In this document: in pieces, positions 1 to 64,000 of the stretch
How positions within the stretch are numbered: the first letter of the stretch is position 1
How the letters are laid out: every line of letters starts with the position of its first letter
Source of the DNA: Natronococcus sp. A-GB7
Lineage (GTDB): Archaea; Halobacteriota; Halobacteria; Halobacteriales; Natrialbaceae
Direction: 5' to 3'
Length of the DNA stretch: 64,000 nt
Assembly (NCBI RefSeq): GCF_029688865.1
Contig: NZ_JARUKV010000002.1
Span: forward strand, 186,001-250,000
Made by a program: the position numbers and the translations under genes
Notes under the pieces: model-generated
Told to the model about the DNA's origin: nothing
The model's database searches: none
What the model saw: only the letters and a program-made list of their open reading frames with translations

Positions 1-366
1 CGCCTGGACGCCGACCTCCTGGTCGCTGACGCCGGTGAAGACGACGATCGGCGCCTCGTCGGCGACGTCGCTGACCGTCTCGAGGGTGTCGAGGCCGCGA
101 CTGTCCGGAAGGTTCAGATCGAGGAGGACGAGATCCGGCGGCGACGACGATAGCGTCTCGAGACCCTCCTCGAGGTGGTCCTCGTGGATCACCGTCGGCG
201 CCTGGTTCGTCGACTCCTCGGGGTTGACCCGCTGGGTGAGTTCGGTCGCGTCCCGGAGCATCTCCTGGATCAGCCGCGCGTCGCCGGGATTGTCCTCGAT
301 CAACAGCAATTCGAGCGTGCCGCCGACCTCGGTGTCGTCGCCCGCTCCGGAGACGGCGTCGTTCAT
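1..366 (-). CDS. response regulator receiver domain protein (3' part cut by window edge)
   Basis: The frame is open from the ATG at 366 to the window edge, giving the first 122 residues. They form a CheY-like receiver domain: acidic pair in IEDNPGD (residues 23-29), phosphoacceptor Asp at about residue 83 in LLDLNLPD, and the conserved Thr in VVFTG. The start codon overlaps the stop of the upstream regulator by 4 bases (ATGA), so the two are translationally coupled. In haloarchaea such a receiver is often the N-terminus of a larger PAS/histidine kinase; the missing part decides whether this is a stand-alone regulator or a hybrid kinase. Confidence 0.85.
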
Positions 367-827
367 TGAACGTCCTCCTCGGGTGGCAGCCGGACCACGG
401 AGAACCAGAACTTCTCGAACGCGCGGACGGTCTCGATGAACTCGTCGGGGTCGACCGGTTTCGTCAGGTAGGCGTTCGCGTGGAGCTCGTACGATCTGGC
501 GATGTCCTCCTCGGCTCGCGAACTCGTCAGGACGATCACCGGGATCGACTGGAGCTCCGGATCGTCTTTGAGGTCTGCGAGCACCTCCTCGCCGTCCTTG
601 CGAGGGAGATTGAGGTCGAGTAATACGAGATCGGGCCGCGGCGCGTCCTCGTACTCGTTTCGCTGGTGGAGAAAATCCAACGCGTCGCTGCCGTCCGAGA
701 CGGTGTGCAGGTCGTTGTCGATCCGACCCTGCTTGAACGCCTCTCGAGTTAGACGGACGTCACCCGGATTGTCCTCGACCAGGAGCAGCTGTGCGGGTTC
801 GGGGGTGTGCTGTCCTGATTCGCTCAT
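363..827 (-). CDS. single-domain response regulator (REC)
   Basis: This 154-residue protein is one receiver domain with no output domain. The acidic pocket is E18-D19 (LLVEDNPGD), the phosphoacceptor is D71 in [11 protein letters not shown], the switch Thr/Ser is in VLTSS near residue 101, and the conserved Lys is K123 in LTKP. Receiver domains accept phosphate from a histidine kinase; lacking a DNA-binding domain, this one probably acts in a phosphorelay or through protein contacts, like Rcp1-type regulators. Its stop overlaps the start of the next receiver gene (ATGA), indicating an operon of two regulators. The kinase partner is not in view and may lie beyond the left edge. Confidence 0.93.
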
Positions 828-1009
828 TGGTGTTTAGTTAGTACTCGACGGTCGTTTCTGCTTCGGTTTCGTAGGTGGAGGGGAAGCACCGACGCGGTCC
901 TCGAGTCGCGTTCCGCGTCCGAACTCACGGAATCCGTCTCGAACCCGCAGCGAGCGCAACTGTTCGGAAGCAAGGTTACCTTCTGTTGTCGACGAAGACG
1001 GATATACGT

Positions 1010-1033
1010 GCGGTCTTCGCATGCGAAGACCGC
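1010..1033. repeat. perfect 24-bp palindrome
   Basis: The left half GCGGTCTTCGCA is followed immediately by its exact reverse complement, with no spacer. It lies about 180 bases upstream of the response regulator that starts at 827. A perfect palindrome of this size could be a dimeric regulator site, a cruciform or a recombination site. No function is known to me. Confidence 0.8.
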
Positions 1034-1062
1034 GTTCCGAACACGGCGGACGTATCCTCGAC

Positions 1063-1081
1063 CCCACCCATTCTGGGTGGG
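1063..1081. repeat. 8-bp stem, 3-base loop hairpin
   Basis: CCCACCCA, loop TTC, then TGGGTGGG form a compact GC-rich hairpin 30 bases from the 24-bp palindrome. It resembles subterminal hairpins of IS200/IS605-type elements in haloarchaea, but no tnpA or tnpB frame accompanies it. Confidence 0.6.
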
Positions 1082-1391
1082 AGAACCGCTCGGCTGGACT
1101 CGCATTCGCTTTGCGGGTGGTTCCGTATCGTGGCATGAGCTGTATCAGTTAAAAGCGGTCCGTGATGCCGACGAACGCGAGTCTCCGCGACGCCGCTCGA
1201 CTCGGGTGCGGCGGATGAGCCGAGCGGGCCGTGGCTCGAGGGAGTCCGAATCGTCGCGGTTCAGTTATCGGTGGTGACGGCTCTGCTCCCTCGAGACGGG
1301 GTCGCGCGGTTCGTTGCGTGAAAGCAGCGCGAAACCCACGATCGAAGTCGCGGGAGCAGACGGGAACGCGTGACTTCCATCTGTGACGAGA

Positions 1392-1411
1392 CCCACGGCT
1401 TCGGTCGTGGG
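1392..1411. repeat. UUCG-capped hairpin, IS200/IS605-end-like
   Basis: CCCACGGC, loop TTCG, then GTCGTGGG give an 8-bp stem (one G-T pair) with a stable UUCG tetraloop. Hairpins of the CCCACGGCTTC...GTGGG type are common at the ends of haloarchaeal TnpB elements (family knowledge from memory). No TnpB reading frame is intact nearby, so this could be a solo end or an unrelated structure. Confidence 0.45.
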
Positions 1412-1853
1412 AGATCGTTCTCGGGGATGCGGTTCCGTTCGCAGTCCGTCGGTCCACCCAGTGTCGTCGCCGACGGGGCAGCCGGGCGAGTGCGGTGTGG
1501 CTCGACGAACGACGCTGGCGACTGTCGGTGGAGGAGTCCGACGTCGTGGACGCGTTCCGAATCGCTGGGGCCGGTTCTCCCTCCGGCGCGTGCGAGCGGC
1601 CTCGAAGTCTGCGTGCTCGCACCGGTCCCCACGATGGGACGACACGGTTCCGCAGGGATGGAAGACTCTACAATAAACTAAATATCGCGATAGAGAATCG
1701 GTTGCGGCGGTGCAATCCGAAGCGTTCCGCGTCCACTTGCTCCCTGCTACCAGCGATTGGGATCGCGCTTCGACTGCCGCCCTCCGAAACCAGGTATCGA
1801 CCACACGCCGGACTCAGTCGCGATCCCAGCAGTCCGCTCCGGAGTGTGGACCA

Positions 1854-2232
1854 TCAGTCTCGTCGAACCAGCGACTCCGTACAGCTCGGGACGAGCTCTC
1901 TCCCAACCCAGTACTCACCATCGGACTGCTCGACGAAATACGCGCTGAGGTGAGGTTCGGAGCCCGCGTCGGCGTCGTAGAACGGTAGCTGTGACAGCGT
2001 CGTACCGGGTGCGTCGTACTCGTCCTCGCTGCCCTCGAGCGGGTCCCGATATCGCCGACCGCCTCTCGGACGAGTTCGTGTTCGAGCGCGGACTCGCGTT
2101 CGTCGACCACTGCTGTGTCGTCGAGAATCCGCTCGAGTCCCTGTACTGTGCGTAGAGGGTGCTTCCCTCGTATCCCTCCCGGCTGATGCAGCCGACCATC
2201 GACACAGCGCCGACACCGGCGATCGAAGCCAC
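1854..2232 (-). pseudogene. frameshifted small lipoprotein gene
   Basis: Three frames on the minus strand each give protein-like sequence in turn. The first (from ATG 2232) has a short hydrophobic leader and a lipobox-like SMVGC, with the candidate lipidated Cys at about residue 15. Near 2150 the coherent reading moves to a second frame (VQGLERILDDTAVVDERESA, then LEHELVREAVGDI). Near 2045 it moves to a third (DPLEGSEDEYDAPG and on to a Tyr/Trp-containing C-terminus, stop at 1854). Reading across both shifts yields about 125 residues of plausible exported protein. Two frameshifts argue for a dead gene, though sequencing errors could give the same picture. I do not recognise the family. Confidence 0.55.
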
Positions 2233-2430
2233 CGGCTGCCTTCCGTCCGAATTACACGTCGGGTTTGATACGTGATGTGTTTGCCTCGTTCTGGTCTCGA
2301 GCCGAGACGGCTCCCGGTTTCACGGTTCTCGCGTTCGGAGCCGTACCCCGTGGCTCCCTCGCCCCGTCCGAACGGTGCCACCGTGTGGCTGGCTAGTGGT
2401 TTCATACCGGTCCCGTTCGTACGGCCACCC

Positions 2431-2817
2431 ATGGACGAGATCTCACTCGGCGTACCGGAACCGCTACTCGAGCGACTGCCCGAGGACGACACCGCCGCCG
2501 CAACCGACATGCAGGAGGCGGTCGGCGGCTGGGAGCGACAGCTCAACCGCGTGATCGAGGAGTCCGAGGACGAACGCGAGGCCGCCGGTCGGATCCTCGA
2601 GGCGGTCGAGCGCTTCGAGGACCGGTATCAGACCTACGACGAACTGGTCCCGGAGCTGCGGGCGTGGGGCCAGTCACCGATCTACGCGATCGCGTGGCGG
2701 ACGCTGTACGCCGACGTCGTCGCCCAGCTGTACGAACACGACGACCTCGGCGAACACTTAGAGCGAGAGCGAAACGCCCGGCTGGTCGAGGACGGAATCC
2801 GGCTGCAGGACCTCTAA
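2431..2817 (+). CDS. conserved hypothetical protein, acidic
   Basis: This gene encodes 128 residues starting MDEISLGVPEPLLERL. The start was chosen at ATG 2431 because the frame upstream reads as noncoding DNA and a TATA-like TTTCATAC lies about 30 bases before it. The protein is soluble, predicted largely helical and rich in Glu/Asp, with no Cys cluster, signal or membrane segment. I do not recognise a domain. It is followed by another short hypothetical gene in the same direction. Confidence 0.75.
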   Translation: MDEISLGVPEPLLERLPEDDTAAATDMQEAVGGWERQLNRVIEESEDEREAAGRILEAVERFEDRYQTYDELVPELRAWGQSPIYAIAWRTLYADVVAQLYEHDDLGEHLERERNARLVEDGIRLQDL

Positions 2818-2911
2818 TCGGACCGTCGAAGCGTCCGATCGCGTGCGCATCCGTGTGCAGAGTCCGCGGGGACCCGCAAGGGCTTTGCTCCCGTACTCGA
2901 TACCTGAGAGC

Positions 2912-3385
2912 GTGGCCTCGACCGACGACCCCCGCGAACCGCTCGATCTGACGACCCGCGTCCGCCGCCGCGTCCTCCCCACGCTTCACCGCGTCAAGGA
3001 GCCCCTGGGCGGGTTCGCGACCTGCGTCCAACACCCCGACGAGTACGTCGGCACCGTCGACCGAAGCCTCTCGTCGTTCCGATCGGACCTCGAGACGATG
3101 TCGTTCGCCCCCGAACCCGTCGCCTCGCTGAAGGTCCACCGCGACGGCCGGCTCTCGGCCGGCAGCTGGGTACGGCGACCGTCGCCGCTCTCGAGCCGGC
3201 AGCTCCACGTCGCCCTCTTCAGGAACGGCGTCGAGGAGATCGAGGTGTTCGCCCACCGCGAGTACTCCTGGCTTCGCCATCCCTACAGACACTACACCGC
3301 CGAGGGGTGGGACACTGACGGCGGCGTGCGACGAATGCGAGCGCTGCTGTCGGACCACGGCGTAACGTTCTCGGTCGAACGATAG
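2912..3385 (+). CDS. conserved hypothetical protein
   Basis: It encodes 157 residues if started at GTG 2912 (VASTDDPREPLDL); a longer in-frame ATG at 2843 would add 23 residues that read like leader DNA. The protein is soluble with a basic N-terminal third (RVRRRVLPTLHRVKEP) and a mixed C-terminus (WLRHPYRHYTAEGWD). No known motif is visible. The ATG of the glycosyltransferase follows 43 bases after the stop, so the two may be co-transcribed. Confidence 0.7.
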   Translation: MASTDDPREPLDLTTRVRRRVLPTLHRVKEPLGGFATCVQHPDEYVGTVDRSLSSFRSDLETMSFAPEPVASLKVHRDGRLSAGSWVRRPSPLSSRQLHVALFRNGVEEIEVFAHREYSWLRHPYRHYTAEGWDTDGGVRRMRALLSDHGVTFSVER

Positions 3386-3428
3386 TCCGGCAGAACGGCT
3401 ATACCGACGGCCGAGAGAGTACGGATCG

Positions 3429-4532
3429 ATGGTCGAGACGGTCGCGGCGTTTACGGATCTCTACCTGCCGACGGTAAACGGCGTCACGTACACGGTCTCG
3501 CTCTGGCGCGAACGGTGGAACCGCCGCCGGACGTCGATGGACGTCGTGTTTCCCGAGACGGACGGCTACGAACCCGGCGACGGCGAGTACGCGGTTCCGA
3601 GCGTCGAGGCGCCGCTGTACCCCCGGTATCGGCTCGGGTGGCCGACGCCACCCGACGACCTCGACGTCCCGGATGTCGTCCACGTCCACACCCCCTTCAC
3701 ACTCGGCGTCGCGGGCGTTCGCTTCGCTCGAGCGAACGACGTCCCGCTCGTCGCCTCGTATCACACGATCCTCGAGGGGCGCGTGCCGGATCTGGTCTCG
3801 AATTCGCTGGTCGAGCCGGGACGGCGGCTCTGTCGGGCCTACGAGCGAGCCTTCTTCGCCCGGGTGGATCACGTCGTCGTGCCGACGTCGTTCGCCCGGC
3901 GACACCTCCGGGAGTCGGTCGGCGCGGACGTCGAGGCGACCGTCGTCTCGAACGGGATCGACACCGACCGCTTCCGGCCGACCGATCCCGAACCCCTCCG
4001 CGAGCGCTACGGGCTTCCCGACGGACCGCTGCTCGGATACACGGGGCGTCACGGCCCCGAGAAGAACCTCGAGGAGGCGATCGACGCCGTCGCGGGAACC
4101 GACTGCACTCTCGCTCTGGCCGGAGACGGCCCCGCTCGCGACGCCCTCGAGCGTCGGGCGGCCGAAACCGGAGCCGATGTCCGCTTTCTCGGCTTCCTCG
4201 ATCGCGAGGAGCTGCCGGCGTTTTACTCCGCGCTCGACGCGTTCGTCTTCCCGAGCCCGGTCGAAACCCAGGGGCTGGTCGCGCTCGAGGCGACCGCCTG
4301 CGGAACCCCGGTCGTCGCGGCCGACGCGGGCGCGCTGGTCGACGGCGTCATCGAGGGCGAGACGGGTTATCGCTACGAGCCGGGCGACCTCGAGGCGTTC
4401 CGGTGGGCGATCCGTCGCACCCTCGCCGAGAACGACCGGCTGCCGGATCTCTGTCGGCGCCGCCGAGCGATGCTTTCGGTCGAACACTCCCTCGAGCAGC
4501 TGGCGCGGGTGTACGACGGGCTTCGGGAGTGA
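3429..4532 (+). CDS. GT4-family glycosyltransferase
   Basis: This 367-residue protein has the GT-B fold of glycosyltransferase family 4: an N-terminal acceptor domain beginning FTDLYLPTVNGVTYTV, which is typical of family members acting on lipids or phosphatidylinositol, and a C-terminal nucleotide-sugar domain. The domain contains LLGYTGRHGPEKNLEEAIDA and the E-x7-E motif in ETQGLVALEA, followed by CGTPVVAADAGAL. It has no membrane segment, so it probably works at the inner face of the membrane or in the cytosol. Substrate is not predictable from sequence; glycolipid synthesis is the most likely role. Confidence 0.9.
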   Translation: MVETVAAFTDLYLPTVNGVTYTVSLWRERWNRRRTSMDVVFPETDGYEPGDGEYAVPSVEAPLYPRYRLGWPTPPDDLDVPDVVHVHTPFTLGVAGVRFARANDVPLVASYHTILEGRVPDLVSNSLVEPGRRLCRAYERAFFARVDHVVVPTSFARRHLRESVGADVEATVVSNGIDTDRFRPTDPEPLRERYGLPDGPLLGYTGRHGPEKNLEEAIDAVAGTDCTLALAGDGPARDALERRAAETGADVRFLGFLDREELPAFYSALDAFVFPSPVETQGLVALEATACGTPVVAADAGALVDGVIEGETGYRYEPGDLEAFRWAIRRTLAENDRLPDLCRRRRAMLSVEHSLEQLARVYDGLRE

Positions 4533-4585
4533 TGGTATGCGAACGCACCCCAAGCGTTCAAATCCCGTGACTTCCTACGACGGGT

Positions 4586-4933
4586 ATGGAGTTTGCCGTC
4601 TCGCGCGAAGGTACGACGCTCGTTACGTTACACGGAGGAAGCAACACGACGGCCCGCAAGGACGCGGCCGCGGAGCTCGAGGAAACGTTCGAGTCGCTCG
4701 CGGCCGAGGGAACGGTCGCCGACTGGGCGATACCCGACGCCGAGGTCCACGAACCCCCGTCGGCGCCGTTCGATCCGTACACGATCGCGGTCGAGTTCGA
4801 CGTCGTCGTCACCGTCGAGGCCGACGATGCCGAGGAAGCGGGCGAGCGCGGCGCCGAGGCGATCGACGCGGCGCTGGCCGAGGCGGGCGTCGACTCGATC
4901 ACGTACCGATCCTCGCCGACGGCGTCGGCCTGA
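4586..4933 (+). CDS. conserved hypothetical protein
   Basis: The protein has 115 residues and starts MEFAVSREGTTLVTLHGGSN. It is acidic and soluble, with a central beta-rich stretch (IAVEFDVVVTVEADDAEEAGE) that reads like a small alpha/beta domain. There is no motif I can assign. It sits between the glycosyltransferase and the MoaD-like gene, all in one direction, but gaps of 53 and 116 bases do not prove an operon. Confidence 0.75.
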   Translation: MEFAVSREGTTLVTLHGGSNTTARKDAAAELEETFESLAAEGTVADWAIPDAEVHEPPSAPFDPYTIAVEFDVVVTVEADDAEEAGERGAEAIDAALAEAGVDSITYRSSPTASA

Positions 4934-5049
4934 GACGAACTGTACCGGTTTCGCGGCGCGATCGCAGTCCGCTCGCAGTTGCGCCGGAACTGACGTACGG
5001 CGGTCCCACCGAGAGCCGGACTTATGGTCTCGGCCTCCGACCACCCGGT

Positions 5050-5328
5050 ATGGAACTCGACCTGCGATTCTTCGCCACCTTTCGCGAGGCGGTCGGACAG
5101 AAGGAGCTGACGTCCTCGTTCGAGGAGGGCACGACAGTCGGCAACGTCCTGGGCGTGCTCGAGGGCGAGTACGACGACCTCGAGGGGGAGCTGCTCGAGG
5201 ACGGCGAGATCCGTCCCCAGCTGAGCGTGCTGAAAAACGGCCGCGACGTGGTCCACATGGAGGGGCCCGACACCGCCCTCGAGGAGGGAGATACGCTGTC
5301 GGTGTTCCCCCCGGTCGCGGGCGGATAG
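5050..5328 (+). CDS. MoaD/SAMP-like ubiquitin-fold protein
   Basis: This 92-residue beta-grasp protein starts MELDLRFFATFREAVGQKEL and ends in PPVAGG. The C-terminal Gly-Gly after a hydrophobic patch (LSVFPPV) is the hallmark of MoaD, the sulfur carrier of molybdopterin synthase, and of the haloarchaeal small archaeal modifier proteins (SAMPs). The E1-like enzyme UbaA adenylates this tail. From sequence alone a MoaD role and a SAMP role cannot be separated. Start ATG 5050 aligns with the family's usual N-terminus. Confidence 0.85.
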   Translation: MELDLRFFATFREAVGQKELTSSFEEGTTVGNVLGVLEGEYDDLEGELLEDGEIRPQLSVLKNGRDVVHMEGPDTALEEGDTLSVFPPVAGG

Positions 5329-5394
5329 TCGGCGCGACGGCCGAGACCGGTTTCGAGAGGGACTTATACGTCGTTCCCGGAGTCTCGGGTGGTG

Positions 5395-6165
5395 ATGGAG
5401 AACGAGACGGAGACGAACGCGAGCGACGGCGACGCCACCGGAGACGCGACGGGAGTCTCCGGTTCGACCGACGGCGCAGAGCCGGTAACGTTCAGCTGGC
5501 GGGGGATCCGCGCGGGACTGGTCACCTGCGTCCCGGTCGCGTTCGGCGTCGCCGGCTACGGCGTTGCGTTCGGCGTCCTCGCGAATCAGGTCGGGCTGAG
5601 CGTCGCGGAGGCGGCGCTGATGAGCGCGCTGGTCGTCGCCGGCGCCTCCCAGATCGTCGCCGTCGAGCTCTGGGCCGATCCGATCCCGATCGCCGCCATC
5701 GTCGTCACGACGTTCGCGATCAACCTGCGATACTCGCTGATGGGCGCGGCGCTCCAGCCCTGGTTCAAACGACTGTCGGCCTCGAAGGCCTACGGCAGCC
5801 TGTTTTTCATGGCCGACGAGAACTGGGCACTGACGATGCGGGACTTCCGGGCGGGCAACAGACGCGGCGCCTTCCTGCTGGGCAGCGGGATCGCGATCTG
5901 GACGTTCTGGGTCGCGTCGACGGTCGTCGGCGCGCTCGCGGGCGAGACGATCGGCGATCCCGCGCAGTACGGGGTCGACTTCGTCCTCGCGGCGGTGTTT
6001 CTCGCGCTGGCGGCCGAGCTCTGGGAGGGGCGGTCGTCGCTCGCGCCGTGGATGGCGTCGCTCGGAACCGCGGTGATCGCCGCCGAGGCGCTTCCCGGTC
6101 GGTGGTACATCCTGCTGGGCGGGCTCGCCGCGGCGGTCGTCGAGGTGATCCGCCATGATCGGTGA
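5395..6165 (+). CDS. azlC: AzlC-family branched-chain amino acid exporter subunit
   Basis: This integral membrane protein (256 residues from ATG 5395; two in-frame GTG codons precede it) has an acidic N-terminal tail of about 35 residues and then the AzlC core: GLVTCVPVAFGVAGYGVAFG, SQIVAVELW, and NLRYSLMGAALQPW, which is a family signature. AzlC pairs with the small subunit AzlD; together they resemble LIV-E exporters of branched-chain amino acids (azaleucine resistance in Bacillus). The azlD gene overlaps its 3' end by 11 bases. Confidence 0.9.
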   Translation: MENETETNASDGDATGDATGVSGSTDGAEPVTFSWRGIRAGLVTCVPVAFGVAGYGVAFGVLANQVGLSVAEAALMSALVVAGASQIVAVELWADPIPIAAIVVTTFAINLRYSLMGAALQPWFKRLSASKAYGSLFFMADENWALTMRDFRAGNRRGAFLLGSGIAIWTFWVASTVVGALAGETIGDPAQYGVDFVLAAVFLALAAELWEGRSSLAPWMASLGTAVIAAEALPGRWYILLGGLAAAVVEVIRHDR

Positions 6166-6475
6166 CGGCGCGCTCTCGCTCGAGCCGATCGTCGTCGCCG
6201 TCGTCCTCGCGATGGCCGTCGTCACCTACGCCACCAAGACCGGCGGGCTCTGGCTGCTCAACCGGATCGAGGCGAGCGAGCGCCTCGAGGCGGCCCTCTC
6301 GGTGTTACCGGGGGCGATCGTGATCGCCGTCCTCGGTCCCGAACTGGCGGCGGGCGGCCCGGCCGAGTGGGGCGCCGGCGTCCTCGTCGTCGCCGTAATG
6401 TGGCGCACCGAGAGCATCCTGCTGGCACTGTGTACCGGCGTCGTCTCGGTCGTCCTGCTCAGAGGGCTGCTCTGA
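6155..6475 (+). CDS. azlD: AzlD-family small membrane subunit
   Basis: This protein has 106 residues with about four membrane segments and the typical AzlD features ATKTGGLWLLNRI near the first loop and SVLPGAIVIAVLGPEL in the middle. AzlD is the obligate partner of AzlC in amino acid export. It starts inside the end of azlC (11-base overlap in another frame), which indicates coupled translation of the two subunits. Confidence 0.9.
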   Translation: MIGDGALSLEPIVVAVVLAMAVVTYATKTGGLWLLNRIEASERLEAALSVLPGAIVIAVLGPELAAGGPAEWGAGVLVVAVMWRTESILLALCTGVVSVVLLRGLL

Positions 6476-6594
6476 GGCGGGCTGCTGTGGCGGTTTCCCG
6501 GAACGACGGCAGGGTGACTCGCAGTCTTCGGAGCTAACGCACGGAAGTCCGAACGAGCGACGAGGTTTATTTTCCCGGCGATCTAACGAAGGGT

Positions 6595-6861
6595 ATGGCA
6601 GAACGAACGCGGGTCGAGCGCTCCTTTCGTGGCATCTCCGAACGACTCGCGAGACGGTACCTGACGAACCTCGGCGGGGAGCGAGTCGACGACGAGACCG
6701 TCGCTGGGGAGGACTGGACGGCGTCGCTCTCCTCGGAGACGGTCGGCATCGGCCCGTCGCTGACGCTGACGGAGGTGACGGTCGTTTTCGAGGGTGATCC
6801 CGACGCGCTCGACGGGCTGATCGAGGACTTCGCACAGAAGGCGATGCGCGCGGGTGGCTGA
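6595..6861 (+). CDS. small conserved haloarchaeal protein, possibly MoaD-related C-terminal domain family
   Basis: This 88-residue protein contains ERSFRGISERLARRYLTNL, then a beta-rich region (GPSLTLTEVTVVFEGD) and IEDFAQKAMRAGG at the end. I recall similar short proteins annotated as MoaD-related (DUF1952-like), but this is from memory and unchecked. No metal or nucleotide motif is visible. Its TGA shares its A with the ATG of the next gene (TGATG), so the pair is a translational unit. A TATA-like TTTATTTT lies about 27 bases upstream, suggesting a leaderless transcript. Confidence 0.7.
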   Translation: MAERTRVERSFRGISERLARRYLTNLGGERVDDETVAGEDWTASLSSETVGIGPSLTLTEVTVVFEGDPDALDGLIEDFAQKAMRAGG

Positions 6862-7223
6862 TGGCGGGGGAGCCGATCGAGGGACAGATCCTGCTGCTCA
6901 CCGCCGCGAAGGCGAGCGTCACGCCGACGCAGCTGCCCGATCTGGTGGACCTGGCCCAGAAGCGGCTGGCGGCCGACCGCGAGCGCTACCGCCGCGAGTA
7001 CGAACGCCTCTACGAGGGCGACGGGTTCGAGGCCTTTGCCGTCGAGACGGGCCACTGGGCGGAGCTGGGGGCGGAGCTGGGGATGAGCGATCGCGAGCGA
7101 TCGGCCGTCGAGCGCGCCCACGAGGAGCAGCTGCTGCGGATCGGTCGACGCACCGATCGCGAGGACGAGCTCGAGACCGCCCTCGAGATCCGCGAACCGG
7201 TGTTGATCGGGACTGACGAGTAG
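6861..7223 (+). CDS. conserved hypothetical protein
   Basis: The protein has 120 residues, is charged, mostly helical and starts MAGEPIEGQILLLTAAKASV. No Cys, His cluster or membrane segment is present. It is coupled to the preceding gene by a one-base overlap and followed directly by a long imperfect hairpin that may end the transcript. I do not recognise the family; the pairing suggests that the two products work together. Confidence 0.7.
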   Translation: MAGEPIEGQILLLTAAKASVTPTQLPDLVDLAQKRLAADRERYRREYERLYEGDGFEAFAVETGHWAELGAELGMSDRERSAVERAHEEQLLRIGRRTDREDELETALEIREPVLIGTDE

Positions 7224-7278
7224 GTTCGGTCTTCGAAGGCCGATCCTCCTCGAGATCGGTATGCGAAGGCTACCGAAC
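7224..7278. terminator. long nested hairpin after the two-gene unit
   Basis: Outer arms GTTCGGT and ACCGAAC enclose CTTCG/CGAAG and CCGATC/GATCGG, a nested imperfect stem over 55 bases starting immediately after the stop codon at 7223. There is no clear T-run, so termination is only one possibility; 3'-end stabilisation or processing also fits. It lies between convergent genes. Confidence 0.4.
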
Positions 7279-7400
7279 AGAACTCGTCGATCGGCAGCTG
7301 CGAAAGAGCGGCGGCAGTCGGCGATCTGGATCCGCGGTGGCCACGGACGTCCCGACCCGTCGTGCCGACGGGACCCTCATCGAGCCGACGACGCGGCCGA

Positions 7401-7595
7401 CTACAGCAGGAGCGCGATCACCGCGAGGACGATGAAGATCAGAACGAAGATTCGCGCGATCTCCATCGAGACGCCCGCGACGCCACCGGCGCCGACTGCG
7501 GCGGCGACGAGTGCGAGGACCATGAAGATGACTGCCCAGTAGAGGAAGTCGACGCCGCCGATCTGGAGCGGGACCGCCGTTGTGAGTTCGTACAT
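7401..7595 (-). CDS. DUF1328-type small membrane protein
   Basis: This 64-residue protein starts at ATG 7595 (MYELTTAVPLQIGG); the in-frame GTG five codons earlier is less likely. It has two hydrophobic segments, FLYWAVIFMVLALVAAAVG and IARIFVLIFIVLAVIALLL, separated by GGVAGVSMEI. That matches the DUF1328 pattern of two-helix membrane proteins of unknown function. It is a single-gene unit convergent with the pair ending at 7223. Confidence 0.85.
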   Translation of the reverse strand: MYELTTAVPLQIGGVDFLYWAVIFMVLALVAAAVGAGGVAGVSMEIARIFVLIFIVLAVIALLL

Positions 7596-7679
7596 ACTGA
7601 TAGATCCCACGCCAGCCAGTATAAACGTCGGTGTCCGTCCACGGCCCTTCGGTTCGGTAGGAGGGGAGTATCGGCGGTC

Positions 7680-9536
7680 TCAGTCGTCGCCGAAGAACGC
7701 TCGACACAGCTTCGCCTCCGCGCCGCGGAGGTGTTCGTGGAACGTCGGTCGCGAGACGTCCATCGTCTGTGCGAGCTCCTCTCCGGTCGTCGGTCGGGGC
7801 CACTCGAAGTAGCCCGCGAGGTAGGCCCGCTGTAACGCGGTGAACTGCCGATCGGTGAGCGACGCCTCGAGCCGCGAGGCGAACTCGTGGCGGGAGCGAC
7901 CCTCGCTCTCGCGCTGGCGGAACGAGATGACGTCGGTCCCGGTATACCGGTCCTCGATCGCCTCGATGACCGAACGGACGTTCGCCGACCGCGGGATCTC
8001 CAGCGAGAGGCGGACGCTGCCGTCCTCGCCTTCGATCGTCTGGGTCCGAACGCCCCGGTCGGAGAGCCAGCCGACCGGGTCGTCCTCGTCGTTCAGCTCG
8101 ATCAGACAGCTCCCCTCGTGTTCGACCAGCACCTCCAGGGAGACACCGGAGAGATCGGCCGCGGCTGCTCGAAGCTCCTCCGCGCTCGCTCCCTCGGCGG
8201 TGAACAGCGACGCCGTGCCGTCACCGGTGCGGTGGACCGAGCGGCGGTACTCGAGGCGGGCGTCGGTCGCCGTCGACAGCGCGACGATGGCGAACGCGGG
8301 ATCGGTGAGATCGATGTCGACGGCGACGACGGCGTCGGTCGCGAGCGTGCGACTGGTTTCACGGGCGTTGACGCCGCTTGCAACCGCGCGGGCCAGTGCC
8401 GAGAGGATCACGGACTCGCGGTCGTCGATCGGTCGGTCGCGGTCGGTACAGACCGTCAACACGCCGTAGTCGATCCCGTTGTACCGAAGCGGGAACGAGG
8501 CGTGGGTGGTGTCGCCGTCGCCGTCGACGGCGACGGCGTTCGTGTCGAGGGCCGCCACCGCCGGGTGGTCGTCGCCGATCGAGGACCCGTCGACGGGGAC
8601 CCCCGCCCGCTCTCGAACCTCGATACGTTCGGTCGCCGGATCGCGCTCGCCGATCCAGGCGCCGTCGTAGGCCTCCTCCGCGGCGATACGCTCACAGACG
8701 GCGGCCTCGAGCTCCGACCGGGAGGTCGAGCCCGCGACGACGTCGGTGACGTCCTGGATCAGCCCCTGGACCCGCTCGAGGAGGAACTCCAGCTCCTCCG
8801 TTCGGCGCTCGAGCTCGAGTTCGGCCTCCTTGCGGGGGGTAATGTCGTTCTGGAAGCCGACGTAGTGTGTGACCTCGTCGTCGCCGTTGCGGACGGGCGC
8901 GATCGTCACCTCGTTCCAGAAGGGGGTGCCGTCCTTTCGGTAGTTGACGAGCTGGACCGTGACGGGGCGTTCCTCGTCGATTCCCGCGCGCATCTCGGCG
9001 ATGGCCTCCGGGTCCGAGTCCTCACCCTGCAGGAGCCGACAGTTGCGCCCGACGACGTCCTCGTAGCCGTAGCCGGTGATCTCCTCGTAGGCCTCGTTGA
9101 CGTAGACCAGCGGGTTGTCCTCGCGGTTCGGGTCGGAGATGGTGATCCCCACCGGCGCCTCGTTGATCGCCCGATCCTTGACCGTCCGGTCGCTCGCGGG
9201 CGGTTCCTGCTCACCGAGGCGTTCGAACGCGATCGTCGCTCCCGTCTCCCCGCGGTGGATGCGGACGTCGTACTCCGCGGTCTCGAGGGAGACGTGGCGG
9301 GCCGTGCCGACCGTCGTCTCGGTCAGGGCGGTCTCGATGCGCTTCCAGTGCGAGTCGAGGACCGGTTCCGGATCTCTCGGGAGCGCTCCCTCCTGAAGGT
9401 CGAACTCCGCCCGAGCCGCCTCGTTCGCGAACGTGATCACCCCGTCGGTTACTGCCAGGACGGGATCGACGAACCACTCGAGGGCGCTCGCCGCGGTTCC
9501 ACCTCCGGGCTCGTGTGTCTCGCTGACGCTGTCCAT
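7680..9536 (-). CDS. LOV/PAS-GAF Bat-like HTH-10 regulator
   Basis: This 618-residue regulator (ATG 9536; the open frame upstream is promoter DNA) has an N-terminal PAS-like region (about 18-110). A second PAS domain (about 122-245) carries the LOV flavin signature GRNCRLLQG, with the candidate photoactive Cys at 166, followed by VQLVNYRKDGTPFWN and VGFQND. A coiled linker, a GAF domain (about 275-400), a Bat middle domain and a C-terminal HTH_10 (LTDRQFTALQRAYLAGYFEW) complete it. Bat proteins activate bacterioopsin genes in Halobacterium. Blue-light sensing through a flavin-cysteinyl adduct is inferred from the motif. No opsin gene is in the window. It is divergent from a zinc-finger gene. 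Confidence 0.88.
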   Translation of the reverse strand: MDSVSETHEPGGGTAASALEWFVDPVLAVTDGVITFANEAARAEFDLQEGALPRDPEPVLDSHWKRIETALTETTVGTARHVSLETAEYDVRIHRGETGATIAFERLGEQEPPASDRTVKDRAINEAPVGITISDPNREDNPLVYVNEAYEEITGYGYEDVVGRNCRLLQGEDSDPEAIAEMRAGIDEERPVTVQLVNYRKDGTPFWNEVTIAPVRNGDDEVTHYVGFQNDITPRKEAELELERRTEELEFLLERVQGLIQDVTDVVAGSTSRSELEAAVCERIAAEEAYDGAWIGERDPATERIEVRERAGVPVDGSSIGDDHPAVAALDTNAVAVDGDGDTTHASFPLRYNGIDYGVLTVCTDRDRPIDDRESVILSALARAVASGVNARETSRTLATDAVVAVDIDLTDPAFAIVALSTATDARLEYRRSVHRTGDGTASLFTAEGASAEELRAAAADLSGVSLEVLVEHEGSCLIELNDEDDPVGWLSDRGVRTQTIEGEDGSVRLSLEIPRSANVRSVIEAIEDRYTGTDVISFRQRESEGRSRHEFASRLEASLTDRQFTALQRAYLAGYFEWPRPTTGEELAQTMDVSRPTFHEHLRGAEAKLCRAFFGDD

Positions 9537-9607
9537 ATACCCCCGTACGAAGGCGACGCCTAAGAACCATGCTGGTAGGATCGACCTATCAACGAAACCG
9601 TAATGAA

Positions 9608-9637
9608 CGTTATAACTTATCACGTTATATGCTATCA
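9608..9637. repeat. tandem 15-bp repeat in a divergent promoter
   Basis: CGTTATAACTTATCA is followed directly by CGTTATATGCTATCA (12 of 15 identical). The block ends one base before the ATG at 9639 and lies 70 bases upstream of the Bat-like regulator. It includes TATA-like sequence. Two head-to-tail copies in a divergent promoter suggest an operator, possibly bound by the regulator itself. Confidence 0.6.
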
Positions 9638-9638
9638 C

Positions 9639-9824
9639 ATGTCCGTCTATCAGTCTCCGTTCGAACGACTGCGGGAGAAGTTCGACGACTCCGAGCTCGA
9701 GTGCCGACACTGCGGCTACCGCGACGATAGCGGCTGGAACGTCTCGACGAGCGGTAGCCGCGTCCAGTACCGGTTCGTCTGTTCGTCCTGTGAGGCCGTC
9801 GAGACGAGGGAGATGCGGCTCTGA
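9639..9824 (+). CDS. HVO_0649-type small zinc finger protein
   Basis: This 61-residue protein starts at ATG 9639 (MSVYQSPFERLREKFDD); the earlier in-frame ATG at 9603 falls inside the repeat and promoter region. It has two CxxC pairs, CRHCG near residue 26 and CSSC near residue 51, which would bind one zinc as a zinc ribbon, with the family ending REMRL. Such microproteins are abundant in haloarchaea and mostly uncharacterised. The family name is from memory. Confidence 0.8.
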   Translation: MSVYQSPFERLREKFDDSELECRHCGYRDDSGWNVSTSGSRVQYRFVCSSCEAVETREMRL

Positions 9825-9907
9825 GTCCGCTTCTCTCGGTCGACACCGGGTCCGTCGCGGACTCCCTTACCGCGATCCGGTGAACCGGTTCGGGATCGCT
9901 CGATAGG

Positions 9908-11788
9908 CTACCGGTCCTCGAGTTCCTCCAGTTCCTCCGCCGCTTCTTCGGCCGCGTACCGTTCCTGCTGAGCGATCTGTACCTCCGTCCCGTCGGTTTC
10001 GACGATCACTCGTTCGATCCCGTCGGCTTCCTCGGTCGAGACCTGTAGGTCGCCGACCGTCGCCGTCTCGTTGGCCGACGGGATCGCCGTCTCCCCGACG
10101 TCGGTGCCGTCCTCGGTAACCCGGAGCAAGAACGCCTCGTCGTCGGGCACGACGTGGAACGTCTGCCCGTCGACCGTCGCGTGGGCCCGAACCGGATCCG
10201 AGACGAACGACCGTGTCGTCTCGTCGTCGACCTCGAGGTCGACGGCGTAGGCCGTCTCGTTGCCGGTGACATCCCAGCCGGTTCGCTCGACGGCGATCGT
10301 TTCGCGCCAGCCGAACCCGCCGACGTCGACGCTGCCCTCGCCGGCGTACTCGAGCAGATCGGACCGGACGGTGACGGTCGAAATCTCGCGATCGGCGTTG
10401 ACGAGTACCACCCCGTCACGTCGGGTTTCGGACTCGTTCGCGCCGTCGACGTCGACGATCGAGTCCTGGCCGATCGTCGCGTTTTGCTCGTAGGTCACGG
10501 CGTACCCCTCGACCTCGACCTCCCCGGCACCCGGGACGGCGTCGTCGCCGACGACCGTCAGGCCGAACGGGATGCTCGGCACGGCGACCAGCAACGTTAG
10601 CACGCCCAGACAGGCGATCGCTGTCTGGCGCCGAGAGAGCGGACTCGAGAGCACCCGGTCGGGAACGACCGACGGCAGCGCCGGCAACGCGAGCAGCGCC
10701 GCGACCAGTAGCACCGTTCCCAGCCCGAAGAGTACCGGCTGGCCGCTCACGAGGAGCCCCACGGTGCCGATCAGGGCGACGAGCGCGAGGACCGCGAGCC
10801 ACGCGCCGGCGAGCCGACGACGAGTCGACCGCTCGATCGGCAGCACCCTGGGGAGGGGGCGATCGCTACCCGCGACGGCGACCGTGGTGCCGAGCGCGAG
10901 CGCGAGGACGAGCACGACCCCGGCACCTCGGTAGAGAGCGAACACGTCCTCGGCAACGGGGAAGACGAGCAGCCAGAGCGACTGGACGAGCCCGAACAGG
11001 GCCGTCGCGAGGACGAGGCGGGTAGGGCTCGGTCGGCGGGACCGACGCTGCAGGAGGGCGATCCCGAGGAGCACCCCCACCAGGAACCCCAGCAGGTGGG
11101 CCTGAAAGCCGATCCCGGCCCACTCGGGCGGCGTCGGCGGTCCTCGTTCGACGGCCTCGCGAACCACCGGCTGTGTCAGGGCCTGGTACAGCAACTGGAG
11201 TCCGCTGGATGCGAGCACCCCGACGACAGCAGCGAGCGGATACGTGACGAGAGCAAAGCCCGCGATGGCGAAGACTGCCCCGGAGAAGCCGAGCCCGGGT
11301 CCGAGCGAGAAAAACGCCGTCAGATACGCGGCGGCGAGCAACGCGGCCGGAAACGCGACGACCGCACGGAACCAGGGACGCTTCAACAGCCCGGTGTCGT
11401 CCGCGTTGGTCGCAGTTCGGCGCGAGGGGTAGTGCCCCCACGCGTACTCCGCGATCGGGGCGAACGCGAGCGTCCCGGTCATGTTCGCCACCAGGTGTTC
11501 GGGCGAGCCGTGGGCGATGCCGGCGGTGAGCCAGCCGGTCGGGTAGAGGTACGACCACGTGATGAACGGGTAGGTCAGCGGCTCGCCCCAGTGGCGGAGC
11601 CCGCCCTGGGCGAACAGATAGAACGCGACGACGATCCCGACGGTGAGGAGCGTCCCCCACGGAACGCCGTAGACGAACCTGTCGGCGACGAGCGCCCGCC
11701 AGCGGTCACGTCCGCCGTAGCGCCACGTAAAACCGATCGCGACGAGAACGAGCATCGCGAGAGCGACCCGTGTCGGTCCGATGGGCAT
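9908..11788 (-). CDS. rhomboid-family intramembrane serine protease with long C-terminal extension
   Basis: This 626-residue protein contains a rhomboid core in its N-terminal 250 residues: H98 and N102 (HLVAN), the catalytic Ser169 in GFSG, and His231 in FQAHLLGF, all in membrane segments. After the core come about five more hydrophobic segments (residues 255-420) and a hydrophilic C-terminal domain of about 180 residues, rich in Asp/Glu/Thr, probably outside the cell. The end is coiled and Glu-rich (EEAAEELEELEDR). Rhomboids cut transmembrane proteins within the bilayer. The extension is far longer than in typical rhomboids of about 200-300 residues. It is divergent from the RaSEA gene. Confidence 0.9.
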   Translation of the reverse strand: MPIGPTRVALAMLVLVAIGFTWRYGGRDRWRALVADRFVYGVPWGTLLTVGIVVAFYLFAQGGLRHWGEPLTYPFITWSYLYPTGWLTAGIAHGSPEHLVANMTGTLAFAPIAEYAWGHYPSRRTATNADDTGLLKRPWFRAVVAFPAALLAAAYLTAFFSLGPGLGFSGAVFAIAGFALVTYPLAAVVGVLASSGLQLLYQALTQPVVREAVERGPPTPPEWAGIGFQAHLLGFLVGVLLGIALLQRRSRRPSPTRLVLATALFGLVQSLWLLVFPVAEDVFALYRGAGVVLVLALALGTTVAVAGSDRPLPRVLPIERSTRRRLAGAWLAVLALVALIGTVGLLVSGQPVLFGLGTVLLVAALLALPALPSVVPDRVLSSPLSRRQTAIACLGVLTLLVAVPSIPFGLTVVGDDAVPGAGEVEVEGYAVTYEQNATIGQDSIVDVDGANESETRRDGVVLVNADREISTVTVRSDLLEYAGEGSVDVGGFGWRETIAVERTGWDVTGNETAYAVDLEVDDETTRSFVSDPVRAHATVDGQTFHVVPDDEAFLLRVTEDGTDVGETAIPSANETATVGDLQVSTEEADGIERVIVETDGTEVQIAQQERYAAEEAAEELEELEDR

Positions 11789-11915
11789 CGTCCGTTGGTT
11801 GTCAGACGGACGATGTAACTGTTCGGTCCGGTCGCGGCGTTGCCACGTACCCGCCGCTCGACCTCCGACGGTCCAGACGAAGGCGCTTTAGGCACCGGAC
11901 CGTTTTGTCCGCACA

Positions 11916-13016
11916 ATGAGTCACCCCACGCCCGACGTCTACGAGCAGGGCAAGGGCATGGACGCCCACAACCAGGTCATGCGCGAGATCCGCTCGCGCA
12001 AGGAGGCCAGCTACGACCCCCACGAGCCGACCCGCGTCTGGCTCGACGAGGACAACACCCCCAACGGCGTCAAGCGGAGCCTGACGATCATTCTCAACAC
12101 CGGCGGCTGTCGGTGGGCCCGCGCCGGCGGCTGTACGATGTGTGGCTACGTCGCCGAGAGCGTCGACGGCGGCAGCGTGAGCCACGACGCCCTGATGGAC
12201 CAGATCGACGTCTGTCTCGCACACGAGGAGGAAAACGGAGACGAGCCCGCAGACCTCATCAAGATCTACACCTCGGGCTCGTTCCTCGACGAGCGCGAGG
12301 TCGGTGCGAAGAGTCGACGGGCGATCGCCGACACCTTCGCCGACCGCGAGCGGATGGTCGTCGAGTCGCTGCCCGACTTCGTCGACCGCGAGAAGATCGC
12401 CGACTTCACCCGCCACGGCGTGGATACGGACGTCGCGATCGGTCTCGAGACGGCAACCGACCGGGTCCGCCACGACTGCGTGAACAAGTACTTCGACTTC
12501 GCGGACTTCGAGGACGCCTGCGCCGAGGCCGCCGCGGCGGACGAAGAAGCAGGCAGCGACGCCGCTGCCGGAATAAAAGCGTATCTCCTGATGAAGCCGC
12601 CGTTCCTTACGGAGTCCGAGGCCGTCGCGGACATGATCTCCTCGGTCGAGCGCTGTGCCGCCGTCGACGGCTGTCACACGGTCTCGATGAACCCCTGTAA
12701 CGTCCAGCGCTACACGATGGTCGACGACCTCTACTTCGAGGACGGCTACCGGCCGCCGTGGCTCTGGTCGGTCGCACACGTCCTTCGCGAAACGGTCGAC
12801 GTCGACGCGATCGTCGTCTCCGATCCCGTCGGCCACGGCTCGGATCGCGGCCCGCACAACTGCCAGGAGTGTGACGACCTCGTCCAGAAGGCGATCAAGG
12901 ACTTCGACCTGCGCCAGGATCCCTCGGTTTTCGAGCAGGTCTCCTGTGACTGCGAGCTGACCTGGGAGGCCGTGATGGAACGCGAGCGGAGCTTCAACCA
13001 GCCCCTGACCCGGTAG
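11916..13016 (+). CDS. raSEA: archaeosine biosynthesis radical SAM protein RaSEA
   Basis: This 366-residue radical SAM enzyme has cluster cysteines C65, C73 and C76 in GGCRWARAGGCTMCGYVAES, an unusual C-x7-C-x2-C spacing that is characteristic of this family. RaSEA works with ArcS: ArcS attaches lysine to preQ0 at position 15 of tRNA, and RaSEA cleaves the product to give archaeosine. The partner gene is not in the window. The C-terminus has further Cys (NCQECDD, VSCDCEL). The gene is convergent with the large kinase, with only 2 bases between the stop codons. Confidence 0.92.
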   Translation: MSHPTPDVYEQGKGMDAHNQVMREIRSRKEASYDPHEPTRVWLDEDNTPNGVKRSLTIILNTGGCRWARAGGCTMCGYVAESVDGGSVSHDALMDQIDVCLAHEEENGDEPADLIKIYTSGSFLDEREVGAKSRRAIADTFADRERMVVESLPDFVDREKIADFTRHGVDTDVAIGLETATDRVRHDCVNKYFDFADFEDACAEAAAADEEAGSDAAAGIKAYLLMKPPFLTESEAVADMISSVERCAAVDGCHTVSMNPCNVQRYTMVDDLYFEDGYRPPWLWSVAHVLRETVDVDAIVVSDPVGHGSDRGPHNCQECDDLVQKAIKDFDLRQDPSVFEQVSCDCELTWEAVMERERSFNQPLTR

Positions 13017-13018
13017 AC

Positions 13019-16000
13019 TCAGTCTCGAGGAGGATCAGTAGCGTCCGAACCGGCCCGGGGTAGATCGAGCGTGACGACGGTCCCCCGCGGCTCGTTGTCG
13101 ACGATGGACAGCCGGCCGCCCGACTGCGAGACGGCCCAGTTGACCAGCCAGAGACCGAGGCCGTTCGTGTGCCGGAGCTGGGTGATCTCTCGGTCCTCCC
13201 GGAGCAGCTCCCGCTCCTCGGGTGGAATACCGGGGCCGTCGTCGGCGACCGACAGCGTCACCAGATCGTCCGCCGGCCGATCGCGGACCGTGACCTCGAC
13301 GGTGGGATCGCCGTCGTGGTGTTCGACCGCGTTCTCGAGGAGCTGTTCGAACGCCGTCTCCAGGTACTCTCCGCCGGAAGCCGGAGCCCGTTTCGGTATC
13401 GAACGCTCGATCTCGACGCTCTGCTCGGCGTTCTCGAGTCGGTTCGTCGCTCGTTCGGCGAGTGCGGCGACGTCGATCGGCCGGGTGTCGGCGCCATCCC
13501 GGTTGAGCGTCCGTTCGACGGTTCTGGACTTCTCGGCCAGCGAGGTGAGTTCGTTCGCCCGCTCGCGGATCGTCTCGACGCGTGCCGCGGCCTCCCCGTC
13601 GACTCGATCGGCGAGCAGGTCGGCACAGCCGTCGATCACGTTCATCCCGTTTCGCAGATCGTGTCGCAGTACCCGGTTCAAGATCTCGAGGCGCTTTCGT
13701 CGTCGTTTCTGCTCTGTCACGTCGGTGTAGAGCGCGAACGATCGGTTCCCGGCCTCGCCGAGTTCGATCGGGACGAGCCGTAGCATGAACTCGCGGAAGC
13801 CGTCCGCGGTTCGGCGTCGCACCTCGTCCTCGACGACCGATCCCTCGGCGCTACAGCGGTTGATCGCCTCCGCCGGGTCGCGATCTTCGGCGGGAACGAT
13901 GTATGCGTCGAGCGAGTTACCGACCAGCGTCGTCTCCTCGTACCCGAACGTTCGCTCGAACGCGGGGTTGACCGCCTCGACGATCGGCTCCCCGTCCCGG
14001 TGGCGGACGCTGGCAACGGCGTCGGGCACGTTCTCGAACAGCGCCGCGAACCGATCGCGTTCGGCCTTGACTACCGACTCCGACTCGAGTTGGTCCAGTC
14101 TGTCGGTGACGTGAGAGAGCAGCAACTCGACTAACTCCTCGTCGTGTCGATCGAACGCGCTCGGCGTCCGCGAGGCCGCCTGGAAGACGCCGTGGTCACC
14201 GATTGGGGCGCTCAGTATCGACATGTAGGCGCCGGCGTCCGCTATCCCGTCCTGGCAGCTCTCGACATCGTCGATCCGGTACGTCTGTCGAGTTCGGTAG
14301 GTCTTCCCCGCGATTCCCGCTTCGATCGGCATCCGGTCGGCGTAGTCCGCGTCGTCGAGGTGCGAGGAGAGGGCGACCTTCACGAGCGAGTCGCCGACCG
14401 CCCGATCGACGACGCAGACGTCGAACTCGAGGACGTCCTCGGCCGTCTCGACGATCAGCTCGTATATCTCCGCGGGACGGCGACAGTCGTCCAGCCGGGA
14501 GGCGACCTCGTGGAGGCTCTCGATCTTCGCCCGGCGCTCCCGGAGCTCGCGCTCCATCCGCTTGCGGTCGCTGATATCGCGGACGACGCCGACCGATCCC
14601 TCGAGATCGCCGTCCGAACACAGCAGTCGCGTAGTCGCCTCGCAGGGGATCCGTTCGCCCGACCGAGTCACCACGGTCACCTCGTAGGTCGCGGCGTCCC
14701 CGGCTCCCGGCTCGAGCTCTCGAACCCGCTCACGGGCTCGATCGGCGCTCTCTGCGGTCAGCACCGTCGAGAACTGCTCACCGACGAGCGCCTCCCGGTC
14801 GTAGCCGGTCACCGACGCGAGCATGTCGTTGACGGTGACGAACCGTCCCTCGCGATCGGCCGCGTACACGCTGTCGCCGACGGCCTCGACGACCGTCTTC
14901 GCGCGCTCGAGCTCGCGCTGGCGCGCCGTCCGATCGAGAGCTGCCTCGGCGGTCGCGGCGAGCACTCGTATCAGGTTCATGTCGGCAGCCTCGAGCTCGC
15001 GTCCCGCGACCGAACAGACCGACAGCACGCCGTGCTCGCCCAGCGGGTAGACGATCGCGTTTCCGAGGGGGAACTCGAGATAGTACGGAAGGCGTTCGGT
15101 CGAGGCGTCCTCGACCACCATCGGCTCCCCTCGTTCGTAGACCTCCCAGAGGAGGCCGTCGCCCGGAGCGACCGGCGACCGATCGACGCTGTCGTCGGCC
15201 AGTCGCGAAGCCGTCGCCGCGAGCTCGAGGCGCTCGTCGTCCTCGCCGGCGAACCTGACGCCAGCCAGTGATCGATCGAGGACGCTCCCGGTCGCATCCA
15301 TGACGATCTCGGCGATCGTCTCGGGCGAGGACGCACCCACGAGCCGACGGGTGGTCTCCTGAAGCGCCTCGAGAGCGTTCGCCCGTTCGAAATCATCGGT
15401 GATGTCGCGGGCAAAGGAGAGCACGCGAACGACCTCCCCGTCCTCGATCAGCGGGGTGTTGACCCACTCGCAGATGACCTCGGTTCCGTCCTTGCGAACG
15501 TTTTGGGTAACGGTCCGGGACGATTCCTCGAGGTCGGCCTCGACGAGCAGTTCCCAGTGAGTCGAGACGTCGTCCCGGTCGCGCTCGCTGACGACGAGCT
15601 CGAACGCCGACGTTCCGAGCGCCTCCGTTCGGTCGTAGCCGAACAGCTCCGTCGCGGCGGGGTTCCAGCTCGTCGCCTCGAACGACCGATCCCACTCGAT
15701 GATCGCGTGCGGAGACTGTTCGACGAGCAGCTCGAACCGGCTCGAGCGCTCGTCCGATCGCGAGTTGGAGCCGGAATCGGAACGCAACGCCGCGAGGCGC
15801 GAGCGCAGCGTCTCGAGCCCCTGAGACTGAGGCACGTAGCCGTCGGCACCGGCAGCGATCACCTCGCCCGCCAGCTCCTCGCTGCCGGCCGACGGAAAGG
15901 CCACCAGCGGAACGTCGGGTCGGCGGCTCCGGATCACCGAGCAGAGCTCGGGACAGCTCGTGTCGGGGACGGTATCGGTCGCCACGACGCAGTCGGCGCT

Positions 16001-16111
16001 CTCGAGTCCCGCCAGGCAGTCTGCGAGCGTCTCGACGACCTCGTCGAAGACGCCGTCGACGTTCGGCGGAACGCCCGACCCGACACAGACGACGCGCGTT
16101 TCCGTATCCAT
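13019..16111 (-). CDS. multi-sensor histidine kinase (REC-like, PAS, GAF)
   Basis: The product has 1030 residues from ATG 16111; the open frame runs upstream but that part is A/T-richer noncoding DNA. In order: a receiver-like domain (1-115) with a degenerate phosphorylation site (CVVATDTVPD instead of LLDLxLP), PAS (about 125-245), GAF (250-400), PAS (410-535), GAF (545-690), PAS (700-825), HisKA with H-box NRVLRHDLRNGMNVI, and HATPase_c with DDGPGIPPEE and GLGLWLVNW near the end. There is no membrane segment, so it is a soluble sensor. The ligands are unknown. No cognate regulator is adjacent. Confidence 0.9.
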   Translation of the reverse strand: MDTETRVVCVGSGVPPNVDGVFDEVVETLADCLAGLESADCVVATDTVPDTSCPELCSVIRSRRPDVPLVAFPSAGSEELAGEVIAAGADGYVPQSQGLETLRSRLAALRSDSGSNSRSDERSSRFELLVEQSPHAIIEWDRSFEATSWNPAATELFGYDRTEALGTSAFELVVSERDRDDVSTHWELLVEADLEESSRTVTQNVRKDGTEVICEWVNTPLIEDGEVVRVLSFARDITDDFERANALEALQETTRRLVGASSPETIAEIVMDATGSVLDRSLAGVRFAGEDDERLELAATASRLADDSVDRSPVAPGDGLLWEVYERGEPMVVEDASTERLPYYLEFPLGNAIVYPLGEHGVLSVCSVAGRELEAADMNLIRVLAATAEAALDRTARQRELERAKTVVEAVGDSVYAADREGRFVTVNDMLASVTGYDREALVGEQFSTVLTAESADRARERVRELEPGAGDAATYEVTVVTRSGERIPCEATTRLLCSDGDLEGSVGVVRDISDRKRMERELRERRAKIESLHEVASRLDDCRRPAEIYELIVETAEDVLEFDVCVVDRAVGDSLVKVALSSHLDDADYADRMPIEAGIAGKTYRTRQTYRIDDVESCQDGIADAGAYMSILSAPIGDHGVFQAASRTPSAFDRHDEELVELLLSHVTDRLDQLESESVVKAERDRFAALFENVPDAVASVRHRDGEPIVEAVNPAFERTFGYEETTLVGNSLDAYIVPAEDRDPAEAINRCSAEGSVVEDEVRRRTADGFREFMLRLVPIELGEAGNRSFALYTDVTEQKRRRKRLEILNRVLRHDLRNGMNVIDGCADLLADRVDGEAAARVETIRERANELTSLAEKSRTVERTLNRDGADTRPIDVAALAERATNRLENAEQSVEIERSIPKRAPASGGEYLETAFEQLLENAVEHHDGDPTVEVTVRDRPADDLVTLSVADDGPGIPPEERELLREDREITQLRHTNGLGLWLVNWAVSQSGGRLSIVDNEPRGTVVTLDLPRAGSDATDPPRD

Positions 16112-16229
16112 AGCCCGTTCTCCGCGATAGTCGGGATCGTCCGCCCTGTCGTTTCGGACGGGGTGACCGACACGTTCGGCTAACTGTATAGAAATCACAC
16201 AGATAAGCAAATAAGTATGTCGGCCGCAG

Positions 16230-16922
16230 TTATAGTTCGCCGGCTGCAGACTCGAACCCGCGGAGGATCCCCTGACCGTCCGTCGGTCCGACGTCCGGCA
16301 GCGTGGCCCGTTCTGGATGTGGCATCAACACTGCGACCGTCTCGCGCTCGCCGAGCAGGCCGGCGACCGCACCCTTCGACCCGTTGGGGTTCGCGTCCCC
16401 GCCGACCGAACCGTCGGCGTCGCAGTACCGAAAGAGGATCCGATCGTCGGCCTCGAGCTCCGCCAGTCGATCGTCGTCGATCTCGTAGCGGCCCTCGCCG
16501 TGAGCGATCGGCACCTCGATGACCTCGCCCTCCTCGTAGGCGGCCGTCCAGGGCGTGTCGGCGCGCTCGACCCGGAGGTGGACGGGCTCACACTGGAACC
16601 GGGCGCTCTCGTTGGTCGTAAACGCGCCCTCGGTCAGTCCGGACTCACAGCCCACCTGGGCGCCGTTGCAGATCCCTAACACCGGGACGCCGTCGGCGGC
16701 CGCCTCGCGCACCGCTGCCATGATCGGCGAACGCGCGGCCATCGCTCCCGCGCGCAGGTAGTCGCCGTAGGAGAACCCGCCCGGCAGGACGACCCCCGAC
16801 GTTTCCGCCGGCAGGCCGTCCTCGTGCCAGACGATCTCGGCGTCGATTCCCAGATGCTCGAGGGCTCGCTCGGCGTCGCGGTCGCAGTTCGAGCCGCCGA
16901 ATCTGACGATGGAGACCGTCAC
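16230..16922 (-). CDS. purQ: phosphoribosylformylglycinamidine synthase subunit PurQ
   Basis: This is the 230-residue class I glutamine amidotransferase subunit of FGAM synthase, which supplies ammonia for step 4 of purine synthesis with PurL and PurS. The nucleophile Cys is in VLGICNGAQ, the catalytic His/Glu in MPHPERA. I start it at GTG 16922 (VTVSIVRFGGSNCDRD) because GAGGTG lies 6 bases upstream and the MTVS N-terminus matches the family; a GTG three codons earlier is the alternative. The start codon lies in the arm of a 12-bp hairpin, and the gap to purS seems to be an insertion (see findings). purL is not in the window. Confidence 0.95.
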   Translation of the reverse strand: MTVSIVRFGGSNCDRDAERALEHLGIDAEIVWHEDGLPAETSGVVLPGGFSYGDYLRAGAMAARSPIMAAVREAAADGVPVLGICNGAQVGCESGLTEGAFTTNESARFQCEPVHLRVERADTPWTAAYEEGEVIEVPIAHGEGRYEIDDDRLAELEADDRILFRYCDADGSVGGDANPNGSKGAVAGLLGERETVAVLMPHPERATLPDVGPTDGQGILRGFESAAGEL

Positions 16923-17054
16923 ACGAACCACCTCGAATGGTTCGTGTGAGCAGAGAGTGGGAGGCGACTAACGGAAGCGGGAACGACCGTGGTCACAGTC
17001 GCCACCCCGCGGTGTTGCGACCGACGGTCTCGATCGTCGTGATGGAGACCGTCA
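16908..17054. repeat. 14-bp direct repeat bracketing a 119-bp insert between purS and purQ
   Basis: GATGGAGACCGTCA occurs at 16908-16921 (codons 1-5 of purQ on the minus strand) and again at 17041-17054, directly after the purS stop. The second copy follows TAG as ATG ACG GTC TCC ATC, the same first codons as purQ. It opens a 20-codon frame that stops near 16993. The simplest reading is an insertion or duplication at the original purQ start. Confidence 0.7.
16919..16949 (-). promoter_or_regulatory. 12-bp hairpin sequestering the purQ ribosome site and start
   Basis: TCACACGAACCA (16919-16930) and TGGTTCGTGTGA (16938-16949) are exact reverse complements around a 7-base loop. On the mRNA the SD-like GAGG is in the loop, and the rest of the SD plus the GTG start (16922-16920) are in the 3' arm. 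Folding would block initiation unless opened by a ribosome from upstream or by a ligand or protein. Confidence 0.65.
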
Positions 17055-17055
17055 T

Positions 17056-17307
17056 CTACCGCTCGTCGACCTCCACGTCATAGTCGTGGATGGTCGGGTT
17101 CGCGAGCAGTCGTTCGGCCATCTCGTCGGCACGCTCGCGGGCGCCGTCGGCGGAGTCAGCCTCGAGATCGATCTCGAAGCGGTCGGCCGATCGCAGCCCC
17201 TCGAGTTCGAAGCCCAGTCGCTCGAGGGCCTGCTTCGTGGTCTCGGCCTCGGGGTCGAGGACGCCGCGTTTGAGTCGAACCGTCACCGTCGCGGTGTAGG
17301 CCGTCAT
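17056..17307 (-). CDS. purS: phosphoribosylformylglycinamidine synthase subunit PurS
   Basis: This 83-residue small subunit of FGAM synthase starts MTAYTATVTVRLKRGVLDPE, which is the family's beta strand plus the RGVLDPEA motif, and contains KQALERLGF and VRSADRF-like GLRSADRFEI. PurS homodimers bridge PurL and PurQ in the archaeal and Gram-positive type of the enzyme. purQ follows on the same strand after an unusually long 133-base gap, where related genomes normally have the genes adjacent (from memory). Confidence 0.95.
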   Translation of the reverse strand: MTAYTATVTVRLKRGVLDPEAETTKQALERLGFELEGLRSADRFEIDLEADSADGARERADEMAERLLANPTIHDYDVEVDER

Positions 17308-17389
17308 TATCTGATACCCCGTAACCGTGCTCAAAAACGCTTTCGGCTTTCGCCTGGAATCCACGTTCGTGAATACCGGCGGAACGCCC

Positions 17390-17761
17390 TCAGGGAAGTA
17401 GTCGGCCGACCGCCGTCCGAAGGCGGTAGCCGATCGAGCCCTTCCGATAGCCGTTCCAGCCCCGCATCCCGCCGGCCAGGGTCACGGCGTCGTACCCCTC
17501 CTCCTCGAGGACGGACGTCGCCTTTCGGGCGACGATCCCGGCCTTGCAGACCGTGACGACCGTCCCGTCGTCGGGCACCTCCTCGAGCGATCGTCGGAGT
17601 TCGCTCTCGTCGCCGCGTCGCAGATCATCGTACACGGGGACGTTGTGACTCTCCTCGATGTGCTCGCGTCGGTAGCTCTCGGCCGGTCTGATATCGAGGA
17701 CGTAGGGGGCGTTCCCGCTCGAGCGACGGGCGTCTAGCTCCGGCGGGCTAATCTTGCTCAT
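17390..17761 (-). CDS. rhodanese-like domain protein
   Basis: This 123-residue single rhodanese domain starts at ATG 17761 (MSKISPPELDARR). Key parts are YVLDIRPAESYRREHI and the active-site loop VVTVCKAGIVARKA with catalytic Cys near residue 84, then LAGGMRGWNGY. Rhodaneses carry a persulfide on this Cys and pass sulfur to acceptors such as cyanide, thiols or tRNA and cofactor enzymes. A long upstream open frame is a shadow of the neighbouring oxidoreductase. The C-terminal tail (YRLRTAVGRLLP) is basic. Confidence 0.9.
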   Translation of the reverse strand: MSKISPPELDARRSSGNAPYVLDIRPAESYRREHIEESHNVPVYDDLRRGDESELRRSLEEVPDDGTVVTVCKAGIVARKATSVLEEEGYDAVTLAGGMRGWNGYRKGSIGYRLRTAVGRLLP

Positions 17762-17945
17762 GTGGCGCAATACCAGCCAGTGTACAAAACGACACGGATA
17801 CGCGCTCGAGTCGCTTCCGGAACGCGTTCGCGCTACGTCGACGGCTCGTAGACGTACGAGTGGCGGATATCTACGTCGTAGATCGGAACCCGGACGGACC
17901 CTCGTTCGCTCGAGAGCCAGACCGGCCGCCCCGCGCTCGAGCGGC

Positions 17946-19151
17946 TCAGTCGGCCGGCGCCATCGGCTCTCTGCGACTCGAGATCGGTTCGACCAGTCGG
18001 TCGGCCGCCCGTCGCGCGCCGGCGACGTTTCCCGCGAACGGACCGACGGTACCGGCCGCCAGCGCGCCCGTGACGAACACCGGGGATCGAGTGCCGTCGG
18101 TGCGACGCCACGCCAGCGTCTCGTCCTCGAGCACCGGCATTCCTCGATACCCTCGCTCGAGTCCCAGCTCCTCGGCGACCCGGTCGACGAACGGGTGGTC
18201 GAACACCGGGGCGAACCCGGTCGCGAGGACGACCCGTTCGGCCGAACAGCAGCCGCCGTCCTCGAGCAGCAGTCGCACGCTGCCGTCGACCGCGCGGGCG
18301 GACTCGACCTCGCCGATCCGGGTTCGCAAGTTGCCCGCGTCGACCGCCGAGTCGAGCCGCTCGAGCAGCGTCGGCGGGACTGTGGCATCGTTGCGTGCCT
18401 CGCGGACGACCTCGAGGCGCCTCTTCGAACCGGGCGGGTGACGGTGGAGGTGGCGCTCGACGTGGGACCAGTTGATCCAGCGTGGATCGGCCTCGATGGC
18501 CGCCTCCTCGAGGTCGCGTCTCGAGAGCAGCGTCACGGGTTCCCGGTCGGCGAGGCAGGTCGCCAGCTGGGCCGCGGTGACCCCGCCCCCGACGACGACC
18601 GTCTCCTCGGCCCGACGGTCGGGGTCGAACCCGTCCCAGACGTGGCTGATCCCGTCGACGCCCTCCGCCCAGTCGGGGGTTCGGTACCGTCCGCCGCGTC
18701 CGATCGCCAGCACGCAGGTTCGGGTTCGGATCGGGCCGTCGTCGGTCTCGAGGACGAGTCCGCCGTCCTCGCGTTCGCTCACGGCGTCGACCGCCGTCTG
18801 CCGGTGCAGCGCCTCGAGGCTCTCCCGGTCGATAACCCGGTCAGCGTAGTCGAGAAACAGCGACAGCGACGGCCGACGAGGATAGCCCGGCGTCGGCAGG
18901 AGTTCGTCCTCGCGGCCGCGAGCCTCCGCGAAGCTCTCGAGGCCGAACGGCTCGGTGCCGACGTGGTGGACGAACGTCGAGCGCATCGCGTCCATCTCGC
19001 AGGCCCGGGCCTTCCGTCGGAACGAGGCCAGCAGCCGCTCGTTCGGGTCGACGATCCGAACGTCCTCGCGCTCGAGGTCGGTGTCCTCGAGCAGCCGTTG
19101 AACGAGGTAAGTCCCGTGGATTCCCCCGCCGACGATGACGCAGTCGTACAT
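17946..19151 (-). CDS. FAD/NAD(P)-binding oxidoreductase
   Basis: The 401-residue flavoprotein (start ATG 19151, MYDCVIVGGGIHGTYL) has an N-terminal FAD Rossmann motif VIVGGGIHG, a second dinucleotide fold VVVGGGVTAAQLA at about residue 190, and a late ATGFAPVFDHP motif. It resembles lysine/ornithine N-monooxygenase-like or thioredoxin-reductase-like proteins but lacks a CxxC redox pair. The substrate is unknown. A TATA-like AAGTAATAATGG precedes the start. The region from the start to the next gene, 19323, is a divergent promoter. Confidence 0.85.
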   Translation of the reverse strand: MYDCVIVGGGIHGTYLVQRLLEDTDLEREDVRIVDPNERLLASFRRKARACEMDAMRSTFVHHVGTEPFGLESFAEARGREDELLPTPGYPRRPSLSLFLDYADRVIDRESLEALHRQTAVDAVSEREDGGLVLETDDGPIRTRTCVLAIGRGGRYRTPDWAEGVDGISHVWDGFDPDRRAEETVVVGGGVTAAQLATCLADREPVTLLSRRDLEEAAIEADPRWINWSHVERHLHRHPPGSKRRLEVVREARNDATVPPTLLERLDSAVDAGNLRTRIGEVESARAVDGSVRLLLEDGGCCSAERVVLATGFAPVFDHPFVDRVAEELGLERGYRGMPVLEDETLAWRRTDGTRSPVFVTGALAAGTVGPFAGNVAGARRAADRLVEPISSRREPMAPAD

Positions 19152-19322
19152 ACGAACCGGATACACCCCATTATTACTTTAGAGCTTTGCTTTGATAATA
19201 CTTGTTTAGAAGCGCGATACTGGTAGCAATATTGCGAGCGATCCGGCGGGAACCCGTCGGTTGCACGGCTCCGTAGCTGTGGGGTTTTCGTCGGTGGATC
19301 GCGTAGTTCCGCAGCGAGTGTT

Positions 19323-19793
19323 ATGTCGGAAGAATCCCTCGCCGATCGGTTCGGAACCTACCAGCGCCGGTTCGACAGGCTCGACGCGACGATCGCCGCG
19401 TACATGGACCGCTGGGGAATGCCGGTGTTGCGAGCCGCGGTCGCCGTCGTGTTCGTCTGGTTCGGCGCGCTCAAGGTGTTCGGCGTCTCGCCAGCCGGCG
19501 AACTCGTCGCGGCGACGGTCTACGTCGTTCCGCCGGAGCTGTTCGTTCCGGTACTGGGCGTCTGGGAGGTCCTCATCGGAATCAGCCTGCTCTACCGTCC
19601 CCTCATCCGGGTCGGTATCTTCCTGCTGGTCTTCCAGCTTCCCGGCACCTTCCTCCCGCTGATCCTCGTTCCGGAGGCGGTCTACGTCACGTTCCCGTAC
19701 GCGCTCACGGTCGAGGGGCAGTACATCATCAAGAACCTCGTCATCATCGGTGCCGCGCTCGTGATCGGCGGCACCGTCAGAGAAGATACGTAA
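19323..19793 (+). CDS. DoxX/DUF417-like membrane protein
   Basis: This protein has 156 residues with an acidic cytoplasmic N-terminus and four membrane helices (about 38-58, 70-90, 95-125, 135-150). It contains FVWFGALKVFGVSPAGE in helix 1 and TVEGQYIIKNLVIIGAALVI near the end, which are family features of DoxX-like and YkgB/DUF417 proteins. These have been linked to stress and redox functions, but the molecular role is not settled. It is a single gene. Confidence 0.82.
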   Translation: MSEESLADRFGTYQRRFDRLDATIAAYMDRWGMPVLRAAVAVVFVWFGALKVFGVSPAGELVAATVYVVPPELFVPVLGVWEVLIGISLLYRPLIRVGIFLLVFQLPGTFLPLILVPEAVYVTFPYALTVEGQYIIKNLVIIGAALVIGGTVREDT

Positions 19794-19938
19794 TCGTCAG
19801 ACGCCCGATCCACGTGAGCACGAGCTAGCATCGATCGTGCTCGACCGTTTCGGACTCGTCTCGGTACCGGTAGCACGAACGAACTGTCATGTGGGCCGGT
19901 ACCAAGAAATATGCGATCGGGACGGGTCCGTACGGGAA

Positions 19939-21273
19939 ATGAGCGAGGACGCCGACGATCCGGTCTACTACGTGATCAGCGACCTGCATATCGGCGGCGA
20001 CGAACAGCTCGAGCACGTCGACTTCCTCGAGGAGCTACTCGGCTTCCTGAAGCGACTGGAGAACGGCGACGAGAACGCGGAGTTGATCATCAACGGCGAC
20101 GCCTTCGGCCTCTGGGAGTTCACCGAACTCGAGGGAACGGCGAAGCTCGACGAGTTGATCGACCGCTACCCCGAGCTGTTCGAGCAGCTCCGCGCGACCG
20201 GCGAGTCCGTTCCGATCACGCTGCTTCCGGGTAATCACGATCACGAGCTCGCGGCCTACGACGAGTACGCCGATCGGCTCGCCGCGTACAACGTCGACCT
20301 CGTGCGGGCGCTGTCGATCACGCGACCGGTGGGCGGCCGCACGATTCACTTCGAACACGGCCACCAGCAGGATCCCAACAATCGGATCGAGGATTTCGGG
20401 AACCCCCACGCGACGCCGATGGGATACTTCTACAACACCCACGTGACGAGTCGCGCCGGGCGACTCTCCGATCGCGGGCGGTACAACTGGCTGAAGGACG
20501 TCCAGGCGGTGACGCCGACCGAGCGGATGCCAAACTGGCTGCTCTCGAAGTACTTCTATCGCGAAATGAACCCCCTCCTGCGGTACGCGGCCATTCCGTT
20601 CTTGCTGTTGCTCAACGTGAGCGTCATCCTCGCGATCTTCGCGGGGCTCGATCTTGCAGGTGCCTGGACGATGCCGGTCGACGCGGTCGACGCGTTCCTC
20701 GCCCGGTTCGGGCTGGCCGGCGCGGCCGTCCACCTGCTGCTCGTGATCAACGCGGTCGTCGGTGGACTGCTGTTGCTCGTTGGCGTTCCCCTGTACCTCT
20801 TCGCCAGGGACGCGAGGAAGACGGTCGACCGATTCGGCGTCGTCGAAACCGATCTCACGGTCGATCCGGAACAGCCGTACAGGGAGGCGGCCCGCGAAAT
20901 ATTCGCCGACCGACCGGAGACGGCGGTGTTCTGTTACGGCCACACGCACCGACCGGGGATGGCGACGGTCGACGGCGGGTTGCTCGTCAACACCGGAACG
21001 TGGCTGAAACGCCTCCACCGTCGGGACGTCGTCGCCGGCCACCTTCCGCCCGTTTTCTATCCGTCGTACCAGCTGTGCGTCGTTCGCATCGCATCCGAGG
21101 ACGACGACGTCGTCGTCGAGTACGAAAGAGTCGAGAAGTCGAGCCCGACCGCGTCGGAGCTCACCCTGACCGAGCGACTCCTCACGCTGGGTCGAGAGCC
21201 GAACCCCGAACTTCCCGGGCGGGCGGTCGTCGAGAGCGACGCTCCCGAGCCCGCGGCGGACGTCCTCGAGTGA
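19939..21273 (+). CDS. membrane-anchored calcineurin-like metallophosphoesterase
   Basis: This 444-residue protein starts at ATG 19939 (MSEDADDPVYYVISDLHIGG). The metal-binding motifs of the calcineurin-like family are present in order: SDLHIGG, NGDAFGLWE, GNHDHE, a conserved FEHGHQQDP, and GHTHRPGM near the end. Two hydrophobic helices (about 212-235 and 255-280) are inserted between the third and last motifs, so the protein is probably anchored to the membrane with the active site in the cytoplasm. Substrate is unknown; UDP-sugar or lipid-linked pyrophosphates would fit membrane anchoring. It is convergent with the FeoB-like gene (5-base gap). Confidence 0.88.
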   Translation: MSEDADDPVYYVISDLHIGGDEQLEHVDFLEELLGFLKRLENGDENAELIINGDAFGLWEFTELEGTAKLDELIDRYPELFEQLRATGESVPITLLPGNHDHELAAYDEYADRLAAYNVDLVRALSITRPVGGRTIHFEHGHQQDPNNRIEDFGNPHATPMGYFYNTHVTSRAGRLSDRGRYNWLKDVQAVTPTERMPNWLLSKYFYREMNPLLRYAAIPFLLLLNVSVILAIFAGLDLAGAWTMPVDAVDAFLARFGLAGAAVHLLLVINAVVGGLLLLVGVPLYLFARDARKTVDRFGVVETDLTVDPEQPYREAAREIFADRPETAVFCYGHTHRPGMATVDGGLLVNTGTWLKRLHRRDVVAGHLPPVFYPSYQLCVVRIASEDDDVVVEYERVEKSSPTASELTLTERLLTLGREPNPELPGRAVVESDAPEPAADVLE

Positions 21274-21278
21274 GCAGG

Positions 21279-22958
21279 TCAGAACAGCAGTCGCCCGGTC
21301 CACGCGAGCGCGAGCGCGAACGCGACTGCCGCCGCGGCCTGGCGAGCGAGCATCCTCGCTACGAACCGGGCCGAGACCTCTCGAGCGACCGTGATCGCGG
21401 TGACCAGACAGGGCAGGAGGACGCCCGCGAGGTAGACCGCGACCAGCACCTGGAGCGGCGAGAGCGCGGCGATCCCGCTCGCGTCGGCGGTCAGCAGTGC
21501 GATCCCGTCCTTGCGGATCGAGGCGAGGACGATCGGCAGGGCGGCCTCGGCGGGGAGGCCGAAGGCGCCCATCGCCGGCACCAGCGCGTCGCCGAGCCGT
21601 TCGAGGACGCCGACGTACTCGAGCAGCGCCGCGACGACGCAGATCCCCGCGAAGACGGGTAAGGCGGTGGTGAGGAAGCTCGCGAGCGAGGATCTGGCCT
21701 CGCGCCAGACCGCGCGCGGGCGGGGCCACTCGAGGAACGTGCGTCGATCGACCGCGAGCGACGTCGTCCGGGCCTCCGGCGGAGCGATCAGGCGAACGTA
21801 GAGCAGCGTCGTCGCGACGAGCACGGCGAGGTAGGGGACGACGAGCCAGCTCATCCCGACCGCGGCGAAGACCGCGAGCGTGGCCGGAAACTGGTAGGAG
21901 CAGGCCGCGCCGAAGGAGATCGCCGAGATGGTGGTACAGCGGGTGCAGTCCGAGCAGCTCCGGGTGCTCGTCACGGCGGGGACGTTACAGCCAAAGCCCA
22001 TCACGACGCGGACGAGATCCCTACCTGTCAAACCGACGCGGCGCATGACGGGATGGAGCGCGGTCGTCACCCGCGTGACGAGCCCGCTGGCCTTGTACGC
22101 GCCCATGAACAGGGCGAAGATGAGCATCGTCGGCAGCGCCCAGACGAACAGGAACGGTCCCATCGCGAGCAGTCCGTAGTCGCTGACGAACGCGGCCGCC
22201 ACCGGCTCCGGCAGCGGTGTCGCCTCGATCCATCCGACGGCGGGCTCGAGGGCCGCGCCGACGATCGGGTCGAGTTCGCCCGCGACAGTGTTGGCGAACC
22301 AGACGGCGACGATGGCAGGAAGGAGGAGAACGAGCGCGCTCGCGATCGGACCCAGGTACGGGCGCTCGAGGATCGTCTCGGACGGCTCGATCTCCCAGCC
22401 CGCGTGGGTCGTCGTCTCGACGGGAAACGAGCCCGCGTAGCGAAGCGCCTCGAGGACCGACCCGACATCGGCTCCCGCCGCCGGGTCCGCGCCGGGAGCG
22501 ACCCCGCCGTCCGCAGCTACCCGCGTCAGTCGTCGGGCGTCGACGGGGACGACCGGGACGCCGAGATCCGACTCGAGCGCGGCGATCGTCCCCTCGGCGT
22601 CGTCGGCGTCATCGATCCGGTCCCAGTGGGTGACGACCACCGCGCCGGGACGTCCCTCGACGAGGGGCAACAGGTCCTCGAGATCCCGATCGAGATCCGT
22701 CGCCGGGACGACGAGGACGACCCGGTCGGTCGCCTCGAGTTCCGCCAGCGCTTCGCGGGTCGTCTCGCTGTCGGCCTCGAGAGTGATCCCCGGCGTGTCG
22801 ACCAGCTCGAAGCCGTCGGTTCGGTAGACCTCGCTCGAGACGGTCGATCCGCCGACGTTCTCGTCGGCCGGCTGCGAGCCGGTGAGGCCGGCCGCGAGCG
22901 CCGACTTGCCGACGCTCTCCTTGCCGATCAGGACGAGACGCTCGCGGTCCGCACTCAT
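21279..22958 (-). CDS. feoB: FeoB-type ferrous iron transporter, divergent
   Basis: The 559-residue protein has a G domain (residues 1-170) with P-loop GKESVGKSA, G3 DTPG, and THWD in place of the usual NKxD. Two gate halves follow, with the FeoB signature VMGFGCNVPAVTSTRS. Immediately after this signature lies CSDCTRC (about 335-341), an extra cysteine cluster, then FGAACSYQFPATL. FeoB moves Fe2+ across the membrane. It is shorter than the E. coli protein of about 770 residues, and no FeoA gene is present. It is divergent from a CobW-type chaperone with a palindromic operator between them, so both are probably under metal control; manganese or zinc transport is an alternative. Confidence 0.88.
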   Translation of the reverse strand: MSADRERLVLIGKESVGKSALAAGLTGSQPADENVGGSTVSSEVYRTDGFELVDTPGITLEADSETTREALAELEATDRVVLVVPATDLDRDLEDLLPLVEGRPGAVVVTHWDRIDDADDAEGTIAALESDLGVPVVPVDARRLTRVAADGGVAPGADPAAGADVGSVLEALRYAGSFPVETTTHAGWEIEPSETILERPYLGPIASALVLLLPAIVAVWFANTVAGELDPIVGAALEPAVGWIEATPLPEPVAAAFVSDYGLLAMGPFLFVWALPTMLIFALFMGAYKASGLVTRVTTALHPVMRRVGLTGRDLVRVVMGFGCNVPAVTSTRSCSDCTRCTTISAISFGAACSYQFPATLAVFAAVGMSWLVVPYLAVLVATTLLYVRLIAPPEARTTSLAVDRRTFLEWPRPRAVWREARSSLASFLTTALPVFAGICVVAALLEYVGVLERLGDALVPAMGAFGLPAEAALPIVLASIRKDGIALLTADASGIAALSPLQVLVAVYLAGVLLPCLVTAITVAREVSARFVARMLARQAAAAVAFALALAWTGRLLF

Positions 22959-23085
22959 CCGCTCACCTCCTGGCGCCTTCGGAGCGGGGCCTCGAGTCTA
23001 CGGGCCGCCCTGACGGCGGCACAACGGAGTGGCTGTCGCATTGCCACGTCACTCGGCAGCCGTGATTAATAATAGCACCGTCTAA

Positions 23086-23104
23086 GATAATAACTACTAT
23101 TATC
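23086..23104. promoter_or_regulatory. palindromic operator candidate between feoB and cobW-like gene
   Basis: GATAATA, 5-base spacer, TATTATC is a perfect 7+5+7 inverted repeat. It ends 23 bases before the CobW start at 23128, where it covers the TATA/start region, and lies 128 bases upstream of feoB. Placement between two metal-handling genes suggests a DtxR-, Fur- or ArsR-type metal sensor. Confidence 0.55.
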
Positions 23105-23127
23105 CTTGGGCTCGTATTCACAACCGA

Positions 23128-24390
23128 ATGCGCGATAACTCGACACCCGTTACGGTACTGTCCGGAACGCTCGGCGCCGGCAAGACGACCGTTCTGAACA
23201 ACCTCCTGCGGGAAACCGACGACCGTATCGCCGTGCTGGTCAACGACATGGGCGAGGTCAACGTCGACGCCGAGCACGTCGCCGAATCGTCGGACATCGC
23301 CGACGAGGACGAGGAGCTGATCGAGCTCTCGGACGGCTGTATCTGCTGTGAGCTCCGCGGGGACCTGCTCGAGGCGATCGACGAGCTCACCCGCGAGCGG
23401 GCGTTCGACGCCGTCGTCGTCGAGTCGACCGGGGTCGCCGAACCGCTCCCGGTCGCCCAGACGCTGACGATCGGGTTCGACCAGAGCGACCTCGAGCCCA
23501 CGGAGTTTTACGAAGAGACCGGGATGGAACCGCTCGAGGACTGCCACCTCGACACTACCGTGACCGTCGTCGACGCCCACCAGTTCGACGAGGCGATGCG
23601 CTCGGACGAACTCCTCGACGACGACGGCACCGAGAAACACCTCGGCGACCTGCTCGTCGAGCAGGTCGAGTTCTGCGACGTCCTCCTGCTCAACAAATGT
23701 GATCTCGTCGAGGAGGAGACCCTCGAACGGATCGAGTCGACCCTCGAGGTGCTCCAGCCCCGTGCGGAGATCGTTCGCACCGAACACGGTCGCGTCGACC
23801 CCGACGCGATCGTCGACACCGACCGGTTCGACTTCGAGGAGGCGAGCCAGTCGGCGGGCTGGATCCGGGAGCTCCAGGAGCCCCACCAGTCCGCCGAGGA
23901 GGAACACGGCGTCACCTCCTTCGTCTTCGGTGCCCGCCGGCCGTTCCACCCCGAGCGCTTCGCCGAGTTGCTCGACGAGTTCCCCGACGAGGTCGTCCGC
24001 GCGAAGGGCCACTTCTGGCTCGCCGGCCGCGGCGAGGAGGCGCTGACGATCAACGTCGCCGGCCGATCGATCCGCGTCGGCCCCGGCGGGCCCTGGACCG
24101 ACGCGCTGCCCGAACCCGAGCGCAGCGAGCGCCTCGAGGAGCACCCCGAACTCGAGGACCAGTGGCACGACCGGTGGGGCGATCGCAGCATCCAGCTCGT
24201 GGTGATCGGCGCCGAGATGGACCACGAGTCGCTGCGAGCCGCCCTCGAGGACTGCCTGCTCACCGATTCGGAACTCGAGGCGGACTGGTCGAGCTACGAG
24301 GATCGGTTCCCGACGTTCGAGGCACCCGAAGACGAGCCGACGGCCGACGCCGAGGACGAGAGCCAGGAAGAGATCGGTATCGCGGACTGA
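23128..24390 (+). CDS. CobW/COG0523 GTP-dependent metallochaperone
   Basis: This 420-residue P-loop GTPase of the COG0523 family has Walker A GTLGAGKTT (13-21), the metal-binding motif C71-I-C73-C74 in SDGCICCELRGD, base-recognition LNKCDL (about 190), and a C-terminal CobW_C domain (about 270-400) with KGHFWLAGR. The family inserts metals (zinc, cobalt) into client proteins and is often induced by zinc limitation. The Asp/Glu-rich end is typical of haloarchaea. Two or three tiny genes follow on the same strand. Confidence 0.92.
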   Translation: MRDNSTPVTVLSGTLGAGKTTVLNNLLRETDDRIAVLVNDMGEVNVDAEHVAESSDIADEDEELIELSDGCICCELRGDLLEAIDELTRERAFDAVVVESTGVAEPLPVAQTLTIGFDQSDLEPTEFYEETGMEPLEDCHLDTTVTVVDAHQFDEAMRSDELLDDDGTEKHLGDLLVEQVEFCDVLLLNKCDLVEEETLERIESTLEVLQPRAEIVRTEHGRVDPDAIVDTDRFDFEEASQSAGWIRELQEPHQSAEEEHGVTSFVFGARRPFHPERFAELLDEFPDEVVRAKGHFWLAGRGEEALTINVAGRSIRVGPGGPWTDALPEPERSERLEEHPELEDQWHDRWGDRSIQLVVIGAEMDHESLRAALEDCLLTDSELEADWSSYEDRFPTFEAPEDEPTADAEDESQEEIGIAD

Positions 24391-24401
24391 GACACCTACC
24401 A

Positions 24402-24614
24402 GTGACCGAGTACGACACCGACGCCGACCCGTTCGCCGACGCACGCACCGAAGCCGACGGCGACGTCTCGCCGTGTTACCAGGCGTACGTCGAGCGCCGT
24501 GACCACCGACCCGACAGCTGCACCGTCTACTGTGCGCTCGACGACGAATCGATCGAAGACACCTGGATCCGCGCGAAGGGGGACGCGTTCGTCTCCCGCG
24601 AGGACGTCAGGTGA
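24402..24614 (+). CDS. DUF7511-like small protein
   Basis: The gene encodes 70 residues, if started at GTG 24402, 12 bases after the CobW-family stop. It reads VTEYDTDADPFADARTE and later PDSCTVYCALDDESIEDTW. The pattern HRPDSCTxY...W resembles the haloarchaeal DUF7511 family (from memory). Tight spacing supports co-transcription with the metallochaperone. Only two Cys are present, so metal binding is uncertain. Confidence 0.65.
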   Translation: MTEYDTDADPFADARTEADGDVSPCYQAYVERRDHRPDSCTVYCALDDESIEDTWIRAKGDAFVSREDVR

Positions 24615-24653
24615 CGGTTCCGAACGACTGTACACCCAACACACCACACGACG

Positions 24654-24911
24654 ATGTCAACCAACTTCCAGACCGCAGTCAGATCGAACGTATCGCACGC
24701 AACCAGACGAGAAGCCATCGACCGTCTCGTCGCGGCGGACGAGCGACGGAATCTCGCCCTCCTCGTCGAGATGGGCGGGCTCCGCGGGGAGTTCCGTCGG
24801 CGAGCCCTCGAGGGACTCGCCGACTGTAACGCGACCGAACTGCTCGAGGAACTGGCCGAGGATACGACGGTCGATCCGTCGCTGCGGTGTCGGGCGGCGA
24901 CGCTGTCCTGA
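24654..24911 (+). CDS. small conserved hypothetical protein, HEAT-like helices
   Basis: This 85-residue protein is predicted all-helical, with two repeats of a helix pair (RREAIDRLVAADERRNLALL and RRRALEGLADCNATELLEEL) that look like HEAT or ARM units. It follows the CobW/DUF7511 pair by 39 bases, so it may be the third gene of a metal-limitation operon. No catalytic motif is visible. Confidence 0.65.
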   Translation: MSTNFQTAVRSNVSHATRREAIDRLVAADERRNLALLVEMGGLRGEFRRRALEGLADCNATELLEELAEDTTVDPSLRCRAATLS

Positions 24912-25014
24912 ACACCGACCGAAACCGCCGTCCGACGGTCGCGGGTTCCTTAGCAGCGGTCCGAGAGATGTTGTTAAATTACATCCGGTTCGATTGCCCA
25001 TTTACTAGCAACTC

Positions 25015-25023
25015 TTTTTAAGT
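25015..25023 (+). promoter_or_regulatory. TATA box of the zinc-finger microprotein gene
   Basis: TTTTTAAGT is centred about 29 bases before ATG 25048, the spacing expected for a leaderless haloarchaeal transcript starting at or near the ATG. It supports this start over the overlapping upstream ATG at 25043. Confidence 0.55.
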
Positions 25024-25047
25024 AGTGGAGGCTGAGTTAGCAATGCT

Positions 25048-25200
25048 ATGGCATACAGCTGTTCCACCTGCGACGAGTCGTTCCAGTCCGCGGCAGGCGT
25101 CACCCAGCACGTCGCGCTACATCACAACACCTGTGCCGTCTGTGACGACGCGTTCGACGACGTGGACGGACTTCGTAACCACGTCCACGAGAACCACTGA
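25048..25200 (+). CDS. tandem C2H2 zinc-finger microprotein
   Basis: This 50-residue protein has two zinc fingers: CSTC...HVALHH (C5, C8, then His near 20-25) and CAVC...HVHENH (C29, C32, H45, H50), each C-x2-C-x12-H-x3-5-H. C2H2 proteins of this size are known in haloarchaea as regulators (for example biofilm and lipid control in Haloferax; from memory). A good TATA box lies 29 bases upstream. It could bind DNA or a protein partner. Confidence 0.85.
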   Translation: MAYSCSTCDESFQSAAGVTQHVALHHNTCAVCDDAFDDVDGLRNHVHENH

Positions 25201-25353
25201 TCGCGATCGACGAGTTCCGTTCTCGCGTTCGGTTCGAGAGGGACGGTCTTCGACGTATTCGTCCCCGGTTCCGGTAGCATCCCGAACGTAACGAGTCCGA
25301 CGCTCACTCGGTAGTCCCCTTCCCGAAGCGGGCGCTCTCCTCGACTGAAACGG

Positions 25354-25677
25354 CTACGCGTTCGTCGGCTGAGCGCAGTGACTGCGCAGCGTCTGCAGCA
25401 TGTCCTGACAGAGGGGGTCGGGGTAGTATCGAACCGTCTCGCTCCGCGAGTCCCACTCTATCAGCCCCGAATCGGCCAGTTTCGGGAGGTGAACGTGATG
25501 CATCCGAGTAGAGAGCGACGACTCTCCCGACGGAGGGTCCACGTGGCTCACGAGCTCGTCGATCGTGGCCGTGTTCGTCGGTTGGTTATCGAGGAACCGA
25601 AGGATCTGTCGTCTGTGCCGGTGGCACAGCAACTCGAGCAGTTCGTCACACTTCTCGGTGTGGGATGTGGCGTTCAT
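25354..25677 (-). CDS. DUF7344-type winged-helix regulator
   Basis: This 107-residue protein is one winged-helix domain: CHRHRRQILRFLDNQP (helix 1-2), IDELVSHVDPPSG and MHHVHLPKLADSGLIEWD (recognition helix and wing), then YYPDPLCQDML. The LxHxHLPKLADxGLI pattern is the DUF7344 haloarchaeal family, related to ArsR/MarR. It is a likely DNA-binding transcription factor; the effector is unknown. Its promoter region contains the right arm of a long inverted repeat. Confidence 0.85.
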   Translation of the reverse strand: MNATSHTEKCDELLELLCHRHRRQILRFLDNQPTNTATIDELVSHVDPPSGESSLSTRMHHVHLPKLADSGLIEWDSRSETVRYYPDPLCQDMLQTLRSHCAQPTNA

Positions 25678-25698
25678 CGGAACTCGACTCTGATAACA

Positions 25699-25785
25699 AA
25701 AACCGCAGCTCGAACATAAGTGTAACGTATATGAACCTCTAAGAATTGCGAATTTCGTACTTCTTACCGGATTAGCTGCGGTTTT
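25699..25785. repeat. inverted repeat with 12-bp perfect arms, 63-base AT-rich spacer
   Basis: AAAACCGCAGCT (25699-25710) and AGCTGCGGTTTT (25774-25785) are exact reverse complements. The element fills the gap between the Lrp gene (stop at 25801) and the winged-helix gene (start at 25677). Its interior is AT-rich, unlike the surrounding DNA. It could be a tiny MITE, a looped operator pair or a terminator-plus-promoter block. Confidence 0.7.
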
Positions 25786-25800
25786 CGGTTACATCGTCCG

Positions 25801-26343
25801 TCACTCGCTACTCCGATCTTTCTGTTCGAAGTGTCCCCACGGCTGACTGTATTTTTTCGTGATTATCTCGGAGCTGTGAACGGTAAGCCCGCTTTCGTTC
25901 AGCTCCTTCGTCAGTCGGATGAGATCGGACGTGGAGGTAGCGATCGTTTCGATGTAGAGGTTGTGCTCGCTGGTGATCATCTCGGTGATATCGACGACGC
26001 CGACGACGTCGAGGACGTCTTTGGCAGCACTCGAGCGGGTCGACGGGTCGCTGGTACACACGAAAAGAAGCCGGAGCGGAAAGCCCGCTTTCTCGTAGTC
26101 GATCTTGGGTTCGTACCCCTTGAGGACCCCCGTGTTTTCCAGCTTGTCGATTCGGTTGCGGACGGTGCTGGGCGAAACGTCCGCTTCCGTTGCGATTTCG
26201 TCGATCGTGACGTTGCGGGCGTCACGCTGAAGCGCGAACAGCACGCCTTCGTCGACGGAGTCGATCTCGACCGCCTCGGTGGTCTCTTCATCGGAACCGG
26301 CAGCGACAGGTACGTCTTCGTCGGCCATGGGAGTAGTACGCAT
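25801..26343 (-). CDS. Lrp/AsnC family transcription regulator
   Basis: The 180-residue regulator has an acidic N-terminal tail (about 1-30), an HTH (VTIDEIATEADVSPSTVRNRIDKLENTG-type, about 46-72), and a RAM effector domain (VDITEMITSEHNLYIETIA). ATG 26343 is the first start; ATG 26328 (MADEDVPVA) is equally possible. Lrp/AsnC proteins sense amino acids or related small molecules and act as feast/famine regulators. It lies directly downstream of promoter DNA shared with no other gene; the oxidoreductase upstream is on the same strand, 51 bases away. Confidence 0.9.
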   Translation of the reverse strand: MRTTPMADEDVPVAAGSDEETTEAVEIDSVDEGVLFALQRDARNVTIDEIATEADVSPSTVRNRIDKLENTGVLKGYEPKIDYEKAGFPLRLLFVCTSDPSTRSSAAKDVLDVVGVVDITEMITSEHNLYIETIATSTSDLIRLTKELNESGLTVHSSEIITKKYSQPWGHFEQKDRSSE

Positions 26344-26394
26344 TGACGGAAGAAGGACAACTCGGTCAGCCGGTGCCGCGAGACGCGCCGACGC

Positions 26395-27597
26395 TCAACA
26401 GTCGCAGTAGTCGGGTTCGCAACAGTCGAGATCCTCGAGCACCATCCGTTTCTCCCGGTAAGCCTCGAGGGGATCGGTGTCGACCCCGAGTCGCTCGCCG
26501 AGCTCCTCGGCGACGACGGCGAAGCGCTGGCGGAACTTGTAGATGAAACAGAACTGCTGGTCGTTGTGTGCGACCTGCGGCCCGGCGAGGAACAGGCCGG
26601 GCGTCTCGGTCGATTCGTCCCGGTCGGTGAGATCGGGGAGCTCGCCGTCGAACGCGAACAGGTCGTCGACGACCGCGAGACTTCCCTCGAACCCGGTCGC
26701 GAGCACGGGGGGTGCTCGAGAGCGAACCCGATCGCCGTCGGTCGTCGTGACGACGTACCCATCGCCCTCCTCGCGTTCGATCCCGGCGACGCGGGCGTCG
26801 GCGACGAGTTCGATCGGCGCGCCGTCCTCGAGGGCGGTCTCGAGTCGCTCGTTCGTTCGCGGGGAGAGCACCTCGCTCGGGTCGGGGCTGCGGAACTGCC
26901 AGGTGCCCTCGTCGTCGAGCACCGTCACCGACCGTCCAGCCTCGGCGAGCCCGAGGGCGGCGTCGATCCCGCTCTCCGCACCGCCGACGACCGCGACGTC
27001 CGAGACCGTCTCGGCCACGGCGCCCGCGCCGTCGGCGGCGATCCCGTTCGTTCCGGCCGACTCGGTACTCGAGGCTCGCGTCGCGTACTCGGCCCACGAG
27101 TCGACGTTCGCGACGTGGACCCCCTGGGTCGCTCCCTCGAGCGCCCCGCTCGAGGGGTACTGGTACTGGCCGGCGGCCCAGACGACGTAGCGGGCGCGGG
27201 TCGCTCCCTCGTCGGTCTCGAGGACGAACTCCTCGGTTTCTCCGCCTCGCCGAGGGGCGACCGACTTGACGTCGATCCCCGTCTCGACGGGGAGTTCGTG
27301 GAACTCGGCGATCGCCTCGAGGTACTCGGCGTACTGCTTGCCCGTGGGGTGTTCGCAGTCCAGCGCCAGCGCGGGCGAGGTGTCGACCGTGACCGCGTTC
27401 AGATCCCGCACACCGAAGGCGTTGGCCGGGAACGACGGCGTCAGCAGTCGCATCTCCTCGGGCCAGCTCCGGAAGGAGGCGCCGATCCGGTCGCGTTCGA
27501 GAACGGCGTAATCGACGTCGAGCCGTTCGAGCGCGACCGCGGTTCCGATTCCGGCCGGCCCGGCGCCGACGACCGCGACCTCGAGTGAGTCGTTCAT
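26395..27597 (-). CDS. FAD-dependent oxidoreductase, CzcO-like, with Cys-rich tail
   Basis: This 400-residue flavoprotein (ATG 27597; MNDSLEVAVVGAGPAG) has a FAD motif VVGAGPAGIG (8-17), FRSWPEEMRLLTPSFP as in flavin monooxygenase/thioredoxin-reductase-like CzcO proteins, a NAD(P) motif VVGGAESGIDAALGL (about 215), and ATGFEGSL. The last residues are LDCCEPDYCDC, a CCx5CxC cluster that could bind metal or a persulfide. The Lrp regulator follows 51 bases later and may control it. The substrate is unknown. Confidence 0.87.
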   Translation of the reverse strand: MNDSLEVAVVGAGPAGIGTAVALERLDVDYAVLERDRIGASFRSWPEEMRLLTPSFPANAFGVRDLNAVTVDTSPALALDCEHPTGKQYAEYLEAIAEFHELPVETGIDVKSVAPRRGGETEEFVLETDEGATRARYVVWAAGQYQYPSSGALEGATQGVHVANVDSWAEYATRASSTESAGTNGIAADGAGAVAETVSDVAVVGGAESGIDAALGLAEAGRSVTVLDDEGTWQFRSPDPSEVLSPRTNERLETALEDGAPIELVADARVAGIEREEGDGYVVTTTDGDRVRSRAPPVLATGFEGSLAVVDDLFAFDGELPDLTDRDESTETPGLFLAGPQVAHNDQQFCFIYKFRQRFAVVAEELGERLGVDTDPLEAYREKRMVLEDLDCCEPDYCDC

Positions 27598-27741
27598 ACG
27601 AACTGGTGATCGCCGCATGTTAATAACTTTGTTCACTACATTACTAATGAATAGCCTCCAGTAGGGTTCGAATGTTAACATCGGCCCGTGGAGCGGCGAT
27701 CCGCGGAGCTTTTAGCCGACCGGAAACTGCACCCAGTACTG

Positions 27742-27780
27742 ATGACTCCACGACCGCTCGAGCGGAGGTGGCTGCGATGA
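27742..27780 (+). other. 12-codon leader frame overlapping purU start
   Basis: ATG 27742 opens MTPRPLERRWLR and stops with TGA 27778-27780, so its stop overlaps the purU ATG (ATGA). GGAGGTGG at 27764-27771 lies inside it and is a strong ribosome site for purU. It may be a real leader peptide for coupled translation or a by-product of the SD placement. Confidence 0.35.
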
Positions 27781-28781
27781 CGACCGACCTGACCGAGATC
27801 ACCGTTGTCGGAGACGACGACACTGGACTGGTCGCCCGCGTAACCAGCCTCCTGTTCGAGCGCGGAGCGAACATCGAGGACATAGACCAGGCGGTTCGAG
27901 ACGGCGTCTTCCGAATGAACCTCGCCGTCGACACCGCGGAGATGGTCTGTACCGAGGCGACGCTACGAAACGACCTTCACGAGCTCGGCGAGGACCTCGG
28001 GCTCGACGTTCAGGTCCGGTTCCCCGCCGACCGCGAGACCCAGCAAATCGCGGTGCTCGGCACCAGCGAGAGTCACTGCCTGGAGGCGCTGTTCGAGGCC
28101 TGGGCGAACGACGAGCTCGGCGCCGACATCGGAGTCGTCATCGGGAACTACAACGACCTCGAGCCCCTCGCGGAGCAGTACGACGTCCCCTTCCACGACA
28201 TCGGCACCGAGAGCGGCCAGCAAAACGAGGAGCGGCTGCTCGAGCTCTTGGCGGAGTACGACGCCGACCTGATCGTTCTCGCGCGGTACATGCGTATCCT
28301 GAGCCCGAACGTCGTCTTCCGTTACGAGGACCGGATCATCAACGTCCACCCGTCGCTGCTGCCCGCCTTCCCCGGCGCCGAGGCCTACCGCCAGGCCCTC
28401 GAGGAGGGCGTCCGGGTCGCGGGCGTCACCGCCCACTACGTCACGACCGATCTCGATCAGGGGCCGATCATCACCCAGCGTGCGTTCGACGTCCCCGACG
28501 ACGCCGACCTCGCGGAGATCAAGCGACGAGGGCAGCCCCTCGAGGCCGACGCCCTGCTCGAGGCGGTGCGGCTCCACCTGAACGGCGACGTCTCGGTCCA
28601 CCGCGGTCGAACGAGCGTCCGCGAGAGCGAGCGTGACTACCAGCTGGGTCTGCCCGATGAGGTGGACGAACTCACGCCGGATCGACCGATCGACGGGATC
28701 GTCGACGACGTGATACCATCGGGAGGGAAAGACGAGGACGACGCGGAACGAGGGACCGAACCGGAGCCGCCGGCGAACTAA
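27777..28781 (+). CDS. purU: formyltetrahydrofolate deformylase PurU
   Basis: The 334-residue enzyme hydrolyses 10-formyl-tetrahydrofolate to formate and THF, balancing one-carbon and purine metabolism. An ACT domain (about 5-85; EITVVGDDDTGLVARVTSLL) precedes the formyltransferase domain (about 95-280) with catalytic IINVHPSLLPAFPG and VTAHYVTTDLDQGPI. A tail of about 50 acidic residues (after residue 290) is not part of typical PurU. The start at ATG 27777 has the SD GGAGGTGG 6 bases upstream, unusual in this largely leaderless organism. A GTG further upstream is unnecessary. Confidence 0.92.
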   Translation: MTTDLTEITVVGDDDTGLVARVTSLLFERGANIEDIDQAVRDGVFRMNLAVDTAEMVCTEATLRNDLHELGEDLGLDVQVRFPADRETQQIAVLGTSESHCLEALFEAWANDELGADIGVVIGNYNDLEPLAEQYDVPFHDIGTESGQQNEERLLELLAEYDADLIVLARYMRILSPNVVFRYEDRIINVHPSLLPAFPGAEAYRQALEEGVRVAGVTAHYVTTDLDQGPIITQRAFDVPDDADLAEIKRRGQPLEADALLEAVRLHLNGDVSVHRGRTSVRESERDYQLGLPDEVDELTPDRPIDGIVDDVIPSGGKDEDDAERGTEPEPPAN

Positions 28782-28948
28782 CGCGACTCCGATTCGTCCC
28801 AGGATTCGCGACAGGCGACGCTACAGAACTCGTAGTAGACGGCCTCTCCGTTCTCGACGACGTTTACGACCTGACGCTCGCCGTTTTCGGTCACCGGATC
28901 CGTACAGGACAGACACGTCGGTACGTCCTCGTCGCTCGAACCAGTCAT
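28778..28948 (-). CDS. small zinc-finger protein (DUF7576-like)
   Basis: The 56-residue protein MTGSSDEDVPTCLSCTDPV has C12 and C15 (CLSC) and C42 and C46 (FCSVACRESW), a CxxC...CxxxC treble-clef zinc site resembling the DUF7576 family (from memory). The gene is too short for a default ORF caller. Its TAG overlaps the purU stop by two bases on the opposite strand, so the genes are convergent and share their 3' ends. Confidence 0.75.
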   Translation of the reverse strand: MTGSSDEDVPTCLSCTDPVTENGERQVVNVVENGEAVYYEFCSVACRESWDESESR

Positions 28949-29019
28949 CGGTCCCCAAAATAGGATGCAGCTACTTGAACGATCCTGTTGCGGCGGTATC
29001 GGCCGGCCGAGTCGAGGAC

Positions 29020-29427
29020 TCAGACGTTCTCTGGATCGACCGTTACGCCCTCGAACAGCGGATGCAGGTCGTCGTCGAGCTGGGCCTTTAGGTCCTGCAG
29101 CTCGTCCTGCGTGAGCGTGGCCGCGATGGCGTCGGTGACGCCGTCGGCGAACTGCTCGGCGTCGCCGTCCTCGACGTCGGTTCCCTGGAGGCGGTCGCCG
29201 ACGCGGTCGACGAACGCCTCGCGGTCGTAGCCGGTGCCGTCGTGGTCGGCGTCTTCGACGATCGAGGCCAGCTCCGAGGGGAGCTGGGCCGCGACGTCCT
29301 CGACCTCGCCGCCCGTCAGGGTCTCGCCCAGCGTCTCGAGGACGGCCTCGCTGGCGATCCGTGCGTGATCGATCGTCTCGAGGTGGCTCGCTTCCTGGAC
29401 GAGCTTGTAGAACTCGTTTTCCCGCAT
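29020..29427 (-). CDS. DUF2267 family protein
   Basis: This 135-residue all-helical acidic protein starts MRENEFYKLVQEASHLE and has the family's paired helices with A.R...VLETLGETLTGGEVEDVAAQLP and DGVTDAIAATLTQDELQDL. DUF2267 proteins are small soluble proteins of unknown function. It is a single gene, read toward purU; the next gene is divergent. Confidence 0.85.
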   Translation of the reverse strand: MRENEFYKLVQEASHLETIDHARIASEAVLETLGETLTGGEVEDVAAQLPSELASIVEDADHDGTGYDREAFVDRVGDRLQGTDVEDGDAEQFADGVTDAIAATLTQDELQDLKAQLDDDLHPLFEGVTVDPENV

Positions 29428-29663
29428 GGACGGCTATCGAACACTGAGCCGTGTCGGAATTCTGCCCTCAAATGCAAGGGGCTGTCGAGAGTCGACATCG
29501 GCGTTCCCGACCGGGCTCTCGAATCCTCGGAAGGCCGCGATCGAGCCGGCTCGAGTCGCCGCATCCGTCCACGGAGCGATCACAACGCACCCGATCGATA
29601 GAACTCGGCTGACACCCGTGTTACTGGACGTTTATCATCCCTCGGGTGATACTCACACGCACA

Positions 29664-30986
29664 ATGGCACAGCGAGAGGTCCAACAGGAGCTGTCGGTCG
29701 ACCAGTACACGCTCGGACTCGTCGGCCCCGACCAGGAGTGGGCGGGAACGGTTGCCGACGGCGGGACGATCGAGACCTACACCCCGCCGGGCTGCTGGGG
29801 TCCGATGATCACCCCCGAGTTCCGGGGCGGACACGAGGTCACCCGCCCGATCCGCGTCGAGAACGCCGAGGTCGGCGACGCCGTCGCGCTGACGATTCGG
29901 GACGTCGAGGTGACGAGCCTCGCGACGAGTACGGGCTCGATGCGCGAGCGAACGGAGGCGTTCGGCGACGATCCGTTCGTCGACCACCGCTGTCCCGACT
30001 GCGGCACCGAGTGGCCCGAATCGATCGTCGAGGGCACCGGCGAGGAGGCGATCCGCTGTGCGGAGTGTGGCGCCAACGCCTCCTCGTTCGGCTTCGAGTA
30101 CGGCTACACCGTCGTCTTCGACGAGGATCACACGGTGGGGATCACGGTCGACGAGGACGCCGCACACGAGCTCGCCGAGGACGCCACGGAGCTGATGGAC
30201 ATCCCCGAGAACGCCCGCCAGCACCCGATCCTGCTGTACGCGCCCTCGGAGATGCCCGGCACGCTCGGTCGGCTGCGGCCCTTCATCGGCAACGTCGGCA
30301 CCACGCCGTCCGTGGAGCTGCCGGACTCCCACAACGCGGGCGACTTCGGCCAGTTCCTCCTCGAGACCGACCACGACTGGGGACTCGAGAGCGAAGCGGA
30401 GCTCGAGGCCCGCACCGACGGCCACATGGACATCCCCGAGGTCCGGGCGGGCGCGACGCTGATCTGTCCCGTCAAGGTCGACGGCGCGGGCGTCTACGTC
30501 GGCGACCTCCACGCCAACCAGGGCGACGGCGAGCTCTCCCTGCACACGACCGACGTCAGCGGCACGGTGCGGATGGACGTCGAGGTGATCAAGGGTCTCG
30601 AGATCGACGGGCCGCTACTCCTGCCCAACGAGGAGGATCTGCCGTTCATCAGCAAACCGTACAGCGACGACGAACTCGAGGCCGGACGCGCGCTCGCCGA
30701 CGAACACGACGTCGACCTGCTCGACGAGATGGGGCCGATCCAGGTCGTCGGGACGGGTGCGACGATCAACGACGCGACGGAGAACGCCTTCGACCGCGCC
30801 GGCACCCTGCTCGAGATGAGCGAGGGCGAGGTGCGTTCCCGGTGTACGTTCACCGGTGGCGTCCAGATCGGTCGCCTTCCGGGTGTGGTTCAGCTCGACA
30901 TGCTCGCGCCGATGGACGTCCTCGAGGACCGGGGGATCGCTCACCTCGTTCGGGAGCAGTACGACGAAGGCGAACGAGACGCCTGA
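29664..30986 (+). CDS. acetamidase/formamidase family protein with zinc-ribbon insert
   Basis: This 440-residue protein starts at ATG 29664 (MAQREVQQELSVDQYTLGLV). Family features are YTPPGCWGPMITPEF, a metal-binding MPGTLGRLRPFIGN-like core, GAGVYVGDLHANQGDGE, the most conserved segment, and VIKGLEIDGPLLLP. FmdA-type amidases release ammonia from formamide or acetamide. Between residues about 112 and 140 two CxxC pairs (CPDCG, CAECG) form a zinc-ribbon insert. It stands alone with no transporter or urea-related genes nearby. Confidence 0.88.
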   Translation: MAQREVQQELSVDQYTLGLVGPDQEWAGTVADGGTIETYTPPGCWGPMITPEFRGGHEVTRPIRVENAEVGDAVALTIRDVEVTSLATSTGSMRERTEAFGDDPFVDHRCPDCGTEWPESIVEGTGEEAIRCAECGANASSFGFEYGYTVVFDEDHTVGITVDEDAAHELAEDATELMDIPENARQHPILLYAPSEMPGTLGRLRPFIGNVGTTPSVELPDSHNAGDFGQFLLETDHDWGLESEAELEARTDGHMDIPEVRAGATLICPVKVDGAGVYVGDLHANQGDGELSLHTTDVSGTVRMDVEVIKGLEIDGPLLLPNEEDLPFISKPYSDDELEAGRALADEHDVDLLDEMGPIQVVGTGATINDATENAFDRAGTLLEMSEGEVRSRCTFTGGVQIGRLPGVVQLDMLAPMDVLEDRGIAHLVREQYDEGERDA

Positions 30987-31052
30987 CTCCGGCTGACGTC
31001 ACGCTCGGCTCCGCAGCGGGAGAACGGCCGACTCCGTTCCGTCCGGCGCGCC

Positions 31053-31298
31053 TCAATCGGCTTCGTTCGGTTCGATGGTCGCGCGTTCGTCGGTCGTACG
31101 GTCGTCGCTCGAGTCCGTGCCGAGCCGTGCGCTTCGGTCCTCCGAGACCAGCGGTGCGACGGCCAGTACCAGCATCGCGGACATGAACACCGCGAGCATC
31201 GAGAGGGCGACCGTCGTAACGCTGAGCGGGACGATACCCGCGAGGGGAACGCCGAACGCGACGCCCACGAGGATTCCACCGGAAGTGACGAGACTCAT
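31053..31298 (-). CDS. small membrane protein of unknown function
   Basis: The protein has 81 residues with two hydrophobic helices (GGILVGVAFGVPLAGIVPLS and ALSMLAVFMSAMLVLAVAPL) and a charged cytoplasmic tail rich in Asp, Thr and Arg. No motif is known to me. It is a single gene convergent with the amidase and divergent from the kinase. Confidence 0.7.
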   Translation of the reverse strand: MSLVTSGGILVGVAFGVPLAGIVPLSVTTVALSMLAVFMSAMLVLAVAPLVSEDRSARLGTDSSDDRTTDERATIEPNEAD

Positions 31299-31439
31299 CG
31301 CTTTCGACCGTCCCTTTCGTATCGGCTCACATGAGTGTTACTTTTTCGTGGTCGAGTTCGTGGAACCGTCGTCCCGCTCTGTCGGGTGAACAAACGAGAC
31401 GACCGAACGGCATTTACAGCAGCAGCCGGACCCTTTCGT

Positions 31440-32513
31440 ATGGAGATACCCGAGGGGCTGGGGTCACACGTCCTCGATACTCTCGCGCCGAATATCGCGG
31501 TTCTGGACGACGAGGGCACGATCCTGGGGACGAACGAATCGTGGAACTCCGTCGCCGAGGAGAACGAGCTCCAGCCACCGGTAGACGGCGTCGGCGTCAA
31601 CTACATCGAGGTCTGCGAGGAGAGCGACAGTCCGTCCGCCGAGCAGGCGGCCGCGGGAGTTCGGGCCGTCCTCGAGGGCGAACGGGAGACGTTTACCCTC
31701 GAGTACCCCTGTCACTCCGCGGACTCCCAGCGCTGGTTCCAGCTGGTCGTCGAACCGACGCGCTACGAGGGCAAGCTGTACGCGACCGTCTCCCACCGGA
31801 ACATCACCGAGCGCAAGCTGAACGAACAGCGCGTCGAGGAGTCGAACGAACGCCTCCAGCAGTTCGCCTACGCGGTCAGCCACGACCTCCAGGAACCCCT
31901 GCGGATGATCACGAGCTACCTCGGACTGATCGAGCGCCGCTACGAGGACGAGCTCGACGAGGACGGCCGGGAGTTCATCGAGTTCGCCGTCGACGGCGCC
32001 GAACGGATGCGGGACATGATCGAGGGCCTCCTCGAGTACTCCCGCGTCGAGACCCGCGGGGACCCGTTCGAACCCGTCGACCTCGAGACCGTTCTCGAGG
32101 AGGTCAGCACGGACCTGCAGATGGCGATCGACGACGATGGCGGCGAGCTGACGATCGGGTCGCTGCCGACGGTCGAAGGCGACCGAAGCCAGCTCCGGCG
32201 ACTGTTCCAGAACCTGCTCGAGAACGCGATCACGTACTCGGGCGAGGACCCTCCGCGAATCCACATCGAGGCCGAGGAGAGCGACGGCGAGTGGATCGTC
32301 GCGGTCAGCGACGACGGGATCGGGATCGATCCGGAGGACCAGGACCGGATCTTCGACGTCTTCGATCGGCTCCACAGCCGCGAGGAGTACGAGGGGACGG
32401 GAATCGGGCTTGCGCTGTGTGAACGGATCGCCGAGCGCCACGGCGGGAGCATCGAGGTCGACTCCGAGCCCGGCGAGGGGTCGACGTTCTTCGTGACGCT
32501 GCCTGCCGCCTGA
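31440..32513 (+). CDS. PAS-domain sensor histidine kinase
   Basis: The protein has 357 residues from ATG 31440. A PAS-like domain (about 5-125; LAPNIAVLDDEGTILGTNES) is followed by a HisKA domain with H-box AYAVSHDLQEPLRMI and an HATPase_c domain with the N-box FQNLLENAITYS, G1 DDGIGIDPEDQDRIF and G2 GTGIGLALCERI. There is no membrane segment. It is a soluble sensor kinase of the bacteriophytochrome-like SHDLQEP type; the partner regulator is not adjacent. Confidence 0.92.
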   Translation: MEIPEGLGSHVLDTLAPNIAVLDDEGTILGTNESWNSVAEENELQPPVDGVGVNYIEVCEESDSPSAEQAAAGVRAVLEGERETFTLEYPCHSADSQRWFQLVVEPTRYEGKLYATVSHRNITERKLNEQRVEESNERLQQFAYAVSHDLQEPLRMITSYLGLIERRYEDELDEDGREFIEFAVDGAERMRDMIEGLLEYSRVETRGDPFEPVDLETVLEEVSTDLQMAIDDDGGELTIGSLPTVEGDRSQLRRLFQNLLENAITYSGEDPPRIHIEAEESDGEWIVAVSDDGIGIDPEDQDRIFDVFDRLHSREEYEGTGIGLALCERIAERHGGSIEVDSEPGEGSTFFVTLPAA

Positions 32514-32630
32514 TCCGGACCGGCCACGGAGCCGATCGCGGACGGCGTCCTCGCCGCGAAACGGGGCAACTGACCGATTCACCCGGTTCCTCACACAACG
32601 TATATTATCGGACGAATCGTACGATGCCGT

Positions 32631-32837
32631 ATGCCAGACGGGGAAAGTGAACGAAGGATGGCCGTCTGTGCCTCCTGTGAATCCGCCTACGCCGCCGAGG
32701 TGTGGCCGGACGGAACGATCAAGCCGATCGGAACGAAGGAGGGCTGTCATTGTGGATCTGCGGAGTTTCGAGTCGTCGAGCACTCGTCGGACGTCGTCCC
32801 GGAGCCGGAAGAGCCGACCGACGCTGCCGACCTGTAG
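32631..32837 (+). CDS. small zinc-binding protein, paralogue of the one at 60033
   Basis: This 68-residue protein starts MPDGESERRMAVCASCESAY and later has IKPIGTKEGCHCGSAEFRVV. CxxC and CxC make one zinc-ribbon site. The protein at 60033-60221 starts MPDGESERGAITCIACSTVY and has IRPIGRQSCECGSTEFEII, so the two are clear paralogues. This copy sits just downstream of the origin region. A TATA-like CGTATATTATCG is about 30 bases before the start. Confidence 0.85.
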   Translation: MPDGESERRMAVCASCESAYAAEVWPDGTIKPIGTKEGCHCGSAEFRVVEHSSDVVPEPEEPTDAADL

Positions 32838-33039
32838 TCGGACCGGAACCCGAGCGCGGAGTCGATCGTCCTCGAGCGGCGGTGCATCGAGAGCGTAGCT
32901 CGGTGACGAACTGGAGGGTTCGAGGCTCGTTCCGGACCGTCTCGAGCGCGCCCGTTCCGAACGGCCCGGCCGACTCCGGACTCGGTGCGTGAAACGAGAC
33001 GTTATCGGGAGGGGGTACCGTCCGCCCCCTCCAGAACCC

Positions 33040-33277
33040 CCCACCCCACTGTGTCCAGTGTCTCGTCTCAAGCGTCGAGCCGCCAGAAGCGGCGTTCGCT
33101 TCGATACCCCATCGCGTCCAGTGTCCTATCGCGGTCAGATTGGCAACGATCCGTCTCGAATTCGTTTGGGAGGAGGTGCTCCCCCACCCCATTGTGTCCA
33201 GTGTCTCAGCGTGAGCGCGCGCCACGGTCGAGGCGTTGCTGGATCGCTTCGGTCACCCCCACTACGTCCACTGTCTC
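33040..33277 (-). repeat. four ORB-like repeats downstream of, and inside, orc
   Basis: On the plus strand these read as variants of CCCACTGTGTCCAGTGTCTC at 33040-33065, 33107-33126 (CCCCATCGCGTCCAGTGTC), 33183-33208 and 33257-33277, all in one orientation. The third covers the orc stop codon; the fourth lies within the orc coding sequence. A hairpin with arms GGAGGGGG/CCCCCTCC at 33008-33032 precedes them. Identical sequence occurs upstream of orc (26 bases identical between 33040-33065 and 34528-34553). Confidence 0.8.
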
Positions 33278-34432
33278 GTCGAGCGCCTCGAGCAACAGAT
33301 CCGGATTCGTATCGATCGCGTACTCGTAGTACCGTCCGCCGACCTCGCCCTCGTTCCGTTCCGTTCGACTCGCGATACCCAACATCGCGAGCTCGTTCAA
33401 GTGGTCCCGCATCCGACGCGGGACGAGCGAGTCCGCCGCAGCCCGATCGCAGACGATCTCGTACCGATCCTGGATGTCACGCGCTCGAGTCGGCGCCTGG
33501 CCCTCTTCGTGAAGCATCACAAGCGCGTACAGGACGAGTTGGCCTTGCTGGGTGAGCCCCGCAACACCGTCGGCGATACGGCTCCGCTCGAGCGCCGCTC
33601 GGGCGTCGTCGACGTGTCCCTCCGTGATTCGTTCTGCTTCCCGCTCGACCGCGATGTCGCCGGCTTCCATCAAGAGATCGAGACTCTGCCGGGCATCACC
33701 GGCGTCTTTCGCGCCGAACGCCGCACACTTCGCGATCACCTCGGTCGGCACGACATCGTCGTAGAACGCAACGTCGGCACGTTGCTGGAGGATATCCCGG
33801 AGTTCGTGGGCGTCGTAGGCAGGAAACTGCAGCTCCTTCTCACAGAGGCTCGACTGCACTTTCGAGCTCAGGCTCTCGCGGAACTTGAAATCGTTCGAGA
33901 TCCCAATGATTCCGACCTTGGACCGCTCGAGGTTCCCGTTCGCCCGGGCTCGAGGGATCTGGTACAGGATCGAATCGTCCTCGATGTGGTCGACCTCATC
34001 GAGAACGATGACGATAGTACCGCCGATCGAGTCGAGTTCCTCCCAGAGCCACTCGTTGACCTGCCGTCGAGGGTAACCGGTCGGTTTGAGCTGCTCATTA
34101 GGTTCCCGAAGCTCGTTTATCAGCTGAATCGCGACCTGGTAGCTCGTGCTCAGGTCCTCGCAGTTGGTCCGAACCGTCGTCAGATCGACACCGTACTCGG
34201 TCGCGTCGGACTTGAGTTCGGAAAGGAGATACCGGGTGCACGCGGTTTTCCCAACACCGGCCTTTCCGTACAGGAAGATGTTCGCAGGCTGGTCGCCGTT
34301 AATAACGGGCTGAAGTGCAGAAATATACTGCTGGAGTTCCTGATCGCGGCCAATAATCTCCTCCGGCTGGTAGTCCTCTCGAAGCGCGTCGCGGTGGCGA
34401 AAGATATCCATGTCCGGCTGAAACAATCCCAT
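33206..34432 (-). CDS. orc: Orc1/Cdc6 replication initiator
   Basis: The 408-residue AAA+ protein has Walker A GKAGVGKT (56-63), Walker B VIVLDEVDHI (about D145-E146), a sensor-1 ISNDF motif, and a C-terminal winged helix (about 310-408) that binds ORB repeats. It loads the MCM helicase at its own origin. ATG 34432 was chosen because TTTATATC, 33-40 bases upstream, is a good TATA box and further upstream is ORB DNA. ORB repeats abut this box, so self-repression by its own product is plausible. Start of the N-terminus is MGLFQPDMDIFRHRDALRED. Confidence 0.95.
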   Translation of the reverse strand: MGLFQPDMDIFRHRDALREDYQPEEIIGRDQELQQYISALQPVINGDQPANIFLYGKAGVGKTACTRYLLSELKSDATEYGVDLTTVRTNCEDLSTSYQVAIQLINELREPNEQLKPTGYPRRQVNEWLWEELDSIGGTIVIVLDEVDHIEDDSILYQIPRARANGNLERSKVGIIGISNDFKFRESLSSKVQSSLCEKELQFPAYDAHELRDILQQRADVAFYDDVVPTEVIAKCAAFGAKDAGDARQSLDLLMEAGDIAVEREAERITEGHVDDARAALERSRIADGVAGLTQQGQLVLYALVMLHEEGQAPTRARDIQDRYEIVCDRAAADSLVPRRMRDHLNELAMLGIASRTERNEGEVGGRYYEYAIDTNPDLLLEALDETVDVVGVTEAIQQRLDRGARSR

Positions 34433-34830
34433 ACTGATCGGTACTGGATGCACTCTCGACGACAGATATAAAGCCACCGTGTCGAGTGTGTCCAGTGTGT
34501 CTTCTGTCTGCTATACACCTCATCCTACCCACCCCACTGTGTCCAGTGTCTCGGGAACCGAGTGTGGGATGAGGATGTCGACGCTTGTAAACCAAAACTT
34601 GTAATTAGTATCTTTCCGGAGTTCCGAACGATAGCAAGAGAAGAGGGAGCGACAGGTCCGTTCGAGGAGAGATCGGGGTAGACAGACTGTCATAGAGATA
34701 GTCGACGGTGCAATCGCAGTACGTGTCGCGGTTGTATCCGTACACTGTTCCAGGAACCGCATACGAAGATGACCACACACAAGACGACCGAAGACACTGG
34801 ACACACTGGGGGGAGGGGGGTCGAACCGTT
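34433..34830. other. orc-linked replication origin (oriC)
   Basis: The interval upstream of orc holds ORB repeats at 34472-34501 (two overlapping imperfect copies) and 34528-34553 in one orientation. A further repeat at 34790-34811 is inverted (AGACACTGGACACACTGGGG) and ends in a G-string (GGGGGGAGGGGGG). Between them is the AT-rich stretch 34584-34616 (TAAACCAAAACTTGTAATTA), a candidate duplex-unwinding element. Inverted ORBs flanking an unwinding element next to an orc gene is the standard haloarchaeal origin layout. Confidence 0.85.
34465..34472 (-). promoter_or_regulatory. TATA box of orc
   Basis: TTTATATC on the minus strand, centred 36 bases before ATG 34432. The ORB-like repeat at 34472-34492 occupies the BRE side of the box, so Orc binding would compete with TFB/TBP. 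Confidence 0.6.
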
Positions 34831-34858
34831 CGTCTCTAGTGTCGAACCGTCGCCCGTT

Positions 34859-34889
34859 CATAAAAAATCGACTCGAGAGAGCGCCCGAG
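34859..34889 (-). terminator. T-run terminator after purC
   Basis: On the minus strand, just after the purC stop, GAGTCGATTTTTTATG gives six T residues (34862-34867), the usual archaeal intrinsic stop signal. It separates purC transcription from the origin. Confidence 0.5.
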
Positions 34890-35909
34890 TTACAGCCCCT
34901 GAACGGAGCCGATCGCACTCGAGAGCGGCGGCGCGTCGAAGACGTCCAGCCCAGTGTAGGTGTTGGTGCCGGCACAGTACATGTTCCGGGCGGTATCGAG
35001 CACTCGGTCGTCGAGCGGTTTCGGCTCGACGTCACAGAGGGACTTCCAGTCGGCGATATCCTTCTGTTTGGCCTGCGCTTTCGCGGCCTCGACGGCCTGG
35101 ACCCACTCGGGCTGGGTTCGCTTGTGGTACTGGCGAAGCACCTCCTTCGAGAGCTGGGTCGCCCCGTAGCTGAAGCGGTTCTCGTCGAACGTGCCGACGA
35201 CGTCCGCGACCCCGACGTCACCCTTATAGTAGAGACACTCGATCTTGCCGTCCTGGTGGACCAGCTCGGTCTCGGCGGCCTGCTCGGTGATGACCCGGTT
35301 GACCTCGAGCGCGAGATCCTCGAGTTCCTCGAGGTCGGCCTTCCCGGCGATCTCGTCGGCCTCCGCGCGGTCGAGCTGGCGGTCGGTCTCCTCGTACTTC
35401 GTCGTGAACTCGACGATCGGCTCCGGGAGGTCGACGGGCTCGTCGGGCCAGTCCTCGAACTCGAGGCCGTGGTCGGCTGGCTCGGTGCGCCGGCGCAGGC
35501 TCGAGCCGATCGGAACCCGGTTCCGAAAGACGATCTCGAGAGGAATCAGGAAGTTCTCGCCCGCGGCCTCGTGGTAGCTGTCGTAGTCGTACTTCCGGCC
35601 CTCGTTGGGCAGCTTCGGCGTCTGGGTGAGGTCGATCGCCATCTGCCAGGGCGGGCGCGAGGCCTCATCGAGCGAGCACACCTCACCGTTCTCGACGACG
35701 CCGCGGTAGTGGGTCGGTACGCCCGCCTCCTCGAGCAGCTCGAAGTTGAACGCGCCCATCGTACAGAGGCTCGCGCCCTTGTCGGGAATCTGGTCGGGCA
35801 TCTTCCCCCAGTCGAACACGGAGTAGTCGTCAGTGAAGACGAACGAGCCCTCCCCGAGGCTGTCTGCGGTGGCCTCCTCTTCGATGTGGAACTCCTTGAC
35901 GCTCGTCAT
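34890..35909 (-). CDS. purC: phosphoribosylaminoimidazole-succinocarboxamide synthase PurC
   Basis: The 339-residue SAICAR synthetase (archaeal long form) joins CAIR and aspartate in step 8 of purine synthesis. ATG 35909 (MTSVKEFHIEEEATADSLGE) was chosen over an ATG three codons earlier. Features: FVFTDDYSVFDWGKMPDQIP, which matches the ATP/substrate segment, EIVFRNRVPIGSSLRRR, and a C-terminal helix region with DRVLDTARNMYCAGTNTYTG. It is a single gene with its own T-run terminator and borders the replication origin. Confidence 0.93.
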   Translation of the reverse strand: MTSVKEFHIEEEATADSLGEGSFVFTDDYSVFDWGKMPDQIPDKGASLCTMGAFNFELLEEAGVPTHYRGVVENGEVCSLDEASRPPWQMAIDLTQTPKLPNEGRKYDYDSYHEAAGENFLIPLEIVFRNRVPIGSSLRRRTEPADHGLEFEDWPDEPVDLPEPIVEFTTKYEETDRQLDRAEADEIAGKADLEELEDLALEVNRVITEQAAETELVHQDGKIECLYYKGDVGVADVVGTFDENRFSYGATQLSKEVLRQYHKRTQPEWVQAVEAAKAQAKQKDIADWKSLCDVEPKPLDDRVLDTARNMYCAGTNTYTGLDVFDAPPLSSAIGSVQGL

Positions 35910-36068
35910 CCGAGACACCTCTGGGCAGCCGGGCGGCCGCGGTTCATGTGTCAGATGCGGAGGCCGGACGGTAAGAAGGTTTCAGTATCGGCGCGGACGG
36001 CTCCCACTGCGACTCGAGAGCGTCCGGTAGTTAATAACGTATACCCGACCGGCGTCCCTCCGAATCGT

Positions 36069-36866
36069 ATGGAACTCAACTACAGACGACGCGGCACCGG
36101 CGAGCCGCTGCTTCTCGTTCACGGACTGGGCGGCAGCTGGCGGACGTGGACGCCGGTACTCGACGCGCTGGCCGCCGAGCGAGAGGTGATCGCGGTCGAT
36201 CTCCCTGGACACGGCGAGACGCCGTCGCTATCGGGTGAGGTCTCCATCGACACCCTCGCGACGGCTGTCACCTCGTTTCTGGAGGCTCGCGACCTCGAGG
36301 GGGTCGACGTCGTCGGAAACTCGATGGGCGGACGACTCGTCCTCGAGCTCGCGCGCAGGGGAACGGTCGGTTCGACCGTCGCGCTCGCTCCGGGCGGGTT
36401 CTGGGACGGGTGGGAGCGGTACTTCTTCTACGCGACTCTCGCACCGTCGATCCGTCTCGTTCGCCTGCTGCAGCCGATTATGGGCCGTCTCACGGCCAGC
36501 TCGGTGGGACGGACCCTGCTGCTGGCGCAGCTCTCGGCGCGACCCTGGGAGCTACCCGCGGACGTCACCCGCGAGGAGATGCGGACCTTCGCCGATTCGC
36601 CCGCCTTCGACGAACTGTTGTATCGGTTGGCGTTCGAATCCGGGCAGTCCGGAACGGACTCCGCGCCGGGATCGATCGTGATCGGGTGGGGACGGACGGA
36701 TCGGGTTACCCTCTCCCGTCAGGCGAAACGAGCGCTGAACCGGTTCCCGAACGCGAAGCTGTACTGGTTCGAGGAGTGCGGGCACTACCCCCACTGGGAC
36801 GCCCCCGAAGAGACCGCGCGGTTGATCCTCGCCGGTACTGCCGGCGACGACTCCGACGGCTCGTGA
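36069..36866 (+). CDS. alpha/beta hydrolase
   Basis: The 265-residue enzyme has the oxyanion motif LLLVHGLGGSWRTW (about 15-28), nucleophile elbow VGNSMGG (Ser near 94), Asp in IGWGRTDR and His in ECGHYPHWDAPEE. It is similar to BioH/esterase-type hydrolases. Substrate unknown. It is divergent from purC across about 160 bases, and 121 bases upstream of cofH. Confidence 0.9.
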   Translation: MELNYRRRGTGEPLLLVHGLGGSWRTWTPVLDALAAEREVIAVDLPGHGETPSLSGEVSIDTLATAVTSFLEARDLEGVDVVGNSMGGRLVLELARRGTVGSTVALAPGGFWDGWERYFFYATLAPSIRLVRLLQPIMGRLTASSVGRTLLLAQLSARPWELPADVTREEMRTFADSPAFDELLYRLAFESGQSGTDSAPGSIVIGWGRTDRVTLSRQAKRALNRFPNAKLYWFEECGHYPHWDAPEETARLILAGTAGDDSDGS

Positions 36867-36987
36867 GTCGGCCCGGTACGCAAAGGTCGCGAACCCGACC
36901 GCTCGCAGCCGCCGAGAGACCGTGGCTCGAGCGAGCTGAGCGACCGATCCACCACCCTTTTCTCGCTGTACTGGTATTGATACGCCG

Positions 36988-38361
36988 ATGGAGCGACCGG
37001 TGACCGAGGCAGACCTCGAGTTCGATCACGTTCCCGACACCGACCAGTCCTTCGAGAACGCGCTCGCGAAGGCCCGCGACGGCGACCGCCTGACCGTCGA
37101 CGACGCGATCGAACTGCTGACGACGGGAACGGACGGCGAGGGGATCGACCGCCGACGCAAGGAGCGCGTGCTCGAGGCTGCCGACCGACGCCGAGCCGAG
37201 GACGTCGGCGAGGAGGTCACCTTCGTCGCGAACCTGAACAACAACGTCACCACTGCCTGCAACGTGGGCTGTCTGTTCTGTAACTTCAAGGACGCCGCCC
37301 ACACCTTCGAGAACGAGTACGAGGCCGAGACGGTCGGCTTTACGAAGACGCCCGCCGACTCCCGCGAGACCGTCGCCGACGCGGTCGAACGGGGAATATA
37401 CGAGGTGACCTCGGTGTCGGGGCTCCACCCCGCGTTCGCCCTCGACGACGAACACCTCGAGATCCTCCGCGAGCATCCGACTCCGAAGGAAGTCAACTTC
37501 AAACCGCCCGAGGTCTACGAGACCGATCCCGGGACCTACGCCGAGCAGCTCGAGGCGATGAGCGTCGACGGCGTCCACGTCCACTCGATGACCCCCGAAG
37601 AGGCCTACCACGCCCGCCGGGGGACCGACTGGTCCTACGAGGAGGTCTACCGCAGACTGCAGGAGGCGGGTCTCGATACCGTTCCGGGAACGGCCGCCGA
37701 GATCCTCGTCGACGAGGTCCGCGAGGTCATCTGTCCCGGCAAGATCGGGACGGAAGGATGGCTCGAGGCGATGGAGGCCGCCGCCGACGTCGGACTCGGG
37801 CTGACGGCGACGATCATGTACGGCCACGTCGAGAACGAGGCCCACCGCGCGATGCACCTGAAACGCGTTCGCGAACTCCAGGAGCGCGTCGACGGCGCGA
37901 TTACGGAGTTCGTCCCGCTCTCGTTCGTCCACCAGAACACGCCGCTGTTCGAGCACGACGTCGTCTCGAGCGGTCCGAGCGACGACGAGGACGAACTCCT
38001 GATCGCCGTCTCCCGACTCTTCCTCGACAACGTCGATCACATCCAGTCCTCGTGGGTCAAGTACGGCGACCAGCAGGGACTGAAGATGCTCTCCTGTGGC
38101 GCCGACGACTTCATGGGAACGATCCTCTCCGAGGAGATCACCAAGCGCGCGGGCGGCGAGTACGGCGAGTTCCGCTCCTTCGCGGACTACGTCGATCTCG
38201 TCGGCTCGATCGGCCGCGTGCCGGTCGAACGGTCGACCGACTACGAGAAACGGCGCGTGATCGACCCCGATGATCCGCCGTTCGGCCCCGAACTCGGCCC
38301 GAAGGCCGACGGGACGCCGCTGCTCGAGCGCGAGGAGCGAACGGTTCCGGCCGACGACTGA
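36988..38361 (+). CDS. cofH: Fo synthase subunit CofH (radical SAM)
   Basis: This 457-residue enzyme has the radical SAM Cys triplet C91-x3-C95-x2-C98 in CNVGCLFCNF. CofH joins a tyrosine-derived radical to 5-amino-6-ribitylaminouracil; CofG then closes the ring to give Fo, the deazaflavin precursor of coenzyme F420. Conserved segments are VSGLHPAF and PSSW-like HIQSSWVKYG, then LSCGADDFMGTILSEEI. CofG and CofC are in the opposite orientation 3.2 kb away. The charged N-terminal 75 residues are longer than in methanogens. Confidence 0.94.
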   Translation: MERPVTEADLEFDHVPDTDQSFENALAKARDGDRLTVDDAIELLTTGTDGEGIDRRRKERVLEAADRRRAEDVGEEVTFVANLNNNVTTACNVGCLFCNFKDAAHTFENEYEAETVGFTKTPADSRETVADAVERGIYEVTSVSGLHPAFALDDEHLEILREHPTPKEVNFKPPEVYETDPGTYAEQLEAMSVDGVHVHSMTPEEAYHARRGTDWSYEEVYRRLQEAGLDTVPGTAAEILVDEVREVICPGKIGTEGWLEAMEAAADVGLGLTATIMYGHVENEAHRAMHLKRVRELQERVDGAITEFVPLSFVHQNTPLFEHDVVSSGPSDDEDELLIAVSRLFLDNVDHIQSSWVKYGDQQGLKMLSCGADDFMGTILSEEITKRAGGEYGEFRSFADYVDLVGSIGRVPVERSTDYEKRRVIDPDDPPFGPELGPKADGTPLLEREERTVPADD

Positions 38362-38403
38362 TTCCGACGCAGCTTTTTGCCGGCGCTGCACGTACCGGCA
38401 GCT

Positions 38404-38676
38404 ATGAACCACCTCCTCGAGATCGGCGACCGCAGCTGGCGGTTGCCGAACCACGCCCACCTCGTCGTCTACGAGCGCGAGGAAAGCGAACGCGGCCTGC
38501 TCACGATCTACGACTGTGGTGCGACCCAGGGGCCGCCGAAGGCACAGTTATTGGGCACCTTAGAATCCGTCGACGTTGAGGCCGTGATCGAACCGAATCC
38601 AACGGGTCGAGTCGTGAGCCTGCGCGAGACCGCGTCGCTCGAAGAGATCGAGTCCGATCGGTACCGGATCGCCTGA
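38404..38676 (+). CDS. conserved hypothetical protein
   Basis: This 90-residue protein starts MNHLLEIGDRSWRLPNHAHL at ATG 38404. It is mainly beta-strand (HLVVYEREESERGLLTIYDC) and soluble. The family is not known to me. It follows cofH by 42 bases in the same direction, so co-transcription is possible, but a link to F420 is not shown. Confidence 0.7.
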   Translation: MNHLLEIGDRSWRLPNHAHLVVYEREESERGLLTIYDCGATQGPPKAQLLGTLESVDVEAVIEPNPTGRVVSLRETASLEEIESDRYRIA

Positions 38677-38694
38677 AAACGAGAACGGGTCCCG

Positions 38695-38946
38695 CTACTT
38701 CGCGCCGCGGGCGCGTCCGAGCTCGTCGTCGCGTTCGCGCTCGCGTTCGACGACGTCGACCGACGGCGTTTCGGCCGTCGAGCGTGCGACGGCGTAGCCG
38801 AGCGCCGCGATGCTGCAGAGCCCGATCACGCCGCCGACGATAGAGACGACGCTCAGGCCGGTGACGAACAGGCTGCCGACGAGGATCGCCGAGCCGACAC
38901 AGAGGCCGAGGAGCGGCGCGGCGAACCGAATGGTATCATCGTGCAT
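38695..38946 (-). CDS. small two-helix membrane protein
   Basis: The protein has 83 residues with two membrane helices (FAAPLLGLCVGSAILVGSLF and VVSIVGGVIGLCSIAALGYA) and a charged cytoplasmic tail (VVERERERDDELGRARG). No family recognised. It is convergent with the small gene before it (18-base gap). Confidence 0.7.
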   Translation of the reverse strand: MHDDTIRFAAPLLGLCVGSAILVGSLFVTGLSVVSIVGGVIGLCSIAALGYAVARSTAETPSVDVVERERERDDELGRARGAK

Positions 38947-39072
38947 ACCGAAGCTACGACTCGAGCGGAGATATACCCCGTCACCGTTTCGCTGGTAGGT
39001 CCGCCGAACTGGCTGATCCCTGCCGAAGACGCTGTTGGGCTCGAGGATGAGTCTGACGGCGTCCCTCCGAGC

Positions 39073-39936
39073 TCACTCGTAGGTCGTCGTGTAGCCGCCG
39101 TCCCAGCACAGATCGCCGCCGTTGAGGTGGCGCGCGTGACTCGAAAAGCCGAAGACGAACAGGTTCGCCACTTCGATCGGGGTCATCATCTCCTTCGTTC
39201 GGGCCTGTCCGAGCATCACGTCCTCGATCACCTCCTGTTCCGTGATCCCGCGCTCGGCGGCCGTCTCCTCGATCTGATCGACCATCAGCGGCGTCAGCAC
39301 GTAGCCGACGCTCACCGAAAAGCCACGGAGCGTCCCGTCGCCTTCGGCCGCGATCGCCCGCGTCAGTCCCGTGAGTCCGTGTTTCATCGTGATGTACGCC
39401 GGTTTCTTCTGTGTCGCGTAGTGGCCGTGGATCGAGGACATGTTGGCGATCGCGCCGACGCCGTCATCGGTCGCCTCGATGTGGGGGATCACGTGCTTCG
39501 AGAGCAAGAACGGCGATCGGAGCATGAGATCGTGCATGAGATCGTAGCGATCCATCGGGAAGTCGACGAGCGACGCGATGTGTTGCATCCCGGCGATGTT
39601 CGCGGCGTATCGGACCGTCCCGAGTTCGGCCGCCTCCTCGACGGCGGCCTCGACGGCGGCGTCGTCGGTGAGGTCGCACTCGATCGGAACGACGCGTCCG
39701 TCGGCGTCTACCGAGCCGGCGACGTCGACGGTCTCGTCGAGCCCGTCCTCGTCGATGTCGAGGGCGGCGACGGTCAGTTCGTTGCTCGCGAGTGCGACCG
39801 CCGTCGCCCGACCGATGCCGGATCCGGCGCCGGTGACGATCGCGACGGTGTCGGTCGTGAATCGGTCGTCGGGAACACGGAGGACGTCGTCTGCCGTCAG
39901 TTCCGGGGGAACCAGATCGGTTGCTTCGTCTGACAT
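39073..39936 (-). CDS. SDR family oxidoreductase, 3-hydroxybutyrate dehydrogenase-like
   Basis: The 287-residue short-chain dehydrogenase has the NAD(P) motif IVTGAGSGIG (about 33-42), NIAGMQH, catalytic Ser in ANMSSIHGHYA and YxxxK in AYITMKHG. The SSIHG...AY.T.KHG arrangement matches bacterial 3-hydroxybutyrate dehydrogenases, which oxidise 3-hydroxybutyrate from PHB breakdown; other hydroxyacyl substrates are possible. An N-terminal extension of about 30 acidic residues is added. It is a single gene. Confidence 0.85.
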   Translation of the reverse strand: MSDEATDLVPPELTADDVLRVPDDRFTTDTVAIVTGAGSGIGRATAVALASNELTVAALDIDEDGLDETVDVAGSVDADGRVVPIECDLTDDAAVEAAVEEAAELGTVRYAANIAGMQHIASLVDFPMDRYDLMHDLMLRSPFLLSKHVIPHIEATDDGVGAIANMSSIHGHYATQKKPAYITMKHGLTGLTRAIAAEGDGTLRGFSVSVGYVLTPLMVDQIEETAAERGITEQEVIEDVMLGQARTKEMMTPIEVANLFVFGFSSHARHLNGGDLCWDGGYTTTYE

Positions 39937-40039
39937 CAGTGTGAGACGTGCGGGCGAGCGTCATAACGTTCCGGGTCGCCCTCCTCGGCTCCCTGGTCTC
40001 GACGGCCGCCGGAATTCGCGTCGAGCCCGCGAGGTCGGT

Positions 40040-41434
40040 TCAGTCCCCCTGCTCGCGCCGGCCGCCGTGTTCCGCGTAGAACCGATCGACGAGCCACGCC
40101 GTCGCCGACTGTTTGTGCCCGTCGGGAACGTAGACGAACGGGATTGGCGCGTCGAACGCCCGCTCGCCGTACAGCCCCCAGTCGCCCGCCGATCGAGTCG
40201 TTCCGCCGTAAGCGATCGGGATCTCCTTCAACTCCGCGGGCTCGTACTCCGGGACGTACGAACGCTCGATCCAGATCTCGTGGGCGGGCAGGTCGAACCG
40301 CTCGGCGAGTGACTCCTCCAGCCGGTCGTCGTTCGAGACGAGCCACTGGCCGAACGCGTCGAGGTCGGCGTCGATGCGGTCGGCGTAGGCGATGCGGTGC
40401 TTCCAGCAGGTTTTCGGAAACTGCCGTCTACGGAATCGCTCATGTAGCGCCGCGAGCGTCGTCTCGGGGTTGTCGCGGGCGGCGACCCGAAGTCGCTCCA
40501 TCACCGTGTTGTCGTCGACGTACCCCTCGAGGATCCCCTCGAGCGTCACCGGTGGCTCCCCCGTCACAGTTGCCAGTTCCTCGACGAGCTCCCGCAGGAG
40601 GACGTTCGCATACACCGACTTGTGGTGCTGAGTGACCCACATGTAGAGTGCGATCCGTCCCTCGAGGTAGTTGCCGAGCGTCGAGAGGGCCTTCTCCGAG
40701 AGCGCCAGCCCCTCCTCGGGGTGGGCGGTGTAGGAGTCGACCATTCGGTCGGTGTCGAAGCTCAACACGTCCGCGCCGGTCATCTGGTTGTCCCGCGTGA
40801 TGTAGTCGAGCCGATCGACGTCGATCGGCGAGTGGAGCAGCTGGGCGCCCAGCCCGTGCTGCCAGGGGCCGCCGCGCTCGTAAACGAGGCTGTACCCGAG
40901 CACGTACGCACAGACCTCGAACGGGTCGACTTCCATCGCCTCCAGGTCGTCTCGGAACTCCCGGAGGATGATCAGGCAGCCGAGCAGTTCGTGGTCGTTC
41001 GCCGCCCGGAGCGGCGCCTCGTCGACGCTGGCGTCGCGAAACGCCGCCTGCAGTCCGCGGTCGGCGAGGCGCTCGCGGATCTCGGTCGTATCCAGAAACG
41101 GCTCGCAGATGTGGGAAAACGGCGGATGGCCGACGTCGTGGAGCAGGCAGGCACACTCGAGGGTTCGCTGGATCTCGTCGAGGGTGGACTCGGGCGTGTC
41201 GCGAACGAAGTAGGGCTCCTCGCGCAGGTTCTCGAACACCGTTCGACCGAGATGGTAGACCCCCAGACTGTGCTCGAAGCGTGTGTGGTTCGCGCCCGGG
41301 TAGACGAGATTCGTCGCCGACAGCTGGCGGACGTACCGGAGCCGCTGGAACGCCGACCGGTCGACGACGCGCTCGACCAGCGGCTCCGGCAGCTCGATGT
41401 AGCCGTGTACCGGGTCCTTGATCTGGGTAACCAT
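40040..41434 (-). CDS. HD-domain phosphohydrolase (dNTPase-like)
   Basis: The 464-residue protein starts MVTQIKDPVHGYIELPEPLV, the signature of the YdhJ/SAMHD1-like HD family. Metal ligands: H in NHTRFEHSLGVYHL, HD in CLLHDVGHPPFSH, and a later D in DVDRLDYITRD. Such enzymes hydrolyse dNTPs to deoxynucleoside and triphosphate, or related nucleotides. The C-terminal 200 residues are an added domain. No regulator is adjacent. Confidence 0.9.
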   Translation of the reverse strand: MVTQIKDPVHGYIELPEPLVERVVDRSAFQRLRYVRQLSATNLVYPGANHTRFEHSLGVYHLGRTVFENLREEPYFVRDTPESTLDEIQRTLECACLLHDVGHPPFSHICEPFLDTTEIRERLADRGLQAAFRDASVDEAPLRAANDHELLGCLIILREFRDDLEAMEVDPFEVCAYVLGYSLVYERGGPWQHGLGAQLLHSPIDVDRLDYITRDNQMTGADVLSFDTDRMVDSYTAHPEEGLALSEKALSTLGNYLEGRIALYMWVTQHHKSVYANVLLRELVEELATVTGEPPVTLEGILEGYVDDNTVMERLRVAARDNPETTLAALHERFRRRQFPKTCWKHRIAYADRIDADLDAFGQWLVSNDDRLEESLAERFDLPAHEIWIERSYVPEYEPAELKEIPIAYGGTTRSAGDWGLYGERAFDAPIPFVYVPDGHKQSATAWLVDRFYAEHGGRREQGD

Positions 41435-41562
41435 CGGTTGTGGGAGAACCCGCCCGCCGCGGGCTTACGCTTTCGGTTCCCGTTCGCTTCGCGCGGGCGG
41501 CGTCGGCCGAGGGGTGCTCCTCGAACCCGTCGACCGAGGAGCGATCTACCGAGCGCGCCGGG

Positions 41563-42735
41563 TTAGCAGCGGTTCACGAGGCCCTCACCCTCGAGAACCG
41601 CCCGGTAGCGCCGGCCAGCCGCGTCGTCGGCCTCGAGTGCGTCTCGAATCTCCGGCGAAATCCACTCACGGCCGCGATCGTCGGCTCCGGTGCCGTCGGC
41701 CGCAACCCCGTCGAACCCGTCCGTCCGCTGGTCGTTCGGGAGGAACCGCTCGTAGACCGGAAGCCGCTCACGCAGGGGCACGCCGGCTTCGTCGGCGATC
41801 TCCTCGAGTTCCCGCAGCGCTGGCCAGGCGTAGTCGGGGTTGATGTGGTCGTCGGTGATCGGCGAGACTCCGCCCAGGTCGTCGACACCGCAGTCGATCA
41901 GCTCGCGGACCGGGGCGAGGTTGGGCGGCACCTGGACCGAGATTTCCTCGGGCAGGGCGACGCGAGCCATCGCCGTCACGCGGCGCATCGTCTCGAGGTC
42001 CGGGCTTCCGTCGGACCACCGCTCGTTCTCGGCGACGGGCTGGACGATCACCTCCTGGACGTGATCGTAGCGCTCGTGCAGCGACCGGATCGCCAGCAGG
42101 CTCTCGGCGCGGTCGCGCCAGTCCTCGCCGATTCCAACGAGGATCCCGGTGGTGAAGGCGACGTCGAGTTTCCCCGCGTTCTCGATCGTTCGCAGGCGCT
42201 GCCCCGGCTCCTTCCGGCGGGGACCCGCGTGGGCGCCGACCTCGGCCGTCGTCTCGAGCATCACGCCCATGCTGGCGTTGACGTCCGCCACCGTCTCCAT
42301 CTGCCCGAAGGTCTGATCGCCGGGGTTCGAGTGCGGGAGCAGCCCCGCCTCGAGGGCGACCTCGCAGGCAGCCCGCAAGTAGTCGTGGATCGAGTCGTAC
42401 CCCCACTCCTCGAGCTGAGCGTGGATCTCGGTGTAGCGGTCGTCGGGGTCGTCGCCGAACGTAAACAGCGCCTCCGTGCAGCCGGCGTCGGCGCCGCGTT
42501 CGCAGATCTCCCGGACTTCCTCGAGCGAGAGCAGTGAGGCCTCGCCGGGCGGGTCGAAGTACGTGCAGTAGGTGCAGGTGTACCGGCAGGCGGTCGTCAG
42601 CGGGACGAAGACGTTCCGCGCGAAGTGGAGTTCCGGCGGCGCGGCGACGTCCTCGGGACCGACCGCGAGCAGCCGCTCGACGGCCGCATCGTCGATCTCG
42701 AGGGTAACGCCGTACTCGCTCGCGCCGGGAATCAT
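41563..42735 (-). CDS. cofG: Fo synthase subunit CofG (radical SAM)
   Basis: The 390-residue partner of CofH has the radical SAM triplet C50-x3-C54-x2-C57 in CRYTCTYCTYF. It catalyses the second radical step of Fo formation. Other conserved parts are FTFGDDPDDRY, HSNPGDQTFGQME and GGVSPITDDHINP. It follows cofC by 73 bases on the same strand, in the unit cetZ-cofC-cofG. Start ATG 42735 gives MIPGASEYGV. Confidence 0.94.
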   Translation of the reverse strand: MIPGASEYGVTLEIDDAAVERLLAVGPEDVAAPPELHFARNVFVPLTTACRYTCTYCTYFDPPGEASLLSLEEVREICERGADAGCTEALFTFGDDPDDRYTEIHAQLEEWGYDSIHDYLRAACEVALEAGLLPHSNPGDQTFGQMETVADVNASMGVMLETTAEVGAHAGPRRKEPGQRLRTIENAGKLDVAFTTGILVGIGEDWRDRAESLLAIRSLHERYDHVQEVIVQPVAENERWSDGSPDLETMRRVTAMARVALPEEISVQVPPNLAPVRELIDCGVDDLGGVSPITDDHINPDYAWPALRELEEIADEAGVPLRERLPVYERFLPNDQRTDGFDGVAADGTGADDRGREWISPEIRDALEADDAAGRRYRAVLEGEGLVNRC

Positions 42736-42808
42736 TGTCTCGAACTGTCGTCGCTGGGATCATAAGGGCTTCTCGTTGGACTGCGGACCGCCCCGACGTC
42801 GAACAGCC

Positions 42809-43456
42809 TCAGCTCGAGGTCGCGTTCCCGACCCGGACGACCCCGACCCGTCCGTCGTCGGCCTCGAGTTCGAACCCCCGCTCCCGGAGGGTGGCTGGTG
42901 CGCGGTCGGTGCCATGGACGAGCACCTCGACGAGGTCGTCCGGCTCGTCGATGTCGGTCGAGAGCCGGAACGAGTCGACCGTCTCGAGATCGGCGCCGAT
43001 CTCGGCGGCGATCTCGCGGTGATCGAGGTAGGAGCCGCCGTGGTAGTCCACCCGAAACTCGGGGTGATCCACGACGAGGGCGTTGGTTCCTGCGCCGCGG
43101 CCGGGGGCGATGGTGACGTCGCCTCCAGCGGTAAAGAGGCGCTCGAGTGCCGCGGGCGTTGCCAGGGCGAGGTCGGCCATTACGACGGCGACGGGATCGT
43201 CCCCTCGAGCGGTCGGCAGTCGGGCGTTGACCGCCGGCGTCAGCGAGCGGTCGTCGATGACTACCGACGCGGGAACCGACGGGTTGAACTCGAGCGGCGC
43301 CGTCGAGAGCACCGTCGGCTCGCCGCCAGCGGCGTCGATCGCGGCCAGCACGTCGCGCAGCATCGCCCGCGCGAACGCCGCCCGCTCGTCGACCGAGAGC
43401 ACCGACTCGAGGCGCGTTTTCGGCTCGTCGGCCGCGAACGGAACGAGGACGCGCAT
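42809..43456 (-). CDS. cofC: 2-phospho-L-lactate guanylyltransferase CofC
   Basis: The 215-residue nucleotidyltransferase starts [20 protein letters not shown], with conserved [34 protein letters not shown] and [14 protein letters not shown]. CofC activates 2-phospholactate (or phosphoenolpyruvate in some lineages) with GTP for CofD in F420 assembly. The cofD gene is not in the window. It lies 42 bases after cetZ. Confidence 0.93.
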
Positions 43457-43498
43457 TCGGCTACCGTTGCCGGCACGCGGCCAAAAACGCGTCGGAGC

Positions 43499-44671
43499 TC
43501 AAAAGAGGGGTTCGAGCTCATCGGCCTCATCGGCGACGAGGGTCTCGAGGTTCTGCTCGCGCTCGGCCTCGATGTCGTCGATCCGGTCCTGGGCCTCGAT
43601 CGCGACCTCCTGGAGGCGCTTGATGCGGGGGACGTCGGTCACGCCCGACAGCAGGACGACGGCGTCGACTTCGGGTTCCTGGCGGGGGTAGTCGCCCCCG
43701 CGGACCTCCATCGAGCCGGTCTCGTCCTCGAGCCAGGTCCGACCCCGCTCGATCCCCTTGCGGTTGAGGTACGACGACGGGCCGGCCAGCACCAGCAGCG
43801 CGCGCTCGGTGCCGTCGACCTCGCAGGGAAGGGTGAGTCGCCCGAGCGTCGCCTTCCGGACGAGGCTCGTGATCCGGTTGGTCGTCTCGGCCGTGTCGAG
43901 TTCGGCGCCCCCGTCACCGCCGGTGAACCGCGAGAGCAGCCCGCCCGACTCGAGTTCGACGTCCTCGCTGGCGAAGCCGATCGTCGAGACGCCGCCGCCC
44001 GCGAGGGTGTTGATGATCTCCGAGGAGTCGACGACGCTCTCGGCGACGTCCTCGCCCTCGCGGATCTCGCCGGCACCGAAGAGGATGGCGAACCGGCGAA
44101 CGATCTCGCCGTTGATCTGGTCGTAGCTCCCCTCGACGGACTCGCCGGTCTGTCGCCAGGAGTCGTTGTCGAAGACGAGCAGGTTGTCCGTCTCGCGGAC
44201 GAACGTCTGGAACGACCGGGCCGCGTTGAGCGTGTAGATCCCGCCCTCGTCGGCGCCCGGCAACACGCCGAGCCCGTAGACGGGGATCGTGTAGATCCGC
44301 TTGAGGTGGTCGGCCAACACCGGCGCGCCGCCGGAGCCGGTTCCCCCGCCCATCCCGGCGACGATCAGGAAGGCGTCGACCTCGTGGGTCGGGATCGAGT
44401 CGATGGCGTGTTGGATCTCGTCGACGTTGTTCTCGGCGATCTCGGCGCCGAGTTCGTTGTCGGCGCCCACGCCGTGGCCGTTGACCTCGGCCTGCCCGAT
44501 GAGCACGCGGTTCTCCTCGGGGATCCGCTCGAGACCCATCAGATCCGCCTTCGCGGAGTTGACGGCGACGGCCGCCCGAACGATCCCGCTACCGGTTCGA
44601 TCGTCGTGCTCGAGGAAGCGATCGACGATCTTGCCGCCGGCCTGTCCGAATCCGATCATCGCCAGTTTCAT
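43499..44671 (-). CDS. cetZ1: CetZ tubulin-superfamily cell-shape protein
   Basis: The 390-residue GTPase has an N-terminal MKLAMIGFGQAGGKIVDRFL, the tubulin signature GGGTGSG (108-114) in VAGMGGGTGSGGAPVLAD, and a CetZ-specific GGDYPRQEPEV region before a charged C-terminal tail. CetZ1 in Haloferax controls rod shape and motility. It is distinct from FtsZ by the MKLAMIGFGQ start and C-terminal domain. Neighbours cofC and cofG are read from the same strand; this order is conserved in other haloarchaea as far as I recall. Start codon ATG 44671. Confidence 0.94.
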   Translation of the reverse strand: MKLAMIGFGQAGGKIVDRFLEHDDRTGSGIVRAAVAVNSAKADLMGLERIPEENRVLIGQAEVNGHGVGADNELGAEIAENNVDEIQHAIDSIPTHEVDAFLIVAGMGGGTGSGGAPVLADHLKRIYTIPVYGLGVLPGADEGGIYTLNAARSFQTFVRETDNLLVFDNDSWRQTGESVEGSYDQINGEIVRRFAILFGAGEIREGEDVAESVVDSSEIINTLAGGGVSTIGFASEDVELESGGLLSRFTGGDGGAELDTAETTNRITSLVRKATLGRLTLPCEVDGTERALLVLAGPSSYLNRKGIERGRTWLEDETGSMEVRGGDYPRQEPEVDAVVLLSGVTDVPRIKRLQEVAIEAQDRIDDIEAEREQNLETLVADEADELEPLF

Positions 44672-44768
44672 GCGTATCAGAGGTCTCCGTTGTCTGACCG
44701 AGTGCTATCGCGGGCATAAGTTTTGTGCCGGGAAGAGAATTTTAGCTAATCCGATATTTCGACGACCG

Positions 44769-45674
44769 TCAGTCGGCGGTCGGCGCCTCGACCTCGAGCC
44801 CGAGATGTTCCTTGAGCGTCGTCAGCTCCTCGAGGTCGAAGCCGAAGGCGGTGACGTCGTTGTCGGCGAGCGTGTTGTCCATCTCGAGCGAGCGAGCCTG
44901 GTCCGGGCCGAAGGGGATGAACGGGACCGACTTCGCGGCCGTCAGCCCGAGTTTCGTCAGCTCCATCGGGATCGGAACGATGGTGACGGACTTCCCCTCT
45001 GCCTGGTAGGCCAGTTCGGTGACGTCGGCCAGCGTCGCGACCTGCGGGCCCGCAAACTCGTAGGTCTCGCCGACGTGGGTCTCGTCCTCGAGGATGTCGG
45101 CGAGCATCGGGACCAGATCTCCGACCCAGATCGGCTGGAACCGGGTCTTCCCGCCCCCCGGAAGTCCCGTGACGTGGGGCGTCGTCAGCTGCTTGGTAAA
45201 CTCGACGAACTCCCCGCCGTCGCCGAAGACGACGGACGGTCGGACGATCGTCCACTCGAGGTCGGAGCCGGTGACGACGGACTCGGCCCGCCCCTTCGAT
45301 CGGATGTAGTCGGTCGCCCCGTCGGGGTCGGCGCCGAGCGCGCTCATCTGGACGAACCAATCGACGCCGCGTTCCTCGCACGCTCGGACGAGGTTCTTCG
45401 TGCCGCCGAGGTGGACCTCCTGGTGGCTGGTTCCCTCGGGCGGTTTGTACAGCGGCGACAGCGAAACGAGGTTGACGACGGCGTCGTGGCCGTCGACGGC
45501 TCCGACGATCGAGTCGTAGGCGCTGGCGTCGCCCATCGCGCGATCGATCTCCGGCGGGAGGTCGGCCTCGTCCGGATTTCTCGAGAGGGCGGTCACGTCG
45601 TGACCGCGCTCGTGCAGTTCCGTACAGAGGTGCGTCCCGATGAAGCCGGTGCCGCCGGCGACGAGAACGTTCAT
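44769..45674 (-). CDS. NAD(P)-binding epimerase-like protein (NDUFA9-type SDR)
   Basis: The 301-residue atypical short-chain dehydrogenase has the Rossmann motif VLVAGGTGFIGTHL (4-17), VVNLVSLSPLYKPPEG, a Tyr in GATDYIRSKGRAE and the IVRPSVVFGDGGEFVEF segment. This matches the NDUFA9-like subfamily of complex I-associated proteins and ylbE-type reductases. Function in haloarchaea is unclear. It is divergent from the thymidylate kinase. Confidence 0.88.
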   Translation of the reverse strand: MNVLVAGGTGFIGTHLCTELHERGHDVTALSRNPDEADLPPEIDRAMGDASAYDSIVGAVDGHDAVVNLVSLSPLYKPPEGTSHQEVHLGGTKNLVRACEERGVDWFVQMSALGADPDGATDYIRSKGRAESVVTGSDLEWTIVRPSVVFGDGGEFVEFTKQLTTPHVTGLPGGGKTRFQPIWVGDLVPMLADILEDETHVGETYEFAGPQVATLADVTELAYQAEGKSVTIVPIPMELTKLGLTAAKSVPFIPFGPDQARSLEMDNTLADNDVTAFGFDLEELTTLKEHLGLEVEAPTAD

Positions 45675-45780
45675 ACCACCACTAGGTCTCTCGACGGACT
45701 AATAGGGGACGGCGACACTGTAAGGGTCGCCGGCCTCGCGGGTTCGTCAGAGCCATGTATCCGCCCCGGCCAGTTCGAGT

Positions 45781-46389
45781 ATGCTCGTGACCCTCGAGGG
45801 ACTGGACGGGAGCGGAAAGACGACGGTCTGGGAGGCGCTGCAGGACGTCTATCCCGATGCGAGGTTTACGACCGAGCCCACCTCCGGAGAGACGGGGTCG
45901 TGGTACGGCGAGGCCGTCTACCGCTCGATCGCCGACGACGACGCCGACCCGCTGGCCGAACTCTTCCTGTACACCGCCGATCACGCCGATCACCTCACGC
46001 GAGTGATCGAACCCGCCCTCGAGCGCGGCGACCTCGTCATCTCGGATCGCTACTCCGACTCCCGCTACGCCTACCAGGGGGCGACCCTCGAGGCGGACGG
46101 CCGGATCACCCGCCCGCTCGAGTATGTCGTCGGGATCCACAGCGCGTTCTCGATCGAACCCGACCTGACGATCTACCTCGATCTCGACCCCGAGACGGCC
46201 GCGGCTCGCGCGGGGACGACGAACAAGTTCGAGCGCGTCGAGTATCTCTCGGACGTGCGAGACAACTACGAGCGGTTGATCGAACGGGATCCGGGCCGAT
46301 TCGTCCGGGTCGACGCCACCCAGCCGCCGGAGGTCGTTCTCGAGCGCGTCGAGAACGTGCTTGCGAACGCGCTCGCGGACGCGGAGTAA
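45781..46389 (+). CDS. tmk: thymidylate kinase
   Basis: This 202-residue dTMP kinase has P-loop [10 protein letters not shown] (6-15), the TEPTSGETG substrate motif, [13 protein letters not shown] (the DRY/DR motif with the substrate Arg and Tyr), and LYLDLDPE-like [13 protein letters not shown] with the lid region following. It makes dTDP for DNA synthesis. The start ATG 45781 lacks an upstream region long enough for a leader; expression may be leaderless. Confidence 0.93.
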
Positions 46390-46427
46390 CCGGAATTACT
46401 TTCAGCCATCTCCGCCAGACTGGTGGC

Positions 46428-47474
46428 ATGCACCGCGTTATCGGCGAGAGTTCCCTCGAGGACAGCCGCGTCTCCGTCGAAGAAGCCCTCGAGATCTACC
46501 ACGATATGGTGCGAGCGCGCCGGTTCGACGAGCGCGCGCTCGCCTTGCAGCGCCGAGGCTGGATGAGCGGCTACCCGCCGTTCAGAGGCCAGGAGGGGTC
46601 ACAGGTCGGGGCCGCACACGCCCTGGCCGAGACGGACTGGCTCGTTCCGACCTACCGATCGAACGCGATGCAGCTCGCTCACGGGGTTCCGATGAGCGAC
46701 ATCCTGCTGTTCCGTCGGGGGTACCCCGAGTACGCCTCCGATCACGATCTGAACGTCTTCCCGCAGGCGGTGCCGATCGCGACCCAGATCCCCCACGCCG
46801 CGGGGCTGGGGATGGCCGCGAACGATGGCGACTCCGAGGAGGCGATCTGCTGTTACCTCGGCGACGGCGCCACGAGCGAGGGAGACTTCCACGAGGGGTT
46901 GAACTTCGCCGGGGTCTTCGACGCCCCCGTCGTCTTCTTCTGTGAGAACAACGGCTGGGCGATCTCGACGCCCCGCGAGCGCCAGACCGCGAGCGACACC
47001 ATCGCGCGCAAGGCCGAGGCCTACGGCTTCGACGGCGTTCGCGTCGACGGCAACGATCCCCTCGCGGTTCGCGAGCTGACCGAGGCCGCCCTCGAGCGCG
47101 CCCGCGAGGAAAACCCCGTCCTGCTCGAGAGCCTGACCTACCGACAGGGCGCCCACACGACGAGCGACGATCCCTCGCGCTACCGCGACGAGGCCGACGA
47201 CCTTCCGGAGTGGCGCACCGCCGACCCCCTCGAGCGCTACGAGGACTACCTCCGCGGGGAGGGGGTTCTCGACGACGCGTTCGTCGAGGAGGTCGAGGAA
47301 GAGACCGAAGCGGAACTCGAGGACGCCGTCGAGACCGCCGAGTCGACGCCCGCGCCCGAACCCGGGGAGGTGTTCGACCCGGTGTACGCGGAGTCGACGC
47401 CCCGACTCGACGAACAGCGGGCGTGGCTCGAGGCGTTCGCCGAGCGCGAGGAGCTGCGGGAGCTCGAGCGCTGA
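46428..47474 (+). CDS. thiamine-dependent 2-oxoacid dehydrogenase E1 alpha subunit
   Basis: The 348-residue protein is an E1-alpha (PdhA-like). The thiamine-pyrophosphate motif is GDGATSEGDFHEGLNFA through FFCENNGWAIS. Other features: YPPFRGQEGSQVG, the FPQAVPIATQIPHAAGLG segment of Gram-positive-like PdhA, and THTTSDDPSRYR-like AHTTSDDPSRYR. The E1-beta, E2 and E3 genes normally adjacent are absent here. The C-terminal 60 residues are acidic and coiled. It follows tmk by 38 bases. Confidence 0.9.
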   Translation: MHRVIGESSLEDSRVSVEEALEIYHDMVRARRFDERALALQRRGWMSGYPPFRGQEGSQVGAAHALAETDWLVPTYRSNAMQLAHGVPMSDILLFRRGYPEYASDHDLNVFPQAVPIATQIPHAAGLGMAANDGDSEEAICCYLGDGATSEGDFHEGLNFAGVFDAPVVFFCENNGWAISTPRERQTASDTIARKAEAYGFDGVRVDGNDPLAVRELTEAALERAREENPVLLESLTYRQGAHTTSDDPSRYRDEADDLPEWRTADPLERYEDYLRGEGVLDDAFVEEVEEETEAELEDAVETAESTPAPEPGEVFDPVYAESTPRLDEQRAWLEAFAEREELRELER

Positions 47475-47508
47475 GCCGGGTCGGAAGTCTCGAGCGTCGG
47501 CGTTCGAC

Positions 47509-47880
47509 TCAGTCTCTCGACGATTCGTCGTCCCAGTGATCGCGACCGTGGTCGGTCAGCGACTCCCAGCCGAGGCGCTCGCCGAGGTCCCGAATCGCAT
47601 CCGACAGCGTCCTGTCGCTCCCGACGTCGACGTCGACCTCGTCGTCCGGCCGCGGGATGAGTCCGCCGTCATCGCGGACGTCGCCGTGGTACAGCAGTCC
47701 CGACTCCGGACTGTGAAACACGGGCGTTCCGGGATTCATCATCCCGATCAGTTGGAGATCCGCTTCCCGCTCGGGATCGCGGGCCTCGGACGCGGGGACC
47801 GAGCCGTCGTCCCGGTTCGTTCCCTCGGGCCACTCGGGGTTCGGTCGATCGGCGGCGGACTCCGGCCGGTCGTCTGTCAT
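47509..47880 (-). CDS. conserved hypothetical protein
   Basis: The 123-residue protein starts MTDDRPESAADRPNPEWPEG. The first half is Asp/Glu/Pro-rich and likely disordered; the second has a short folded part (PGTPVFHSPESGLLYHGDV). No membrane segment or metal cluster. Family not recognised. It is convergent with the E1-alpha gene. Confidence 0.65.
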   Translation of the reverse strand: MTDDRPESAADRPNPEWPEGTNRDDGSVPASEARDPEREADLQLIGMMNPGTPVFHSPESGLLYHGDVRDDGGLIPRPDDEVDVDVGSDRTLSDAIRDLGERLGWESLTDHGRDHWDDESSRD

Positions 47881-47983
47881 GGGGGCTCGTACGACCGCCC
47901 GCCTGAAAGCGTCGAGGCTTCAGAGCGCAGGCTCGAGGCGGACGGAGAGTGAGTGTTCGCGTGCCGGGCGAGGAAGAGCGACG

Positions 47984-48214
47984 TCAGTCCATCGCGATGT
48001 AGGTCTTGGTGTCGGTCACGCCCTCGAGTCCCTGGATGTCGGTCGAGACGGCCTTGAGGATCTCGTACACCTCCTCGGTGGTGACCTCGACGATGATGTC
48101 GTAGTTGCCCGCGACGATGTGGGCCTCGGCGACAGAACCGAGCCCCCTGATCGACTCGAGCAGCCCCTCGGACTTTCCGGCGGCCGTCTTCACCATGATG
48201 AAGGCGTGAACCAT
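47984..48214 (-). CDS. stand-alone RAM domain protein (Lrp/AsnC effector domain)
   Basis: This 76-residue protein starts at ATG 48214 (MVHAFIMVKTAAGKSEGLLE) and is a single RAM domain (SRPBCC-like dimerising ligand domain) without an HTH, ending TDTKTYIAMD. It is closely related to the product of 49028-49258, which ends EDTQTYIAMD. The pair flanks a TrkA-type gene. Such domains bind amino acids or nucleotides and may tune K+ transport. It is divergent from the trkA gene. Confidence 0.85.
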   Translation of the reverse strand: MVHAFIMVKTAAGKSEGLLESIRGLGSVAEAHIVAGNYDIIVEVTTEEVYEILKAVSTDIQGLEGVTDTKTYIAMD

Positions 48215-48326
48215 TCTCGCTGGTGTGGTACACCGTGGCATGACTAAAGCCTTTTGTCGGCATCCGACCGAATGGTATGGGTCACCAGGGCAAACTTATT
48301 GGCGGGGGCGGGCGTACCCTCCGTTC

Positions 48327-49028
48327 ATGCGGTTCGTGATTATCGGCGCCGGACGAGTCGGCCTGCGCACAGCGCGTGTCTTACGCGAGGAGGGACACGA
48401 GGTGACCGTCATCGAGCGCGAGGAGTCGAAGGTACGGCGTGCCCGAAACCAGGAGTTTACCGTCGTGGAAGGCGACGGTTCCCAGGAGACGATCCTCGAG
48501 GAGGCCGGCCTCGCCGAGGCCGACGCGCTGGGGGCGCTGACCGGCGACATGAACGTCAACTTCACGGCCTGCATGATCGCCAAACACCACGGCTGCCGGA
48601 CGGTCATGCGCATTGACGAGGCCTACCGCGAGGGGATCTACCGCAAGTACGCCGAGGAGGTCGACGAGATCATCTACCCCGAACGGCTGGGCGCGATCGG
48701 CGCGAAAAACGCCCTGCTCGGGGGGACGATCCGCGCGATCGCCGACATCGCACAGAACCTCCAGATCGTCGAACTCACGTTCACCGACGAGGCGCCGATC
48801 AACGGCTACTCGATCAGCGAACTCGAGTTGCCGGCCGACGCGACCGTCATCGCGTTCGGCAAGCGCGACCGTCCACTCGAGATCCCCTCAGAGGACGAGT
48901 CACTCGAGACCGGAGACCGGATCGTCGTGCTGGCGGACTACGAGGTGTTGAGCGAGGTCAGACAGCTGATCGTCGGCGAGTCGGCGACTCGCGCGGCGGC
49001 GAACGCGGGCGCGGGAGGTGTCAACTGA
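48327..49028 (+). CDS. trkA: TrkA-type K+ uptake regulatory protein
   Basis: The 233-residue protein has an N-terminal RCK/TrkA_N NAD-binding domain (MRFVIIGAGRVGLRTARVLR, 1-120) and a C-terminal TrkA_C domain (about 140-220; INGYSISELELPADATVIAF). Such proteins gate Trk/Ktr potassium channels in response to NAD(H) or other nucleotides. It starts at ATG 48327 and is joined by a one-base overlap (TGATG) to a RAM protein gene. The transport subunit TrkH is not in the window. Confidence 0.9.
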   Translation: MRFVIIGAGRVGLRTARVLREEGHEVTVIEREESKVRRARNQEFTVVEGDGSQETILEEAGLAEADALGALTGDMNVNFTACMIAKHHGCRTVMRIDEAYREGIYRKYAEEVDEIIYPERLGAIGAKNALLGGTIRAIADIAQNLQIVELTFTDEAPINGYSISELELPADATVIAFGKRDRPLEIPSEDESLETGDRIVVLADYEVLSEVRQLIVGESATRAAANAGAGGVN

Positions 49029-49258
49029 TGGTTACAGCGTACGTCATGATCAAGGCGAACACGGGCGAGGCGGACCGACTCAGAGAGAGCGTCGAATCGA
49101 TCGACGGCGTCGAGGCGGCACACATCGTCGCCGGCGACGTCGACATCATCGCGAAGGCGGCCGTCGACACTCCCGCCGCGGTCAAGAAGATCGCGGCAAC
49201 CGAGATTCAGGGGATCAACGGCGTCGAGGACACCCAGACGTACATCGCGATGGACTGA
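49028..49258 (+). CDS. stand-alone RAM domain protein coupled to trkA
   Basis: This 76-residue RAM domain starts MVTAYVMIKANTGEADRLRE and ends TQTYIAMD. The one-base overlap with trkA means the two are made together, so it probably modulates potassium transport, perhaps as a small-ligand sensor. The homologue on the other side of trkA (47984-48214) is similar along its whole length, suggesting a local duplication. Confidence 0.85.
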   Translation: MVTAYVMIKANTGEADRLRESVESIDGVEAAHIVAGDVDIIAKAAVDTPAAVKKIAATEIQGINGVEDTQTYIAMD

Positions 49259-49285
49259 GCGTCGATCCCGTCCGGTGGCTCGAGT

Positions 49286-49816
49286 TCACATCGGCATTCC
49301 ACCGCTCTCACCGTCTCCCTCGGCTGCCTCCTGGCCGCGACTCTGGGCGCTCTCGAGCAGCGTCGCGGCCGGTCCGCGGTACTCGTAGCCGGGGATCAGC
49401 CCCTGGGCGTAGGTGCCCTCGACGTACTCGATCAGCGCCTTCGCGTCCTCGGCGCCCTCGCGAGCGTCCCAGGCGACGTACTCGAGGCCGACCCGGACCG
49501 TCTCGCCGTCGCGCTCGACGGTCGGCTCCTCGTGAGTGCTCGTCTGGGCGACGGTGAACACGTCCTCGAGGCGACGCTCGAGGGTCTCGAACCAGCCGTC
49601 CTCGACGACGGGCGCGACGGTCTCGTCGCCGACCGCGGCGTCGAGCGTCGGCAGGTGGACGATCACCCGGAACCGGCCGTCCCGTTTTCCGTCCGCGTCT
49701 GTCGCGTCGACCGTCGTCTCGAACACCGTCGTCGTCAGCTCGTAGCCGTCCTCGAGCGCGTCGAAGGCGTCGTGGCCCTCGAGTTCGCGCTCGACGGGCC
49801 GAGGAAGTTCGCTCAT
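49286..49816 (-). CDS. DUF5813 family protein
   Basis: The 176-residue soluble acidic protein starts MSELPRPVERELEGHDAFDA and has a beta-rich middle (FRVIVHLPTLDAAVGDETVA) with conserved GLEYVAWDAREGAEDAKALI and GTYAQGLIPGYEYRGPAATL. This matches haloarchaeal DUF5813 (from memory); function is unknown. It is convergent with the RAM gene (27-base gap). Confidence 0.8.
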   Translation of the reverse strand: MSELPRPVERELEGHDAFDALEDGYELTTTVFETTVDATDADGKRDGRFRVIVHLPTLDAAVGDETVAPVVEDGWFETLERRLEDVFTVAQTSTHEEPTVERDGETVRVGLEYVAWDAREGAEDAKALIEYVEGTYAQGLIPGYEYRGPAATLLESAQSRGQEAAEGDGESGGMPM

Positions 49817-49951
49817 TACCGTCGTGAACGGGCCTGAGCCGAAAGGGTGTTGCGTTTCTCGCGGGTTCGGCGACCCGTTTCGCGACGAAGTCCGGCGTTT
49901 CTCGGAAAACGGCCCGCATTACTATCCCCGACTCGCCCGTCGTAGCTCGGC

Positions 49952-50128
49952 ATGAGTCTCGATAGACACGCCGCGGATCGACGACGGTTCGCTCGACTGC
50001 TCGGTCTCGACGAGCGCGACGGTGCCGGGCTGCCGATCGGCCTCGATCGCTCCGTCGCCGACGAGCCCGCGGATCCGACGCGGGCCGACGAGTCCGAACG
50101 TGACGCTACGAGATCGCGCGATCGCTGA
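49952..50128 (+). CDS. possible small basic/acidic protein, hypothetical
   Basis: A 58-codon frame starts MSLDRHAADRRRFARLLGLD and ends RATRSRDR-like. It lies between divergent and convergent neighbours, overlapping the 3' end of the next gene (50106-50495) by 23 bases. It is rich in Arg and Asp, so it could be noncoding. Nothing supports function. Confidence 0.4.
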   Translation: MSLDRHAADRRRFARLLGLDERDGAGLPIGLDRSVADEPADPTRADESERDATRSRDR

Positions 50129-50495
50129 GAACAGCTTCGACCGCGGTCGCGACCTCCTCGAAGTCTTTGATCGTGAGCCCGTCGGTGGTGACGAACACGC
50201 CCTCCCTGTCGTTCGTGACCCGGATCAGGAAGCCGTTGTCGAACACCCGAATCGTGTAGTTGTAGTCGCCGAGTTCGGACTGCTGGTAGGCCGTCTGTGC
50301 GGTTTTGAACCCGCGCCACTCGTGACCGATGAACGTCGAGAGATCGGCGTCGCGCTCGAGATCCCCGCGGAGGTACAGCTGCTCGTAGTCGTCCCGCGTG
50401 AAATACGTGACCGAGCGGAGGCTGTCGCCGATCGCCGTCCTGCAGGTCGTTCGAATCTGGTCCGCGATCTCCGAGTTGAGGAGCCCCGTTGCCAT
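50106..50495 (-). CDS. conserved hypothetical protein
   Basis: This 129-residue protein starts at ATG 50495 (MATGLLNSEIADQIRTTCRT). It has mixed secondary structure with an aromatic-rich middle (YFTRDDYEQLYLRGDLERD; YQQSELGDYNYTIRVFDNGF) and a strand-rich part ending TNDREGVFVTTDG. This resembles a small ligand-binding fold, possibly a haloarchaeal DUF7522-type protein, but I could not confirm. It follows the DHH phosphoesterase on the same strand by 130 bases. Confidence 0.75.
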   Translation of the reverse strand: MATGLLNSEIADQIRTTCRTAIGDSLRSVTYFTRDDYEQLYLRGDLERDADLSTFIGHEWRGFKTAQTAYQQSELGDYNYTIRVFDNGFLIRVTNDREGVFVTTDGLTIKDFEEVATAVEAVLSDRAIS

Positions 50496-50625
50496 GTTCG
50501 AGCAGTGAACGCCCGATACCTTAACCCCGGGGGCTGGTGACCGGGTCACGAGACGGGACCGGAAACCGCGCTCGAGGCGGCTGTAGGCGGTGGTTTCGAT
50601 CGACGACGGCGGTTGTAGCATCCGA

Positions 50626-51624
50626 TTACGCGCTCGAGACCGCCTCGAGAAACTCGCGGCCGATCCGATCTCGAACCTGATCGACGAGCACCGCTTCGTC
50701 CTCGGGCGATCCGACGACGGCGGCGAGGGGAAGCTGGCCCCCCGCCATGTCGTCGTGTCCGCCGACGTTTCCCCGGTCGCCGAACAGTCGGATGAGCGAC
50801 TCGCCGAGATCGAGGTCCGGTCTGTTCGTCCGTCCGCTCAGGTGGACCTCGTCGCGGATGATGCCACAGACGAGGACGGTGTCGACGCCGTCGATGTTCA
50901 GGAGGAAGTCGGCCCCCTGTGCCAGGGCGACCTTGTTCTCCAGCCGGCCGATACAGGAGGTCAGACAGGACCCCTGCCGAACCCGGTTGTGGATCACGTC
51001 GCCGAACGCGTCGACGCTGTCGGGGAGAAAGGAGACGCCGTAGAGCTCGCGGAGCCGGCTCGGGTCTGCCCGCTCGTGGAGGTAGTCGGCGACCGCGTAC
51101 TCCCGGTCGGTCGGCTGGCGGTAGAAATCGAGCCGTTCCCGGTGGATTCCGAACAGCAGCGCGGAGGCGATCCGCGGCGTGGGTTCGGTCGCCGACTCTT
51201 GGAAGTACTCCGCGAGGATCGTCGCCGTCGCGCCGTAGGACTCGCGGACATCGACGGTGTCGGCCGGGATCGGCCCGTCCGCGGGGTGGTGATCGATCAC
51301 GATGTCGATCGCCTCCTCCGGCGGGACCGGGTTGTGATCGCCGGGCACGGAGTGATCGACGAACGCGACGAGGTCGTTTGCCTCGAGTTTCGCGTCGCTG
51401 TAGCGCTGTGGCGTGACGTCGAACAGTTCGACGAACGCACGGTTTTGCTGGTGGACGATCGTCCCGCCGTACAGGATGTCGACGGTGTCGACGCCGCGGG
51501 CTCGAGCGAGCGACTCGAGGGCGATCGCCGACGCCAGCGAGTCCGGATCCGGATCGTCGTGACAGACCACGGTAAGCGACGAGGCCGACCGCAGCCGGGT
51601 GAGCACCGCGGCGGCGTTCGACAT
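50626..51624 (-). CDS. DHH/DHHA1 phosphoesterase (NrnA-like)
   Basis: The 332-residue enzyme has the DHH motifs CHDDPDPDSLASA (about 21-33), VDHSVPGDHNPV and IDHHPADG (about 110-117), and a C-terminal DHHA1 GGHDDMAGGQ (GGHxxAAG type). This architecture matches NrnA/RecJ-like bifunctional oligoribonuclease/pAp phosphatases that cut short RNA or cyclic-di-nucleotide products. Manganese is the likely cofactor. It is divergent from the TetR gene across about 160 bases. Confidence 0.9.
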   Translation of the reverse strand: MSNAAAVLTRLRSASSLTVVCHDDPDPDSLASAIALESLARARGVDTVDILYGGTIVHQQNRAFVELFDVTPQRYSDAKLEANDLVAFVDHSVPGDHNPVPPEEAIDIVIDHHPADGPIPADTVDVRESYGATATILAEYFQESATEPTPRIASALLFGIHRERLDFYRQPTDREYAVADYLHERADPSRLRELYGVSFLPDSVDAFGDVIHNRVRQGSCLTSCIGRLENKVALAQGADFLLNIDGVDTVLVCGIIRDEVHLSGRTNRPDLDLGESLIRLFGDRGNVGGHDDMAGGQLPLAAVVGSPEDEAVLVDQVRDRIGREFLEAVSSA

Positions 51625-51754
51625 AGACTGGATTTTGCGCTACACCGGTGTTAACAATTGTCGTCTCTCCCGTGAGAGTCACGACGGGCGTGATACCGAC
51701 GGGGCGGCGCTGAATCGCCGTAACACCCCGAAAGCGCCCCGAGGGATCCTGAAG

Positions 51755-51760
51755 TATTTA
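51755..51760 (+). promoter_or_regulatory. TATA box of the TetR gene
   Basis: TATTTA is centred 27 bases before ATG 51784, consistent with a leaderless start there. It overlaps the alternative ATG codons at about 51760, which are therefore not starts. Confidence 0.55.
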
Positions 51761-51783
51761 TGGGCCATGGACTATCGTTCGCT

Positions 51784-52413
51784 ATGGGCGGAACCTCCGG
51801 CGAGGAACGGTCGACGACGCTCGGCGAGGATCTCGACGAGACGACCGCGGCGATCATGGAGGCAGTGTACCGGGCGCTGTCGCACAACGGGTATCCCGCG
51901 ACGACGATGTCCGAGATCGCCGCGGAGTTCGAGAAGAGCAAGTCGCTGCTGTACTACCATTACGAGAGCAAGGAGGAGATCCTCAACGACTTCTTCGCCC
52001 ACCTCTGTGAACGGCTCGAGGCGACGCTCGTCGAAGACCCCTACGACGACCCGCACGAGCAGCTCCTGGCCCTGATCGACCGACTGCTGCCGGCGGGGAT
52101 GGACGACGAGTCGCTCCGATTTCGGCGTGCGTTCTTCGAGATCCGGTCGCAGGCCCCGCACAACCAGTCCTACCACGAACAGATCGAGCGCTCGGACGAG
52201 ATCATCCTCGAGGCGCTGACCGAGACGGTCCGACGGGGCGTCGACGAGGGACGGTTCGCCGACGTCGACCCTGAACGGGAGGCCGAACTCCTCTTTTCGA
52301 CGATCTACGGCATCATGGAACGAGGCGTCACCCTGGAGGATCGAGCGCTCATCGAGCGCAACAAGGCGACCCTACACGACCGAATCGACCGCTGGCTGCT
52401 CGAGGACGGGTGA
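51784..52413 (+). CDS. TetR/AcrR family transcription regulator
   Basis: The 209-residue regulator starts at ATG 51784 (MGGTSGEERSTTLGEDLDE). Its HTH is ALSHNGYPATTMSEIAAEFEKSKSLLYYHYESKEEIL (about 30-68), the standard TetR fold; the all-helical ligand domain follows. Two palindromic sites of the CTGAC...GTCAG type lie downstream at 52770 and 53781 before neighbouring genes, and are likely its operators. TetR proteins are usually repressors released by a ligand; the ligand is unknown. Confidence 0.9.
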   Translation: MGGTSGEERSTTLGEDLDETTAAIMEAVYRALSHNGYPATTMSEIAAEFEKSKSLLYYHYESKEEILNDFFAHLCERLEATLVEDPYDDPHEQLLALIDRLLPAGMDDESLRFRRAFFEIRSQAPHNQSYHEQIERSDEIILEALTETVRRGVDEGRFADVDPEREAELLFSTIYGIMERGVTLEDRALIERNKATLHDRIDRWLLEDG

Positions 52414-52486
52414 GGACGAGTCGGAGGCAGACGGCTCGACGAGCGACGAATCACGTCCGGCTCCGACGGGGTCTCCAGCCCCGTTC

Positions 52487-52735
52487 TCAGAACACGAAGA
52501 GCAGCCAGAACACCCACATGAGGAAGTTGACGGCACCGAGGACGCCGATCATGACGCCGACCCACCGTCGCTCCATGATCCGAACCAGGTTGTACCCGCT
52601 GTAGGCCGCAAGCGCACCGAGCAGCGGCACGAACAGTGAGGCGATCGCCGCACCGATACCGTTCCAGACGTGGAACTTCGACTCGTCGTGTGCTCGCCTG
52701 AAGTCGTCCGAGAGACTCGTCTTCGAGTTGCTCAT
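52487..52735 (-). CDS. small two-helix membrane protein
   Basis: The 82-residue protein has a charged N-terminus (MSNSKTSLSDDFRRAHDESKF) and two helices (IGAAIASLFVPLLGALAAYS and WVGVMIGVLGAVNFLMWVFW). Its promoter has a TetR-type operator directly upstream of the TATA box (TTTATATG, 52764-52769 region), so it is likely the main target of the neighbouring regulator. Function unknown; it may help move or sense lipids. Confidence 0.75.
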   Translation of the reverse strand: MSNSKTSLSDDFRRAHDESKFHVWNGIGAAIASLFVPLLGALAAYSGYNLVRIMERRWVGVMIGVLGAVNFLMWVFWLLFVF

Positions 52736-52769
52736 GAAACGTTCGTCCTTCGTACCGCCAGCATATAAA

Positions 52770-52785
52770 CTGACCGTTCAGTCAG
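52770..52785. promoter_or_regulatory. TetR-type operator 1
   Basis: CTGAC, 6 bases, GTCAG is an inverted repeat that overlaps the core promoter of the small membrane protein gene (start 52735). The sequence CTGACCGTTCAGTCAG resembles haloarchaeal TetR operators (from memory). The nearest regulator gene is 51784-52413. Confidence 0.6.
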
Positions 52786-52850
52786 GACGAGGGTGGCGGC
52801 GTCGACCGTAGCCGATTGCGAGCGGTGACGGCCGTCCAGCGGACAAAAAC

Positions 52851-53612
52851 CTACGCGATCGGATCGGCTGACTCCCGGTCGAGGCTCGCCTCGAGCACCG
52901 CCGACAGCTGCGCCCGAACCGTCGCCCTCGAGTCCGGCGGACAGCGCTCGACGATCGGCTCGAGCCACCGCGATCGGTTCGGCGGACAGCGCCGTCGGTC
53001 GGTCGAAACTCGGGCTCCGGACCGAGGAGCGCGGACGCAGTACCCGAGCGTGCTGCCGTGCCGTGCCAGCTCCCGTCGCGGTCCGACGTCCGCGAGAAGC
53101 GCCGCGAGTTCGACCGCACAGCCCGTCAGTGCGCCGATCCGGCGCGCTTCGTCTCCCTCGGGAGCCGCGGATCGGGACTCGGCCGCGAGCATCGCCTGGC
53201 CCTCCTGGACGGCTCGCGTCGCCTCGGCCAGCGTCTCGAGACAGCGTTCGACGAGTGCCGGCTCGGCGTCGAACCTCGCCGTCAGCCCGAACGCCGTCGA
53301 CTCGAGGAGATCCCCGAGCAGAACGTCGTCCGTCGGCTTGCGGCCGGTCCGTCGGCCGTACTCGACGGCCCTGCGGTGGAGACGCGTCTGTAACGAGACG
53401 AGCTCCAGCGAGGCGGCGATCGGCACCAGCGCCTCGAGCGAGCGCTCGTCACCGAGCCCGTCGGCCATCGCCAGAAACACCTGGCCGTGGATCCGCGGCC
53501 GGCCGAGTTCGAGTACCTCCTCGGGGGAGCGCTCGAACGCGCCGGGTTCGGGCAGGTTCGCCCGGATCGCGTCTTCGATCGCCACCCGTCGCTGCGCGAT
53601 CGTCCGTCTCAT
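52851..53612 (-). CDS. polyprenyl-synthetase-like protein, probably non-catalytic
   Basis: The 253-residue protein starts at ATG 53612 (MRRTIAQRRVAIEDAIRANL). It resembles the polyprenyl diphosphate synthase fold: GRPRIHGQVFLAMADGLG (in place of GGKRxRP), AASLELVSLQTRLHRRAVEY (where DDxxD should be), RRTGRKPTDDVLLGDLLEST, and ALTGCAVELAALLAD (like the KTGAL segment). Both Asp-rich motifs that bind Mg-pyrophosphate are missing, so catalysis is unlikely; a binding or regulatory role fits. The C-terminal 60 residues are Arg-rich and less convincing, and a frameshift there cannot be excluded. It shares a TetR-type operator upstream. Confidence 0.7.
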   Translation of the reverse strand: MRRTIAQRRVAIEDAIRANLPEPGAFERSPEEVLELGRPRIHGQVFLAMADGLGDERSLEALVPIAASLELVSLQTRLHRRAVEYGRRTGRKPTDDVLLGDLLESTAFGLTARFDAEPALVERCLETLAEATRAVQEGQAMLAAESRSAAPEGDEARRIGALTGCAVELAALLADVGPRRELARHGSTLGYCVRAPRSGARVSTDRRRCPPNRSRWLEPIVERCPPDSRATVRAQLSAVLEASLDRESADPIA

Positions 53613-53731
53613 GGCCGTCTCCGCCGTGGGCTCCCCGACGAGGTGCTCTCGGGGCAGAGATTGCCTCCAGCAGTTCGTTCCAGAATTCCAATCACTTGAG
53701 TGCGTCTCTGTGGATCGAGTGCGATCGACAT
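53609..53731 (-). CDS. possible 40-residue leader frame overlapping the next start
   Basis: ATG 53731 opens a 40-codon frame beginning MSIALDPQRRTQVIGILER that stops with TGA overlapping ATG 53612 (ATGA). It lies about 50 bases after the predicted transcription start at 53783. It could be a small coupled protein or simply leader DNA; its composition (Arg/Ser-rich end) is weak evidence. Confidence 0.3.
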   Translation of the reverse strand: MSIALDPQRRTQVIGILERTAGGNLCPESTSSGSPRRRRP

Positions 53732-53780
53732 CGATTCTCCGCGCTGACCCCGACCGACACCGTCGTCGGTCGGCACCGTG

Positions 53781-53800
53781 CTGACCGAACGGTTGGTCAG
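53781..53800. promoter_or_regulatory. TetR-type operator 2
   Basis: CTGACC...GGTCAG (20 bases, 6-bp arms, imperfect inner bases) lies at the predicted start site of minus-strand transcription, just downstream of a TATA-like ACTTATTT (53806-53813). Its outer bases match operator 1, so the same TetR protein may control the polyprenyl-synthetase-like gene. Confidence 0.55.
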
Positions 53801-53855
53801 GAGGTGAAATAAGTATTGCGTCGTTCGATCGCCCCTGGAACGCCCGAGCGGGATC

Positions 53856-55142
53856 TCAGATCGATTCGATCGCCCGGTCCAGGTCGGCGATCACGTCCTC
53901 GGGGTCCTCGATGCCGACCGAGAGCCGGACGAGGTCGTCGGTGACGCCGCTGGCGAGTTTCTCCTCCGCGGAGAGCTGCTGGTGGGTCGTACTCGCGGGG
54001 TGGATGATCAGGGTCTTCGCGTCGCCGACGTTCGCCAGCAGGCTCGTCAGGTCGACCTCGTTGCAGACGGTCTCGGCGGCGTCGTAGCCTCCCTCGAGTC
54101 CGAACGTGATCATCCCGCCGTAGCCCCCGTCGAGGTACTCACTGGCGTGCTCGTGGGTCTCGTGGCTCTCGAGGCCGGGGTAGGTGACCCAGTCGACCTC
54201 GGGGTGGCCCTCGAGATACTCCGCGACGGCCATCGCGTTCTCGCAGTGTTTCTCCATTCGCAGCGGGAGAGACTCGAGTTTCTGCAGCGTGACCCAGGCA
54301 TCGAACGGCGACTGCTGGTTACCCAGGTCCCGCAGCCCGCGGGTGCGGGCGGCGATGGCGAACGCCTGTTCGCCGAACGTCTCGTAGAAGTCGATCCCGT
54401 GATAGGCGGGATTCGGTTCGGTGAGTTCGGGATAGTCGCCCTCCGGCCAGGGGAACGTGCCGCCGTCGACGAGCACGCCGCCGACGGTCGAGCCCGCCCC
54501 GTGGATCCACTTCGTCGTCGAGTTCCAGACGAGGTCGGCGCCGTGTTCGATCGGCCGGCACAGATAGGGCGTCGCGAACGTGTTGTCGACGAACAGCGGC
54601 ACGTCGTGGTCGTGGGCGATGTCGGCGATGCGTTCGATATCCGGAGTGACCAGCGCCGGGTTGCCGATCGTCTCGAGGTGAACGAAGGCGGTATCGTCGT
54701 CGATCGCCTCGGCGTAGGCGTCGTAGTCGAGCGTGTCGACGAACGTCGTCTCGATGCCGCGTTTCGCGACGGTGTGGGTGAGGTAGGTGTAGGTGCCGCC
54801 GTACAGCGACGACGAGGAGACGATGTTGTCGCCGACGTCCGCGAGGATGAACGTCGCCAGATCGAACGCGGCCATCCCCGACGAGGTGGCGAGGGCGCCG
54901 ACGCCGCCCTCGAGGGTCGCGATGCGTTCCTCGAGCATCGCGTTCGTCGGGTTCATGATCCGCGAGTAGATGTTTCCGAACTCCTCTAAACCGAACAGCG
55001 CCGCGGCGTGATCGGTATCCTCGAACTCGTAGGAGGTCGTCTGGTAGATCGGCGGCGCCCGCGCGCCCGTCGTCGGGTCGGGGTCGTGGCCGGCGTGAAC
55101 GCTGTTCGTCGCGAATCGGCGGTCGTCCTGATCGTCGCTCAT
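53856..55142 (-). CDS. metY: O-acetylhomoserine sulfhydrylase MetY
   Basis: The 428-residue PLP enzyme of the Cys/Met-metabolism family converts O-acetylhomoserine and sulfide to homocysteine. The PLP lysine is in VWNSTTKWIHGAGST, with YSRIMNPTNAMLEER, SSGMAAFDLATF and DNTFATPYLCRPIEHGAD. The long, acidic C-terminus (GIEDPEDVIADLDRAIES) is typical of MetY rather than MetB/MetC. No metX (homoserine acetyltransferase) gene is adjacent. The gene starts at ATG 55142. Confidence 0.92.
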   Translation of the reverse strand: MSDDQDDRRFATNSVHAGHDPDPTTGARAPPIYQTTSYEFEDTDHAAALFGLEEFGNIYSRIMNPTNAMLEERIATLEGGVGALATSSGMAAFDLATFILADVGDNIVSSSSLYGGTYTYLTHTVAKRGIETTFVDTLDYDAYAEAIDDDTAFVHLETIGNPALVTPDIERIADIAHDHDVPLFVDNTFATPYLCRPIEHGADLVWNSTTKWIHGAGSTVGGVLVDGGTFPWPEGDYPELTEPNPAYHGIDFYETFGEQAFAIAARTRGLRDLGNQQSPFDAWVTLQKLESLPLRMEKHCENAMAVAEYLEGHPEVDWVTYPGLESHETHEHASEYLDGGYGGMITFGLEGGYDAAETVCNEVDLTSLLANVGDAKTLIIHPASTTHQQLSAEEKLASGVTDDLVRLSVGIEDPEDVIADLDRAIESI

Positions 55143-55234
55143 AGCAGTGACCTCAGACCCACAGGCAATAAAATCACCAGTCGATTATGTTCGGGAAACC
55201 GACGGACGTGAACGGCTCGAGGGGATGCGGCGCG

Positions 55235-56758
55235 CTACTCGAGCAGCGGCTCGCCGGTCATCTCCGGTGGCTGGTCGAGCCCGATCAGCTCGAGGATCGT
55301 CGGCGCGATGTCGGCGAGGGTGCCGCCCGGCCGAACCGCCCGTCCGCCACTGGTGCCGTCGGGGGCGAGGTAGATGAACGGTACCTCGTTGTAGGTGTGG
55401 GCGGTGTGGGGCTCCTCCTCGGTCCCCATGTCGTCGGCGTTGCCGTGGTCGGCCGTGATGAGGACGTGCGAGCCGGCAGCCTCGAGGGCGTCGACGAGCC
55501 GACCCAGCTGGGTGTCGACCGCTTCGACGGCCTCGATGGCGGCCTCGTAGTCGCCCGTGTGCCCGACCATGTCGGGGTTTGCGTAGTTGAGTACGAGTAC
55601 GTCCGGATCGTCGGTCTCAGTGGTGTCGATCGCCGTGTCGGTCACCTCGGGCGCGCTCATCTCGGGCTGGCGGTCGTACGTCGGGACGTCCGGACTCTCG
55701 ACGATCTTCCGAACCTCGCCGTCGAACTCGACCTCGCGGCCGCCGTTCAGGAAGTAGGTGACGTGGGCGTACTTCTCCGATTCGGCGATCCGGAGCTGCG
55801 TCTTCCCGTGATCGGCGAGCACCTCTCCGAGCACGTTCTCCGGCTGGTTCGGCGGGTAGGCGACCGGCAGGTCGAACGTCTTGTCGTACTGGGTTAGCAT
55901 GACGACCTCGACGTCCGGCGGGTGGGTCTCGATCTCGTCCGCCCAGTCCTCGGGCCGGATGTCCGCGAGCATTCGGGTGAGCTGGCGGGCCCGATCGGAA
56001 CGGAAGTTGAACCAGACGACCGAGTCGCCGTCCTCGAGTGCCGCCTCACCTGCTACGAGGGTCGGATCGACGAACTCGTCCGTCTCGCCGCGATCGTAGG
56101 AGTCCTCGACCGCCTCGACGGCGGAGTCGGCCTCGTACTTCGCCTCCCGCTCGACGATCGCGTCGTAGGCCTGCTTGGTTCGCTCCCAGTTCTGGTCGCG
56201 GTCCATCGCGTAGTACCGACCCGAAACGGTGGCGACGTTGCCAGTTCCGTGCTCGTCGACGACGTCCTCGAGCTCGGCCAGGTACTCCCGGCCCCCGGTC
56301 GGCGACGTGTCTCGCCCGTCCGTGATCGCGTGGGTGACGGCCTCGACCTCACGGTCGCCGGCCAGCTCGATCAGCGCGTGGAGGTGTTCTTGATCGGCGT
56401 GAACCCCGCCGTCGCTGACGAGGCCCAGGAAGTGGACTCGGCCGTCGTTCTCGCGAGCCTGCTCGAAGGCGGACTCGATCGCGGCGTTCTCGCGAAAGGA
56501 GCCGTCGGCGATCGAGTCCGAAACCCGCGTGTACTCCTGGTAGACGACCCGGCCGGCCCCGATGTTCAGATGGCCGACCTCGCTGTTGCCCATCTGGCCG
56601 TCCGGCAGGCCGACGCGGCGGCCGGCGACCTCGAGGCGGCCGCTGGCGCCCGCCTCCGAGAGCCGATCGAACGCCGGCGTGTCGGCCGCTTTCACCGCGT
56701 CCCGTCCCGTGTCGTCGCCGAGCCCCCAGCCGTCGAGGATGATCAGCGCAGCGTCCAT
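55235..56758 (-). CDS. gpmI: 2,3-bisphosphoglycerate-independent phosphoglycerate mutase
   Basis: This 507-residue Mn-dependent iPGM of glycolysis/gluconeogenesis has IILDGWGLGDD (metal-binding D9), the catalytic Ser59 in MGNSEVGHLNIGAG, HAITDGRDTSP, and C-terminal metal ligands in LNYANPDMVGHTG and ADHGNADDM. It interconverts 2- and 3-phosphoglycerate. It is on the same strand as metY, 92 bases apart, and divergent from nurA. Confidence 0.94.
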   Translation of the reverse strand: MDAALIILDGWGLGDDTGRDAVKAADTPAFDRLSEAGASGRLEVAGRRVGLPDGQMGNSEVGHLNIGAGRVVYQEYTRVSDSIADGSFRENAAIESAFEQARENDGRVHFLGLVSDGGVHADQEHLHALIELAGDREVEAVTHAITDGRDTSPTGGREYLAELEDVVDEHGTGNVATVSGRYYAMDRDQNWERTKQAYDAIVEREAKYEADSAVEAVEDSYDRGETDEFVDPTLVAGEAALEDGDSVVWFNFRSDRARQLTRMLADIRPEDWADEIETHPPDVEVVMLTQYDKTFDLPVAYPPNQPENVLGEVLADHGKTQLRIAESEKYAHVTYFLNGGREVEFDGEVRKIVESPDVPTYDRQPEMSAPEVTDTAIDTTETDDPDVLVLNYANPDMVGHTGDYEAAIEAVEAVDTQLGRLVDALEAAGSHVLITADHGNADDMGTEEEPHTAHTYNEVPFIYLAPDGTSGGRAVRPGGTLADIAPTILELIGLDQPPEMTGEPLLE

Positions 56759-56858
56759 ACCCGAGGGCTGCGCGGCCTCCCGTAACTAGCTGTCGCTGTC
56801 GGCCAACGTCGCGGCGCCGACCGCGAGATATTTGAAAGCGGGGCGAAAGGTCACTGCC

Positions 56859-58130
56859 ATGACCCTCGATCCGGTCCACTTCGACGGGATCGCCGAGCTC
56901 GCGGGGCGGATCGACCACGGCGCCGACGAGCGGGATCGGCGGGCGTTCGCCGAGACCGTCTGGGAGGAGTTCCTCGATCCGCTCCGTCAGAACGGCCGGG
57001 TCGTCCTCGAGCCGATCGACGACCGGTCCCGGCGGCTGGTCGACTGCGAGGACGTGGCGCTGACCGATCGGCCGTTCCCGACCGAGCACGGCCTCGACGC
57101 CGGGACGATCAATCCGACGACGTTCAAGAACGGCCTCGTCATCGACGTCGCCCAGGCGGCGATGAGCGCGACGCCGAGCGACCTCGAGCTCCACCGCTCG
57201 CGAACGGCGGTGATGACGGTTCACTCGAGCGACGCGACCGCCAGCGTCGACAACGAGGAATGGGATCGCTTCGACGAGGAGACGAGCAAGCGACGGGTGA
57301 TCCGAATCGGCCGCCTGGATCGGTTTGCCGAGGGCGTCGTCCACGCGCTGGCGCTCTATCTCGCCGAGAGCGAACACGCCCACGAGCACGCCGACGCGGT
57401 GTCGGATCTGCTCGTCCTCGACGGTCCCCTCTACCCGCGCGGTCTGCTTCGCTGGGCCGACCAGCACCCCGACCTCGCCGACTTCCTGCTCGAGGACCCC
57501 CGGCCGACGACGGTGCTCGAGAACTACGTCCGGCTCGTCGAGCGCTTCGTCGAACGCGATGTCCCCCTCGTCGGGTTCGTCAAGAACCCGGCGACGAAGG
57601 CGATCACCCGGGCGGTCCGGGAGACGACCGACGCGAGCGCGCCCTGGACGAACGACGCCGCGATGTTCACCCGGCTGCTCGAGCGCGGCGAGTACGTCGA
57701 CGACGTCGACGGCGAGCGCTGGGAACGGGACACCTCGGCGCTGACGTACACGAACTGGTTTCGTTCCCGGGCCGGCGTCGACCGCCCGCTCTCTGTCGAC
57801 GGCGACGCGCTCGGAATCGACCGCGAACTGTCTCCGGAGGCGTACGAGGTCACCTTCTTCGTCGTCTACGACCCCCGCAACGACCTGCTGTACCGGATCG
57901 AAGCTCCCTACGCCGTCACCCGCGACCGGGAGACCCGCGAACGGCTCACGATCCAGCTGCTCCAGGACGTCGCCGTCGCCCACGGGCCCCCCACGATCGT
58001 CGGCAAGGCCGACGAGCTCGCCCGGATCAGCGCCCCCGAGAAGCGCTCGCTTCGCGAGACCCTCGAGACTCGCTTCGAGACGAGTCAGGACCGCAGCTAC
58101 GACGAGCACCGCTGGCTCGAGGACTACTGA
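56859..58130 (+). CDS. nurA: NurA-type DNA end-resection nuclease
   Basis: The 423-residue protein starts at ATG 56859 with TATTTGAA 27 bases upstream. Its pattern LLVLDGPLYPRGLLRW, GFVKNPATKAITRAV, YTNWFRSRAG, FFVVYDPRNDLLYRIEAPYA and QDVAVAHGPPTIVGKADELA follows the haloarchaeal NurA family; the catalytic Asp is in LDGPLYPRG. NurA works with the HerA helicase (encoded at 61543) and Mre11-Rad50 to resect DNA ends for homologous recombination. Confidence 0.85.
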   Translation: MTLDPVHFDGIAELAGRIDHGADERDRRAFAETVWEEFLDPLRQNGRVVLEPIDDRSRRLVDCEDVALTDRPFPTEHGLDAGTINPTTFKNGLVIDVAQAAMSATPSDLELHRSRTAVMTVHSSDATASVDNEEWDRFDEETSKRRVIRIGRLDRFAEGVVHALALYLAESEHAHEHADAVSDLLVLDGPLYPRGLLRWADQHPDLADFLLEDPRPTTVLENYVRLVERFVERDVPLVGFVKNPATKAITRAVRETTDASAPWTNDAAMFTRLLERGEYVDDVDGERWERDTSALTYTNWFRSRAGVDRPLSVDGDALGIDRELSPEAYEVTFFVVYDPRNDLLYRIEAPYAVTRDRETRERLTIQLLQDVAVAHGPPTIVGKADELARISAPEKRSLRETLETRFETSQDRSYDEHRWLEDY

Positions 58131-58174
58131 GAGCTAGCTAGAAGCTATACAATCCAGCCACTGCGATAGCCAGT

Positions 58175-58972
58175 ATGGCTGAATTCGAGGGTCGTATCGC
58201 CGGCCATCCTACCGTCCGCTTCGGAAACGGCGACCGACCGCTGGTTATTATTCCCGGATTGAGCGATGCGCTGCAAGGCAGTGAGACCTCTCGATTTACT
58301 CGGCTGCTGCTGAAGCGATACTATATGCGGGCGTTCGCCGACGACTACGACGTCTACATCGTCAGTCGCCCACGCGAACTTCCGGCCGATACGACGACCC
58401 GCAAACTCGCTGCAAACTACGCGGCAGTACTGGAAGAGATCGGTCAGGCGGCTGTCCTTGGCATGTCGATGGGCGGGCTTATCGCCCAGTACATCGGTAG
58501 CGATCATCCCGCCAATGTACAGAAACTCGTCGTGTCCCTCGCAGGGCCACGTCTGAGCGAGTCGGGAACGGATCACGTTTCGACGTGGCTCGACAGCGCA
58601 CGCGAGGGTCGGTGGAGCGAGGTTTACCTCGGCTCCGTCGAAGCCACGTATTCGTCGACCGGAGCGCGCGCCGCCTACGGCACGCTGCTACAGCTTCCCG
58701 GGGTCGTGAGGCAACCACCGTACCCGAACGATTTCGTTGCGTCGGCGCGGGCCTGTCTCGACCACGATTCGACCGCAGTGCTATCGTCGATCGAACCTGA
58801 AACCCTGGTTCTCGGTGGTGAACTGGACGTTCTCTTCGATGCCGACGACCTCCGATCGATGGGGGAGACGATTCCGGACGCGACCGCCCGAATCCTCGAG
58901 GGGACCGGACACGGAGCGTTCGAGGAGCGAAGAACGGAATTTACCGAAGCGATCACCGCGTTCCTCTGGTAG
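58175..58972 (+). CDS. alpha/beta hydrolase, second copy
   Basis: The 265-residue hydrolase has LVIIPGLSDAL, nucleophile LGMSMGG (Ser near 91), an Asp/Glu in LGGELDVLFD and His in GTGHGAFEE. It is shorter at the N-terminus than the enzyme at 36069 and is only distantly similar. Substrate unknown. It follows nurA by 44 bases. Confidence 0.85.
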   Translation: MAEFEGRIAGHPTVRFGNGDRPLVIIPGLSDALQGSETSRFTRLLLKRYYMRAFADDYDVYIVSRPRELPADTTTRKLAANYAAVLEEIGQAAVLGMSMGGLIAQYIGSDHPANVQKLVVSLAGPRLSESGTDHVSTWLDSAREGRWSEVYLGSVEATYSSTGARAAYGTLLQLPGVVRQPPYPNDFVASARACLDHDSTAVLSSIEPETLVLGGELDVLFDADDLRSMGETIPDATARILEGTGHGAFEERRTEFTEAITAFLW

Positions 58973-59106
58973 ATCTTCGAGAGTCCGTTCGGCGTCTGTG
59001 CGTTCGCTTCAGAGAAGACGTCCGCCCGAAGTTCCGAGTCGGGCCGGTGATTTGCGAAAGTTACAACAGGACCGCGATTCGGATTTCGAGCGGCGTAACT
59101 CCACTA

Positions 59107-59757
59107 TCAAGGGCCGAAAGCCGCGATATCGGCGCCCACCGTCGCCAGCGCGTCGGCGGGGTTCGGATCGCTGTCGGCCAGGTGTGTGTACCGGTGGTCC
59201 GGGACGCTCGCCAGTGCTTCCGTGACCGCCTCGCTGTAGGCCTCGACGCCCGGTTCCGTCGGGTCCTCGCCGCCCCAGACGTCCCGGATGACGGTCATCG
59301 AGTCGATGCGAACCTCGAGCCTGCGGGGCTCGTAGCGGGCAAGCAGCTCGGAGAGTCCGAGCTGGAGGGCGACGTACTCGGCGGTGTTGTTCCCCGCGCG
59401 GGAGCCGACGGGGCGGCCGAGACGGGCGAGTTGGTCCCCTTCAGCGTCCAGGATGACGGCGCCCGCTCCCGCGGGGCCGGGGTTGCCGCGCGAACTGCCG
59501 TCGACGTAGAGGACGAAGGCGTCGCCCGCCGGGTCGGGAACGGGTGGCCGGCTGAGTCCCGACGCCAGCAGCTCCTCGAGTGCGGACCGCAGCTCGTCCC
59601 GGGTGGTACTGGGATCGAACAGCCCGCCGTAGCCGGGGACAGCGTCGTCTACGGCGTCGGTGGCGGTCGCCACCTCGTAGCCGACGTCCGCAAGGACCTC
59701 GTCGACGAGCGCGGCGAGTGGCGAGAGATGTTCGGCCGGGAGCGGGTCGTCGGTCAC
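59107..59757 (-). CDS. rnhA: ribonuclease HI family protein with N-terminal extension
   Basis: This 216-residue protein starts at GTG 59757 (MTDDPLPAEHLSPL). The RNase H core (about 85-216) has the DEDD set: Asp in VLYVDGSSRGNPGPAG, Glu in NNTAEYVALQLGL, Asp in EVRIDSMTVIRDVWGG and Asp in NPADALA. It removes RNA from RNA-DNA hybrids and primers. The N-terminal about 80 residues are an extra domain, acidic, not a typical hybrid-binding domain. It lies between nurA and herA. Confidence 0.88.
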   Translation of the reverse strand: MTDDPLPAEHLSPLAALVDEVLADVGYEVATATDAVDDAVPGYGGLFDPSTTRDELRSALEELLASGLSRPPVPDPAGDAFVLYVDGSSRGNPGPAGAGAVILDAEGDQLARLGRPVGSRAGNNTAEYVALQLGLSELLARYEPRRLEVRIDSMTVIRDVWGGEDPTEPGVEAYSEAVTEALASVPDHRYTHLADSDPNPADALATVGADIAAFGP

Positions 59758-60032
59758 GCTGCTCCCCTCCGGGCTCCGGCTTCGATCCCCGACCTCTCGC
59801 TTCCGGGCGGTCCCGTCGGCTGGTCGCACCACTGCATATCGGTCCTCGGAGGTCGAGCGGGATAACCCCTTCAGCTGTCACCGGGAGCAGGCCGTTTCGA
59901 ACCGGTCGGCTCCTCGAATCCCGGGAGCTCCCTCGAGCGATACTGGATGCAGGTAGCCAACTTAATAGCTGAACTAATTCACTCAGATCATCACACAAGC
60001 TATAACGGGGCATCGAAGAGTAGATAATCCCA

Positions 60033-60221
60033 ATGCCTGATGGAGAGAGCGAACGGGGCGCTATCACCTGTATCGCCTGCAGTACCGTCTATGCCGGGGA
60101 GATCTGGCCGGGTGGTTCGATTCGGCCAATTGGAAGACAGTCCTGCGAGTGCGGATCGACTGAGTTCGAGATCATCGAAGAGTCGGTCGGTACACCACCA
60201 AAGGAGAAGAAGACAGACTGA
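60033..60221 (+). CDS. small zinc-binding protein, paralogue of the one at 32631
   Basis: The 62-residue protein MPDGESERGAITCIACSTVY has CxxC and CxC (CECGS) and a charged C-terminus (PPKEKKTD). It is clearly a paralogue of 32631-32837, including the MPDGESER start. Which partner or substrate it serves is unknown; a role with nucleic acids would fit the zinc ribbon. Confidence 0.85.
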   Translation: MPDGESERGAITCIACSTVYAGEIWPGGSIRPIGRQSCECGSTEFEIIEESVGTPPKEKKTD

Positions 60222-60288
60222 CGTTCGGTCACTACGCCCAGGCAGCGATTCGATGGACTCGGGTTCGGGACGACTCGAGGACGCCGTC

Positions 60289-60618
60289 CTACGGATCCCG
60301 TTCGACCTCGAGTTCGACTGACTCCGGGTCGACGCCGATCCTGGCGAACTGGGTGCGGACGTGCTCTTTGGCCGCCTCGAGGGCCTGATCGCGGGTGTCG
60401 AATCCGCGGGGCATCGGCGACTCGAAGGCGAGGTTGACCTCCCGGCCGTCGACGACCTGCACGCTGCCGCCGCTGTCGACCTCGTAGAACTCGTCGCAGA
60501 TCCAGACGTACGCGGCGTCCTCGTCGGGTGCACCCCGGAACGAGGGGGGACGCTCCCCCCGCTCGTACACCGTTCCGGTGAGTTCGGTTCCGCCCGCGCG
60601 ACCGCGTACGATGAACAT
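60289..60618 (-). CDS. conserved protein, possibly DUF7113
   Basis: The 109-residue protein starts at ATG 60618 (MFIVRGRAGGTELTGTVYER), with TATA-like ATTTTTTG 28 bases upstream on its own strand. It has conserved aromatic segments (YVWICDEFYEVDSGGS) and a C-terminal helix. I recall similar haloarchaeal proteins as DUF7113, unverified. Function unknown. It is divergent from the winged-helix gene at 60859. Confidence 0.8.
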   Translation of the reverse strand: MFIVRGRAGGTELTGTVYERGERPPSFRGAPDEDAAYVWICDEFYEVDSGGSVQVVDGREVNLAFESPMPRGFDTRDQALEAAKEHVRTQFARIGVDPESVELEVERDP

Positions 60619-60858
60619 GTGTTCAGCTACGTCCCCCAGATGCAAAAAATACCCGCACTCGAGCCGCTTCGAGTTCGAATCGCTCGAAACTCGGCGCGTC
60701 CGATCGACGGCGTTCGGATGAGCGACGTCGACCGGCGGATTCGACTTCTGTCGGCGGCCAACGAACGGGTTTCGCGTGATCACTGGAAACGTATAAGATT
60801 CCTAACCCAAACTGTTTCGGGACCGGGTTTATTCCCGTAGCAGTACTGCGTTTGGATA

Positions 60859-61461
60859 ATGAGTTCGGACGCACGGACCAGTGGCGACGGGTCGAAGGGG
60901 GGACTGGCAGCCGTCTCGGGGGAGTGGTACGATATACTCCGACATCCGAGACGGATTCACTTGCTGGCAGCCCTCGAGAACGGGACCCACACGCTCGAGG
61001 AGCTCGTCGACGCCATCGCGACTCGGGAGTCGGGCGACCGGGAGGAGATCCGAATCGGGCTCGTCCACAACCACCTGCCGCGGCTGGCCGACCACAGGAT
61101 CCTCGAGTGGGACGGCGAGACCGCCTGCCTGACCGTCGAGCGATCGTTCCCGATCGACGACCTCTCGGGCCTGCTCGAGGGCGGCGACCGGGCCGACGGA
61201 CGGACACTCGAGACGCTCGTCCATCCGGTCCGGACCCAGCTGTACGCGATGCTCGCGGAGCTGGATCGGGCGGTCTCGGTCGAGACGCTCGCCGCCGAAC
61301 TGGTCGAGCGAGACCTCGACTCGCTCTCGGAGCGCTCCGAGGCCCAGGTCGCACTCTACCACGTCCACCTCCCGGCGATGGCAGACGTCGGCGCCGTCGA
61401 GTTCGATCCCCGATCCGGAATGGTGCGAGGGCCGAACCGATCGGCGCCGTCGACGAACTGA
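60859..61461 (+). CDS. tandem winged-helix protein, DUF7344-like
   Basis: The 200-residue protein has two winged-helix units: DILRHPRRIHLLAALENGTH with HNHLPRLADHRILEWDGE, and LETLVHPVRTQLYAMLAEL with YHVHLPAMADVGAVEFDP. Each matches the DUF7344 HLPxLAD signature seen in the 107-residue protein at 25354. It probably binds DNA as a monomer or dimer. TTTATTC 28 bases upstream indicates a leaderless transcript. herA follows 81 bases downstream. Confidence 0.85.
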   Translation: MSSDARTSGDGSKGGLAAVSGEWYDILRHPRRIHLLAALENGTHTLEELVDAIATRESGDREEIRIGLVHNHLPRLADHRILEWDGETACLTVERSFPIDDLSGLLEGGDRADGRTLETLVHPVRTQLYAMLAELDRAVSVETLAAELVERDLDSLSERSEAQVALYHVHLPAMADVGAVEFDPRSGMVRGPNRSAPSTN

Positions 61462-61542
61462 ACGACTCCCAGCGTCCGACTTTTCGAACCCGTTCGCGAC
61501 CGGAGGGAAACGCGTTTGTAGACGGCCCCTCATGGGCGTGAT

Positions 61543-63348
61543 ATGACGGATCTGGGTGATTTCAGCGAGTTCGATACCGACGCGGACGCCGATTCGACGG
61601 CCGACTCGAGCGCGTCGACGTCGACGTCGGCGACCGACTCAAGCGGATTCGAACCCGCGAACGTCGAACCGCGGGGCGAGGACGTCGGCATCGGAACGAT
61701 CTGTGTCTCCCAGGGACTTCGCATCGCCGAGGACGAGGACGATACCTCGTTGCGGGCCTACGTCACCAGCGGCAACCGCTCGTCAGTCCGAATCGGCAGC
61801 TACCTGGTCGCGCCCTACCCCGACGGCGAGACGCTGTTCTGTCGGATCACCGGTCTCGAGTACGCCCAGCAGTACCACGCCGACGACGCGACGGAGATCC
61901 ACGCCCGCCGCGCGATGCGCCAGGACGACGTCGACGAGGCCGACTACAAGTTCGTCGCCTCGCTCGAGCCCGTCGCGGTGTTGTACGACGACGACGGCGA
62001 ACTCAAACGGCGGATGACCGACCGCGTCCCCAAACCCCAGACGGTCGTCCGGCAGGCCAACGACACGACCGAAATCAAGACGGGACTGAAGATGCCCGAG
62101 GACGGCGTCTTCCTCGGGCACCTCTCGGTCGGCGGCGAGAAGGTACGGACCGCCGCGACGCCGCCGACGATCGACTACCGGCTCAAGGACGACTACAGCG
62201 CGGGCGATCCACTGGTCTTCCGACACACCCTGGTCGCGGGCGGGACGGGCTCGGGGAAGACCCACGCCGCGAAGAACGTCCTCCGGCAGTATCTCGCCGA
62301 CGAGCGCCAGTATCCGATGGAAGACGGCCGCACCGTCGGCCCGGCCGTCGTCCAGTTCGACCCCCAGGACGAGTACGCCCAGATGCACGACGACAACCCC
62401 GATCTGGACGGCGAGTTCGCCCGTCGGCTCGAGCGCGAGGGGGTCGCCCACGGCGGCGTCGCGGACACCACGGCGTTCGTGCCGAAGGTCGGCGACGCCA
62501 GCTACTCCGCGGGCCACCACCGCGCAGAGTGCGTCGAGTTCACGATCCCCTTCTCGATGTGTCGAAGTCGGCCGTGGCTCGTCTCGGGTGGGTCGCTCAA
62601 CGACAACCAGTACGGCGCCCTCACCTACCTCCTCGATCGGTTCTTCACGGAGGCCGGAGCCGACGGCTCCTACGCGGGGTTCAAGTCGTTCCTCGACGAC
62701 CCCGCCCTGCGCGAGGAACTCGACGAGTCCGGCCGAGTCCACGAGGCGACCTACGACGCCGTTCGCCGCCGGGTGTTCGGCTTCGAGGACGTCTTCGATC
62801 AGGACGCCCGCCCGATCACGGAGCTGATCCACCAGTTCGTCCGTCCCGGTGGTCTCACCGTCGTTCCGACCTACCACGTCTCGAACACCCGCGCGACGGA
62901 GGCCGTCGTTCTCGCGCTGTCCTCGCTGCTGATCGACGAGAAGCTCTCGAACGACCCGACCTACGACCGAATCAAGGAGACCCCTCTCGTCCTCGGGATG
63001 GACGAGGCCCACAACTTCCTGACCGACGCCGACAGCGTCCAGGCACGGAAGGTCATCACGAAGTTCACCGAGGCCGCAAAGCAGGGCCGCAAGGAACGAC
63101 TCGGCCTCTTTTTGATCACTCAGGACCCTCAGGACATCGACGACGCCGTCTTCAAGCAGATCAACACCACCGTCGTGCTCAACCTCGGCGACGAGGACGC
63201 GATCAAGAGCGTCAACATCCCCTCCAATCTCGAGTCGAAAGTGCCCTACATGGAGAAGGGCCAGATGGTCGTCTACTCGCCGGACAACTCGGAACCCGTC
63301 GAGCTGATCGGTCTGCCGAAGTGCGTCACTCGACACGGCCGGGACTGA
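61543..63348 (+). CDS. herA: HerA-type bipolar DNA translocase
   Basis: The 601-residue ATPase has an acidic disordered N-terminus (about 1-45), a HAS-barrel domain (about 46-215), and a RecA-like core with Walker A GGTGSGKTHA (233-242), a Walker B LVLGMDEAHNF (about 480) and a sensor region LGLFLITQDPQDIDD. HerA hexamers pull DNA through NurA for end resection. nurA is 3.4 kb upstream with RNase HI between them. In many haloarchaea herA, nurA and mre11-rad50 are neighbours; only two of these are here. Confidence 0.92.
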   Translation: MTDLGDFSEFDTDADADSTADSSASTSTSATDSSGFEPANVEPRGEDVGIGTICVSQGLRIAEDEDDTSLRAYVTSGNRSSVRIGSYLVAPYPDGETLFCRITGLEYAQQYHADDATEIHARRAMRQDDVDEADYKFVASLEPVAVLYDDDGELKRRMTDRVPKPQTVVRQANDTTEIKTGLKMPEDGVFLGHLSVGGEKVRTAATPPTIDYRLKDDYSAGDPLVFRHTLVAGGTGSGKTHAAKNVLRQYLADERQYPMEDGRTVGPAVVQFDPQDEYAQMHDDNPDLDGEFARRLEREGVAHGGVADTTAFVPKVGDASYSAGHHRAECVEFTIPFSMCRSRPWLVSGGSLNDNQYGALTYLLDRFFTEAGADGSYAGFKSFLDDPALREELDESGRVHEATYDAVRRRVFGFEDVFDQDARPITELIHQFVRPGGLTVVPTYHVSNTRATEAVVLALSSLLIDEKLSNDPTYDRIKETPLVLGMDEAHNFLTDADSVQARKVITKFTEAAKQGRKERLGLFLITQDPQDIDDAVFKQINTTVVLNLGDEDAIKSVNIPSNLESKVPYMEKGQMVVYSPDNSEPVELIGLPKCVTRHGRD

Positions 63349-63390
63349 TCGCCTCGGTTGCGGACGCGCCGAAACGAGGACGATCTCGCG

Positions 63391-64000
63391 TCAGGCGAGC
63401 ACTCGATCCGCGTCGATCCGCTCGCCGTAGGGCGCGTAGATCGAGACGAGTTCCTCGTACGTTCGCGGGTCGCTGGCGTCGAACCGGTCGGCGACCGCGG
63501 CGAAGCGTTCGAGCGGCGGTTCGTGCGTCTCGCCCCACCAGACTGGGTGTGTCAACACCTGCAGTCGGTCGGCACTCGCGTTGGCGACGATCGACTCGAG
63601 GGGGTCGCCCTCGCGCCACCGGCCGCTCGAGTCAGAGACGTACGCCGACAGCAGCTCCGGGTTGTAGGCGTTTACCATTCCGTCGATCGTCCGGGGACCC
63701 TCGAGCACCCGTTCGGACGGGCGGTGAAAGGAGACGGAGTCGACCGGGTCGATTCCCAGCTCCTCCAGGCACCGTTTTGCGCCGTCGATCCGTCGGCGCT
63801 CGCTCGGCGTCAGTCCGTCATCGCCGACGGGTTCGTCGGGCCCGACGCCGGAGAGATCGCAGTGCAGCGCGATCTCGTGGCCGAACTCGTGGATGAGGTG
63901 GAGCAGGTCCCGCTCCTCCTCGAGGTCGTACAGCGGGGTATCGGGAAGCACCATATACGTCGATCGGACCCCGAGTTCGTACTCGAGTTCGGCCATCTCG
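63391..64000 (-). CDS. polysaccharide deacetylase-like protein (5' part cut by window edge)
   Basis: The frame is open to the window edge; an ATG at 63996 is internal, because the family needs an upstream metal-binding Asp that is not in view. Visible parts are RSTYMVLPDTPLYDLEEERD and GHEIALHCDLSGVG (His in the NodB-like fold), ending ERIDADRVLA. Members remove acetyl groups from sugars or, in a subfamily, act on other amides. At least 203 residues are present. Confidence 0.8.
   Translation of the reverse strand, partial: EMAELEYELGVRSTYMVLPDTPLYDLEEERDLLHLIHEFGHEIALHCDLSGVGPDEPVGDDGLTPSERRRIDGAKRCLEELGIDPVDSVSFHRPSERVLEGPRTIDGMVNAYNPELLSAYVSDSSGRWREGDPLESIVANASADRLQVLTHPVWWGETHEPPLERFAAVADRFDASDPRTYEELVSIYAPYGERIDADRVLA

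Follow-up and report, generated by a model that had tools for sequence, protein, structure and literature searches.

The stretch of DNA analysed here (64,000 nucleotides from Natronococcus sp. A-GB7, called the window) carries seven ORB-type sites, including a cluster of half-sites, around a single intact orc gene (Table 1). The Orc protein contains GKAGVGKT starting at residue 56 and IVLDEVD starting at residue 142, which we take to be the Walker A and B motifs, and phmmer identified 2v1u and 2qby as solved archaeal relatives. Comparison with the N. jeotgali gene gave a dN/dS of 0.066, indicating that orc is under purifying selection. The gene is flanked by a convergent histidine kinase gene on one side and by purC on the other, with cofH nearby. 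Since purC lies on contigs of 3.97-4.15 Mb in three relatives, the locus can be assigned to the main chromosome. In N. jeotgali (locus L089, G088:C166:50000-63000), the kinase gene and orc have been rearranged as a block with respect to purC: the kinase-orc adjacency is retained, and purC lies about 5 kb away with other genes in between.

Table 1. Features of the orc locus, in window coordinates
Feature	Position	Strand	Remarks
orc1/cdc6 initiator gene	33206..34432	minus	408 aa, intact; TIGR02928, E 1.1e-130, profile positions 1-365 of 366
Outer upstream ORB, opposite in orientation to all others	34791..34815	plus	4 mismatches in 25, 1 in 19-nt core
Candidate unwinding region between inverted ORBs	34554..34790		49% AT overall; putative role
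Inner upstream ORB	34528..34552	minus	0 mismatches to the 25-mer
Tandem 9-bp half-ORBs, candidate autoregulatory site	~34468..34505	minus	abut the TATA-like TTTATA of orc
ORB within the coding end of orc	33253..33277	minus	6 mismatches in 25, 3 in 19-nt core; codons for ETVDVVGV
Stop-codon ORB	33183..33207	minus	1 mismatch in 25; core begins directly after TGA
Weaker downstream ORB	33103..33127	minus	8 mismatches in 25, 3 in 19-nt core; 2 mismatches to the second genome-scan pattern
Outermost downstream ORB	33040..33064	minus	0 mismatches; corresponds to the left of the two ORBs that bound the L087 deletion

The 25-mer GAGACACTGGACACAGTGGGGTGGG, read in gene sense, occurs exactly at the inner upstream and outermost downstream sites, and the identity of these two sites extends over 26 bases (33040-33065 and 34528-34553), as stated in the original prediction. 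Its claim of four ORB copies downstream of or inside orc was also borne out by coordinates and letters. Two of these copies required correction. The one said to cover the stop codon does overlap the TGA (33206-33208), but by two bases only, the 19-nt core lying after the stop; the one near the C-terminus is present, but its codons are those for ETVDVVGV and not DETVDVVG. The half-ORB cluster at the orc promoter was absent from the earlier list.

The two inverted upstream ORBs each contain a G-run and enclose an AT-richer stretch, of which the AT-richest 60 bases (34585-34644) reach 63% AT; most of the window is about one-third AT. As in haloarchaeal orc-adjacent origins, an intact orc thus stands alongside inverted ORBs with G-strings around an AT-rich stretch. 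As in oriC2D of H. hispanica, discussed below, an ORB cluster directly follows the cognate orc; three of its copies overlap or follow the stop, and a fourth lies in the coding end. This layout supports the proposal of an origin next to orc, with ORBs that flank the gene and also occur inside it. When 8 mismatches were allowed, the 25-mer also matched three unrelated places in the window (47596, 40558 and 14080), so the 25-mer match at 33103 is weak by itself; what supports an ORB there is the 19-nt core, with 3 mismatches, and the location of the copy.

We scanned the 4.88-Mb assembly with a 21-mer (up to 3 mismatches) and with a different 21-letter pattern (up to 2 mismatches). Each scan returned five places, all at this orc, and together they covered six different sites. 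The reversed-pattern control gave no match in this genome and a single one across the nine genomes of the second scan. These scans and the orthologues rule out a chance repeat. Because both scans matched this locus only, the ORB type and its Orc look like a private pair. The genome contains 18 places that match this Orc, some of them partial, which points to many orc-like genes; the ORB scans matched only this one.

ORBs on both sides of orc across the family

We compared 16 non-redundant loci (group A, window included) with an Orc identity of 72-100%, counting near-orthologue duplicates once (L044 with L019, L047 with L020, L053 with L021, L055 with L022, and the plasmid record L075 with L046) and accepting up to 4 mismatches in the 19-nt core. 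Downstream ORBs were present at all 16 loci, with 1 to 6 per locus; 61 were in gene sense and one was in the opposite sense. One of the 61, 564 nt past the stop in L049, probably belongs to a neighbouring orc of group B. The reversed motif gave one match over all 16 loci. The core of the stop-proximal ORB lay 5-11 nt past the stop in 13 loci, and upstream ORBs occurred in both orientations in 15, the inverted one being absent only from L021, a short contig. A second set (group B; Orc identity about 61%, ORB core ACAGCGGACANNGTGGGG) comprised 28 loci with near-duplicates retained, 12 further family matches without loci and most plasmid records being left out. Downstream ORBs of this group's own sequence were found in 26 of the 28 (3 mismatches allowed over 15 specified bases, counted without a reversed control), a count in which the start of L062 is misassigned. 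On these sequences, ORBs on both sides of orc are the rule in the family, and a layout unique to this genome is ruled out by the orthologue loci.

Half-sites of the group's own ORB type abutted the promoter in most rows of both groups, as judged by eye. Exceptions were L054, in which TTTTAT is missing, and those group B rows whose half-sites are poor (e.g. L058 and L065); for L062 the misassigned start brought the wrong stretch into the comparison. The sequences of the ORBs and of the promoter half-sites appeared by eye to change together between the groups, as expected if each Orc reads both. This arrangement points to autoregulation of orc.

Judged by eye, the spacing of the downstream ORBs differed between loci and showed no fixed period that would point to helical phasing. 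In Haloterrigena salina (L022), five inverted ORBs lie 731-889 bases upstream of orc, four of them at exact 29-base steps, and only one ORB lies downstream. This pattern fits what would be expected if ORB dosage counts more than position. Another locus (L095, G104:C6:76000-87000) has convergent group A and group B orc genes about 660 bases apart, with downstream ORBs, apparently of both types, in between; two plasmid-type origins lie there side by side.

ORBs downstream of orc are already known and are not new. (Statements on published work are drawn from the accessible parts of the cited papers.) The original prediction held that ORBs usually lie only upstream. This is the general rule in PMC3528665 (Wu et al. 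2012), but the same paper lists both-sided ORBs for several orc genes, cdc6E included, and in the present family downstream ORBs are the rule. In H. hispanica, oriC2D comprises 11 ORBs in 722 bp downstream of cdc6E and restrains oriC2, probably by titration; it could be deleted with oriC2-cdc6E but not alone, it lowers the plasmid level, and two downstream ORBs had an intermediate effect (PMC3936714). The window locus shares with oriC2-cdc6E/oriC2D an origin upstream of orc and an ORB cluster directly downstream, whereas the H. hispanica cluster is larger and its Orc is probably of a different family. In the accessible text of PMC3936714 we found no mention of an ORB in coding sequence for oriC2-cdc6E.

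In a locus of H. amylolytica (L111, G125:C51), orc is followed within 850 bases by 12 repeats like AGAACACTTGCACGGTGG that share one orientation; judging by this array only, this orc is probably the cdc6E homologue. Fifteen other orc loci scanned there (L124 left out) have 1 to 4 downstream repeats, and L119 and L120 carry smaller same-orientation sets of 3 and 4. The L111 Orc, identified by its array and not as a named cdc6E, is 39% identical to the window Orc; the family rule in PMC3528665 is at least 80%.

The closest experimentally studied Orc that we found is that of pHH400 from H. hispanica (NC_015944.1), with 61% identity. Its gene, cdc6K, is the sole cdc6 gene of pHH400, whose origin could not be deleted (PMC3528665, PMC3936714). 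Like the window locus, oriP-cdc6K has half-ORBs at the promoter and ORBs on both sides, those downstream lying at distances of 3, 60 and 127 nt from the stop. It differs in its ORB core (ACAGCGGACA in pHH400, GACACTGGACA in the window), in a larger upstream array and in the codons equivalent to those of the coding ORB, which contain no ORB (13 mismatches in 25). Given the different core and an identity below the 80% of the family rule (PMC3528665), we rejected membership of the oriP-cdc6K family. Six megaplasmid origins are much closer, with 78-88% Orc identity, the same ORB type and the both-sided layout: those of Haloterrigena sp. KLK7, Halobiforma lacisalsi pHLAJ5I, Natrinema sp. DC36, Natronorubrum daqingense, Natrinema halophilum and Haladaptatus pallidirubidus. 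They differ in lying on plasmids of 115-425 kb, and have 3 to 6 downstream ORBs by the same criterion. No experimental study of these six was found in the literature searched. Close relatives of the gene are not all on small replicons, one being on a 3.79-Mb contig (G065). With kin on six plasmids and the closest studied relative on the megaplasmid pHH400, we read the locus as a megaplasmid-type origin within a chromosome. That chromosomal origins derive from integrated extrachromosomal elements has already been proposed (PMC4010727; PMC4441112).

An ORB in the last codons of orc

The coding ORB starts in the codon for residue 386. Since the phmmer alignments to 2v1u and 2qby stop at residues 384-389, it encodes a tail at or just beyond the end of the known fold. 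Many group B rows retain E-T-V-x-x-V-G despite their different ORB type, so the peptide is older than the coding ORB. Ten of the 16 group A loci have this ORB with at most 4 core mismatches; L019 and L073 have 5, and L021, L022, L056 and L057 have more. With the site beyond this limit or absent in 6 of 16 loci, it would not be essential to the family.

We considered the possibility that the coding ORB is a coincidence between a conserved peptide (ETVDMVG) and the motif. Partial conservation of the peptide in group B, where the ORB differs, means that protein constraint supplies part of the match, and in a reduced set of nine loci the 7-codon ORB stretch ranked only 10th of 400 in synonymous identity (0.612; mean 0.44). 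Yet over 14 loci the same stretch ranked first of 402 (0.727; mean 0.512). Several of its codons are not the favoured ones: ACA accounts for 21% of Thr, GTG for 20% of Val and GGG for 17% of Gly codons over these orc genes, duplicates included. In five lineages, chosen for bearing the ORB, synonymous identity was 1.0 in the stretch versus 0.456. When synonymous codons were permuted within each gene, 0, 0, 0, 1 and 1 of 2000 shuffles matched as well as observed at this place (0 for the window gene), and a match anywhere on the coding strand was obtained in 0 of 300 shuffles in each lineage; the lineages are related, so these are not five independent tests. The orc of the window differs from those of the other four lineages by 0.69-0.84 synonymous differences per site, so a short time of divergence does not explain the identity of the stretch. 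Coincidence is therefore highly improbable in our view, and we conclude that in most of the lineages, though not in every one, selection appears to act on the DNA of this stretch as an ORB.

This conservation at synonymous sites appears to be new. As far as the accessible texts go, the motifs of PMC3528665 came from intergenic regions, and so did those of PMC4595724, which looked upstream of cdc6; because both searched intergenic regions only, coding ORBs fall outside these surveys and may be commoner than such surveys would reveal. We found no earlier report of an ORB within the orc coding sequence in the literature searched, which excluded most subscription journals.

Deletion scars in Natronococcus relatives

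We compared nine genomes of the genus, drafts among them (G091 has a completeness of 96 and a contamination of 7). The orc gene is present in two, the window strain and N. jeotgali, and four contain relics (G087, G089, G091 and G092), so that orc has been lost in four of the six genomes with traces of this origin. The 21-letter pattern scan gave no ORB match in G090, G093 and G094. G092 aligns to the window up to 33065 and then again from 34528. Its junction is a single ORB, one base different from that of the window, and the outer ORB and the unwinding region are kept. The orc deletion in G092 runs exactly between the two 26-bp ORBs. G091 has a 114-bp orc fragment between two outer ORBs. G087 also has two outer ORBs, with 2 and 3 core mismatches, and some 117 bases without a match lie between them. 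In G089, about the last two-fifths of orc survive next to the same kinase gene, interrupted by an internal stop codon; the coding ORB is still present, with 4 mismatches, as are four downstream ORBs. None of the relic genomes contains another close Orc, the best being 36% identical in G087, G091 and G092 and 52% in G089.

In a tree of a single gene, purC, the six genomes with the gene or a relic form one clade in which the losses are interleaved, the order of N. jeotgali and G089 being left unsettled. This pattern suggests one gain and about three losses of the orc of this origin. We also considered that the empty site of G092 might represent the state before insertion. This is disfavoured by the retained unwinding region and outer ORB, by the orc fragment at the same place in G091, which lies outside the group of window, G092 and G087 in the purC tree, and by two further species in which the same kinase gene is accompanied by orc or by its end.

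PMC4441112 describes origins that have been added, deleted or disrupted, in some cases with transposases. The precise ORB-to-ORB loss of orc appears to be new, and no earlier report of such a deletion was found in the literature searched, most subscription journals lying outside it. The scars show a route by which chromosomes may lose captured plasmid origins, namely deletion of the initiator, once precisely between ORBs.

A model for the origin and its alternatives

The account that we favour, and hold to be probable though far from secure, is that the chromosome contains a replicator of megaplasmid type that has a brake of titrating ORBs, an initiator under autoregulation and repeats that permit its own excision. 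It builds on what was observed directly, namely how the sites are laid out, how far this layout and the synonymous positions are conserved, and the scars left by deletion; from these we infer binding, titration, autoregulation and origin activity. Orc would bind the inverted ORB pair at 34528 and 34791, around the AT-richer stretch, and open the origin, while the half-ORBs at the promoter would let it limit its own synthesis. The direct-oriented ORBs, from the last orc codons to past the stop, would not fire; they would hold Orc and lower initiation, acting by analogy as oriC2D does on oriC2 of H. hispanica. Selection at synonymous positions would preserve the coding ORB. Incidentally, the ORBs repeated in direct orientation around orc would serve as recombination substrates through which the initiator gene can be removed. 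In E. coli, datA is a separate locus. The proposed logic, in which spare sites and promoter sites limit initiation, is like that of datA titration and dnaA autoregulation (cited in PMC3936714), with a different initiator.

The same sense of 61 of the 62 downstream ORBs, the kinship with megaplasmids seen in the six plasmid records, the precedent of oriC2D (PMC3936714) and the purifying selection on orc all argue for this account, and H. salina, with one downstream and five inverted far-upstream ORBs, fits dosage over position. Against it, the tests of the brake come only from what is probably another Orc family (about 39% identity if L111 is cdc6E), and the coding ORB is poor or absent in 6 of 16 loci, with the modest rank in the nine-locus set. 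GC skew along the 270-kb contig has its minimum at 225 kb and no clear inflection at the site (219-221 kb). Finally, the gene losses in Natronococcus mean that the window copy may be weak or dormant. Of the options in the original prediction (a looped complex, bidirectional control or self-limiting expression), the last would fit best, since a downstream ORB cluster restrains the H. hispanica origin genetically (PMC3936714) and half-ORBs abut the orc promoter here. The identity over 26 bp also has an effect that can be demonstrated, since in one related species orc has been lost through a deletion exactly between the two ORBs that share it.

Dormancy in this genome, as a decaying plasmid origin whose ORBs are inherited without present function, would be compatible with the favoured account for the family as a whole. 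Relics in four of the nine genus genomes, the lack of any ORB match in three others and the 18 orc-like matches, some partial, speak for it. It is a serious rival for this chromosome in view of these losses, but we consider it doubtful, as the intact orc with its low dN/dS argues for use, and the inverted ORB pair is intact, two ORBs are identical over 26 bases and the coding ORB is preserved. The coding, stop and downstream ORBs might instead act on transcription, bound Orc blocking or ending transcription of orc or insulating the convergent histidine kinase gene, so that mRNA would be tuned with no titration. Their place at the coding end, the stop and the gap to the convergent gene would suit this, as would the narrow position of the stop-proximal site in 13 of 16 loci, and the promoter half-ORBs already suggest an action of Orc on transcription. 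This explanation is unlikely in view of the variable number (1 to 6) and spacing of the downstream sites, of the orthologue with most of its array upstream, and of the effect in trans of the chromosomal downstream array of H. hispanica on a plasmid (PMC3936714).

Another possibility is that Orc molecules bound to the downstream ORBs and to the origin ORBs pair with each other, either in cis or from one copy to another, and thereby silence or help the origin. Such initiator-mediated pairing of origins is the handcuffing model of iteron plasmids. It would agree with the near-identity of the sites that flank a 1.2-kb gene and with the nearly uniform orientation of the downstream ones over 16 loci, and the incompatibility of oriC2 plasmids has been compared to that of plasmid origins (PMC3936714). 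We regard it as distinctly improbable, the spacing of the downstream sites varying between loci by eye.

Within the favoured account of an autoregulated and titrated replicator, a bolder proposal can be made. The last codons of orc would be a selected initiator-binding site, serving at once as protein code and as brake, and the flanking repeats would form an off-switch through which recombination removes the initiator and leaves a bare origin. The second part takes its cue from the one related species with an initiator-less bare origin, and we put the whole forward tentatively, leaning somewhat against it. As to the sites themselves, downstream ORBs are the rule across one origin family, where they reach into the initiator's coding sequence and accompany half-sites at its promoter. 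The locus may therefore offer a compact test system for the control of initiator dosage in archaea.
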